A stretch of 64,000 nt of DNA, taken from Lagopus muta. Taxonomy: Eukaryota; Chordata; Aves; Galliformes; Phasianidae. The position numbers were made by a program, and so were the translations under genes. Numbering within the stretch: the first letter of the stretch is position 1; each line of letters begins with the position of its first letter. Below the pieces are notes generated by a model that saw only the letters and a list, made by a program, of their open reading frames with translations, ran no database searches and was not told where the DNA came from. The stretch covers positions 8,485,219 to 8,549,218 of the forward strand of contig NC_064444.1 in NCBI RefSeq assembly GCF_023343835.1, given 5' to 3'. This document shows positions 1 to 64,000 of this stretch, piece after piece.

Positions 1-3000
1 TTTTTTTAAATATAACACCATATGAAAATAAAAAGTGAAAGGTTTTCCTCCCTTCTTATAGTAAAAAGACAACCATCAGGTATAGTTTGGGATTTTCAAT
101 TGCTACAAATATAAAACACACCGAAAGCTACAGCACTGCTTGTTGACAGTTTGGCAAGGACTAGAAGGCAAATTCAACTTTGTCAGCACCACATCAAGCT
201 CCTATTAGTCACACGATGTGAATGTTAACTGGACCTTTCATCATGGCTACGACACAAGATGCCAACACAGAGCAAATAATTACCAGATCCTGCTGCAGTA
301 ACAGGTGTTGCTAACTAAAGACTATTACAATCACTGCTAAGACTACATCTCCAAATCCTGTCAATACTTTATCCTTAAGCTCCAAAAAGGGTTTTCCACC
401 TTTGATCAATTTTACTTCAGAAGTTTGATTCTGTGAAGTGCAATAACATTTCCTTTATTCAAAATGTATCAATGGTAATCATCCAAGCCATATGTGGAAG
501 AAAACAGGAGAAAATCACTTTCAATAGAACTAGTTTAAAGATGTCGACAAAAAAATTCCCATTAGAAACCAGCAGCCCTTGGCTCACGCTGGAATAACCA
601 GTTCAACTGGAATATGTACATGATATGACTGAGGCCAGTCCAAACCTGAGGCAAAAAAAGAGAATACTTGATTTTCTTACAAGTATGAATGACTGTATCT
701 CACCTGCATGTTTTGCACAGCCAGAGACAATTGTATTGCAGAGGTAATCTGAAGACCAACTGAAAGATCTCTATGGTATTTATAATTGCCTGCTAACCCA
801 TACGGGCATTGCTACGAAGCCAACCACCTGAACAGCTGACGTAGTTTATTTCACTGACCTGCTGCACACCCTCTCTTTAACTGTGACCTATCATCCTATG
901 AGAGTCTGAAAGTTGCTCCAGAAATAAATCCCGTAATAAAATTATGCAGATCCCCCACCATCTACACCCTACCAATTAAGACAGCTCTCAAAAGCAAACA
1001 GACTTTGCAAACAGCAGAGACACAAAGACACCTTCTCAACACAAAGGCAAAGAATTCTAACTTACATCCCTGGGAAATGCCACTAACAGAGGATTTTGGG
1101 CCTGAGCCCAAAGGCCATTAAATATTCTGAGACAACTGCACAGCTAGTGCTCTAAGTACTTTCATCCAGATGAACTGAGGGGCCATATACATAGAAGCCA
1201 TATGCTCAAAGGATACTGCATCTTAGGAGAACATTTTTGACACCCAAGCTAGGTATCCACCACTGCCAATGAAAACAAGTCAGTGGGCACCTATATTAAG
1301 CACTGAGGTGCTCAAAAAAGATTATATGCATCTGTGTAACTTTTCTTAAAGTGAACAGACAACAGTAAACTAAATCATGCACCCAGGGTCACCCAACATG
1401 AAGCAAAGTGACTCTCCTTCAAACATAAGAGGAGTCAGATACAAACATCCTTTAAGAAGTAAGACAGGAAAGGGAGCAGGAGATGGAAACAAGAAGCAAC
1501 ACAGAAGATTTCCTTAAGATTTGCAAAGCAAGGTAGGAAGTGGATAATGACTCGGCACTATGATGAAAATATTTTTCATGGAAATAATAAACTCTTCCAA
1601 AAAGCAAAAAAAGGGAAAAGTCATCTCCCAGCACTTGAGAAAGAAGCTGACAAGACCTTCTTCACCCTGATGCAGAGGTTCAGTTATCAGTGCTGACCTG
1701 ACACCTCTGGAAATAAATCCATGTGGTTTGCTGGTCTCAAGTAGACCAGAATACAGTAAAAAGCAGATATGCTCAAAAATGAATATACAGCAGTTAGCTT
1801 CTGACCACCTATCTCTTGTTTCTTCATGGCTTCCAAGAACTGTGGGACAGTTGCAAAGGTTTAGTTCCCAAAACTGTATCCAAATACGTACACACCTAAA
1901 GCATGTGAAGAGTTAAAAAAACAAAACAGAGCATGTACTGGAGAAATCAGAGCGTTAACTTCGTCTGTCAGGAGGTCCTGACCCACTTTGCTATTTATTT
2001 AGCTTGCTGATGACGCTAACAAGACAAAAAGGAAAGATGCAGATATTATTAGATCCTATCACATCTACTGAAGGGATGCACGAAGACCTGAATTATCCAG
2101 CTGAGTCAGCTAGTCAAAAAGGTCTGATTTTCTCCTGCTACACACTGCCAGAGCTCTTACAACAAGCCTCTCCTAACCACCACAAATACTTATCACTTTC
2201 AGGAATAGCCCACAAATACTTCTAGAGTAGGGACATACTTGAAGCTTAACAGCACCACTAAGAACATCACATCTAACTTATGTCATGTTACATCTGCTTA
2301 TAATACCATCTCCTTTGTAGCTGCCCTAAGCTCCATATCACACAGCATCTTAACAGCCCTAGGGTTTCTTCACCCTGATCTATTTACACAGTACTGAACA
2401 CGATGATACACAGTGAGGAAGCACATACATGAAGAACCTCAAGTGCGCTCATACACGAACTGTGCCGAATCTACTATCTAAAGACAGTTTATCACCACAT
2501 GAGCACAGGACCAATCTCCATAACAACCAGATGCATACAGTACTTAATAACTCATGCAAACCTTTCAGTACATTTCCATTTCCAAAATGCCACGACAGGA
2601 TCTTCCCAGTTCATCTTTTTTTCAGAAACATACTTAAACCACCATCACTGCTTCCTTCTTCCCATTTTAAACTCAGAAGGTCATATACAGGAAGACCACC
2701 ATTCCAGTCTTGGGGGAGGAAAACTAGCACAAAGAGGTTCAGTAGTTTGCCCAAACGACACAGGCAGATTTAGGAGCAAGAACAACGAGCTCACTCGTCA
2801 CCTCTTCCTGTCTCTAACCTTCAGCAGAATAGATGAAATGAGATCAGTGATATTCTAACCATTAGACCAGTCTCTTGCTTTTCTGAACATTGTCATCACC
2901 AACAGCAACAAAAAGGGACAAGTGAGAAAACCCGCAATTTGAGAAACACTAATTCTGACTTCATGTTCTGTTCTTTACTCATTCAACTCCAACAAAATGG

Positions 3001-3461
3001 CTCAGCTACAGTTCATCAAAATTCCACACACCGCTCAAGAAATCAAGAAAACCTTAAATCCCAAAATTCATATTAAATTTTGATCTGATATCCAAATAAA
3101 ATTTTGATGATGTATCACCACCACCTTTCTGTAGTTGTAAGGCAGTCCTACTAAATGAAAATAATCTCCTTGTAACTCAACACCAGCAGACTTATTTATC
3201 GTGAAATTCATTGAATCCTGAGCTACACCAATAGGTCAAGCACACTTCTACCTCATTCACAGGTGAAGATATAAAACAGGCAAGAAATAGATCAAATCTG
3301 AACATAAAATGCCCTTCACTTAAGAAATCAATATACCTTACAGAACATACACAACAACATTGGAACCAGCTACTTGGGTGTAACCCAAAATTGAAGCCAG
3401 AGTTACATAAAAACGTCAGCTACTTAATCACATAAACAGATTACATATAAGATGACCTTAC
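1..3461 (-). other. DYNC1LI2 intron 3 (partial), no gene seen
   Basis: AT-rich sequence between the donor of coding exon 3 and the window edge. Short open frames at 2429-2858 and elsewhere show no recognisable protein features and have no sensible splice context. No repeat family was recognised. Confidence 0.6.
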
Positions 3462-4907
<1,446 letters not shown>

Positions 4908-5167
4908 CTTGCCAACCGCCGCCACAAAGAGTGACCTCACCCAGGCCCGCCGAGGACCCCGCTCCTCCCTCTCCCCGGCCCGCCCGCGCGGCCACCCCGC
5001 CGCACTCCCGGCCCCGCAGCCGCTCGCCGCCGCCCCGCCGCGCCCCGCCCCCGGCGGCCGTCAGCCGCTCTCAGCCGCGCCGCGTTCCGATCAGGCGGCG
5101 CCCGGGCAGCCCCGGCAGCGCCCCCCGCTCTGGGCGGTGCCGTTCTGCGAGCGGGGCGGACGCTGCG

Positions 5168-5182
5168 GCGCCCCCTGGTGGC
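5168..5182 (+). promoter_or_regulatory. Strong CTCF-like motif
   Basis: GCGCCCCCTGGTGGC is a near-perfect match to the CTCF core (reverse complement GCCACCAGGGGGCGC). It lies at the upstream edge of the DYNC1LI2 CpG island, between DYNC1LI2 and the TERB1 3' end. Occupancy is inferred. Confidence 0.55.
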
Positions 5183-7220
5183 GGCGGACACGGCGCGACT
5201 CCGCTCCGCCCGTTGTGCGGCACGGAAGCAGCGTGCTCCAGAACGCGACTGATTAGACCCAAGGGGACGTTCACAGCCCCCTTCTTGCACAGCTCGAGTA
5301 AAGAGGATGGACAAGACAGACTCGAGGCATTTTTACCGCTGCTTGAGCATTTGAGTAAGAAAAAGGAAGTGCCAAAGATGAAAACCATTAAAAGACCTAT
5401 TTATTATATTAGCATCATCTGATGCTTCCACTTCAGGTTTGTTTTTAAGCACTTGAGCTACATCGCTGTGGAAGCCCACAGCAAAGTAACTACATTTTTG
5501 CCATTCTATACTAACAATCAGAATTCAAATAATAAGGCTATCATGGAAAAAAAGAAAAACAAGTCACAAAGGCTTTCCCAAAAGATTAAGTAAATATTAT
5601 GAACTTAGCAGAAACAGTGGTTCTGCTCACCAACTTGAACAACAAGCAAAGAAGTCCCACCATAAAATGAAATCAAATTTACCAGTAGTTACACTGTGCG
5701 TTATTCACAGCTGCAGTATTTTATGTAGGTCCACAAATATCATCCAAGTCATCCATACTAGTCAAGAAATACTGCAAATAAACCACATACTAAATGTTCC
5801 ACCTGTAAGTTCTGCCATTTTCACAAGCCCTGCCTTACCATTTACTTGTACCCATTTAAGATTCATCCACTATACTGAGCAGTTTTCAAACATACCTTTA
5901 GTGTTTTCTGCCACAGACATATCTTGTCTCACACAAAATTATTTGCAAATAAGAATAGAAAAGATTGTTCTACCACTGTCCTCTCTAAAAGTACCCAATC
6001 TTGTGTACAGAAATTCCACTAGTATGTAGATTTCTTGAGTAACAAATTGCATTCTCCAATTCAGTACTTGGTAGCATTTATATCATAAATGTTTCGATAT
6101 CATTAGAAAGGTTTTTTTTTAATCACCTCCACGCTCACTCAAGCGTTTCTGCTAACCATTAATTTGAATTGCTGACCTGGCTGCATCTCTCCTACACATC
6201 TGACAGTGTATCCTATTTTTCCCATACACACCAAACCCATGACAAAGTCTTTCAGCTGCTAATTTCACTGATGAAGAGGAAGTCAGAACACTGCTTACCA
6301 GCTTCTAGCATTTTGGCAATAAGCCTTTTCTTGCAAATGGGATGAAGCAAACTAAAAATGCTCAGACAAAGCCAAATTAATTGTCACGATCAAAAGTTTA
6401 CAAAGAAGTTTACATTTTTAAAAACTAAAAGTAACTTTTATTGGTAAAAGCTTTATTGGTATTAGAAAAACTTACAGTTTAACTGAAATCTGCAAAGCAT
6501 AACAATTGTTATGAATGTTAGCAGTACAAAACATGGGTCTGAACTCATCTAAATTCTCTAGAAGTTGGAACTATAGTAACTGTACCTCACTGTTAACAAT
6601 GCTGTTCTTCAACTTCATGTATTAAAATCCAAAATTCTCTTGAAAGACTTTGATGATGATCCTTGTTTTTCTTGTTTCTGCAAGATGGGAGATAAAAATA
6701 TCAAGACAACCATTATCACAAAACGCAGTACAATTTTTAGAAAAGATTTCAGAGTATAAATGGTTGCCACCAACCCCCCCACATTTACTGAGTACAGCAG
6801 TAACGTTACCTACTCCATCCATAAACCACAGCTCTGTGTAAGAAGCATACACATGAAACAAAGCAAAAACTACAACAGAAAATCTCACAGACCCTCACCA
6901 ATTGACTGAACCAAGAACATATCCACTTCCTAGCAAACACGGGTATTAATCCAGCCCTCAGCTGAAACCCTTTGTACCCTATCAGGTGCCACTCCAATGC
7001 CTCCCAGTTTAGTTCTCTATTAGCATAAAAACTGATTAGTTTACAGAGACCATTCAAAACCTCAGTGTGCACAGCAGTGAAATGGCACAAAGATCAGCTC
7101 ACAGGTTGCCAATTTTTCATCCCATGTTTCTTTGCAAGCAAATCAGGAACAAAAGCTCAAAAAATGACCTGATAGTGCATATGAGTTGCATACGATATGA
7201 GAAAGTTTGACATTTACTTG

Positions 7221-7380
7221 TAACCTGTTGTATTTCTCAGAAAGATAAGCATTTGTTCATCCTTTGTGAAATGGATAGCACCACAAAATCAAATTCCAGT
7301 GATTACCCATTTATTTTACTCTCTTTAAAATATCATTAATTTCTTCATCTGTGAGATTTTTTCAGGTTCTTCTCTTGTTT
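7221..7380 (-). pseudogene. TERB1: Fossil of the TERB1 Myb/SANT-domain exon
   Basis: One minus-strand frame reads NKRRT, stop, KNLTDEEINDILKRVK, stop, MGNHWNLILWCYPFHKG, stop, TNAYLSEKYNR. This is the Myb/SANT helix pattern at the C-terminus of vertebrate TERB1 (recalled family pattern: TxEEIxYL...GVKKMGNHWNSILWSYPF...KY). The stops are TGA at 7362-7364, TAA at 7311-7313 and TGA at 7257-7259, all in one frame. The piece lies about 1.05 kb downstream of the ILLTP exon, on the right strand and in the right order. No good acceptor precedes it. It therefore looks like a degraded exon of the host gene, not a translated one. Sequencing error would have to explain three separate stops. Confidence 0.82.
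7310..7315 (-). terminator. TERB1: Candidate poly(A) signal AATAAA for the shortened TERB1 mRNA
   Basis: On the minus strand AATAAA overlaps the TAA stop of the Myb fossil, and a GT-rich stretch (TTTTGTGGTG) follows about 20 nt downstream. It lies about 1.1 kb after the predicted stop codon. An ATTAAA at 7875-7880 is an alternative. Use of either is inferred. Confidence 0.35.
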
Positions 7381-8428
7381 AAAGCTCTTGTGTTTATATC
7401 CAGGTAACATTTCTCACTGTTCTGCATTTATTTTGGTGTAATTAAAAATCATGTCAACTTACATAGTATTTCACATTAGAAGGAATGCATTGTTGTTCAG
7501 AACTAGTTGAGAATTGTGTTGCCAGCAAACAGTCAACACAATGACATTTTTCAAACATGTTATGTTCAGCCTTTTCTTCACTGTCACCCATTTACTCAAA
7601 TAAAGGCAAATGTCAGAAAAATACTGCATTTTTGTTGCGCTTACATAACTCACACTCTCAGTATTTGTTTTCCAGTCAGGACAGCTATTTCTTTTAGGTG
7701 TGTACCATTTCTATACTGTGCCAACTTTCACAAGCTCAGGATATAAGCATACTTCCATTTCCATTACTTGTGGAAGTTCCATTATTTGAAAATAACTAAC
7801 AATAGAAAAATAGTTAACTTGTTTCAGGGATATGCCACTATGACTGCAGTAGAATCAGCAGGGAAAGATCTGTATTTAATATGGTTCACTTAGGTATTGG
7901 GCTCCTGTTAAAGGTGACTTCAAATGGAATTACACAGTTTTCAGTGATTTTACAAAGATAAAGACAAGTGTATAAGGCTGCACACAGGTAACCTCATCTT
8001 CATCAAGGGAACATAGACAATTTTCTTTTAACTGTTGGGATTCATGGCTGCACATTTCTTTCACACCCTCTCTCTCCAAGTTTGCATCTTGCCTTTTTTG
8101 GAAGGCTACGAAACTGTGAAGGCCAACCCTCGGCCACTTTGAACTAACTGAACTCGACTGTAAGCCTGACTCCTGTGCTGGGAAGGAACATTGCCTCTAA
8201 TGAACATGGATACGCACACGTTGCCTTATTACTAATATCTATTTCTCATTAGACCTTTTACTCATTATTGGCATTAACATGTCTGAATTAGTTAGGTACT
8301 GGAGGCAAGTAGCAAAACAATAGGATTTAAGTTAAAATAAAGTTAAGTAATCTTATGATTGAAGCTACAAGAATATCTATTAAAATCCTCAGCCATTTGT
8401 TTCCAAGCAGCAAGCACGGACACTTTTT

Positions 8429-11400
8429 TCAGTGCCCTGAACTAAAGGTAAAACCTGATCTTTCAGCTTTTCTTGTTACAGAACTAATTTTCTGGTGATA
8501 CTCACATTTTTCATATGTTGGTTGCAAGTTATATTCTTCAGATAACCGAGTATTTTTATTATGCTGATATCTATTCAAAGTATTGGGTTTGCTTTTTCTA
8601 ATTGGAGTCAAAAGAATACCTTAAAAACAACAAAACATCATGTATTTTACTTTCAAAAAAACGGAGCAGCAACACACAGGTAACATTTCAGGAACTAAAA
8701 CTTAAAGTATCTTCTGAGCCATGTTACCACCTGGTTTTTGAGGAAAGACTGAAAAATCCAATTAACTTCAGAAAATGTTTAATTGCTAGAAGTAATATAT
8801 TGGTGTAATGTCAAAATGGGAATGTTTGTTTTGTTTTGTTTTTTTAAAAAGTAATATGAATGTTCAAAAATTTAAGTACTGATTTAGAGAGCTGCTTTAG
8901 CCTGTGTTACAACTTCCAGTCATCCATGCTAAGAGACAGTACTGGTTATTACTCTATGAACGTATTATTTCATGATTGTAGGCCAAGCTCTGCATGTACC
9001 CAGAATCACCAGATTCTAAAGAAAACTCCTTAGGAATGACGTATAGTATATGCATCTGCAGAGTAATGGAAAGAGTTAATAAAACTTACTTTTCACTGTG
9101 CTATAGAGTATTTTAAAAGATACATAATCCACTATTTATAAATGAACAGTTGTTGTTGTGCATTATCAAGATAACCAGGTTTTGTTTTGTTTTTTAAAGG
9201 GGCAACTGATGGAACTTATCCTCACTTGTCTATCTCCATTTGTCATTAACATCTTACTCAACCCCTCATATTGCAGGACAGGTAAAAAATACCTTATTTA
9301 CTTAATTTTCTGATAGTTTGCTTTCTGATACTTTTCTGATACTTGTTCCAGTATTGTCGTATAATTGAAGTTTTACACATCTAGCTATGCAGCACATAGA
9401 AACTCAAGTGCCTGTCAGAATTCCAAGAAGGAACAAAAGCAGGTATGATAGGATAACAGCTATAACGGTACAACAGAATTATGTCGAATCCAAGAACAGA
9501 CAGATGCACTGTGCTCTGATTCCAGTACCTTTCCACACCTTAAGCACCAAAACAAAACAAAAAATAGCAGGTTGCACAAAAGAAATCCTAGCAGGATTCA
9601 ACAATGTACCAGAAAACTTAATTATTAAGTAGTGTAATAGTTTCACAGTTATAGAACATACATTGTCTGACAGCTTTATGACAGCATTCATAGAACTTTA
9701 TTATAACTCCTATCCACAAGCTCTCATGGTGAAGCCCTGGAAGAGAATTATTCAGACAATAAGTGGTTTTTGCACTAACTTCCAAGTTAAGGCCTTACTT
9801 TGGAAATTATCCTGTTTGCTCTTTAAAGATGTCTCTGCTAGCAGTTTTCCTTTCTTCACTGGAGTCAGCAATATCTCTAGAAAGATCAAATGGGACACCA
9901 TTAAAAATGCCAGAAAACTGTTTTTTTGGTTTTTTTGTTTTTGTTTTTTTTTCAAATGCCTCTTTCAAACCATAAAATAGCAGATGTACTTTTAATTAAA
10001 ATTATGATTAATAATTATAGGCCTCTTACATCCTTTGGCAGTTTATACTAGAATGAAACAAGCTTCTTACAAGGTTCATCTATTCACATTTATTTCAGCT
10101 TCATATTCTCTCTTCTATTAATAATATTTGACAAACTCCGGCAGCGTTGCTTGCAATGAAGATTCACCACTGCTTCAAGTACAATATTCAAAAACACCAA
10201 GTCAAAAGAGAAGTGACTAGCTCCAACCTCATTTGGCAGGATTACTGGTAAATCATACAAAACAAGTGAGCTCACAAGAGCAGCATGATCAGAATCAGGC
10301 TAAACAAGTGTGGAACTCAAAACGCAGTTTAAAAGAATTAGGACAGTTAGTAAAAAACAAATTACTCTGATAAGCTGCATGTCTTCTGTTAGAGCCACAT
10401 GATTTCTGAAGTTTCTTTTTATATCTTTCTTCAGCTTCCAGAATGACTCTGTGACGGCCACACAGGTATGGACAAGTTTGCAACATCTTACTAAAAGTTC
10501 TGCTATTGAAAGACAGTCCTGTTGTTGTACAACCTGGAAGAAAATAGGGATGGTAGTCATCGTAAAATCCAGAATTTTGCTGACTGTGATCTACAGTTAA
10601 TGTCCAAGTTTCATTACATGTCTCAGAATTGTCTGCACTCAACAGCAGTAAGGCAGAAAAAAAAGAACTGCTAGAGGCTTAGCTAGATGAATACAAAAAT
10701 AAACTGAACAGGGCTCCATTTTTTCCCCTCCTTCTTTCCAAAAAGAGAAAAAGAAAACAGCAGGAAAAGAAAACAACAGGTCCTAAGTATTCTTGTAGCT
10801 ACGCTCTCCTAAGCTTGAGGAAAGACATATTAAACAAAATTGGAATAGATTAGCTCTATGTCAACATTTGTTTTATTTTAAATGCAGAAAAAGGAAAGGA
10901 AGCAGATAAAATTACAGAATAAGTAATTTATGTAATGCCAAGTTTACTTGCTGAATTGCTGGTTCTTTAATTCTTCTTTTCTGAACTTAGCAAAGAAAGA
11001 CCTGAGATACTTACCCAAACACAGGAAGTCTGTCATTTTAAGGGATGCAGTTGTAATCAAATTAATTTTTTCTTCCTTGGTTATCTCTGAGTAGAATGAA
11101 TGTTGGTCTGAAGTAGGAAGAAAAAAAACATTAGGAAGAAAATGCAAGCTATCTTTTTCTGTGGAAATCACATATGAGCATACCAACGTTCAGTTGTATT
11201 TTCTATTAGTAGATTACTAGGAAAGTTTAATTGGCATAACAGCAGAAAACTTTAACTTTAGAAATTTCTGTTCAATGGGCATATTGACACTGTCATACAT
11301 CCAGAATAATTACATTTAATTTCCTAATGAAGCACATTGCTTGAACTTGAACAGACCAAAATAGACCTGTAAACTTACACTGCTTAATGAAGCCATACGA

Positions 11401-14400
11401 ACATTATTAATATTTAGAATCAGATGCTCAAAGTGTGATATAACGGAATAATGCTTTTCTCTATCTAAATAATTGTACATGGAGATCAGTTTGGACCCTT
11501 GTAAAGCTACCATTTTGACAAACAGTAAACTCATGAATGGTTTTATAAATTAATGGTAAGCTACATTATGAGTAATGATTTGACTGACCAGATCCTAATT
11601 CTGAAATAAATACCCCAGAGAAAGAAGATCAGTGCAAATCTGAAAAACCTCATCCTACAAGCATTCAACACAGAGAGCTTCAGGCAGAAATCACTCCCAC
11701 AGGTAGGTTCTACCCTTGCTCTTACAAGCACAGTACAAAAGCAGTTCTCCTGCACATTTTCTATTAAGGGCTTATACTTTTCAGTACAGGTTGCATTCAG
11801 ACTTGACTTTAAGTATTTATCTGTAAGACATTCATTTGAATAGTTAAAAAAGAAAGGAAAAAAAAAAAAGTATTACAATAAAAGCAGAACAAACTCTCCT
11901 GGTAAAATTGTGTGCAATATAGAATTCCAAAATTACTCTAACAGTTACAGAATATACATAATGTATTTTGCCATCTAATTAGATTTTACACCTGATAAAA
12001 AGCAGTGATAAAAGCAAGCATTAAAAGTTAAGAACAAAATTATCTAAAAATAAGAATACATTTAGCTACTTGTACCTGGTGTGCTTGCCCATTTCATATG
12101 CTTAATAGTCTTCCCTGGTTGTTGAAGTAAGCCTTTCCTAGAAAGATTAACAACGTGAACAAAATTTAAAACACATTTAACTGCACATTAATACACAAAT
12201 TTCAGAGACAAAACAAAAACCACACTAAACAAAAATCAAATAAAATTCTAAAAACAAAACAATTCTATTTATTACCTATTCTATTTGTCCCATAAGTTAC
12301 AAGTTACACAGCAAGAAGCATGCAGCATATTACCAAGTGCCTGCTTTCAGCATTCCTTGCAGTGCTGCTCAGCACACCTGCTCCAGCATCAGGAATACAG
12401 CGTTTTCCAAGTGCTGGTTTCCAGAGTCATTTTCAATTCTGGTTTACGTCACATTTTAGTACACATTAAACTTCCACAATTGGCAGAATGCTACAGTTTG
12501 CACACAATGTAGCAATTACTTTCATGCAACCATATGTTGCCATGGTACCACAATTATTCTTGCAAATTGTCATTAATTTTTTCTTTATCAGTAAGAGAGA
12601 TGACCGTGAGAAGGAAAACAGGAAAGCAAGCGTTCTGTGAGACAAGCGGGCAAAGCAAGAGAACAGCAAAGTAACTGTACACATCTTTTTCTTCCCACTT
12701 AGCAGAAGAATGGAGGAAGAGCAAGGAAGGAAGAGAAGCATAAGAAAACCAAAATTTTCTTCTTAATTCACAGACATTAAAATGCAAATTCTTGCAGAAC
12801 TGGTCTGTAAGTGCAGTTCTCCTTGTAAATGCACATGACAGAAGTATTTTGGTTTCATCCACACTAACAGGTCAATTCCTCATCTAATCAAACGTGAGAA
12901 TTGAAGGCCACAATCTATGGATGCTTTTTCACCACTAGGCTTAAGGCATTGGAATGTGGCCTGTTACAGGCTCTCCATACTCACCATCAGAATCCTATCA
13001 TTAAGAGAAAAAAGGACTTTACAGATGATGGTACTACAGACTCTATAATCTTTGGTTTCTGATGTCAAAAACACTTGCATAGAATATTTTCCTGCTGGAC
13101 AACAAACATTTACAGCTTTTCACTTGTAGCAAAAGACCAAGCTAGGAAGCAATGATTGAAAAGGCTGACATTCAATTAGGAAATGATAATCAAGAGCAAC
13201 TTACTAATTTTGGTATGATGCAAGATGCCTACCTTAGCTGAAGAACAGACTGACTTTTTTCACCTGCTGTTTTTTCATTTGCACTACGACTTTGAATTGC
13301 AGTGTCTGACTGCATCGCATAAACTGAACGTGGAATATCACTCTGTTTACTTTTTCTAGCAGAAGCATTTACTGGATTCTCAGTCAGTGCAGAAGAATTT
13401 ACAGCTAGAGCAAGAACTCCGTCATCCAACTTAGAAGTTAACTGTGAACCACATAATTCTTTGCACGTTCTTTCTATACATGCTTTTTTATCACTGGGAT
13501 TCACTTCAGAAGCCAGCATTGAAGCATCAAAATCCCATGAACTCCTGTCAAACGGTCTTTCTTCCGCTCCTTCCTTAATTGAAAAACATTTGTTAATGAC
13601 CAAACAAGCTCTATTAAAAATGCTGAATAAACCTATTAACAAGATTAACTAAAATACATCAGTTTAACTCCTGACTGATTGAGAGCCAACAAAACAGCAC
13701 AGCTACCAAGAGTTGAAGGGCAGTTATTAAGTCATAGTACCAGGCTGAAATAATTTGCTACTCATACACATCACTTGAAAAGTCTAAGATTACCTCAAGA
13801 TCCAGCCAAGTAACACAAAAATTGCTACTCCACAATCAAAGATACCATGTACCATGGTAGTTACACGGCACAAAGAAAATATGGGATAACAATATTATAT
13901 TCTGTAATCACATTTGTCCATTAGCTATCCTGTCACAACAGTACAATCATGGACATTTCAAGCATGCAGATATTAAGATTACAAATAAAAATGATCAGCA
14001 ATTAAAAGAAAATCGAGCTGTTGCTTTTCCAACCTAAATGATCTCAACTTCATAGAAAATCTGATTTTACAATCAACTAAAATAGCTCATAAGAATACAA
14101 ATGCTTGCATTTCCTGATTGCACTGCACACTTCTAAGTTCGTATTTCTAAGTATGCATTATGTGCAATAACAGCAAAAGCTCCAGGTTGTAGTTTCTCAT
14201 ACATCCAATGTTCTCTCATGTCCTAGCTCACAATGAAATTATCTTAATGGTTTATTTCCTATAGCTCCTTACACTCAGAAAATCTGTAGTTTTACCTTAC
14301 CTCCATAAACATGCTAATCTCCTCATGTTCTTTTTCAATCAAGTTTATTCTGTGCAGAATGTCTTTTGCTTTCTTCCAGTAGTTTCGCTGATTTCTTTCT

Positions 14401-17400
14401 CTGATTTGCATGTCCACCTCCAGCTCTTCTGCATTCTTCACACTTAGGGACTTCTCATTTATTTTCAAGGACAACTGTTTAGCTGTATAAAACAAAATTA
14501 AAATTATTTAACAAATATTTTATAATTTATAATAAAATTATATAATAATTATTATATGGTGGCAACATACAACTTTCATGCAGAAAATAAATATCTTTGA
14601 GTACAAAGAACACAAAGCTTTTATACTTAAAATAATCTAGAAAGTTCAGAGAACTTAAATACAGAAACCATCTCTCTGATTTTTCAAGCACTAACAGTAA
14701 GCTTACTCATTTGCTTGCAGTTCTGTAGCACAAAAGTAGCAGCTTTGTGTAGTTCCTCATCCTGAGACTCAGTTAGTACCTGAATCATAAGTGGAAGACC
14801 ATTGTTCTTGAGCAGTTCACACTGGTTTTCTTCTGAAATAGGAAGTTATAATGAAAATCAGTTCGTTCCAAGCTCATACACACTTAATCTGACAAGCAGT
14901 TTTAGAAACAAAACCAGTAACCTCCAGGGAAATTCTAAAACAACTAATTGTAAAAGATTCTTATTAAGAATACAAGCACGCTGTAATGACCCTGTCACCC
15001 AGGCTGAGCAGAAGCACTCTACATCACATCGGATGCTTTGACCACAGTTCAAAACTGCTGTAAGAAACATGACGAAGGACTAAGTCAAATCACACACCAG
15101 ACATTTGTACCCATTTAGTTGTGGTCTAAAATATTTGAATTATGCTTCGTATTTCTTGACCTCTGGTCTGAATGAATTAATTGTAGAATTTTTCAGATGA
15201 ATTTTACCCTGTGATCCCTAAAACCAGCTCTGAATTCTTACATAATAGCTTACTTTTCTCAAACATACTATGAGTTAACAGGTCTTAAAGTTTAGAGGTG
15301 GAAGTAAACTTTTCTGAATATTAAATTACATTATTTAATAGAATATTCCTTCCCTCAGGTTACCAAATTTGATGAAATGATACCATTAAAGTAGCTGGTA
15401 TATGAGAATTCAGTAAAAATATGTCAAAAAGAAGAAGAAAATCTTACCAGAGACTTCAGTACAGTGTCCAATTGTTAGAATAACACTCATTTTTTCTCCC
15501 GTATCCAGAGTGTCATTAGACAGTAGGTTCAGCAGTTCTGACACAGTGTGATACTTCGCCAAAACAACAGCCATGGCAGCTATCATGTTGAAAATAATTT
15601 AAAGAAATCTATCAGATAATAAACAAACAGGCAGCATTCAAATATGATGTTTAAAGGCACTGTCAGCAGACCTCCAAAAGCAGTCCCACTTCTGTCTCAC
15701 TTTCATTTCAACAGTTTGAATTACCACACCTCTGCTGGTGCAGTAATTCCATGTGTGCTATTCCTCATAACCAGCACTGCCCTTTCCTCTGAATTGCACT
15801 CAGTAGAGATGTGGTCGATCTGACAAATGAGAGTTTTGCAATGTGCAAGTTTTGTACACCTCTGCTGAGTTTTTCCTCATCCTTCATTGGTTCCATAACC
15901 GAACTGCTACAAAAGGAACTAGGAATGTTTCAGCAAGATGTTCCCTCTTTACCAGAAACAGCACTGCTACTATGTGCATGCTGAAACCTAATCCAGTCAC
16001 ATACCAACTTCTTGTAAACTAGGCCCAAAACCAGTGCAGGTATATTCTCTTAAGGTCTTTGAAACTTTAGTCAGAGCACTTGAGATAGAAGCATGAAACA
16101 CACTAAATCATGGCCACTCTGACTCAGACTCATTTCACAAAGCCTTCTGATGGAATACACAAAGACCTCATTGAGCTACCACCATCCAGATGGTAAATCA
16201 ACGTAACGATGCTTTGCAGACACAACAGGAACTATATTCACATTTCTCATTTATGTCGCTCCGTGCTTGAGCTTGTGCAACTTCTTAGTACAGACACAGG
16301 CCTGCAGAAGCACAGCTCTAACTCCAGGATCCAAGGTTACCACATTTCCAGTTCAACTTACAGGAAACTAGCACCAGCAATTTAATTTTGTTCTCAGTGT
16401 AAATTTTCTAATGTTTATTTCACTATTCCACCTCAGATTAACAGAACCATTCCCACTAGCAACTTGAATTTGATAGACTCTGCAATACAAACTGGATCTG
16501 GATATACTTAATTGCCTTTTATATCCATTCATACCACATTCTCAAACTAGACTTGAATGAAACGCATTTTAGAATTATCAGATATGAAAGTGGCAGCAGT
16601 CTTTCCACTCACAGTCATTAGCAATGCAGGCATCCAGAGTCTTTGTTACTACTATTGCAAGCTTCGTGCTAGGGTGACTCAGACAGGAATCATCATGCAT
16701 CAGCTTGAGGAGGACTTGAGCCAAGGTGTCCAATCCTCCAACAGAAACAAAATATTTCTGCACGGGGGCTTAGTGAGAACAGAAAAAAACGTGACTTAAA
16801 TACTACAGGTCTCAAATCGTATCAAATTGTTTTAGCATTTTCTTAATTAGGCCATCACTATTTTTCCACGCATTTTTTAATCATTTACACCCGCATAAAG
16901 GAACTGAAGTTGGATTTATGTTCATCCTGAGAAACGCAATAATTGCCCTAACATGAAACACATACATATAAACGGTGAACATTATGCCCAAGTTCCACCT
17001 AAATTCTGTTTTCCAAGATGCAGTAATCACTCGTATTTGTAAAATAAGCTCCACAAACTGTTTTTACTGACCTCTCTAAATTGTAACCAATGAGGCCGTT
17101 TGTATTTTTAGGCAACCAGTGCAACGTAAGAAAAAGCCAATGAATCTAGTTTTCAGTGTGATCGCCGTAAGGGCAGCAAAAGTACTTGCAGAAATTGACA
17201 AAAATAGGGAATTAAACATTTATGTATTGAAGTGCACAAAATAAAAGCTGTTTAAAGTTTTATCTTACAGTTATTTGCAACCGTGAGGCCAACAAATGAA
17301 CAAATAGGACGAACTATCTCAGGCTCCATGCAACTTTCTAGCCACTCTTTTGCATACGGAAAGACTGAACAGCAAATCTTTTGATTAGCTTCTGGGAAAG

Positions 17401-20223
17401 TAAAAACAAATAACCTCAAATCCAAGCATAATGTGCAATTTCAGCTGAACAGTAAAAACGAGAACAAAGCTTATAATTTACCACAGTTTTTAAACAGCAG
17501 CACTTACCATTCTGAGGATTGTTAACACAGGCACAGAGAGTGCTACAGACTGAACACCACAGCTGGTAGCAGCTATTTGTATTTTCATCTGACAGATTCA
17601 GCTCAGGTGTGGAAAGAGTTGTTCTGTTTAAGAAAACAAAGCAAACAAGTCCTAACTGCTCCATTGCTTTTCCTGCTTTAACAGCAGCTGTTTGTTTACC
17701 TGAATAACTGCAGCAGCAGATCAATGCAGCCTGTTTCCCTGACATAGGTTTGGCCAAGTTCTGAAAGTGAACACATAGCAGAATGCAACAAAATCTTAGT
17801 GTCAAATCCAACTTGCATTTAAGTCCTCCATTCCCTATGCATATTCTACCCTCTCCTCAACAGAGGATCACACAAACATTGGCAAATGCATTTCTATTCT
17901 ATGCTTAACTTTTTCTACATTGTCAGAAACCACTGGTTTAATTTTTAAAAAACTATAATCACGTTGTTAGAACTACAATATTTTTTCCTATTTAAGGAAA
18001 TCCCAGTGAGCAACAGTTTACTTAGATTTATTTTACTTACATGGATGACCTCTCCCAACCTAAATGATTCTACAGCTACGTCTGATCTACATGCAACCTG
18101 ATAAGTTGATTTTACAAAAACATTACTAAGTATTCCAAATTTCCATCACACACATTGGAAAGCATAAAAAGAAAATGTGAGTAAAATATGTGTTATAACA
18201 AAAAAACACTTACTATTATTTGAAACCAGTGCCAAGATGACATAAACAGACATTCTTTTCAAGTTCACACCAGAATCCTTATTCATTAATAATGAAATGA
18301 GGTCCTCAAATAATGCAGAAGAACACAAAGTTTGTTGGCAGTAAACTGAAACCAGAAAACAAAAACCATTAATTCCTAAAGCAAACTATTCACAGTCATT
18401 AATTAGTTTGTTAATACAGTAAATAGATGCTCAGTTGTATCCAATGCACGGTGAGCAGAGTCAAAACAGGCCTACAAAGGGACTCAGGGCTTCCTCCTGC
18501 CATCAGTTCTAAATTATCTCAGCCCCAGGCAAACTTTGGAACAGTCTGCATGTCATTACACTTGTTAATGAGGAAGCAGAGCTGCCTGTTGTCATACAGA
18601 CAAGCTGGCTACATAAATCCCATACAGACAGATATATTAACCCTAACCCCATTTCTTCAAATCTTGGGGTGGTCAGTGAAATAGCAACACATTTGCTGCC
18701 TTTCACATTAACTTGTTATTCTGTAACATGATTTTTGATGAAAAAAGATAGGGACAAAGCACAGTATAACATCATCACGGCCAACATGGAAATACACGAA
18801 GTAGTGTTTATTACCATTACTCTCTATTATGATTCCTAGTGTAAATAAAGCTGCTTCCTTCACTATGCCATGAGCACTTGACTTTGCAAGATCATTTATA
18901 AACCCCAAACCACCAATTTCTCGTAAATATTCACAAGCTTCACCTGTAACAGGAAAGAAAAAAAAATTAATTTTCTTTTTGTTACTGTGCAAGAAGAAAA
19001 TCTTAAGATGTTACAGTTCCAGTCTTATGTCCTTTGGCTAATGTTTTTTTTTCTGCCTACAGTAACAACCAATTTCTTAACATACATTGCAAATGAAAAT
19101 GACTGTGTTGTTTCCAAGGGAAAAATGGTTCTTACTATTTTGTTGACAAATTGAATAAATAGTGATCAAAGCCTCTTTCTGGGATGAAGGGCAGTCCATC
19201 TGGTATTTAAGGCATTCAAGCAGTAAGTTCAAATCTGTTTTCATATCTAAACGTAAAAAAGGAAGTTTCACATGAAGTGTTATCTTTTCTTCATATAAAT
19301 TCATTTTGTATTAAAGTAAAACGTCCCCAAAACATAGCATGGATATGTAATCTAACAAACAAACAAAAAAAAAAAGCACAAGAAAAGCACTTTTATACAT
19401 CTATACATAGCAAGCATAACCTACATCCCACTATAGACATTCCTACCTACAGTGATTTGATCATGACCAATAGTTAGTTATTTGAACACTGCTTTGCTAA
19501 AAATGGCAGCCTCATTTTAATATTTCTGGTCTTTCATTGTTACCTTATTGTAAATATCAATAATTGTTAGTAAATGGGATATAAGTTACTAAATAGTATG
19601 TTTTCCACTTGCAAGATGCATTAAGTATATTTAGCGAATAATACAGAGTCATGAAAATCTGAGTGCATTACCAAGAGAATCCAGCAGGATTAAGCTAGAT
19701 GCCAAGGCTTGCTACCTGGTGTTTATTTAAAGACTGAATCACTTGCACAAGAGGCAGCACCTTGACTCAGGTGCTTATGTCAGTAGGTTAATAACAAAGC
19801 ATTTGGGAAAAGGGGCAACTACATACAACCCCAAAGAGATAAGTGATTATGATAACTTGTTTCTTAGACTTCTGCTATAATGTAATGACTCATTTAATGA
19901 CTATTTAGTAACTTGGCAGCAGCAGATACTGTATATCTGAAGCACCTGCACAGTTGCAGGTTTCTTTAAAAAGTTACAGTACTAGAAAAACATGGGTAAA
20001 TATTAGCAGGAAAGTGACTTTGTGGTAACAGCATTTATCATTTGAACAAGGCAAGAATTTTAAAATCTGACAAGGAAAAAGAACATTTCCCTCTAACAGT
20101 TCACCCTCCCTGGAAAGTCTTGTCACAACCTACTAAAGCTTTGTAAAATAGATTTAGGTAATAAAGGAAAATGATTTCAGGTATCTCACCACATTGTGGT
20201 TTGTGCGCCTTTTGATTTTCCAT
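8429..20223 (-). CDS. TERB1: Telomere repeats-binding bouquet formation protein 1, 16 coding exons, predicted to lack the Myb domain
   Basis: Meiosis-specific protein that, with TERB2 and MAJIN, attaches telomeres to the inner nuclear membrane. Coding exons: 20190-20223 (start ATG 20223), 19136-19246, 18815-18943, 18214-18345, 17700-17760, 17508-17623, 17269-17391, 16613-16768, 15448-15579, 14707-14832, 14301-14482, 13233-13573, 12076-12137, 11015-11107, 10366-10533 and 8429-8619. Every junction keeps frame. Residues 12-373 form ARM-like repeats (TDLNLLLECLKYQMD, REIGGLGFINDLAKSS, LKRMSVYVILALVSNN, VQKYFVSVGGLDTL). Residues 374-434 are charged and probably coiled coil (YWKKAKDILHRINLIEKEHE). 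GLSFNSRTFSKMLQTCPYLC in exon 15 matches the TERB2-binding region. Exon 16 opens with ILLTPIRK, the TRF1-binding IxLTP motif with a CDK-like TPIR. The next donor (GTTTTA) is weak; reading on gives GFTFSSGH and a TGA at 8429-8431, total 718 aa. The Myb exon that should follow is decayed (see 7221-7380). Exon 8 uses the acceptor ctcactaag. Gene identity is sure; the C-terminus is inferred. Confidence 0.92.
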
Positions 20224-20254
20224 TTTTTATTGCATCCCTGTTCTTGTTCTACAA
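20224..20254 (-). other. TERB1: TERB1 5' UTR part of the first coding exon
   Basis: The acceptor TTTTTTCCTTGCAG is followed by 31 nt of leader and then the ATG at 20223, so at least one non-coding exon must lie upstream, probably in the CpG island at 20930-21450. Its donor was not identified; gtgagc near 20850 is one candidate. Confidence 0.65.
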
Positions 20255-20393
20255 CTGCAAGGAAAAAACATTTTCTTTTTGCTGAAATCAGCAGTGTCTG
20301 TAGCACTGTACAGAGTGTAAGTTAAATAACTTTTTATTGCTATTTAAAAATACACAATTTTACAGCTTTCAAATTTTATGCTATCATCTGACA

Positions 20394-20452
20394 CAGAGTT
20401 TAATACAGCCTTGCATGGCAGAGAGAGTTTAATACAGCCTTGCATGGCAGAG
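20394..20452 (+). repeat. 29-bp tandem duplication, two copies
   Basis: The unit taatacagccttgcatggca plus the flanking agagagtt occurs twice with a 29-bp period. It lies in the first TERB1 intron, 140-200 bp upstream of the first coding exon. The copies are nearly identical, suggesting a recent duplication. Confidence 0.85.
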
Positions 20453-20929
20453 CCTTCCTTTAGAAATGCTCTATTTCATCTGGACAGTATTTATAGCTAC
20501 TGTGTTATGCCAATGGCTTTCAAAGTTAATGTTTTGCAGCAACCTAGTGACCTACGATGGCAGTGTGGAATTGCTCAAAGAACCCACCTACAATTAAAAC
20601 AAATATACCCAGTGCTGCCATTTACTGCAATAAATCTCCTCAGATTTTGCTTACAGCAGGCTGCCAATTCTGCCATCAGCCAAAAGGCAGTGAGATCACC
20701 AGATAACGTTACATAACCACGTCTGACATCCAATACAAACCATCTCCTTCCTACCGTCACTAAGCCAAAACTGCACTGCTTTATTAGTATCAAAAACAAA
20801 GGCAGTAACGAGCAGGAGAAGTATTTCCTACACTAAGACTTTATCTTAGCTCACCGAAGTCACACACAATATGTAAAATGAAAATATCCACAGCAGTGCT
20901 TCTACATCAACCTGGCACACTCCACTCGT

Positions 20930-21480
20930 GATCTGGGTGCAGCAGTCAGTGCTACGCCCGCTCAGGAAGCAGAACGGCAGCCAAGGCCCGTTGGCAGCTC
21001 TTGCTGCCTATCCCAGGCCACGACCCGCGGTGTGCTGGGATGAGCCGAAGGGCAGCCTCAGCTAACCGCCGCCCAGGAGCCCAAGCGCACTCAGGCAGAT
21101 CGCGCCATTTTCCTTAACCAAGCTCCAAGTCCCACACGCGAAGAACGGCTGATGCGAGCGTCGCAGTCACCGACTCAAAGCTCTCAGCAATGGCCTAGCC
21201 GCAGGTGGAAACTTTTCAGCAGCAATAAAACCAGCCCAACAACAGATTAGCTGTCGCTCTCGAAGTAGAGCAACGGCTCTGAAAAATATCAGTGCCCACC
21301 CGACGAAAGCAGCCAGCCCCGCAGCCCATTTACAGCTCAGCTATCTGTCGCCATGGAGGCGGCACCGCCCGCTCCCCGCCCCGCCGCCCGCCTGAGGAGA
21401 GCCGCCCGCTCGCGGCGCGCGCCGTTCCCGCCCCGCCCGCCCGCCCCAGCCGGCGCCCGGCCTGCATTGCGGCTCCAGTC
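20930..21480 (-). promoter_or_regulatory. TERB1: CpG-island promoter assigned to TERB1
   Basis: A GC/CpG-rich block lies between the first TERB1 coding exon and the NAE1 stop codon, and it partly overlaps the NAE1 3' UTR. It contains AAAATGGCGCGA on the minus strand at 21101-21112, an E2F/YY1-like motif. NAE1 has its own island at 33 kb, so TERB1 is the natural owner. No TATA box was seen. Confidence 0.6.
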
Positions 21481-21495
21481 AGGATTTGGGATCAT

Positions 21496-21501
21496 TTTAT
21501 T
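21496..21501 (-). terminator. NAE1: NAE1 poly(A) signal AATAAA
   Basis: This is a canonical AATAAA on the minus strand about 160 nt after the NAE1 stop codon, implying a short 3' UTR. It lies inside the CpG island that precedes TERB1. Confidence 0.65.
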
Positions 21502-21657
21502 CGTCCTCAGAGAAAAACAAAAAAAACCACACAACAAAACATGACAGCCAAGGAGTTCAGTGTGCGGGTTCTGCCCGACGGCCCGCCCCGTGGCGCACAA
21601 GCGCTGTGTACGGAGCGCTGCAGCACCGCTCGGCGGCAACGAACGGATATGGTCACC

Positions 21658-21768
21658 CTACAGCTGGAAAGTGGCTGACGTCTGTGACATCCCGCTGTAA
21701 ATATAGGTGTTGTTAAAAATCACAAACTGCCCCGTGATGACCTTAATGATCTCCTGAGCAGCAGCTCC

Positions 21769-21806
<38 letters not shown>

Positions 21807-24800
21807 AGCAAAAGGTCACATAGTTACAAGGTCACTTGAAGCCCCACAAAGACAAGATTTGCACCCTGCACACTGACCCCAGCTCTGAGAGCTCTGACAG
21901 CCTCAGCTTTGCTGTACACACGTGTCTCCAGGCACGGATCTACACAGCAGCCATGTACAGGCATAAACACACACAAGTTGCGATCGCCGAAGGACTGACA
22001 TTGGAAACTCCTATTTTTAGAGTTCCACTCAAATATGTCAATTCAACAGTTACAGTGTAAAAATAAAGGGTCACTTCACTATCAACTTTATGCTCCACTG
22101 TAAGAAGAACGAATTTTGTGATTTCTTCAGAAAATAAGTATCTTTACATACTTCCATAAAGCACCACACACCCACTTCTGCTTCATCAGAAGTTCCGAAT
22201 CTACACTGCATTTAAAGTAACCACTTCTGGTACTGCATCACATCAATCAGAAGATCAACCAGAAGCGATGTACGAGTCAAAACATTTTGTTTAGATAATT
22301 CAATCTGCAGGTATTAAGGTGAATGGTAACGGTTATTTATATTTAACCAGTACTTAACACAGAACTAACTCTGTACACATTTTCCTCTAAAATTGCATAA
22401 TTAATTTGGTATTACTATGAATATCAGATTTTAAAATTATTTTAAGTAATCCCTTAAAAAAAGCCTTTTCCAGTCAATTAAAAAAAAAAAAACCTTCTTA
22501 TTAATAAACTGTAATCAATCCATCTGGATTGTTTTTAGTTTACTTGGTTTCTTTTACTGACTCTAAGTCATTGCCAGTAGGAGTCACAACTAAAGAACAA
22601 AGGACTTTGTCTACAGTCCATGATAGCAGTATTAGCTCTGACAAGCCCATGGCTTAAACAGATTCCAAAGGAAAGGAGGGAGGTACAGCTGCAGTTTGCT
22701 TTGTTATTTAGGGGGCCGTAGAAACACAACAGCATTCTTACCTCCCATGAAGGCAGCAATAGCATGTGGTTCAGCAGCTCCGTAGCGACAACTGGACAGC
22801 AAAGTAACAGTTAGTATTTTCAGGTCAGTTTTACAAGGTGGCTCTTATGGTATTATACTTACAACTCATGAACATAGTCATCTTTCACCACTACAGACAA
22901 ACCGTGCTCTTGTAAGAAACTAGTAAGACATGACTTCAGTTTTCCAATATCATCTTCTACCTGATAGTTGTAGACACCTGGAAAATAAATTCACCATTCT
23001 GTCATAGAACTATAATACTATATTCAAAATTATTGGGGTTAAAACACAGCTTAACTAGAGATTTTTCAGAAAAAGAAAAGAAGCCAACTAATATTAGGAA
23101 TAGTAGACTAGCATTTAATCATTCTATTGGTGCTCCTCTTCATAATAACAAATTGCTGTGAAGCTAAATTAATTCATAAACCACTTCAGTTGTATCAATT
23201 TAGATAAATCCCTTAAATTTCCCCCCCCAAAAAAACATAATTTGTGCATTATTAAAGTTGTGTTAACACAAAAACAACAAGTGTCTTACATGGAGTTTTT
23301 AACTATTATTGTATTAACTACTGGACTTTTACATTTATAAAAGCACTAACATCGCTTGTATAAACATACCTGGATATCTACCATGCTGCTTATAAAATCT
23401 ATCAACAGCCCGTAGCATCAAGTACAACACTACTTCACTGTCCGGGTTATCCATGTTAGAAACTGAAAACAGCAAGAGAAGTGGTTAGCTGGTATTATGA
23501 GGCAAAAGGCAGGGTCTTAATTACCCGAAATCAAGTATTTCCCTTAGATACATTTTCTGTTGTAAGCAGAAATCTTGAAAATCTTGTCACTGGGAATATA
23601 AATGGGTCAGCTGATAGATTTCATGTGACAAAGTCATGCTGTACATATTTGAAATAAACTCTGTTCAATGAAGATATTCATGTTTTAACTGCCAGCTGCT
23701 GTGTCAGTTGGGATACTCATAAGCTGTAGTTTCAGGCTCTGCAATGCATGTTTCACAAATAATAATGTCTAATTATAGAACACACAGGTCTTTAACACAC
23801 AGTTTAGTAACGTAAGCAATAACTGCTTCTTAAATTGCATTAGATACTATCATCTAATTCAAGGAGCTTTTACCAAAATGAGGAATACTGCAAAGCTTAC
23901 ATATGCATTTAGTTTATACGTGTATGTAAATTTTTGTCCAGAAGCCTTAGAGGACTTGCAAGGCCTTCATCTAAACAAGTTTTAATGCAAAAAATTTCCA
24001 GTTTTTTTTAAATTTATGCAGGTTCCAAAAATATATAATGAATTGTTATAAAGTAACTACATTTCTATTTCATTTATATCTACATATTGAAAACCTAAAC
24101 TGTGAAAGGCTGAGATAATTATTGCTAAATCTTCGGTCAGGCAAAAGCACCATTCCAGCTCAGTCAGAAATAATTGATACACAGAAAAGAGAATTTTAAA
24201 GAAACAGTGTTTTATTTACGTGCTATCATAAATAAAACTTGAAATAAAGAATAAACCTACAGTGATCTGTAAGGTCATCTTTGAACTTTTCAAAAATCAG
24301 AATTAAATCAACATTCTGGAGTTGACAAAACAATGCCAGTGGATGGCAAATTATAAATCTGCATAAAGAAATAGTATGTGTAACACATAATTCACTTTGA
24401 TCACCAAACCATTCACGTTGAAAAAGCAATTAAAGTATGTGTCAAGAAGGAGTACTTACTAATTTCATCCTTATTAAAAGTGTTTAAACCATATTCTTCC
24501 GACAGAGATCTACATCTCACTACACGAAGAAAAGCCGAGTTGCTGCCTAAGCAGAAGGTGCAAAAAGAAGAGCATTGCTTATTGAATGTGTCAACAATTA
24601 CTGAATCTATGAATGCATATCTCTGACTTGTTAAAATCAAGGAGTAAAACTAATCACTGTATTGACACTTCTGTTTCTTCTGGTAGCTCAAACTACTAAG
24701 TATTAGAGAACATTTACATCTATGATTTACAAGCACTTAAGACCTATTTTTTGCTTATTTGGTTCTGGATTCTAAACATAACTGTTGTGTTAATGTAACA

Positions 24801-27800
24801 GCCCACAGTGTGTGCATCTCCTTTATAGTAATTTACCCACCACAGCCATCGGGTTCACGTTGCCCTCTTCCATGCTGAAAACAAACATGGGTTCTCTATT
24901 TTCCACTATCTAACATATAGCTGTACTGTTAGAATCTGAATTGAGAATAAGCAGTAAGAAGATTCTCCTCCAGCATTACTGCAACAAACCAACCCAATGT
25001 GCAGTTACTACCCAGAACTCAAAAAGCATAGCAAAAGATCAATCAGTGCAGCATGCTCTTGGTGGCATGCTTACAGGAAAAATTTCCAGTTGCAAGATGA
25101 TTCAGGCTGCTGTGTGGTCACACATGCATACTCAACACAGATGACCTGAATTGCCATGAGCAGTACACCTCCCTACATCCCTGTTTTATCTTTACAGACT
25201 ACAAGAAGTTTACAGAGCTCACGCTCTAACATTTGTACTGCACATGAGCAATGAGGTATTCAATCACAGGAAGCAGAGGCAACCTGCTGCCTGACATTTG
25301 GACCTGAGAAGTACTGCATCTGTTTTAAAGCCAGTCCTTGTAGACTCACTACTGAAACATGCAAACATATTACCTCCACTGAAGATGAGGGATGCAAATG
25401 CTCAGCAAACACTTGGAAAGCTCAAATATTGAGGTAACATTTAGCAACTCCATGATCATCCAAGCATTTCTGAATATTTCATTATTTTCATAATCACTGC
25501 AATGGAATCCAAGCATACTCACAAAGTAATTTCAGTTCTCTCTCCGAAATTGATTCGGGCGCCTAGAACAGAGAATATACTTCTCACAGTACACACAGTG
25601 GCCAAACACGCCGTGTTTTCAGAGACATTAACACACTAGTTGTGAAATAACTATTTGCTTTTGTAAAACAAGTTCTTTGATCAGTGAATAATGCAGGCAA
25701 CTGTGTATTTTGGTTTTATTTTATAAGACTAGGCCAAAAGTGATAGATAAAACAAACCACAGATAATAAACATCATTAGAAATCACTTGGGCACTTTCAA
25801 AGAATTATATAATTAAGCTCTTATCTGTCTCTTTTGGCTTAGAGCTGTACAGAACAAAAGAAAAATATTTATGTCCTGTTAGAAATGCCATATATTTGTA
25901 GTTACCTTTCCTAGGGACTGTAACAATTTAGCAGCATGGCTACCCACAGCAGCAATATCCCTCTTTGCTTTTTCACGGTACCTGTCAATAATAAAATAGT
26001 CTCAATAATAACAGCACAAAACTATGATCTTAGACCTTACAGTGAAGACCATTTCTTTTTGGTTTATATTACAAAGACAAGGCACCACAAATACAAGTGA
26101 GCTACCTAAAGGCCACGCATGTACTTATTACCTCTCTGTACAACTGCTTGTCAGAGCTGAGCTGTTGATGTACACACTACATGCATAACCAATCTAGAAA
26201 CCTATCAGTGCAAAAAGCATTCTTATTCCAATTGTTTGTAATACTATTAAATTTTAGAAGAGCAGCTGCAGATAGGAGTAGACAGACCAGGTCTGCAGGC
26301 TTTCTCATCCCCTTCTCACCTTTGACGCACTGTTTTTTGTTTGTTTCTTAAATACAGATCTGAACTAATGAAATAGAGATGAAATAAACATGACGTGTTA
26401 TTAAAATGATACAACCACAAAACAAAGGATACTTACACATTTTGTAATTTGATAAATTTACTGGAGTCTGCTATCATATCAGGAATTGTGCCCCTGACAG
26501 GTAAGCATCCTTGCCCCTCATTTGCCACAAATTCCTTTACAGCTCGAACCAGAATCCAGAAGGAAGGGGACTACAAATGCACAAGAAAGTTACCTACATT
26601 TTAAGCATTATTTATAGTGTTTTTTCTGCATTTATGTACCAAACCTTTAATTACTCATTACCTGTTCTGTGAGATTTATGCAGCAATCATCATTGAAAAT
26701 CTCTTCAATACACTTTGGAATCTGTAAAAAACATTTGAATTTGTATTTACTTGATTTACCCTCTTGAATCACCTCAATATTCATCACATAGGTGATCCAA
26801 CTCCAATGAGCTCAGAATTTGTTTAGTCAGAAATCCTTTGCAAACCTCCACTTCTTTTTGGAAAAAATACTGTAGCCAGCAGCTTTGATACAGCACAAAC
26901 TTCAAGGAACACTTTCTGAATCCTAACATCACACTCAAATCAAAGATCATCCCCACCAGCGACTGCTAATTCTGTATAATCAGCAGTCTGCCTTTTGGAT
27001 TCTCCTTTGCAGATTACAGCTGTAGAAGTTTGAGTGGAACACAACAATGAGCTCTGGTTGTTGTCTTATTCCTTCAAGTCATCAGGAGGGCAGCTTCCCT
27101 CCAAGAACAAGCAAGTTAAGAGTTTGCATAAGTTACAGTCACTTAGTCCAGGTCTATTCTACTGTACATCATTTCTATTTTACAATTGTACTCATCCTCT
27201 TTTACCTACATATCCATGTTGCACATGGAACCTCTGTGCTAAAGTGAATGTTCTGAAAAAGTAAGGCATTTCATACTACTTCAAATTTAGTGTACATTTA
27301 TTTCACCTTTGTAGTATTTAACGCTGCGTTCACATTTTTTATAGCTTCTTCAAAGTTTTCCTCATCTTCTGGAGTCCCACTTTCATTCTTTAAGATACCT
27401 TATTGAAGAAAAAAACCACACATCACAACATCCCAAATAACATCATTTCTGTCTCACCAACAGAGCAGATTGGTATTGTATGTATCTGAGGCATAAAAAC
27501 CTCAGTAGCAGAAAATGAAATTATCCATCAAAACATACTGACAGAACTAACAACATATACATGTGCTGATGTTAAACAGAAGTTATTTACCATAAGAACA
27601 ACAATTATTTCTGTGAGAAAAATAATTAAGTTAATAATCACAAAATTAAGGTAGATGCTGCTTAAAAAGAAATTAAATAAGACATTAAACTCTCCCTCTG
27701 ATCTTGTCTTATTTTTCTGTTGTTTGTTTTTTTAAAGGTAAATACTTATGAATCCAGACAACAATTTCAATTAATAAGAGTCCAGTAAAATACTAATTTA

Positions 27801-30800
27801 ATCAATCAGACACTACAGATGAAAGTGACAGAACCATTCTTAGCAACAACTTACACGTAGGTCATGTTTAAGTGAGGAAACACCATTTCTCAACATTTAA
27901 GACAATGTATTTCTAGATGTCAAAAACACCTCATTAATTTTATCATCTGCAAAAGATGTTCGACTGGAACACCTGTGTAAATGAAGCCTGTTCACAGACT
28001 GCAGAATATTCAGTAGCTCCATAATCTCTCTTGACCAGTAATTTAGGACTGCAATGCTTACCAACAATTTGGACAGCCAACCAACAAAGTGCTTTCAGTC
28101 AGCAGCAAAATCAATGTTAAAAGCCACTTTCTTCTTCACATTTGCAATGTTAATATCAACATTTTCAGCAGGATTTTCTCAGTGCCTCTCCTCCCACCCA
28201 AATAAAAAAAAGTGTTTACTCTTATCTTAAACAGTAAAAAACACTGTTAAACTGTATTTGTAAGCAAATCAAGGTATCTTAAGATTCATCTGTTTGAAGC
28301 AAACAGGTTGCACAAAGATCACACTGTACAGACCAGCAGACTTCCATAAATTAACCTTGAGAGAACTTGCACATTTCTACAGTACAGAAAATCAACTCCT
28401 AGGATATGTATTACCTTGCCGGATCAGCTGTCTGAAGGCTTCTTTCTCTTTGTAACTTTTAGGCAACTGATCACTTTTCTAAATTTAAAAGCAAGACATT
28501 TGTATTAAAGATACTTACTAATATCTTCATTGCATACAGACTGCTAAATTCCACGAGTCTGACCAAGTTCACATACACTTATTTGTATTTTAATTAGTAA
28601 TATTTTTATTATTCCATCTTGCTACATACTACCAAAACAATAAGATAGTTTAGAACAGACAACTCTGTAGAAGTGGAAATACATAAAAGCTATAGAAATA
28701 GGCTAATAACTTGTCCAGTTTTGCATTATACCTCGTTGAACCATTTTGTTAGATACTTGGCAACAATCACAATCCATGGAGTGTGGCTGTGGTCCTGTAA
28801 TTGAAAAGCATAGAAACTACCGTCAAGCTTAGAAGACACAAATCACAAACTTACTTAAAATGTAAACTTTAATATCCACTACTTTAACTTTAAATATGCC
28901 ATGTTTCACATTTTCATTCTGGAATAACATTTCCTAAACACTGTAACACAAACTATTCTTTCTTTGTCTTAAGAAAGTGTGGCTGAGCTAAGTGAAACTT
29001 TTCTGAAGTGGAACTTCTACATGCACAAACAGCCACACTGCAAAGCTCTGCAGCAGAAAGGAAGTCATAATCTGTCTTCTAACAAACTGCCCATGAATGC
29101 TCTGTATTTCCTAAGATCTGCTCCTTGCTAGAGATTTAAATACAGGCAGTAACATTCGGGCCACACGACAAAAGCAGTGCCTTGTGACTGATTTACTGTC
29201 ACCTCTATTTAAGTAAGTCTCACCACCAAAAAAAAAATCTGCCAAGAGATATTCTCACAGAATCCCCCTCTGTGACAGCATGTCTTATGGAACACACTGC
29301 AAACCACAAACCAACCTTTTTGTCCATCTGATCCAAGTCATAAGACTGAATGTGCTCTGTCAGTTCTGGAAAAGGCTTGTCCAGCCTCAGATCTTCTAAT
29401 GCATTGTCAGGATGAGATTCAACAACTGTAAAAGAAGTTACACGATGTATTTCATTGTTTTATGCCCGACCTTCAACACAAACCTATACATCAAACGCAG
29501 TGCATCACCTGCTGGTTAGCTGCTTGATTCTCAAAGTTTTTTGTGTACATTAATTTTAATGTAATTGAAACCTATCTATTGCAGTTCATAGTTCCGATGA
29601 ATTTTTCCATAGTGTATTGGTAAGGAATTGCAAACCATGTGAAACTTAAAGAAATGCTGAATATCTCACAAGTTTTTGACCTTACATATGAAAAACAATC
29701 TCAAAAAAACCCCAATTCTCTAACCTGGATGTTCTTTGATGATGACTCTCATATAACCAACCAGTCCATAAGTCCTACAGATGAGCAAAGGAATGTTAAA
29801 ATTCCAGAGGAGTTCAGCTAAGCGTAGCACTGTACTGTAAGGAAAAAGACAATTTGTTTTTCAGATACACCAGAGAACAACAGTTAACTATGAAGTCAAC
29901 TCTTGCACAAGCTACATACGTCAAAAGCCTTCTATGAGAATTCCACCATCATGATTCTAACACACGTAATTCATTCCCTTACAGAAGGGGATTTCACGCA
30001 GGAATTTATCATAGCCTGATAATATGCTTATCCATTGTCTTATTTATTTTTAACTCCATTGTCACAAATGCTCTGAAGATTAATTAAGCAAAGAAAGGTC
30101 AATGAATAGTGGAAAAGACCTCTCCTACAGACATGCATAACTTCTACCGCTTTCTGGTAAGCAAGAGGGGTGGGAGGGCTGAGTATTAACAACTTTAGAT
30201 GATTCTTTACCTTTCTGATAGTTGTGTTGCAACCACTAAGTTAAATCGATTAAAGAAGGAAGGATCATTGTCTAGAAGGTTTTCTGGACTCTAAGCAGCA
30301 GAAAAAAAAACTGTCACAAAACATGATAAAAATTTCTGGTAACAAAGTATTTTCAACTTTTAATATAAGCCATGAAGCAAGCACTACAAAGTGGTGATGA
30401 AATTACAAAATAATGCTCAAATACACAGATCTAATTTCAGAAGTGTAAGACCTTCTTCGTAACTCTTTATCATGAACCTACTTAAACTACACACTGTATA
30501 GGCAACAGCTAGTTATTATTTCACAGTCATAATGCTGTAGCATCTAAGAAAAGATTAAATCCACAAATAATTGGGAAGAAAAAGAAAAACAAACCTCTTC
30601 CACAAAGTTTCCAGAAACATCACTATTCAATTCTTGCAGAAGCTCAGTAGCACTCTGGGCACGACTCTGTTCCGGAGCAAAGAAAACAAGTTTAGATGTT
30701 AGAAATGCCATTTATGTAGTACATAAGTACTACACTTGCTACATGGTAAAGAGATTTCTTCATAAACTAAGATATTCCAAGCTTTGTTTATCTGGAGAAA

Positions 30801-33269
30801 AAAAATACACTAGCCATAACAGTATACACTTGTTTGGCACCAGTGTCAGTGATATTTCGAAAACAAAACAACTGCAAAGCTATTTATGAACTTCCAGGTT
30901 TGTTGGAGCATTTTTGGAGTTACTCAAAGCTTTTTTGTACTCTCCTGTTCCACTGGTTTCAACCCCCCCACCCTCTGCTCTAAGCATTACTCCTTCAACC
31001 ACAATTCTCTTTCGCCTTAAACTTCCAAAGACATTCTCAACCAGATCTTAATTTATTCATTCAACCTTTCCAGAACTGAGTTTATCTTCTCACTTATGAA
31101 GAACTCAAAAACAAGCACAGGGAATTTTATCATACAGAGTTCTTTAACCTAATATGTACGTTTTGGGAATTACTCAGATCTGGAGTTAGGAGTACTTACT
31201 CAATACATTCGTTCTTCCAATAAACTTAGAGACATTTTTAAACGTTAAAAGTTACATCCTTACCTGACCAATGTGGCTTTTTTGAAGAAAGAAACTGAAA
31301 AGGAGACAAGAAAAAAACACAACACATGAATTTGTATTTCAAAGAAAAATAATATTAAAAGCCCCCTTCTGTACTGCAAAATATGTTGTTGACTCTCACA
31401 AACGAAGATCCCATTGAAGTCTGCTTTTCCCCTCACTGCCTTTGTTTTATTTTCCTCATGATCAGCTTATTAAGGAAAACTTTCACATAAGACAAGCCAA
31501 AGCCCCCCCAGAAGCCAGGATCATGCTGCAGATTCATTTTCACTAGACTCATTAAAGACTCATTAGTACTTATTTCTTCATGTAACAGAATATCCTTACC
31601 CCACAAGCAACCCCCTAGAAAGTCAGCTATGTGTAGCTATCTGCCTGAACTATAAGAGACACAATTAGTAAAGACAGATTATTTTTGGTGGGAATGCTCT
31701 GCAGATTCCTTATCCTATCCCCCAGCTGCATACCTTTGGAGCTATGAAACCTAACGAAGGATTATCAGTCATGGTTTCACTACAGCAAGCTAATGAAAAT
31801 ACATTTTGTCAACAAAATTACTATGGCACTGCAGAAGATAACCTCAACCACGCTGAGGTGAAAGCCAATCTTATTCATTTCTCAGCAACAGCTAACAAGT
31901 TATTTACAAACATTTCTGTAGTGAGCATACCATTGCCTTTATAAACCCAATGTATGAAGAAAATAGGGATGAAAACAGCAACTAAAGGAAAAAAGTTTAG
32001 CAGTAAATATCAAAGTGCTGATCACGCATTTGTCACAAACACTGGAAGCCATAGAAGACTTGGAGAAAAACACACAGGCTTAACAGCATAAATAATTTCA
32101 TATAATTTAAAGAGCACAAGGATGGAAAAACTTATGAAATCCCACACGTTCCTCATTTGCATACAAACAGTAACAAACCTACTTATTTCCAACGTCTTCT
32201 CCAGAGACCCGATTCCCATCCACAATTGTAAATGAACCAATACCTTGGTGGGAAAAAAAAAAAAGCATGACTAACTAGATATTACATGAACCTACCAGCC
32301 ACATCACTAAGCACGCACACAGCTGCTACTTACTCACCAGGTAGCACTAGATTCTTGAGTATTTCAGTTCCTGTAGCCGTTGCGTTTATCACACAAACAT
32401 GGGCTGCCTCTAAAGCTTCTTGTCCATGGTCACCCCACAGTCTACATTGGAATAAAAACATAAACATCCTGCAAGTGTTTCATTTCTGTTGGTAAAGTGA
32501 ATGCAAAGAAATGAATAAACAAATTAAAAAAAAAAAAATCAGCCACCACAAATGAAGGCTGGCGTACTGCTTCCCATCAGCCGTGGAGAAGGGCCAACCA
32601 GCACCAACTGAAATAAGCCTCCACTTTGAAAACTCACTGTGACAAACCTGAATATCTCTTAAAGAACAAAATCAGTCAGTGGCATTTCATTTTCTCCATC
32701 CTTTTCCCTTCATCATACAAACACACACCCGTTTTTCTACTGTAACACACTTTTAAGCCATGAGTATGGGTCAAAACACTCCTCAGCAAAAGTTGCTGTT
32801 GGAAAGAAACATTAAAACAGAACGCTTTTTTTTCATAGGTTCCTTTATAGAAAATACACTTCTACAGCCTGAGATGCTGGCAGACACAGGGTTGCACAGC
32901 AGCCGCGAAGCAGCTGCGGGGTGGAGGGGCAGCCAACGCCACGGCTTGCCTGGGGCACGTATGCAACCTCACGGCCGCCACGGGGACTCACAGCGGCACG
33001 GGGCCGACCCGAGCCCCTCCCGGCAGCCGGCCGGTCCCGCCGCGGCGCTCTCCGCCCATGGCTGCGGGGAGGCCGCCGCCGCCGGAAGACATGAGCGCGG
33101 CCCGAAGCGAAAGGCGAAGCCGGCACCGCAACAAGCGGCCCTCCGCGAGCGGGCTGAGGGCCGGCTGCGGGTACGGCAGCCCCGGCGGAGTCCCGAAGGC
33201 CCGGCCGCGCTACCTCAGCTGCCGGTCGTAGCGCTGCTCCTTGAGGCTGGCTCTGCCCGGCTGCGCCAT
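21658..33269 (-). CDS. NAE1: NEDD8-activating enzyme E1 regulatory subunit, complete, 20 coding exons
   Basis: NAE1 (APPBP1) pairs with UBA3 to adenylate NEDD8 for cullin neddylation; the catalytic cysteine is on UBA3. Coding exons: 33214-33269, 32338-32441, 32183-32243, 31264-31294, 30595-30666, 30211-30290, 29725-29834, 29316-29425, 28732-28794, 28415-28478, 27307-27398, 26662-26721, 26437-26570, 25906-25981, 25523-25562, 24460-24546, 23370-23462, 22863-22977, 22742-22791 and 21658-21767. All phases join, giving 535 aa against 534 in human. The start [19 protein letters not shown] and the end [11 protein letters not shown] match the family ends. The ThiF-like pseudo-adenylation fold is clear ([53 protein letters not shown]), as is the insert [20 protein letters not shown]. 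Exon 4 is a 31-nt microexon. The last intron acceptor carries a 33-nt T run. No break was seen. Confidence 0.98.
21773..21805 (-). repeat. 33-nt homopolymer A (T on the coding strand), in the NAE1 last-intron acceptor
   Basis: On the minus strand the run is T33 followed by aatag and the final NAE1 exon, so it serves as the polypyrimidine tract. Such a run is expected to vary in length between individuals and to be error-prone in sequencing. Confidence 0.9.
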
Positions 33270-33330
33270 GGCCGCACGCTCCTCCCAGCGGGCGCTGCGC
33301 AGGCGCAGCGGGACCGTGGGGCGGGGCGGC
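32870..33330 (-). promoter_or_regulatory. NAE1: CpG-island promoter of NAE1
   Basis: A GC/CpG-rich block surrounds the first NAE1 coding exon (ATG at 33269, G at -3). No TATA box was seen, which is typical of a housekeeping promoter. Long open frames on both strands here (32760-33489) are composition artefacts. Confidence 0.8.
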
Positions 33331-33820
33331 CTGAGGAGCCCTAAGCGCGCCACTGTGCTTTCTCACCGCCATGTAGGCGGTGGGGCTGTGAGGCTTTTGT
33401 GGCGTCTGGTCCCTCGGGTACCCGCCGTCACACAGTCCCAGGGACGTGTTGTCAAGACAGCTTGCACTGCTGCAGTCATTGCTTATCAATAGGCGGACAG
33501 TAAAACCCCAAATCTGCTGTGCTTGTACCTCTATGTACTTCTCTTACAAAATCTTTTCCATATAAGATCAATCTCAGCACAAGGACAAGACTGACACACC
33601 TGCCAACGTTTCTGTCAGTTCCGAGCAGCCCTAGCGCCGTGCCTGGCTCCGGCTCCGTCAGCCCACACGGGCCATCACACTGCCCAGCACTACACTTGGT
33701 CTGCTGTTTACCCCTGGCATACAGCATGCAGCAGTGCAATTGTAACGCAGAGCTATAAGCTTTGCAGATGACATTTTAACACAGCATGGTGCTTCCTCTT
33801 TTCTTTTCCCATACGCTGTG

Positions 33821-33836
33821 CCCCCCCCCCCCCCCC
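33821..33836 (+). repeat. C16 homopolymer
   Basis: Sixteen consecutive C residues. Long C runs can form i-motif/G-quadruplex structures and are often mis-sized in assemblies. Confidence 0.9.
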
Positions 33837-36784
33837 AAATTCCTTCTTATCGGGCTCTGTGTTGGCTCTCACAGTAAATCCTTCCTCCTGTTGACACTTG
33901 AGGAACTGCTGGAATATTTAGTGGGAACAGTCTGTCTTCCTAAACCAAAAATTGGCTCGTTCTGTACCTGCTGACTGCTATAATTACATGGCCTCCACTG
34001 GTCAGGCCATAAATTATAAGAATTACCCTTTCACACTTAGTTCCCTGTTTCTGGCATAAGGCAGCCACATACGTATGGCTTTAAAAGCCAAAGACAAGTT
34101 ACAGCAAAAATGGTGTGTGGAGGCTGGGGGCTCCCCAGAACCAGGCACCACTTCCTCTTTTCTGCCCCACCTTGCCCAGTATCATCTCAGTATGACACCC
34201 ATTAGGAAACTGGCAGCATTGGTAATGGCAATATAAGAAGAGAGATGAGCTGTCTGGATAAACCAGATACTCTCAAGAACCTGAGGTGTAGGCAAGCTCT
34301 GGAGTGATGAATGTTTTAACGCTTCATCTGCTCCTATCTACTGTATTCCAAAGGCTCTGGGGTGAGCAGCCTGTGTCCAAACTGATTGTATTCCTGTCAT
34401 ATTTTGTTCAAAAGCAATGACGCATATCTACTAAATTAAGAAGGCACATGTCAGGTTGTTCAAATGTGTGTTGCCACCATTAAAGATGCTCAGCAAAGAG
34501 AATTGCCAAGTTATGCAAGCAAATGCTCTTGGAGTACCCTTCAGCCATTCACTTTGGAACACAGTGACTTTTCTTCCTTTTATGTTTCCTGAAACAGAGC
34601 TCCATCGCTCTACAGTGACACAGTAATATCTACTAAAAGCATTGTCCCCGAGTGACACAATCTCCTTCTGTGAATGTTTCCCAATGACACCAGATCTGTG
34701 TCATAGAGACAGCTCACCTTAAAAAATCAGTTTCTCAAATCTTCAAAGTTTTATGTGTTCAATTACAATTTGGCAACCTAATTTCCTTGTAGCTTTTTGA
34801 CAGTAATGGTTAGTACTTACATAGCAATTTCAATAATGGGACCTCAAATTATTTGAAAACAAAAACAAAAACAACTATTCTGTATTTGGGAACAGGAAAT
34901 GCAAAGTGTCAGTAGTTTGGTATGACAATGCAGTGACAGGTTTAGAAGAAGAACCCATGTATTTGTCCTAGGCTGCTGCACTGCTCATCCATCATTGCTT
35001 CTCTTTTCAAGAGGAATAAAATGCTAACTGTGAAGGCTGAGGAAAGACAGAATTATTCTTTTGAGACCTCTTAAAACTTTTCACCATGGTGGATGGAATT
35101 CTGCCTTCCTGTCATTCACTGCTGAGCAGAAAGTTTTGAGGTATAGTCAGAATGTGCAGGAAATCTGTGGAAATCACAGGTACCTCATTTTTAGCTTCTC
35201 AATGGAGAAATCTACCCATTAAACATCTACCACTCTCTGCTTCTCAGTTCCTTAAGTTGGATTTAATCAGAGTGATGTAATTATCACTGGTACAAACTAG
35301 TACTATTGAGACCATAATTTGATTACTACTGCAACTTTGAAAGTGACAAATGATATGCTCAGGGCAGTGAAAATCCACAATTAGAGGCAGTCAGTGTCAA
35401 CAGGAATTGGGATTAAAGAATAATCTGGTATCTGTATATGCAGCGTATCATCCTGGCCTTAAGGAAAAGTTAATTTTTGCCTCCATTAAGAAAAAAAGAA
35501 GAAAAAAAGATGAGGGAAACACATTAAGTACTGCGTATATAAACAAATATATACTAGAGATATGGCTATCTTTATACCTATTATTTCATTCAGGCTGTTT
35601 CTATCTTTCATGCACTGTCACTCCTCTTTTCACCTTTTCTAAGTCAGCTCTTTACACCCCACTTAGCAGAGTCCACTTCCTGTCATGTTGTCAGCATGTT
35701 TTCTCTTTTCTCATTGTTTTCCCTTTGAAATACACATCTTTAGTGCTTTTGAATGTGAAGACATAAAAGGTGAAGTGTTGAGTGGTATCAAACACACATA
35801 CACGTTAGGCCACTTTGATGCACTGTGCCCTGAGAGCGTAATTTGGGCCTCAGTTTTCAAGTTCCTCTTGAATGAAGTGCTCCTTGTCTAAAATACAGTT
35901 TTCCTCTGGCCTCTGCTTCACTAAGGTGCAAAATTCTTCTTGCGTTTCTTTTCACTGGCAGGTTGATTTCCCCACCACATCTATTTGCTATTTGCCTGAC
36001 TGACCCTGCCTACATCTGGTTGCTGAATCAGAGCCACACCAGAAGAATGAGAAGCATCATAGTTTTCTCCCAGCTGCTTTGTCCTCGTAAGCAGCCGAGC
36101 TTTTAACCCAGTGCCAGGGCAGCAGGACGAGTGCAGGCCATGTACTGCACAGAGACACCTGCAGGGTCAGCACCTGCTGCCTGCCTGCTCTGCTCAGGGA
36201 CCTCAGCACATCACACAAGTTAAACAGAAGTAAATGGAGGAGTGGATCTGAGTAAGTCATTGTAAAACTGCCATGTGGATACCTTTACAGCATCTCTTAT
36301 TGAGTGATTTAGCCCGAACCCGTAAATCTCAGAGGTTTTAAAGCTGACTCTCTCAGAAAGCTCCTGAAAAAGGAAATGTATTGCTACGAGGCAGTACAAG
36401 AATAGAAAAAAAAAAATGCTTAAAATGCTTTCATTGATTTTTTTCCCATTTTCTTCATTGCATAATAGAAGGATCCCTATCTGTGTGCTCCTGTCTTTAT
36501 GAAAATCAATATTGTATTTATAAAATGCTGCCTTAACAGATGGTATCTCCTTAGATCTAATGAAATTGCTACCAAGGAACCATGTTTCTTATTACAAAAC
36601 TGTTCCAAGAGCTTTTAAAATACAGACTGTGCATCTCCTTGTAGCTCTGTAGCTAGATGCAGGCAACTAGTGGGTTACAGCACATCACTGATTCACAGCT
36701 CATCTCCTTTCCCTAGTCTGCCAGGGTGTTTCCTAATAGAAGTACACTATTTACATTCTTGTCCTTTAAAGGGTTTCTATGTTA

Positions 36785-36806
36785 AACAACAACAACAACA
36801 ACAAAA
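36785..36806 (+). repeat. (AAC)n microsatellite
   Basis: About seven AAC units in the intergenic DNA upstream of CA7. Confidence 0.85.
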
Positions 36807-37340
36807 CAGATTGCCAGTTTATCTTAAATTGGTCTGGTACTGCCTTGCTTAAGTGTAGCACAAATCACTTTTTTGAGATGAGAATGTTCTCCATCTCATC
36901 TAAGCACAGCTTCCAAAGCTGTAGTTACAAATAACTGGCAACATCTGTCATTCTTTTGCAGCTGGAGAGAGTAAGAACAGACAGGCAGAAGCCAGGTGAT
37001 GTTCGTCCCTGCAGAACACAGGAGAAATGGGCAGTTCCCATTGCAATCTGCACATTACCATGCCCAATGCTCAGAGCAAGCTATTGCTTCCTTATGCAGA
37101 ATGAGTAAAAACTGCTCCTTTTCCCCAGATTTAATTCCCAAACATTCGTTCTAGTTCCCCCCGGACGATCTTGGTTCCTCCTTAAGCCCTTGGTCCAGCG
37201 ACCCGGGTTTTGCCCTTTCCTTTCCCTGCACTGTGTTAGCACAAGGAGGAGCGGGAAAAACTTGGCTGTTCCCATCCTGCCGGAGCTGCTCGGGCTGCTC
37301 TGCGTCTTTAAGGGGCTGACCCGATCCCCCGGTGAGCCAT

Positions 37341-37346
37341 TATAAA
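37341..37346 (+). promoter_or_regulatory. CA7: CA7 TATA box
   Basis: TATAAA lies 68 bp before the CA7 ATG, which places the transcription start near 37370 and gives a 5' UTR of about 40 nt. A focused TATA promoter fits the tissue-restricted expression known for CA7, in contrast to the CpG-island genes around it. Confidence 0.7.
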
Positions 37347-37408
37347 GGCAGGTAAGCAGCAGTGCTTGGCAAAGAGTTGAGAGCTCAGCGGGGTGCGGCT
37401 GTCCCGTT

Positions 37409-40400
37409 ATGACTGGCCACCACAGTTGGGGATATGGGCAGGATGACGGTAGGTTATAGCATTTCCGTGCTGCATCTTTCTGTCTTCCCCCATTCGTTTT
37501 GTTTCTGGAACTGCTGCCTGAGTCCTGCAGAGCTGCCTGCATCTCTACGTCTGCAAGCATCAAGTATAAACAGCAGCTAGTTAATTACTGGGTTGATGAT
37601 AGGTTGCCTGCAGAAGGTGGTATCTGAAAGATGCACAAACTTATTCCTGCTGCCTTTTGTTATTGCATTTATCCCTCCTAAATAGAGGGAAGCAGTGCTG
37701 AGCAGTTTTATCCTCAGGCTGCAGATATTACAGATGGGTCCTTTTCCAAAAGGCTGCTATGAAAATGATTAACTGTCTGTCTTTCTGAAAGCATTTCTTA
37801 GAAGACTTAGTAGAGCAGTAATAGATCTTCTGATGCTGTGAAGTTGTTGAAATGTGATATCTAGGCTTCTAAAGTGAATAAAATCACGTATGTATTTCTG
37901 GAGCATGGATAAATTGCACAGATCAGTATCGGAGATCTCTTATTGAACAAATTGTGCTTTCTGATTTGGCAGTCTTTAATTTAGTCATCCTCCCTTGCTT
38001 CCCACCTACAGAACTGTGTGTCAGAGTGAGAGGATGTGTGAAACTACTGAAAGATTTGTACGACAGTGTCTCATGCCACCTGTACCTTTGCAGAGCATGA
38101 TGGCTGAATGACTGCTGTTGTCCAATAGCCCATCTTTTGCATAACCTCCAGGAGCCCCTCTCTTTCTCTGTTAGGCTCCTGGCAGCAGCTATTCTACTGC
38201 TAGTTGGTCCAAAACCAACTTCACCTGAACACCGAGTGAAGCTGCATAGTGCCAGTGGGTGCCATTACATATTTAGACAACTAGGTGCTATTAATAAAGC
38301 CACACATATTAATGCAAAGCTTATAAGAAGCAAATGATGTTGTCTAATCTTGTGTAACAGCATTTAAACTCCGATCTTTACAGGCAGGTTGATGAAAACA
38401 TACTATTGAATAAGTCTAACTTTTCAGAAAATCTTGAAGGTAGGAGGCTAGTAGATCACTGAATTACTCTCAAAGAGGGTGTGCTTACTAAAATAAAACA
38501 AAAAAGTCAGTTTGTGGAATTAGGTGAGAATGCCGCCATTTAAAAAAATAATAGTAATCTTTGGGATCTTCAAGTGAAATTGTTAGTTTTTGTATTTCCT
38601 CAATATGAGCAGTGGAAGCATGGAATTGCTTCCTGCACTACTGAAGTGGAAAAAAAGGGGTCAGAAGTAATTGTTTTATACATAGAGGCTTTTATTATCT
38701 CAAACAGCATGATGGTGTTCCAGCCCTGCCAGGAGAGAGCAAAGTTACTAAATTGGTCTTTCACCCTGCTCTATTGGGTTCAGTAAGTCCAGAAGTGTTA
38801 ATTACCACACTGTACTTCTTGCTCAGGGCAGAAAGATATTGTAATGGGCATGAGTGAAGAATGAAGCTGCTCCAAAGATTTACTGCCATCCTAAAATGAC
38901 TTCAAAAATAACTGCACAGTCAGTAGCAAAGAGATTGAGTCATCTGCATCTAATTTGAATCACAGGAGCTTTTACATTATCTTCCCTAGGAAGAATTAAA
39001 TGCTGCTCCTTTGAGGGAGTGCATGTGTACCTACAAGCGTGCTTACATCTGCACACACCTTGGGAGGACTTCGGATCACCTTAAAAATGTAATTACTGAC
39101 TCCACAGAAGATTAGTGGTGCAAGTAAATGAAGGCGCAGCAGTCTGTTAATGTGCTCTGGCTTCCCCAGTGTATTTGGTATAACATGCTTCAATCCCCCA
39201 TCTAGTTGCACACTGTGCTAATAAAAACACAAAACTCAGAATTTAAATGAGCTTGTCAAATGCCAAACTTTCAAGTCACTCCTGCTCAGCAAGCTTTACT
39301 TCAAGCCTCATGAAATCCTGAAATAATTGTGTGTGTGTGTAGTAGGAAGAAAATAATGTGCTCTCTTTTCTTTGGTTTTGAAGGACCTGCAGAGTGGCAC
39401 AAGTCTTATCCTATTGCCCGAGGGAACCGTCAGTCACCCATTGATATAATCTCTGCAAAAGCAGTCTATGACCCGAAGCTGATGCCACTTGTTATCTCCT
39501 ACGAGTCCTGCACATCTCTCAACATCTCCAACAATGGCCATTCAGTTATGGTTGAGTTTGAAGATATTGATGACAAGACAGGTGAGACTAATGCATAACC
39601 AGCTACCTTGGAACGACATGTTATGGTTTAGAGAGAGAAACAATGAAGCACATCCTCTATAGTATACTTTATACAACTTATAGTTTCACTTTAGAACAAA
39701 GTATGCAAACAAAACCATTTATACTTTGTTTGCTTGAGCATTAGTCCTTATCTTCATTTGAGTCTCTCTAACAGCACTAAATACCTCACAGCTGAATAGT
39801 TTCTGTATTAGGAAGAGCATTTGTATTGGGAAAATGTTTGTTTGGAGGGGTTCCTTTTATATAGGGATTATCAGTTTGTTGGAGAGGGAATCCATGCAGA
39901 TCTCCAGCACTGCTAGGCCACAGCCAGCAGGACAGCAGGTACGTACTGCTCAGTGCACTGCTTCCACGACAGTCCGCACTGGGATGCTAGTGCTGTCTGG
40001 CTCACTCCCCAGTTTACATCCACAAGGCCGGATAAGGAAGAGGATTATCAGAGATGAGGTCGTACAGTGTAGCCATCATAACTGTACTGCACTAGACCTA
40101 TTTTTATCTGGACCAGTCATTATCTATTAGCTTGTGTTTTCTTTTCTTACTGCCTCGTAGCAGTACAACTTGTTTAGAAATTGCAGTCTTCAGCTTATTT
40201 TGATTTGGCTGCAGCTTGTGGATGTTGCCATTGTGTATATATATATATATATTTTCTCTAACTCTTGGCAAAAATAGAAATGAGATTACTTCTATTAATT
40301 CTACATCCATGGTAAGCCTTGCTTTTGCATCTGAGAGGGGAAGGAAGGAGGCCAACAAATGCAGCATTGGAATGGAGACAAAGTATCTCTGATAAATAGA

Positions 40401-43400
40401 GACGTGAGCATTTAAAAATACTGTGAATAATTTTTAACCTATCAATTGATTTCACCTTCTACTTGAGTGTGTTTATCAATTCTAGATTAATAGGAGACCT
40501 TGGTACTCAGAACAAGTTACTTCCTGTGATTTGTCTGTGCTGGAAACCTCTTGCAATAGGGTCAGAAGATTAAAATTCCTGCTACTTAATTCTAACATTC
40601 CTCATCTTGAATGGACCTGAACAGTGGCCAAATTAATGGTGAGGTTTTCAAGTGTAGCTACTGAATTTGAAAGGAAGACTAAATGCTCAGTTTCCAAAAG
40701 CTTGTTGCATAAAAATGCATTAAGATATCATCCTACAGAGAACTTCTAAATTTTTTTCTGGAAATATTATCTTAGCTTGCTGACTACTTTCATGCAGTTC
40801 TAAATTGAACTGTATCTACATACCAGTGAACTTTATCCAACTTCAGGAGTTTCATTTAAGAGCACTATGCATCACTGTAAACAGTGAGAGCACAAGCAGC
40901 AATTAAGACCTCTGCCCTTTTTACGTTATGCATGTACCATGTTCTAATTACACTTAGCAGGAAGACGATTGCTAGGAGAACAAACGTTTGGTGTAAGAGT
41001 TTTTAGTTGATTTGAAATAGATTTAGTGACTCATAGCTTTGCATAAATGGTACAACAAAATTCTGACAGTAAATCCAACTCAGCTAGATTTCCTAAAGCA
41101 TTGGAACAGGTGATGCATTCGATTAAGCTCAGTGAAACATACTGGACAGTGTGTGTTTAATTTCAGTTCTATGAGCACCGCTGTGGGAAGGCCAGTTTCA
41201 TGTACAAAGAACAGCTGGAATGATGCATGTGGGAGCACACAGTGCTGCAACTGTACCTTTTTTATTTTTAATGTTATAGACTGGAATGAGCTTACACATG
41301 CTAAGTGTACTTTTTTTTAATTTAAAACTTTTGAGTTTTTGTCTGCTGAGCAAAACTTAATTGGCTTAGTGCTGTATAAAAGTACAAAAGAATTGCCATT
41401 GATAGAGTATCTATGGTTGGCATCTTAAAAATTCATCTTAAGTGTTTTTTCTAAATGATGTATGAAGTTTCTCTGTATCACTTCCCTGTCTTCGTAAGGT
41501 GATGTGAGATTCTAAATGGTGTTGTGTAAAGAACAAGCTATTATATTACCTCTTTTATGGGATCAGATACTTCAAGGAGGCAGAATATAGATTCCTCTAC
41601 TGGAAAGTATACTCTTTAGAGGAAATACTTAGCTGGATTGTCTATCTGATGCTCAGTGCATTTAGGCTCTTCTGCACAAAAGAAGCACATTGATAATGTT
41701 TTAGGTACTTAAGATTTTTTTTGGTCTTCAACTTAGGCTTTGTGTTAAAAAGGAGAAGCCTAACCATTAAAAAGTTTCCATATGTTCCTATGTCAAATGT
41801 ATTCTTTCAGAAACAATTTATGAAGCCACTCAATATTTGTGTCAAATTATTTTTTACATGAATTCAGCTGTTTTCCATGAATAAATCTAACCCTTAAAAT
41901 ACCTGGATGATGTACCTCTCTTACATCATAAACTAGGAAAGGCACAGTAGTACAAACCTGCAGCTAACAGTTGTTAGGCTTTAGTAACAGGAAACTAAAA
42001 ACCCTGAATATTTTTTTTGCTTTCTTTCTGCCTAGTGATCAGCGGTGGCCCCTTTGAGAGTCCCTTTCGGCTAAAGCAGTTCCACTTTCACTGGGGGGCA
42101 AAGCACAGTGAGGGATCAGAGCATACAATTGATGGCAAACCTTTTCCATGTGAGGTAACATTTTTTACAGATGGGATGAATTCATGCTGTTGACAAATAG
42201 CTTTGCAGTGGGGTCTGGATTTCCCTCAGGATTCTCATAGCTCAGTGTGGTTAAGTCAGCACAGGCTTTAATGAGAATTTATTCCTTATGGTGAAATTAT
42301 TTATCTGTTAATTACCCTGTCTTGGAAGTCCAAACTTCTCCCCACCCCGTGCAGCCCTCTCTCCAAGTTTCTCTGCTTGCCTTACAGCTAGGCTGTTTTG
42401 CTCACACAAGACTACTTCTACCGCCAGAGGTACTCTGTTGTGTGGTTTAGTCTGCTACACTCAACTATATCCTTCCTGCCTGCATAACACAAAGGATGCA
42501 CTGGCAAACATGATGCTGAAAAGCAGCGTATATCTCTACCAAGCTGGCACAGTTAACCTGATACAGCTGAGGATCACAGCCTGTGAAATGATTGTGGCTG
42601 ATGCCATCTATAGCTTTGAAGTAGCTTCATCGGGAGGTTCTTGAGGATGTTCTGCAGAGCTGGGACAAGACATAGGCCTTTCCCATTGCTATTAAGCATC
42701 TGAAAATCTATATTGACAGTTTTTATCACTAATGTGTTTAATTCTTTTTTTTTTTTTTAAGCTCCATTTAGTTCACTGGAATGCCAAGAAGTATGCAACA
42801 TTTGGAGAAGCAGCAGCAGCTCCAGATGGCTTGGCTGTAGTTGGTGTTTTCTTGGAGGTAACAATCACAAAAATAGCAGGTTTACGTGATGAAAAGCATT
42901 ATACTGTCAAATGTTTGAGAACCATGCTACATACTTGAGAGGTGGTTAGGGAAAACAGATGACTTACTGAAAGCAATAACTCATTGCAAATTGCTGTTAA
43001 ACCTACTTTAGTAGAAATCTTGAGATTCAGATAAGAAAACAATATGCTACCTATTCAAAGCATAATTACAGTCATTCTTAGCTAACTTGTCTATTCTGTT
43101 ACTATTGTAGATTGGAAAAGAACATGCCAATATGAACAGACTCACTGATGCTTTGTACATGGTAAAATTTAAAGTAAGTTTTAAGCTGTTTAGATTTTCT
43201 TCTTTCTGGGATATCATTAAAACAAGTCATATGTTTGAGACAAACAGAAATGGAAAACCACCCACCACAAATCCTCCCATCACCAGAACGTCTCTGTAGT
43301 TGTATTCTTCTTTTGCAACATCTCTGCTCTCTTCATCTCCAGACCTCAATGTCTGCCTAAGCTCTGGTGCCTCCCAAGGCTCTGCTGACCCCACTGGTCC

Positions 43401-45256
43401 TTCAGGGCTCCTGCCTCTCAGGAAGTATTTAAAGTCAAAAATTCCATGACTCATCAGGCCTGCTCTTACACTCAGCAAAACAGTTTCCACAAAGCCTAAC
43501 CTTGAAAATGTCGAAGCTCATGGTTCAGCCTATTTCTGCTGCAAAGCCCTATAAAGGGACAGTCATCACAGGGAACTAGTCTGTCTATTCTTGGAGTGGT
43601 AACTCAACCTACCTTACCAGATGCGTCCATGAGATCTCAGTGTTGATATCTGCTGCTCTTTGTCGAGTGCAGACCAATTAGATGAGCGTGAATATTATCC
43701 TCTCTGGATTTATATGGGCTATTAATGCACTTTGTAGATGTGTAAGTTTTAATATGCAAAATAAATTCTATCTAATACTTGTGTTAGGCATAGTATTACT
43801 TGTTCTTTTGTGCATGTTTGTGAAAGACCGAAGATGAAGGCAACTATACAGCATATGTAGGTTGTAGACACAAAGTGAAATTTTGATGTTCAGTAAGTGA
43901 TCTCTTCCACTTAGAGGAAAGAAAGTGTTATACTTCAGTTGTAGTGATGGAAGGTCTGCCAGCTTGCCACCAGGAGTAAACTGCTCTGTCTGCTCTGGAT
44001 TAGCAGCTCCCCAGATTGCTGGGCAGTGCTTTCTGTGAGTGACTGCATACTTTTCAGGTATTTTTGAACACAGTGACAGGCTGGAAAATCTTGTCCTAGA
44101 CTGTAGTAGTCAAGGTGATGACTACTTTACACAGAGCACCTCTTGCACTGGCCTTCTGCCTGATGCACTTTGCTCTGCTTTTAGACTTGGTCAACTGATT
44201 CTTAAAGCTGATATTTCTCTCAGAGCACTGATTGTTTTAGATGAAGTTTTCCACAGTTTCAGATTTTCTACTGAAATAGATGCACTGCATCAAAAACTTC
44301 AAGTAACAAGATGAGGAATCTTCTCATGATATCTGTAGATCACACTGAAAATTATATACAGAATAGATTTCCTACACTATTTTTGGATGTTTCGTGACGA
44401 AAGCTGAACTTCTGTAAAGACCACGGTGCAAAAGCATCAACTCCATCAGCTAGCAGCAGAGGTCACACTTGCCACACAAGAGAATGTAATAGTTCTCTGA
44501 TTCTGTCTTCAGGCTTACACTTAGGTAACAGCTGCTATGAAGCAACTGGATCACTACATGCTCTTCTTCTGCTCCCCTACTCTTTAGTATCACTCTAACT
44601 TTATTTCAAAAATACCTTAACCTGCACTTGAAAGGTTGTTTGTTTGTTTGTTTGTTTTAAGAAAAAAGAGAAATGTATCAATTGTCTTCCAGGGGACAAA
44701 AGCTCAATTTAGAAGCTTCAACCCCAAATGTCTCCTGCCTTTGAGTCTAGATTATTGGACGTACCTTGGATCTTTGACAACACCACCCCTTAACGAGAGT
44801 GTAATATGGGTAGTGCTGAAAGAACCCATCAGTATTTCTGAGAAACAGGTAAACTTCTGACATTCTCCCAATTCTTTCAGGTTTTGACTCTGTATCTACA
44901 AGCAATGACTGTTGTGCTTTGCAATGCGGCCAACTGAAAAGACTGTTTGTGAATAGTCAGCCTGTTCAATATTCAGGGATTCTATTTTTTTCTTTAATAC
45001 TACTAAATTCTTTGTTGAAACATATTTTAAAAACAGGCTAACATAGTGAATATTTTCCTTTGGTATTTTTTTTTCAACAACTTTAACATGAATTGCCTTT
45101 TTAAGCAGTAAATTATCTCACTTGAATTTACAGCTGGAGAAGTTCCGCATGCTCCTCTTCACCAGTGAGGAAGACCAGAAGGTCCAGATGGTGAATAACT
45201 TCCGCCCCCCTCAGCCGCTTAAGGGGAGAACAGTTCGAGCTTCCTTCAAGGCCTGA
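37409..45256 (+). CDS. CA7: Carbonic anhydrase 7, complete, 7 coding exons
   Basis: Cytosolic alpha-carbonic anhydrase that interconverts CO2 and bicarbonate, known in mammals from neurons and muscle. Exons: 37409-37448, 39384-39581, 42036-42154, 42762-42857, 43111-43173, 44693-44848 and 45134-45256. All junctions keep frame, giving 264 aa as in human CA7. The start [15 protein letters not shown] matches CA7. Zinc ligands are His96 and His98 (QFHFHW) and His121 (LHLVHW), equivalent to CA II 94/96/119. The proton-shuttle His is residue 66 (NNGHSV), and the gatekeeper Thr is residue 201 in SLTTPPL. No signal peptide is present. Compared with recalled human CA7, position 69 (CA II position 67) is Met instead of Gln, and the cysteine in EPICISE is Ser here, while NPKCLLP keeps its cysteine. 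All catalytic residues are intact, so it should be active. The gene is head-to-head with NAE1 and 4 kb away, as in human. Confidence 0.98.
39329..39340 (+). repeat. Short (GT)n run
   Basis: Six GT units in CA7 intron 1, about 45 bp before exon 2. Confidence 0.8.
40236..40251 (+). repeat. (TA)n microsatellite in CA7 intron 2
   Basis: Eight TA units. Nothing else recognisable was found in this 2.45-kb intron. Confidence 0.8.
44636..44658 (+). repeat. (GTTT)n microsatellite before CA7 exon 6
   Basis: About five GTTT units lie 35 bp upstream of the exon 6 acceptor, in the branch-point region. Confidence 0.8.
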
Positions 45257-46940
45257 AGAAAACTGGTAGTGGCCCTGGGGCATCTAAAAGCTTCCACATA
45301 ATGACCATAGACCTGAGTTCAGATCACTCATGGAGCACACAAGACAGCCATTTCCAACAACACTCTGTACTTGAAGGGGGACAAACATTTTCTGATGCTG
45401 TGTTTTATTTGAATCACACAACTTTAAGACGAGCTTAGGTCTTTTTAACTGGAACTCCTTTCAGTACAAAAAATTGACTGTGATCTGGATCATTCTCTTG
45501 GAGTTAAGATGAAATCCTACTTAAGATGGGAAATAGGCAGTAATCAGTGCTGATGGGTGGTAATCATCTTCTGATTGTCTAATACGTGATGAAAGAATAG
45601 TTGAAATTTGGATAAACTGGACTTCATTTTTTCTTGGATTTTTCTTGTTTGCTGAGCTCCCTCTGACTTAGAAGATTTTCACCATCTTTGCTGTCTATTG
45701 ACACAAAACAGGCTAGCAGTACTCAAAAAAGGTTCTGTACTCGCTTCATGAAGGCACTGATATGAAAACTATATATTTCAGAATTACTGTTCCAAGATAC
45801 TATTGTACAACTGCTTTCAAATAACTAATGTAAATGCTCTGTGATCCAAAACCGGTCATGTTGTTTATTGCACAAGACTGTTCAGACATAAATTATTTTA
45901 GCCTATGCAACATACGTAATTGTAACTCCCTCATTAAGTTTGTTGAGAAGGAACATCTGTAGCAATTCAGGTATGTACTTGTGGCTATCTAAATTGTTCA
46001 CATTCTACCTCAGTGAAGTGATTTGCTCTTCAATGTGACCTCCTTCAGTGTCTGCCCTGAAGAATGTACATGGATTTTTTCATTCTAAGGATCTTGTGTG
46101 GGTAGATCTTGATTGCACTGAATGTACATCACTGCACAAATCATCCCATAGCCATGGCAAGCGGTCAGGGATGGTCCTGGCAAATTTGAGATTCAATCTC
46201 TACTGAATCCTGATACATCTGCAAAGTAGTCGCTTTAGAAAAGCCGTGTTTTTGTATTGCTGCTGCTTGCAGCTTAGTGAAAAAATTCTTCAGACCTTTG
46301 TGTCCAGTAAGAAAAAATAGTGATGGCGTCTGTACCTGTTGTCAGTGTATTTTCAGTTACTTTATTTCTAGGTTTCAGATGTTTTACTTAATCTGTATAT
46401 TTCAGACAAATTACAAATGTTTATTAGCTTTCAGTTTTTTAAACAAAGAATCTGTATGTAAATATGTAAATGAAGAAGCTGTAAACATTTAAGTAAAACC
46501 TTAAAGCAAAAGGGAGAAGTGTGGGAAGGGCAGACTAGAGCACCTACAGCTGGTTCTCCCTTTTCAGAAAGGGAGACAAAAGTAGTAGGCATAGAGCACA
46601 GGATGAGGAATGGAAGATTGGAATTTAGACCAAACTACAATTTTTTTTTTTTTGCACACTGATATAAAACATTCAGTTTATTTCAGAGTAAACTGAGGAA
46701 CAGAAAGTAACACTGATATCTACCTCACAGGGATACTGTGAGAGCTAATTCAGTGTTGTTTTACATTTGAGACTCCTATATGGAAGATGCTAGAGGAAAA
46801 ATTAAAAAAAAAATCATTATGAAATGCAATGTTTTTAGCTGTTATGAAAGCAACTTGGCTAGTTATGAAAACTACTGCAAAAAATCTATTTATCTTAATT
46901 TCTTTACTGAAGTAAATAAATGATATTTTAAAATCATGTA
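45257..46940 (+). other. CA7: CA7 3' UTR and possible poly(A) signal
   Basis: AT-rich sequence after the CA7 stop codon. The first clear AATAAA is at 46915-46920, which would give a 3' UTR of about 1.7 kb. An ATTAAA near 46800 is an alternative. The real end cannot be read from sequence alone. Confidence 0.5.
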
Positions 46941-47906
46941 TGCATCTCTTCTATTTTGAACAGGCTCTCTCTCTACGTACTGCAGTGCTTTTTCTAGGAC
47001 TCCCTTTACAAAGAAACAGTTTGATATCATTAACTGATGCATCAATCTCAGACTAATGAATGATGTGGTTGTGTAGGACTTCAGTTTCACAGGCACTGAT
47101 TTTGCTATAGTAGAATAATGCAAATACAGGTATGTTATCCCTGAAGTCTCAGGGCGTTTGTTCCACTACTTGTGTTTAAAAGCTGTGCCACAATTCTTTC
47201 CACCCTCTAGGACTAGCAGTTTCTATTGTAGTTTATTCTTATGGACAACAATTTGATGTTTTATATGTCTTTGATGACTTGCCCAGAGCCAGAGTTAGGT
47301 TTTTGTTATGCTTTGCTATGATTTATTTCCCAATTACAAGTAACACAAAAGACCTTTTAAAGTGTAAAAGGTCTTTCAGAAGAACAGTACAGACTTGAGA
47401 GCCAAATTGTTTTATGGGTATAAATTAGGCCTTGTGAGTGAAATTTAACCAGTATCACTTTATATATAAACTACCCATGCACTGGTGCAGCAGCACTTTA
47501 ACAGAGCAGGGCACCGATCAGTATTTGCAGCCCGTTCTCACTCTGAGAAACACACACAGTGAAAAGGGCTTCTGTACCAAAAGCTAGGTTCAGTTTTTCC
47601 CAATTGTAACCATTTGCTCCACTACAATAAAAACCTTATCTACAGAGTGTGCCCATCCCACGACCTTGAACGTAGTGCTATGCTGCTTTACGTGTGGTTT
47701 GCTCATGAACAACAGAAGGGTAATATTTAGCTCACAAGGTTACTGTAAAAGCTTAGGTCTTGTAAGAAGCTTTAAATGCTGAATCCCACAAGGCGTTCAG
47801 TTTCTAGGAGATGCTTATTACACCTTGTTTTAGAAATACAATTTTATCTTATTTACAGCTTTTCTCAGTGGTTCGTTTTTTTAAAAAACTATCATGAAAA
47901 AACGTA

Positions 47907-48290
47907 CTCATAGAATGGCTGAAGTTAGAAGGAGCCTTAAAGGTCATCCTGTTCCAGCCTCCCTGCTTCCTGGGGCTGCATCCAGCCTGGCCATTAGCAC
48001 CTCTGGGGCTGGGACATCCACAGCTTCTCTGGGTAACACTGCCAGCGCCTCACTGCCCTCTGAGTAAATTCCCCCCTAGCGCCTAACCTCATCTCCCCTT
48101 TTTAGATCAAAACTGCTCCCCTTTGTCCTATCGCTATCAGACTGTGCAAAAGGTACATCTCCCTTCTGCTCGTGAACTCCTTTCAAGCGCTGGAAGGCTG
48201 CGGTAAGGCGCCTTTTCTTCTCCAGGCCGGAGCAGCGCAGCTCCTCAAGGCCCCCCCAGCAGGGAGGTGCTGCGGCCGCACAGCTGCTGC
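47907..48290 (-). mobile_element. 5'-truncated CR1 LINE fragment
   Basis: The plus strand begins tcatagaatggctgaagtta and continues with the typical reverse-complement CR1 3' sequence (gacatccacagcttctctgg, cctcactgccctctgagtaa, tttgtcctatcgctat, gctggaaggctgcggtaagg, cttctccaggccggagcagc). The element is therefore on the minus strand with its 3' end at the low coordinate. It is about 380 bp and clearly diverged from consensus, and it lies in intergenic DNA between CA7 and PDP2. Only the 3' end is present, as is usual for CR1, and no reverse-transcriptase coding remains. It is the best taxonomic marker for a bird genome here. Confidence 0.88.
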
Positions 48291-48344
48291 CCCGCGTCCG
48301 GGACGGGGACGGCAATGGAGCAGCGCTGACAGCAGGCTGGAAAT

Positions 48345-48358
48345 GCCACCTGGTGGCT
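48345..48358 (-). promoter_or_regulatory. CTCF-like motif next to the CR1 fragment
   Basis: The minus strand reads AGCCACCAGGTGGCATT, a good match to the CTCF core CCACCAGGTGGCAG. The core GCCACCTGGTGGC is also near-palindromic. It lies about 55 bp past the upstream end of the CR1 fragment. Confidence 0.4.
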
Positions 48359-50890
48359 GCCTGTTTCCTCACCGCTTCTGACACTCAAAACGCAATTTTT
48401 TAAAAGCTGTTTAGTGACAGTACAGCAGATGAGTGAAACGGTAACTTTGGCCGTGATTATTTTTAAAGTTATAGGTGGTTATAATTGAGATCCCGGTGCC
48501 GGCTGTACACGTGCAGTCCTCTTTATCAGATAAAACAAAACAAACTCAACAGGCAGTTGCGTCACTTGTGATCTCTTTCTCACTGGCAGGCCAGAGATAT
48601 CCTCTCCTGATAAACCTCACACTCCATTACGTTTAACTGTTTGGCTTTAATAGCTTCAGCCTAGAATCACCTGAGTTTTTCTACCCTTTGCAAACAGGAA
48701 GGTTTGTAGGCAGCTGATACAGCTGATGTGATCTAGCAGTGATTCGTGACCATCTCTCGTGACAAGTGTAAACTAAGCTCAGCAAAAGCATTGGTAGAAA
48801 AATGTTGTGAGGCACCTGGTCACAAGACAGGGCTCTTGGTGGTGTTCAGAGGTCAGAAAGATAGAAAAGTGACCACTCCAGTGAAAATAAAAAAAAAAAA
48901 CAACCCACAAAAAAACCAGAGATAAGCCTGAACAAAAGAGATCTTATCTTGTACTTCAGATTAGCTATTTTCCTCTCTGAATTCCTTCTGCAGGCAAAGG
49001 TGACCGCTTCATACAGCACTCGGTATTCGTACACCACACATACAACACTTCATACTGCATACTCCACCTGCAATGCTGGGCCTCATGGTTTTTCTCACTG
49101 CTTGGAAGGAAATAGTAATAGATGGATGGGACCTGACCAACTCCACCAGCACTACTGCATGGCTGTAAGGCAAAGAACATTTATACCTCTGCTGTTCCGG
49201 AATACTGCTTGTACTACCTCCAGATTTTAATCACTGATTTCATTTCATGTTATTAGAATGGAATATTAAACGCAGGAATTCAGGTGTTCCTCTGCTGGAG
49301 GTGAAAAAGGTGTAAGTTGGAGAGGAGGAAAGGAACATACTTTTCTACATGTGAGCACTCCAAATCAAGCCAGCAGATGTTCCTGCACTGGTAAGTTATC
49401 CTCAAGAAATTTAAACACCCCTTTACAGAGGTACAGAACCCTGAGCATGCATTTCATGTGACAGTGGCTTTCGGTTTAATTTGAAGAAGTTTGTAAGCAA
49501 GACCCAGTAAAAATTATGAATGTGATGTTAAGATCCAATCACAGCAAGTATATACATGCCTTCACACCAGCCCTGTCACTTAAATTGGATAATCAATTCA
49601 ACCCCTGCAACTTCATTTATAGACACACTGCTCAGCTGCTGATGTAACAGCAAGGGTTAACTGAAGGCAAAGAGCTGGGAGGACAGTTGTCCAACTGCTG
49701 CTCATTGCATTTACCTCTGTTTGTTGACATTTTTTGCAGCTTGTTTGCTTTTCTGGTGTTTGCATATTTGTTTTAGATTATATAGGGAGATCAGAGACTG
49801 GAAATTTGTTTTGTAACCAAACTGGGAATTGCAATTGCTTTAACAGACATTGTGAAAACTAATTTTTCCCAGTCTCATACATGATTTTTTTTTTTTCCCC
49901 CTGATTAGAGATCTCTGCAGGTAAGGTGCTCAGGTACCCTTTGTGAAAATTGAAAATGTAATGTACAGCCAATAAAAGGCAACATACTATTCATAGGACA
50001 AAATACACCTAGCAAACAACTGTTCTTTAGCAAGGCCCTGAGCAGGAAGGTATCCAAGTGTTTTTGTGGACTGAAGTTGTATGTGTTTCCCTTCAAAAAG
50101 CCATCTTAGGCACACCGCTGCACTCTTTGAGCCACTGCAAGTCCCACCTCCATCGGGGGCAAGTCATTTGCAGGACCTATCCTCCCTTGCGTGACAGACA
50201 CACACTGATTTCCTAGGAGCTCAGATCTGTGGCTGTTTTCTAACAGGCAGCACCAAATTAAATCTTTCTCCGCATTTCAGAAGAATATCAACTGAACTTT
50301 TTCTCTTCGGAATAAAATTGTGTTCTTGAGCACCATGGCAACCAAGCCATTGCTTCCATGGAAATTTACAATTCTAATCAGATATTCCTGAGGGTAAAAA
50401 TACTGCAAGCTTGAGCAGTCCTGTTTCTCTCCTCACACCCCTCAGACGAAGTTTCATCACTGCTGCAATGGCACAAGAGCTAAAGAAGTTGGTGGGTTGG
50501 TCAGGGCTGACATAGAGGACTCTTTAGTTCAGCAATGTGTCAAATGATCATTTCCACAGATGCTAAAATAACGTCCAGATTTTTTTTCTCTACGGTAACC
50601 TCGCTCTTCTTGTTTTGGTCTTCCTGTTGACATGAAACCGAGTTTCACTGATATTACTTAAAAACCAAACCACAGCAGGAACAGCCAAAGCTCAGATTCG
50701 TGATGATGTCCACCCATCCTCCCACTGGAGACATTCTGGGGTTTGCATTTACCTCATGCCAGACCCGCAACGCATTTCTGACAAGAGAAACGCTTCAATA
50801 CCAACAGCCAGCAGAATGAAAAAATGAACGGGTCTTATCAAATGCCCGCCTTTGCTAAATCCCTGCTACAAGCTGAGGCAGGGACCATTC

Positions 50891-51900
50891 CACAAGGCAC
50901 ACTAACGCATCCACCACCGTGCTGCAGGCCCGCTCCTCGGCGTGCTCAGCTTTGCACGAGGTCTCTGTGGAAATGCCAGCACAGGTAAGCAAGAGAGCGG
51001 GCACGGAAACGGAGCTGCCACGTGAGCCGCAACTGCGGTTGTTCTTAGCTTACAGGACCTGACACTTTGTAAGGCGCTTTGTGACTTTGACAACTAAGCC
51101 GGCAGCACCAGCCCCGCAGGACGTGGAACCGCCGCTCCCCCGCCTGTACCTCGCCGATCCGCCGTCACACCTCGCCCTCCGAGGACGCGCAGCACCGACA
51201 GAACATGGCGCAGGGCCGCAGCTACCGCCCCGTCCCGCCGGGGCCCCGCAGGAACCCGTGGCTCCGCCCCGCCGCCGCAATCCCTCGGGGAGGGGCTCGG
51301 GGGGCGGCTCCGCTGTCGGCGGCGCGGGTTGGGCGGCGGGGCCGTCAGTCAGCGCCCGTGGCAGGACCGCGGCGGACGGACCGGGAGGTGCAGGCGCGTG
51401 GCGGCCGTGCGGCGGGGGCTGTTGGCCCCGCGTTCGGGGAACGGAGCCGCGGGGGTGAGGTGGGTGTGCAGGGCCGAGGGCACGGGCACGGCGGCGGGGA
51501 GGGGTGTTGTGGTGTGCGGTTAGCGCCGTGGGTGGCCGCCGCTTTGTTGGGAAGCGGTCTCCGCCGTTCCCTCTGCGGGCTCCGGGTCGCGGTGCGGGCA
51601 GCTCGGGCTGTACGGCTGGCACTAACGCGGCTGAGGAGGAAGTGCCGCTGTTGGTGCGGAGCGGTAGGCGTGCCGTGCGGGGAGCTGAGTTTGATGTAAT
51701 TGGCTCTTGCATCACGGCCTTCGGCGCACTGCCCTTATGAGCAACGGCCGCTCTTCGGCGCGGCTCGTGCCGGGCGGCAGCAGCGCAGCCCGCGCCGCAG
51801 TGCGCTCCGTGCGGCTCTCGGCAATGGGAGGCTGGTTAGCGGCTGGTGTGAGCGGGGGAAGGCCGGGTTTGTGTAGCAGGCTGTTTTTGTGAGCTTTTTC
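50891..51900 (+). promoter_or_regulatory. PDP2: CpG-island promoter and non-coding exon 1 region of PDP2
   Basis: The strongest CpG block of the window (densest 51090-51850). PDP2 coding exon 2 begins at a splice acceptor, so a non-coding exon 1 must lie upstream, most likely here. A donor-like GCGGG|GTGAGG near 51450 is a candidate. Overlapping long open frames on both strands (51050-51715 minus, 51205-51699 plus) are Arg/Ala/Pro/Gly-rich composition artefacts. Confidence 0.7.
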
Positions 51901-53567
51901 AGTTAAGAATATAGAAGTCATCATTGTTTCTGCCCCAGCTGGCTCGGCAGGTTGGGACTAGAGAGAAGAAATAGGGTGGGTAGTGGCCTGGGAGAGGTTG
52001 GCCGTGAAAAAGGTTTCTCTGGTAGTGCTGCGTGCTTTGGTTCGCTGTTGGAGCGGGCAGTGCCAGCTGTCTTCCCCTTACCTTTGTTTGGGTTGCACTC
52101 TGCGTGCCGCACAACGCGGGGCGCTGTCAGGAGATGTCCCTGTCCCAGGAGGCTGCGGGCGCGCGCTGAGCGATGAGCTGACGCGCTGGCTTTGCCACTG
52201 CCGCCTGTCCTCTGGATGGCAGCAGTAACACCGTGAGCCTGAGCCTCTACTCCTCGGGCCCCCAGGTGGTGGGAGCTCGCTGCTCTTCCCCTCAGCTGGC
52301 CATGGTGGTGTACTTTGCTTTTGTTTTCCAGATGGGATTTCAGTAAAGTCCTTGGGTTCTATCAGTTGGCTTTTTGTTTAGAATAGTTTAGGTTTGTTTT
52401 TAGCTTCTGCTGGTTTCTCAGAACAATTCTTTATGCAGCTGCCTGGACTGACTTCTTGCTACTTCTCTTCAGGTTCCTTGCTAACACAACAGTATTGCAA
52501 TAGTATGTGGCACCTCTGGGCTAAGCCCTGGAGCACCTAATGCCAGCAGCAGCCTCAAGTGGCTTCTGAGCTCCTGGAAAACTGTAACTGTTGCCATTGT
52601 GGTGTTCTGGGAGTAATTGTATTTGCAGTGCTACAACACAGTTAGCTTTTCAAATCCCTGGGGCATCTAGTTGTGCTTAGCAGCAATTTGTGCTTCCCCT
52701 AGCTTGAACACCTGATTTAAAGGAGGAAGCAATAGGATGCACCTCTTCCCTGGAAGAACAAGTACCTCAGATGCCCCAGGTTCCACTGCTTTTGGCAGCA
52801 GAGCTCTTCACTGCTGCTTGTTTTCATTGCTTTTTAAATGAGCATGCCTAACTGGAAGCTGTAAAAGTCACCAATAAAACTGCGGTGTAACTTCTGTACT
52901 GTCTAAGTGTGCAGTGCTGTGATAAACAGTAAAACTCGACTTCAGCTGTGCAGAAATCCTACCTGTGTTAAGACCTGAAAGGTATAAAAAGAATCGAGCA
53001 CATAAGCTGGAACAGAATTAGAAAGGTCGGCTAGCTTGCTCTAGACAAGAAGATCAAGGCAAGTTACATAAAATGTTAATCTGCTTGCTGTTTCTTTCAG
53101 CTTTTCTGTAGGATTTGAATACTCTTGGTTTTCATATTTAGAATGCATTAATAGAGCTGGACTGTAGCAGTCTGTAAAGTTGGCCATTAATTGCCTCTTA
53201 GGCGGAAAAACTTAGAGGAATTTGTTTCCTCTGTATCTTGTTACACTGGGCTTTTCACTGAAAAGTTATGTTTCTTGTAATGTTGGAGCTTTCCCTTAGC
53301 CTTGCTGTAATGACAAAAAAAAAAAAAAACCCAAAAACCTGGCAAATAAAAATTAGCTTTTCTGTTGAATGAAGTGGTAAGAGACAGTTAAATTCACCGA
53401 GATCGTAATTAAGTAATGGAAACTTCTTAGGTCACTTCTTAGATGCTTGTATCCATAGCTGTTCTGAACATTTCTGTGAGCTCTAGATTTTATATTGCTG
53501 TACAGGAAATTGCTGTATAGAAAGCATCTTGTGAAACTTGCAAGTTGTGTGCTTTTTTTTATTGCAG
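51901..53567 (+). other. PDP2: PDP2 intron 1
   Basis: Probable first intron between the CpG island and the acceptor tttttttattgcag at 53567. No other gene was seen. A short A run lies near 53315-53330. Confidence 0.65.
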
Positions 53568-53623
53568 ACTGTAAGGACATCCTGTTTGATTGAAAGAAGT
53601 TGCTTCTACTTGTGGAGTGACTT
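53568..53623 (+). other. PDP2: PDP2 5' UTR portion of coding exon 2
   Basis: 56 nt between the pyrimidine-rich acceptor and the first ATG. No upstream ATG is present in it. Confidence 0.7.
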
Positions 53624-55228
53624 ATGATGTCAAGAACTGTATCATCCTGGATCTTAGGCTCAGCAAAGAACACCTTTGTGTTACAAAGAAGAGGGCGTTT
53701 GTATTCCATATGTGTCCCAAACAGACACAAAATAAAATGGAAGCTTGTTTTTTCCAAAACATTTCATTACCCTGCTGGGACCTGCAGCTTAGACAATACT
53801 TTCTCCTTGAGAAAAGCATTCAGGCACACCTCCACTGAAGAAGAAGAATTCTCTTTCCAGTTGTCTCCAACACAAATCAACGATATACTCAGAGCAGGTG
53901 AAATATCCCATAAAATACTGGATTCAAGTTGTAAAAGTACTAATTCTGTGTTGAGGTTTGAAAGTAACCAACTGGCATCCAATACTCCTATTGAAGACCG
54001 CAGGAGTGCAGCCACTTGCTTGCAGACCAGGGGGATGATGTTTGGTGTCTTTGATGGCCATGCTGGTTCTGCTTGTGCTCAGGCAGTAAGTGAGAGACTA
54101 CTTCATTATATAGCAGTTTCTCTCATGTCTCGACAAACTTTGGAAGAAATGGAGCTTGCTGTGGAGTGCATGAAACCAGTTATTCCTATTCTGCAGTTGC
54201 ACAAGCATCCAAATGATGTAGAGCATCGAGAAATGACTTCACAGTATTTTGAGAGCCTGCGAGTTTACTGGCAGCATTTACTGGACCTAGACATTGAGCC
54301 AGGATTTAGTTTGGAAGAAGCCATGGTTAGCGCATTCAAAAGGTTAGACTCAGACATATCACTGGAAGTTCAGGCTCCCCAGGAAGATGAATTGGTGAGA
54401 AACACTGCCCTTCAGGTAGCTTTTTCTGGTGCAACAGCGTGTGTAGCTCACATTGATGGTGTTCACCTGCATGTTGCAAATGCTGGTGATTGCAGAGCAA
54501 TTTTAGGGGTTCATGAAGAAGATGGAACTTGGTCTACTCTCCCTCTAACACGAGACCACAATGCCTATGATGAATCTGAAATCAGAAGACTAAAGAGAGA
54601 ACATCCTAGATCCGAGGAGAAAACGCTGTTTGTGAATGACAGATTACTGGGCATTCTCATGCCCTCCAGAGCTTTTGGAGATGTGCAACTAAAATGGAGT
54701 AAAGAATTGCAACACAGCGTTCTTGAGAATAGCTCTGATGTTGGGGCGTTAAATATTTATCAGTATGTTCCTCCAAACTATCACACGCCCCCATATTTAA
54801 CAGCGGAGCCTGAAGTCACATACCATAAACTAAGAGGCAAGGATAAGTTTCTCATTATTGCTTCGGATGGATTATGGGAGATGCTCAGTAATGAAAGGGT
54901 TGTAAAACTAGTTGCTGGACACCTTACAGAGCTTAATGTGCAGAAACCACAACTAGCTTTTGAGAAACCAGTTAATTTGGGTTATTTGCACAACCTGTTA
55001 CTTCAGAGGAAAAACAGGGGTATCACCTCACTGGACCAGAACATAGCGACACATTTAATACGGCACGCAATTGGGAGTAATGAATATGGGGAAGTGGACC
55101 AAGAGAAACTTGCTGCGATGCTGACACTGCCTGAAGACCTTGCGAGAATGTACAGAGATGATATCACAGTTACTGTAGTCTATTTTAATTCAGAAGCAAT
55201 TGAAAACTATTATAGAAACAACAAATAG
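53624..55228 (+). CDS. PDP2: Pyruvate dehydrogenase phosphatase catalytic subunit 2, single coding exon
   Basis: Mitochondrial PP2C-family phosphatase that dephosphorylates and reactivates the E1-alpha subunit of the pyruvate dehydrogenase complex. It encodes 534 aa (human 529) in one exon. The N-terminus is basic and hydroxylated, without acids (MSRTVSSWILGSAKNTF...), as in a mitochondrial presequence. RHTSTEEEEF near residue 67 marks the start of the mature part. PP2C motifs: EDRR 124-127, FDGHAG 143-148, FSGATACVAH about 267-276, NAGDCRA 286-292, LTRDHNA 308-314, SDGLWEM 414-420 and the closing RDDITVTVVYF. All metal-binding Asp motifs are present. Two ATGs are adjacent; the second (53627) has A at -3 and yields MSRTVS, matching human MSSTVS, so the true start may be 53627 (533 aa). 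PDP1 was considered, but the N-terminus and synteny with CA7 favour PDP2. Confidence 0.98.
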   Translation: MMSRTVSSWILGSAKNTFVLQRRGRLYSICVPNRHKIKWKLVFSKTFHYPAGTCSLDNTFSLRKAFRHTSTEEEEFSFQLSPTQINDILRAGEISHKILDSSCKSTNSVLRFESNQLASNTPIEDRRSAATCLQTRGMMFGVFDGHAGSACAQAVSERLLHYIAVSLMSRQTLEEMELAVECMKPVIPILQLHKHPNDVEHREMTSQYFESLRVYWQHLLDLDIEPGFSLEEAMVSAFKRLDSDISLEVQAPQEDELVRNTALQVAFSGATACVAHIDGVHLHVANAGDCRAILGVHEEDGTWSTLPLTRDHNAYDESEIRRLKREHPRSEEKTLFVNDRLLGILMPSRAFGDVQLKWSKELQHSVLENSSDVGALNIYQYVPPNYHTPPYLTAEPEVTYHKLRGKDKFLIIASDGLWEMLSNERVVKLVAGHLTELNVQKPQLAFEKPVNLGYLHNLLLQRKNRGITSLDQNIATHLIRHAIGSNEYGEVDQEKLAAMLTLPEDLARMYRDDITVTVVYFNSEAIENYYRNNK

Positions 55229-56382
55229 AGACTTGCATAGCTGCTATTCTGTACTGTTAGCCAACTTTGATATTGAAACCATTACTGTTTTTCCTTGATA
55301 GTCAAGCTGTTACCAGTGTCAGAAACCTTTTTTTTTACTTACTAGTTCTGAAAAAAGAAAAATTCTGCAAGTGAATTTGTTGACAGTTCCCTGGATTTCC
55401 AGGTCTGTAGGCTCTGAAGAAAAATGTTTTGATGAAATTCCGCTGCAGTGCAGCTGAACTAAAGATTGCTGACTCAGTTCTGATTCCATGGGAACTGCTG
55501 GTAAAATCTTACAAACGAGCAAAGGAGACAAATTTGAATTAGGCATTTGAAATTTAGTAGGCAGATGGGTGATACCTGTAGCTGTGTGGAGCGTGGGGAA
55601 GTCCTACTGTTATAGAAAATGAGTGGCATTCTCCTGAAGCACTGTAACTGAATTCAAAAAAACTACCAAACCATTATTTGATGTGACAGTGTCAGGAACT
55701 CACCCTGTGTATGTGAAGCTTTGTTTGAGAGACAGCACTAAGGGAGGCGATTCAAGCAGCCCTGAGACTGTTGGACACTTTTTCCTATTGTTTTTGTAAG
55801 CTAAGAAACAAAACTGTATTCAACAGTGATGTAAGTGTGAATGCACATTTTCTTAATTGTGTGTGGATTTCTATGACAGCATGTGGCTCAAATGCGCACA
55901 AGGGACTCAGTGGTCCCCTGCTCAGGAATTAACATTTGAAATTCAAGCATTCATTCATCTATTGCTTAGAGAATAAATATTTTGTATTAAGTATAGATCT
56001 ATGAGGTGCTGCATATGAACTCCAACTGTAATTTAAGTGAGGTTTGACAGACTCAGAAGATAAAAAGTGCATCTAAAGGTAAGTACAACAGCACACAACA
56101 CCTTTGTCTTCTAATTTGACTTGGAGTACAGAAGTGCTGTTATTTCACTAAAATCTCTTTAATTTTGCCTTTGAACATCAGCTTGTTATTATAGCTACAG
56201 ATATTTTCTTTAATGAATGTATATTCTAGTCTCTGAATGTATACTTCCATGCATTTTAAAACAGTTTAATACTGTTTTCTAGGGTGGTTATCCAAAGCTT
56301 GCAAATGAACTGTGCTTACATTTCACGTATGGTGTTCTCCTGTGGCTCTTTTTCTTGCTTATGCACATTAGTTGGCAGCAAG

Positions 56383-56901
56383 AATGTGTACTGGCTATTT
56401 GCTGCTGTTTTGCTGTGTGAGAACCTGTGTGGATGTGGCAGAGAAGATGCAAATAACATGTTAATTTCACTTCAGTATTATCTTTCTGCACTTTTACAGA
56501 TGAGAAAGTATTCAGTTTTCATTTTGAAGTTTTAAGTGAAGTTTTAAGCAGATGAGATCTCATACATAAGCTCTTAGTAGTTGTGGGTTTGGAGCTTTTC
56601 ATATACTTATTTTTTTCTCCAAGTGAAACTTAGCAATGATTTCTTTTTTTTTTTTTTCTTTTTTTTTCCTTTTTTTTTGCATCCAATTCATCTGTTCTAA
56701 AAATAGTTTTTAGTTTCTTATTAAATGCTTGTGCTTTTGACTGTGCATGACTGGATGTAATTCAGTATTACAATTGCAAACACTGAATGCTAAATTAACA
56801 AAAAAAACTTTTGTTCTAGAAAAGGTTTCTTAATCTGGTACTCACTGGAGTACGTGTAGCAGTTCAGCTGGTGGGCAAGTAGTTATGCCTTTTGAATGGA
56901 G
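56383..56901 (+). repeat. Duplicated segment, copy 1
   Basis: About 519 bp from aatgtgtactggctattt to tgccttttgaatggag, matching copy 2 at 59536-60040 almost base for base apart from indels, mainly in T-rich tracts. It is not a recognised transposon: no target-site duplication, terminal repeats or A tail was seen. Confidence 0.85.
56641..56680 (+). repeat. T-rich polypyrimidine tract within copy 1
   Basis: About 40 nt of T runs interrupted by C. The same place in copy 2 is shorter, the main length difference between the copies. Confidence 0.8.
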
Positions 56902-59535
56902 TGGGCAGCATATGGTACCAGCAAAACAGTATTGGCATAAGACATCTGAGATTTAGGTTTTTGGCATTAGGGACTGCTGGAGAGCTTCAGGTTCGTGCAG
57001 CATCTCACAGAGGATGCTGAAATTCTTGTCACTTGGGTTCAATAATTCAAAATACACCCACTTCCTGAGGCTGGAACTATGAGACAAAAATGTATACCAG
57101 AAAAAAAAACAAACAACGATAGTCAGGCTATGAGTTAACCTGAGAAAAGATTGAGCCTACCTGCAAGGCAATTGGATGAGGAGGGGCATCATTAAACAGT
57201 GTTCCTGAGCACCTTTGGCTTTAATGAGCTGTTCCATTTGCTCTGAAAATATCTGGTCAATACTTATATGCTTCATTGCTTTGATTTTTAGGTGTAAAAG
57301 CATATGTTACTAGACTACCTCTTAATAAAAAAATTACTTAACAGTGTGGCCAGAGGAACAAAGAGCCTGAACCGAACCACATTAGAGCTGGTATCAAGTG
57401 ATACAATTCTTATGAAGGTTATCTAGCAAATTTGTAATGTACAGCAAGGCTCCTAGTATAAAGGGTGCAGAAATAGGCTGTTCTGTTCTTTTCTCAAGTA
57501 GAGCCAGAGATGAAATCTGCCTTGTCCTTGATAGAGTGCTACGACAACTCTTTCTGTGTGTTACTCATAAATATGCTTTTATACAGGTTGTTGTAATTGC
57601 AGCTGCTAGTCAATAATGATTGTTTTAGGGAATCCATTTCACAGTCAGAAGAGTGCTGCTTCTAATTTCTCCTTGGTTTTGCTCAGTTTAACACACAGCA
57701 TCATAATTATCCTAGAGTGGAAAAGGATAAATTAAACCAGTTACTTTGTTTTCATAAAGAAACAAATGGGAGATTGAACTGTACGTTCCATGGAGTTTGT
57801 TACAGGCTAATGACAACAGTATGTCCTGATATGTAAAGAAAATAATTATCAGTTTGAATTATATCACATACATCTTCATTTCTAAGTGCAAACACAGCTA
57901 ATAGGTATTAATAGACATTGTATTTTGTGACTTGCAGAGTCAACGTTGTTTAATAACTTAATGCCTTAATGTACTTGTGCAAGCACCCCGATGTGAGGAC
58001 TTGAAAGCACATTTAGGTGCAAGTCCTGCAGAATCCATTGTATTTGGAGTGTGGTTTTTTAAATACTGTGACTAGCTAAAGAAGCCGTAGTTGAAAATGT
58101 TCAACTAAATTATGTTTCTGAAGATCTGGTGTCTCAGGTGGGTATTCTGCCATGAGGTAACACACCTGAGATTAAGCGTGGATGTAAATACTAACACACA
58201 TTCTTTTCTAATATTTAAACCTTGAGTTGAAGTACAATTTTGCCACTTTGTTTTTTGTTGAAAACTCTTATTCCTTGTTCCTGAATGATTATGGTTATTA
58301 GTATCCAACTATTCAGGCCTTCATAATATATTTGATTTTTTTGTAACTTCTTTGTAAATTGGGGAAAATCGCTGTTTTTGTAAATAAAAATATTTATGTC
58401 ACACTTGAAGTTTAAAGTGCTTTTTATTAAATGTGTGGAAGATTTAATGTTGTGGTTACTTTATCAGAACCTGGCGTTCTTTCTGCTGAATGCTCACAGG
58501 AAAATACACTGGATTCCTGTGCAGAGAAGGTAAATATTGAAGCTCAGATAAAAATAAGTAGTTTGAATAGGCTCCATTATTTTCCTTAGAAGCTTGTACC
58601 GATGCTGTACTCTGACAATGTAAACTGTTGTTAATACACAATGGCATCTTGGTACCATTGGGGTTCCATTAAATTAACCAGTCAGCAGAGGGAGCATGTG
58701 TTCCTTGACCAGAACAGCCTGTCTGTGCTTTGGTAAATTTCACTGTCTGTGAAAAAAATTACATCTTTCATAGGCTCTCATATGTGTGTTCACTCGAGGG
58801 TACAGCTCTGTGTGTGCTGTAACAGATCACAAGCGTGACATCTACAGAAACACTGACAGTTGTTGAATTCCAGCACACTGGTGAGTGTTCATGTACTTAG
58901 GCTTTCAGGTTTAACTTTGTTTCCATTCATTCTAATTGTCTTGCCTTTTTGCAGGATGAAAAGAAAATAAGGGTAAGGTAGGCTGTTCGAACTTTGAGTG
59001 TATGTGTATATTTGTGTGTATATACACACATTTGGTATTTTAGTCAGAGACTATTTGGCACTAGAATTCTACTGAGTGGAGCTGAAAGTAGAACTGTTAA
59101 CATCTTGCGGTTTTGTCAGTATCACGCTGTTGCTGCATACTGTTTCTATGCAATCTTCACTACTGTGATGCCCTAGCAGAGAAAGCAGAAAAGTATCTGA
59201 GGGGTGTGTTGGTCTTAAGGCTACAAACCATGATTTGAAATGAACAAGAGGTGTTTTTTCTTTGTCTTTGTTGCTGAGAAGTTAACCTCCAAATAAGTAT
59301 AATTGTCATATGAAACACTTGGTATTTACTAAATCCTTGTCTATCTTGGAGGGCCAGTTCAAGCAGCTCCTGTCAGATCTCTGCAGTTATCAGCCAGGTA
59401 AGAGAGAGTCTTATTTCTTATTGCGTTAGTTAGCTGCTGTTCAGCAACATTATGGCCCTTTGGCCCCTGCCAGATCTCTGTGCTATCAAACATCTGGGCA
59501 TCTGTTTGAGTTTGGCTTCTTTGAGCCTGAGCAAA

Positions 59536-60040
59536 AATGCGTACTGGCTATCTCTGCTGTTTTGCTGTGTGAGAACCTGTGTGGATGTGGCAGAGAAGAT
59601 GCAAATAACTTTTTTTGTTTAACTTCACTTAATGCGTTATCCTTCTGCACTTTTACAGATGAGAAAGTATTCAGTTTTCATTTTGAAGTTTTAAGTGAAG
59701 TTTTAAGCAGATGAGATCTCATGCATAAGCTCATAGTAGTTGTGGGTTTGGGGCTTTCCATATACTTTTTTTCTCCAAGTGAAACTTAGCAATGATTTCT
59801 TTTTTTTTTCCTTTTTTTGCATCCAATTCATCTGTTTTTAAAATAGTTTTTAGTTTCTTATTAAATGCTTGTGCTTTTGACTGTGCATGACTGGATGTAA
59901 TTCAGTATTACAATTGCAAACACTGAATGCTAAATTAACAAAAAAACTTTTGTTCTAGAAAAGGTTTCTTAATCTGGTACTCACTGGAGTACGTGTAGCA
60001 GTTCAGCTGGTGGGCAAGTAGTTATGCCTTTTGAATGGAG
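59536..60040 (+). repeat. Duplicated segment, copy 2
   Basis: Direct-orientation partner of 56383-56901, about 3.15 kb downstream. It shares gtgagaacctgtgtggatgt, gatgagaaagtattcagttt and ggtactcactggagtacgtg. Short open frames in both copies are not conserved as protein. Confidence 0.85.
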
Positions 60041-60196
60041 CCCCTCAGAATGCTTTGGCTTGAGGTTCTTTTAACAACTTGAAGGAAAAAGATGAACGAG
60101 AGCGGAGCAGTTGTGGAAAGGAAGCAGTGTTTTGGTTTCTATTTGGATTAAGGAAATAAACTTTTAAACTGGGCATTTCTTAAAGGGGAAGAAATA

Positions 60197-60199
<3 letters not shown>

Positions 60200-60233
<34 letters not shown>
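60200..60233 (+). repeat. T34 homopolymer
   Basis: Thirty-four T residues, about 160 bp after the end of duplicated copy 2. It could be the reverse-strand A tail of an unrecognised retroposed sequence, but no source was identified. Confidence 0.9.
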
Positions 60234-60236
<3 letters not shown>

Positions 60237-63200
60237 TTGTAGTTATTTTTCTGAATTAGAAAGGATGGGGGTTGGGGGCAGGGGAGGAATGTCAATGAGC
60301 AAGGCTTAAAGGTGCTGGAAACACAGTCGGCAAACAAGTGAGCAAACAGAGCGTGCTAGTTAGCTCAGACTGACTGCAAACTTCTCTCACACCAGCCAAA
60401 AGATGCTAGCTGTGGAAACATGTTGTAGGTATTGGAAACTACTGCCAGCTGAGGGGGGGGGGGGGTGAGCTCTGACAGCAGAACCTTTGATATTCTCTAT
60501 TCTGCTTTGTTCAGTGTGCTCTGCTTTATGCTCTCTGAAATGGCTCTTGTTGCTGTGGAGTGGCTCTTAAATCATGACTTCATGCTCCAGAGTTTGGAGG
60601 TTTTATTTAACAAAAACAATTTCAATTTGATTGCTATATCTGAATGAAGTGTTTGATTACCAACCAGTAAAACCAAGGTTGGCCAGAAGATGTCAGTTGT
60701 GTTTTGCAGGAGAGCTATGTTATTCTGATGACTTTAATATGTTTTTGCTTTTAGATATGGTCCCTAACAAAAGAAATTTGGGTGCTGCTAACAAAACTCC
60801 TCAGAACTGGGTAATCTAAGCAAGGGTTTGATTAACTTCAGTTTTTTGTTTGTTTGTTTTTTTGCCAAAGCTAGGGTGTAATGGCTCAAGTAACCAAAGA
60901 TTAAGCTTTAGAGAAAACAATTTCCTTGTCTTGCCATTGCTTGATGCAAGAAAATGAAGCCTCCTTCCTCAAGTCTTCAATTGCTGAAGAAAGAAAAATT
61001 GCTTCAGCTGAAGAACTGTTTGCTGAACTGTTACCTGTCTGCCCAACTCGTGCTGTCATGCAGCTTGTATGCTGCAGATGTTCACAGCTGCCCCATGGCT
61101 ATGCTGTGGTTTAGTGTGTTAGCTTTTGCAAGGAATTCTGTTTTGGAAATTAAAGAGAAATGAGCCTCGCTTCTTTGAGATGATGGAGGTCTACTCTTAT
61201 ATCTCGGTGTCCTGGTGTTCATGGAGACATTTTGATCCTTCTGTTCATTCTCAGTGTCAGCTGGAATTCTGGAAAAAATGAAGGCTTGAGGAATAAATAG
61301 GTGTTACATTAAATATTAACTGCATTTCTTCTGGATATATGTACCTGCACTGGATGCTGCTGTAACTATTGAAGCTTGCATCTCTTATGTATTCTTGCTG
61401 TTGCTCTCTCCACCCTTGCTTTCTTTTCATTACTTCACAGAGATTAGTTCCGTTTCTTGTTGTGGGCAAATACTTCAGAGGCAACACAGCTTTCTCTTCC
61501 ACCAACATAAAGGGCAATGTCTTTCCTCCACACATAGTAGGGGAGGGAATTCTAAGACATGCTTTCTGCCTGGTACACACTGAAGTGATGCTGCAAGCAG
61601 CAAAATAAAAGCTCTTTCAACTGTTTGGCTGCTTTACAGCAATGCAGTGTAGTACAGCATGTATCAAAGATCTGAAGTACTTGGTGATACAGATAATTGC
61701 TTTGTCCTCTGTGTCGTCACATGTAAGAGATGGACTGTCCTTGCAGGCTTACTTTACCTTCTGTTTAATGCCAGTCTTCAGTCTGAGATAGGTTTGAGCC
61801 TCTGTTTCTCATCACTTACCATGGAAGTAAAGTAATTCAGACAATATTGGCAACTCAACTGAAAGATTAAAATGATGGGTGGAATTGGAGCAGAACAAGG
61901 CTGCTGTGTTTGGATTAGTGTTGATCCTCTGTGGAATAGCTCTATACTTAGACTTGGGTCAGATTCTGATCTCAAAACCATTTGATTTATGTGCTAATCA
62001 GATCTTTTTTTGTGCTTTTTCTATTAAGAATGAAATTGAGTAATTGGATAAGTTTCCAGAGGATGTACATCAAAATTAAAATCTAATAGGGTTGGGGCTT
62101 ATGCTGCAATTTATTAATTTAAACAAAGTAAAAACAGAGTTAATTTTTTTGGCAAGACTGTGTTAAGCACATAAAAGCTATGCATCCATCCCTAACTGAT
62201 GTTTTAATGCATTAAAGAAACTTGCTGTTTGCCAATGATTTTCTGTGGTCTTTTGGGAAATCCTCTGTAAATTCTCATTTTAAATTAAAGATATTTGCAG
62301 TTTTTACTTAACTGTGAAAATAGTTGAGTATATTTCCTGAAGACCCTGAGAAGATGCCTAACACCGCAGAAAAGATTTATTTTTATTGTGACTTTGTTTA
62401 AAGTAAGTTCTCGTGTCTTTGAAATGTTTGGCTGTGGATTATATAGGATTATACTAGTCAATATTCTGAAAGTTTCTTTTGTGACATTGCACAGAAAAGA
62501 GCAGAGGACCTCTGTAGAAACTGCAAAAACAATGCCATGTATCTCCCCTTTTCCAACTATGTTAAAAAAAGAATGGAGTTCAATTACATTTTAACTTGTG
62601 TGTGTGGTTTTCCAGTCATGTGACATAAAAGTAGGTGTCCTCAATTATCAGCATTTCCTTTCCTGTAGTCCTAGTTAATTTTTAATTTTTTTTTCCATTC
62701 AGGCTTTTAGAGGCATTCTATTGTTTTTTGGTGAATGCTAGTAATAAATATTTCTATGCCAACTCATGTTTTATTCATAGTGCTGATGAGAACAATCTCC
62801 TCTGAAATTTCTGTTGCTCAAAAAGTTCGAAAACTTTACAGATGCAATAGATTTCTTTTCAGCTTGGTGTGAAGATTTTCTATTGCTTTGCTGGACGTTT
62901 TTGAAGAAACTAGAAATTGCCAAGTTGTGCTTTTTAACTGAAGCAGTAGGAACCAACCTCATACATACAGCAAGTGGACCAGCTCTTTATTTTCATTTCA
63001 AGATGCCAGTATTGTACTAAAAACACATATGGCTACCTTTTTAATAATAAAAAATTAATTCTCTGTCATGGAGTGGAAAATGCACTGTTGTGCTCTCTTG
63101 TGATCACATGGAGGTTTACTGCCCTAAGATCCTGGGATATTGTCCAGAGTCAATTGACCTCTCCTTGAAACGGGTAAGAGTCTGAAACTTCTATATATGC

Positions 63201-64000
63201 GTGCATTCTATTTGCAGAGGAGATGCAGCTGTAGATGTGCAGTACTCATGACTCTAGGGATTATAGATTTATATCCTAATGGTGATGAAAGAGAATTTTA
63301 ACTAGTAGCTGATAGTGTATTTTTATCACTGGTTTTTAAACTTACTTTTAGCAGTAATGGCTTAGATCAATAATCTATTGATAGCTTATTCAAGCTGAAG
63401 GTTTCAATTCATCCTCGCCAAACAAGGTATTTCCATTGTTCATTATTATGTGCAGCTTCCATTTCAACTCTGAACTCATAAATCATAAATGAATGTGAAG
63501 TGTTCATTTCTCTCTTTCAGCACTACCTTTATCTAATATTTGCTGACAGGGCTCATTGTAACTTATTTCTGAGTGCAGTCAGGCCTTGTTTTATGAACAG
63601 AATTCATTGTTGGAAAGGATTCTATAAATAGAACTTAAGGGGCACCAAAATGAGAAATTCTACCTCATTAGCATCTTCACTGGAAAAATCTGATCTAACA
63701 CACAGGAATTTTGAGCTGATGAAATACAAGCAAATCTCAAAATAGATTCTAAAGGGTTATGCTGTGAATGGACTATTAGTATGTTACTGTTTAGGGTGAT
63801 AGAAAGAGAAAAGAGATTCAAGGTAGTATATATTAGAATAAGAGGAGAAAAAACAACATTGATATTACAAAGAAGTATGTATACAGTGGGTTATTTTCTG
63901 GTATTTTGAGTTGTCTTCTTCAGGTGAGGCTTGTGTGAAATCAAAATCCTGTAACAAAATAGCCCTGCTTATCTTCCTCATATGTAAGAGACAGAGATGT

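Follow-up and report, generated by a model that had tools for sequence, protein, structure and literature searches.

A decayed Myb exon in place at the end of TERB1 in Lagopus muta

What is the Myb domain of TERB1 for? The closest described system is the mouse Terb1 dMYB allele, which encodes a TERB1 without a working Myb domain and with the remainder of the protein present. According to the passages of PMC8867601 on which we draw, TERB1, TERB2 and MAJIN localise normally in dMYB animals, and telomere attachment and synapsis are kept. Their telomeres lose cohesin and axial elements, and telomeric DNA separates from the chromosome ends. An earlier note on the DNA described here had assigned the mouse Myb domain to cohesin enrichment at telomeres rather than to core attachment, in agreement with these passages. 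Fertility is reduced in dMYB mice, although healthy young can be born to them, and from its conservation the domain was argued to matter over evolutionary time (PMC8867601).

A second point of comparison is comparative. TERB1 may be Myb-less in Anthozoa, Arthropoda, Priapulida, Cephalopoda, hemichordates, cephalochordates and 'some Chordata (Vertebrata)', an absence still awaiting verification, with annotation errors allowed for by the authors (PMC7227075). Its main text uses none of the words chicken, bird, gallus, aves and sauropsid. The TERB1 Myb domain in birds is likewise not treated in the passages seen of PMC7494361 and PMC8531508, nor in the titles and abstract openings returned by a literature search of open-licence PMC articles without their supplements. 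Expression of Terb1 in duck embryonic gonads is described in an excerpt of PMC9643717.

The locus described here shares with both systems a TERB1 apparently without its Myb domain. The mouse allele, however, is an engineered laboratory allele, whereas in the bird, in one genome, both the reading frame and the splice signals have been lost naturally. The candidates named in PMC7227075 are database proteins in which annotation errors are possible; Myb-less TERB1 was already suspected there in some vertebrates, whereas the bird locus still shows the remains of the exon at its original site.

The open exons of TERB1

The window, that is, the whole stretch of 64,000 nucleotides analysed (C15:8485219-8549218), belongs to an assembly of 1,026,658,476 bases in 165 contigs. 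The features of TERB1 and of its Myb exon are as follows.

14301..19246, minus strand: ten N-terminal TERB1 matches, open, start codon at 19244, each with a nearby AG scoring at least 3.8
13229..13648, minus strand: open frame in mid-TERB1, a possible large exon by position only, matched to no reference
10366..10533, minus strand: TERB2-binding (T2B) exon, open, matching human 6j07_B (E 1.6e-14), its ends being the best nearby splice sites
8429..8619, minus strand: ILLTP exon (TRF1-binding type motif), probably now the terminal coding exon, with its own stop TGA 8431-8429 and a poor donor at 8455/8454
7384..7386, minus strand: AG 7386-7385 with first exon base 7384, of fitting phase, without a pyrimidine tract, score -10.6
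7221..7381, minus strand: decayed TERB1 Myb exon, defined by a protein match to 1x58, in-frame stops and splice scores

A human TERB1 query gave 13 tblastn rows in the window. Eleven of these are stop-free, namely ten that run in order between the start codon at 19244 and 14319, and the T2B exon. The remaining two (E 0.23 and 0.69) lie elsewhere in the window, contain stops and were set aside as chance. The ten ordered matches to this query mark the N-terminal ARM-repeat region of TERB1, and the match to 6j07_B marks the TERB2-binding region of a TERB1 orthologue. Two joined ARM pieces found nothing relevant in the PDB, and the middle of the protein (residues about 414-578 of the human sequence) gave no tblastn match in place in the window.

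The ILLTP exon was recognised from its motif and position. It spans 8619-8429, carries the IxLxP TRF1-binding motif as ILLTP, and is without a match in the PDB or Pfam. A further 57 codons follow ILLTP and end in SGFTFSSGH, again without a PDB or Pfam match. This tail is presumably longer than that of human TERB1. The motif was compared with the descriptions in PMC7227075 and PMC6297230; in the latter, T648 of human TERB1, within the TRF1-binding site, is described as a CDK site. The TP of this site is kept within the bird motif.

The order of N-terminal repeats, T2B region, ILLTP motif and Myb exon position is the same as in mammalian TERB1, with 1x58 as the mouse Myb and 6j07_B as the human T2B reference. 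The bird differs from the mammals in that its Myb exon is dead and its ILLTP exon has a stop of its own. Downstream of TERB1 lies what we take to be the start of DYNC1LI2, so that the fossil exon sits between the last open TERB1 exon and the next gene.

The Myb exon

Could the frame at 7381-7221 resemble a Myb domain by chance? Its minus-strand translation reads NKRRT, stop, KNLTDEEINDILKRVK, stop, MGNHWNLILWCYPFHKG, stop, TNAYLSEKYNRL. The elements TDEEIND, GNHWNLILWCYPF and SEKYNR all stand in this one frame together with the three stops, at exactly the positions that the earlier note had given for a Myb/SANT frame. With X at the stops, a PDB search matched the frame to 1x58, a mouse Myb structure, with E 1.1e-12; the second-best among the 6 matches listed reached only E 0.2. 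We take 1x58, deposited as 4930532D21Rik, to be mouse Terb1. Searched against the window by tblastn, the mouse Myb segment scored E 5.4e-14 at the Myb frame and 0.33 at the next place, and its best E in the reversed window was 0.24. Mouse segment and bird frame are identical at 25/47 residues. Pfam Myb models matched the frame weakly, under their cut-offs (E 0.022 and 0.085). The match to 1x58, together with the E values from the window and its reversed control, identifies the frame as a TERB1-type Myb exon and argues against chance. It follows the ILLTP exon (8619-8429) on the minus strand, just where the earlier note had said that the Myb exon belongs.

The in-frame stops are TGA 7364-7362, TAA 7313-7311 and TGA 7259-7257, aligned opposite mouse residues R, T and R. 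Open runs of 16 and 17 codons separate them. Beyond the final residue of the alignment another 25 codons are open before a stop at 7145-7143 closes the frame. Across the 47 residues there are 0 indels relative to mouse, and this would be compatible with a rather recent loss as well. Dating from three stops and no indel, with the indel term included, gave 0.10-0.19 changes per site. At a rate that we assumed to be 2e-9 per site and year, this corresponds to medians of 64-115 My, the 95% limits spanning 19 to 276 My, and omission of the indel term moves the medians to 144-231 My. This range is too broad for the loss to be placed on the tree.

Splice sites were scored with a simple frequency matrix, and the best sites per neighbourhood are not proven junctions. 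None of the 11 AGs whose first base lies between 7457 and 7342 scores above -3.0, and the AG of fitting phase, with first base 7384, stands at the 11th percentile of all minus-strand AGs. The claim that the exon has no usable acceptor is supported. The best acceptors near the other TERB1 exons range from 3.1 to 12.3 in 12/12 cases, versus -3.0 at the Myb exon. The ILLTP exon has a donor of -4.5 (CAG/GTTTTA at 8455/8454), and no donor in the neighbourhood does better than -3.4, at a site past the stop. The best donors near the other TERB1 exons score -1.2 to 6.6 in 11/11 cases, the T2B exon's own donor being weak. Among 5000 random neighbourhoods, 92% held an acceptor of at least -3.0 and 28% one of at least 3.1; for donors, 77% reached at least -3.4 and 51% at least -1.2. 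Since the matrix is rough, and 28% and 51% of random neighbourhoods reach the 3.1 acceptor and the -1.2 donor, only the acceptors taken as a set discriminate. In view of these percentages splicing is a supporting line, with the acceptor stronger than the donor, and the stops are the main line. The splice signals of the Myb exon look dead too.

Is there an intact copy elsewhere? Within the window none was found, the next match having E 0.33. A search of the whole 1.03-Gb assembly with the mouse Myb query, at E up to 10, returned the broken copy only. A strongly diverged second copy could escape this search, because its scoring covered a single candidate and it did not pick up the Mybs of TRF. 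The locus thus combines a homologous exon at the expected place, disabling changes in that exon, and an assembly search that yields no intact copy. The C-terminal Myb domain is absent from the open frame, and the gene is a TERB1 orthologue with this domain lost; for the bird itself, loss is very probable. Homology, splice scoring and the assembly search, with motif and position for the ILLTP exon, support the proposal that the Myb domain was lost while the N-terminal, TERB2-binding and TRF1-motif parts were kept.

A probable Myb-less TERB1 and other readings of the locus

How would such a protein work? The ILLTP exon, read through to a stop of its own, is most likely the last exon of the TERB1 message. 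The predicted product is a TERB1 with ARM repeats, the TERB2-binding region and the TRF1 motif, and without Myb. If it behaves like mouse TERB1 without Myb, it would still load at telomeres and carry TERB2-MAJIN and the SUN-KASH link. It should be unable to concentrate cohesin and axial elements at the ends of chromosomes by way of Myb. The cohesin job of the domain may be dispensable, or may be taken over by something else, such as contact between TRF1 and cohesin or the tail of TERB1; that the role is bypassed in this bird seems to us somewhat more likely than not. By this analogy with the mouse, the most likely reading is that telomeres are still tethered in the bird, by a TERB1 without Myb, and that cohesin either stays there by other means or is not required.

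Four other readings were weighed. The stops might be assembly errors or belong to one bad haplotype in a species with an intact TERB1 Myb. The basis is indeed a single assembly, but three separate stops, a missing acceptor and a poor upstream donor are features at the level of single bases that extend across 1.2 kb without a frameshift, and we give this reading hardly any credence. Scarcely more probable is that meiosis relies on a further TERB1 gene, or on a Myb exon that is still intact, located in DNA absent from the assembly, on an unplaced microchromosome or in germline-only sequence. Bird assemblies can miss GC-rich sequence; the assembly search, on the other side, gives one Myb copy only. 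The fossil could also owe its preservation to use in the 3' UTR or poly(A) signal of a shortened TERB1 message, its similarity to Myb being partly maintained by the new role. AATAAA occurs beside the fossil (7432-7427) and inside it (7315-7310), with GT contents after these hexamers of 0.42 and 0.58, respectively, and the Myb frame is indel-free. Such hexamers are common, however: the four variants sought occur 15 times between 8428 and 5000, and we consider this role improbable.

Is the cohesin role simply lost, not bypassed, so that birds tolerate telomere damage like that in mouse dMYB meiocytes? The healthy offspring possible in subfertile dMYB mice, as recorded in the passages cited (PMC8867601), speak for tolerance. 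A long-lasting loss would instead suggest compensation, though the age estimate is loose, and we regard tolerance as the less likely outcome, while giving it clearly more weight than the three readings above.

Returning to a Myb-less TERB1 that still tethers telomeres, the loss of the domain may date to an early stage of Galliformes or of a larger group of birds, with cohesin and axes held at meiotic telomeres without Myb; we put forward this reading tentatively, at slightly less than even chances. If true, it would speak against the idea that telomere integrity depends on the domain in the long run of evolution. A bird without Myb and with the rest of the tether would offer, in accessible animals, a natural test of the domain's purpose, and the same test bears on cohesin placement at meiotic telomeres.

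Partner candidates in the assembly

Matches in the assembly point to the presence of partner candidates for TERB1 (TERB2, MAJIN, TRF, STAG3-like and KASH5-like); these are matches, not whole reconstructed genes. MAJIN has 3 matches, stop-free inside, and TERB2 has 4, also stop-free inside, 3 of them above the cut-off. The TRF model gave 3 matches on two contigs, one with an internal stop and one below the cut-off.

STAG gave 8 matches (2/8 with an internal stop, 1/8 below the cut-off), among them three strong loci. Those on C12 and C16 are identical at 65/70 residues, and the one on C1 agrees with them at 49 and 50/70, respectively. This third STAG locus (C1:128961115-128962481) has diverged from the other two. 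All nine solved relatives listed for it are cohesin SA-1 and SA-2. To judge from its divergence, on which the name is based, it is probably STAG3, retained in this bird. A loss of STAG3 as a partner loss matching that of Myb was considered and rejected, a third divergent STAG locus being present.

KASH_CCD gave 12 matches, 1 above the cut-off, and EF-hand_9 gave 5, 2 above it. The best matches to the two models lie about 1.5 kb apart on C1, with EF-hand_9 followed by KASH_CCD (C1:66428693-66431823). This pairing is what we would expect of KASH5, and the locus is probably KASH5. An assignment of the KASH_CCD match to IRAG2 was dropped; the EF-hand_9 about 1.5 kb before it fits KASH5 better. KASH_CCD also matches, under its cut-off, in 5/14 control genomes.

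Globin matches in the assembly suggest Galliformes, without pointing to a species. Among single-chain entries the alpha-A pieces are closest to 9h0m, 3k8b and 2qmb (turkey) and 3mjp (quail), with those of ostrich, goose and duck behind; six fused human-type chains stand above them solely through matching twice. The beta exon equals chains of 1hbr, 12rh, 3mjp and 9h0m at 75/75 residues, but duck (3eok) departs from it at a single residue, so that this exon carries little information. The globin matches form clusters, with four beta-type matches at C1:194276573-194289259 and three alpha-type at C18:3235602-3241880. The C1 cluster holds in addition one partial match with a stop, and 1 of the 11 globin matches in the assembly has an internal stop.
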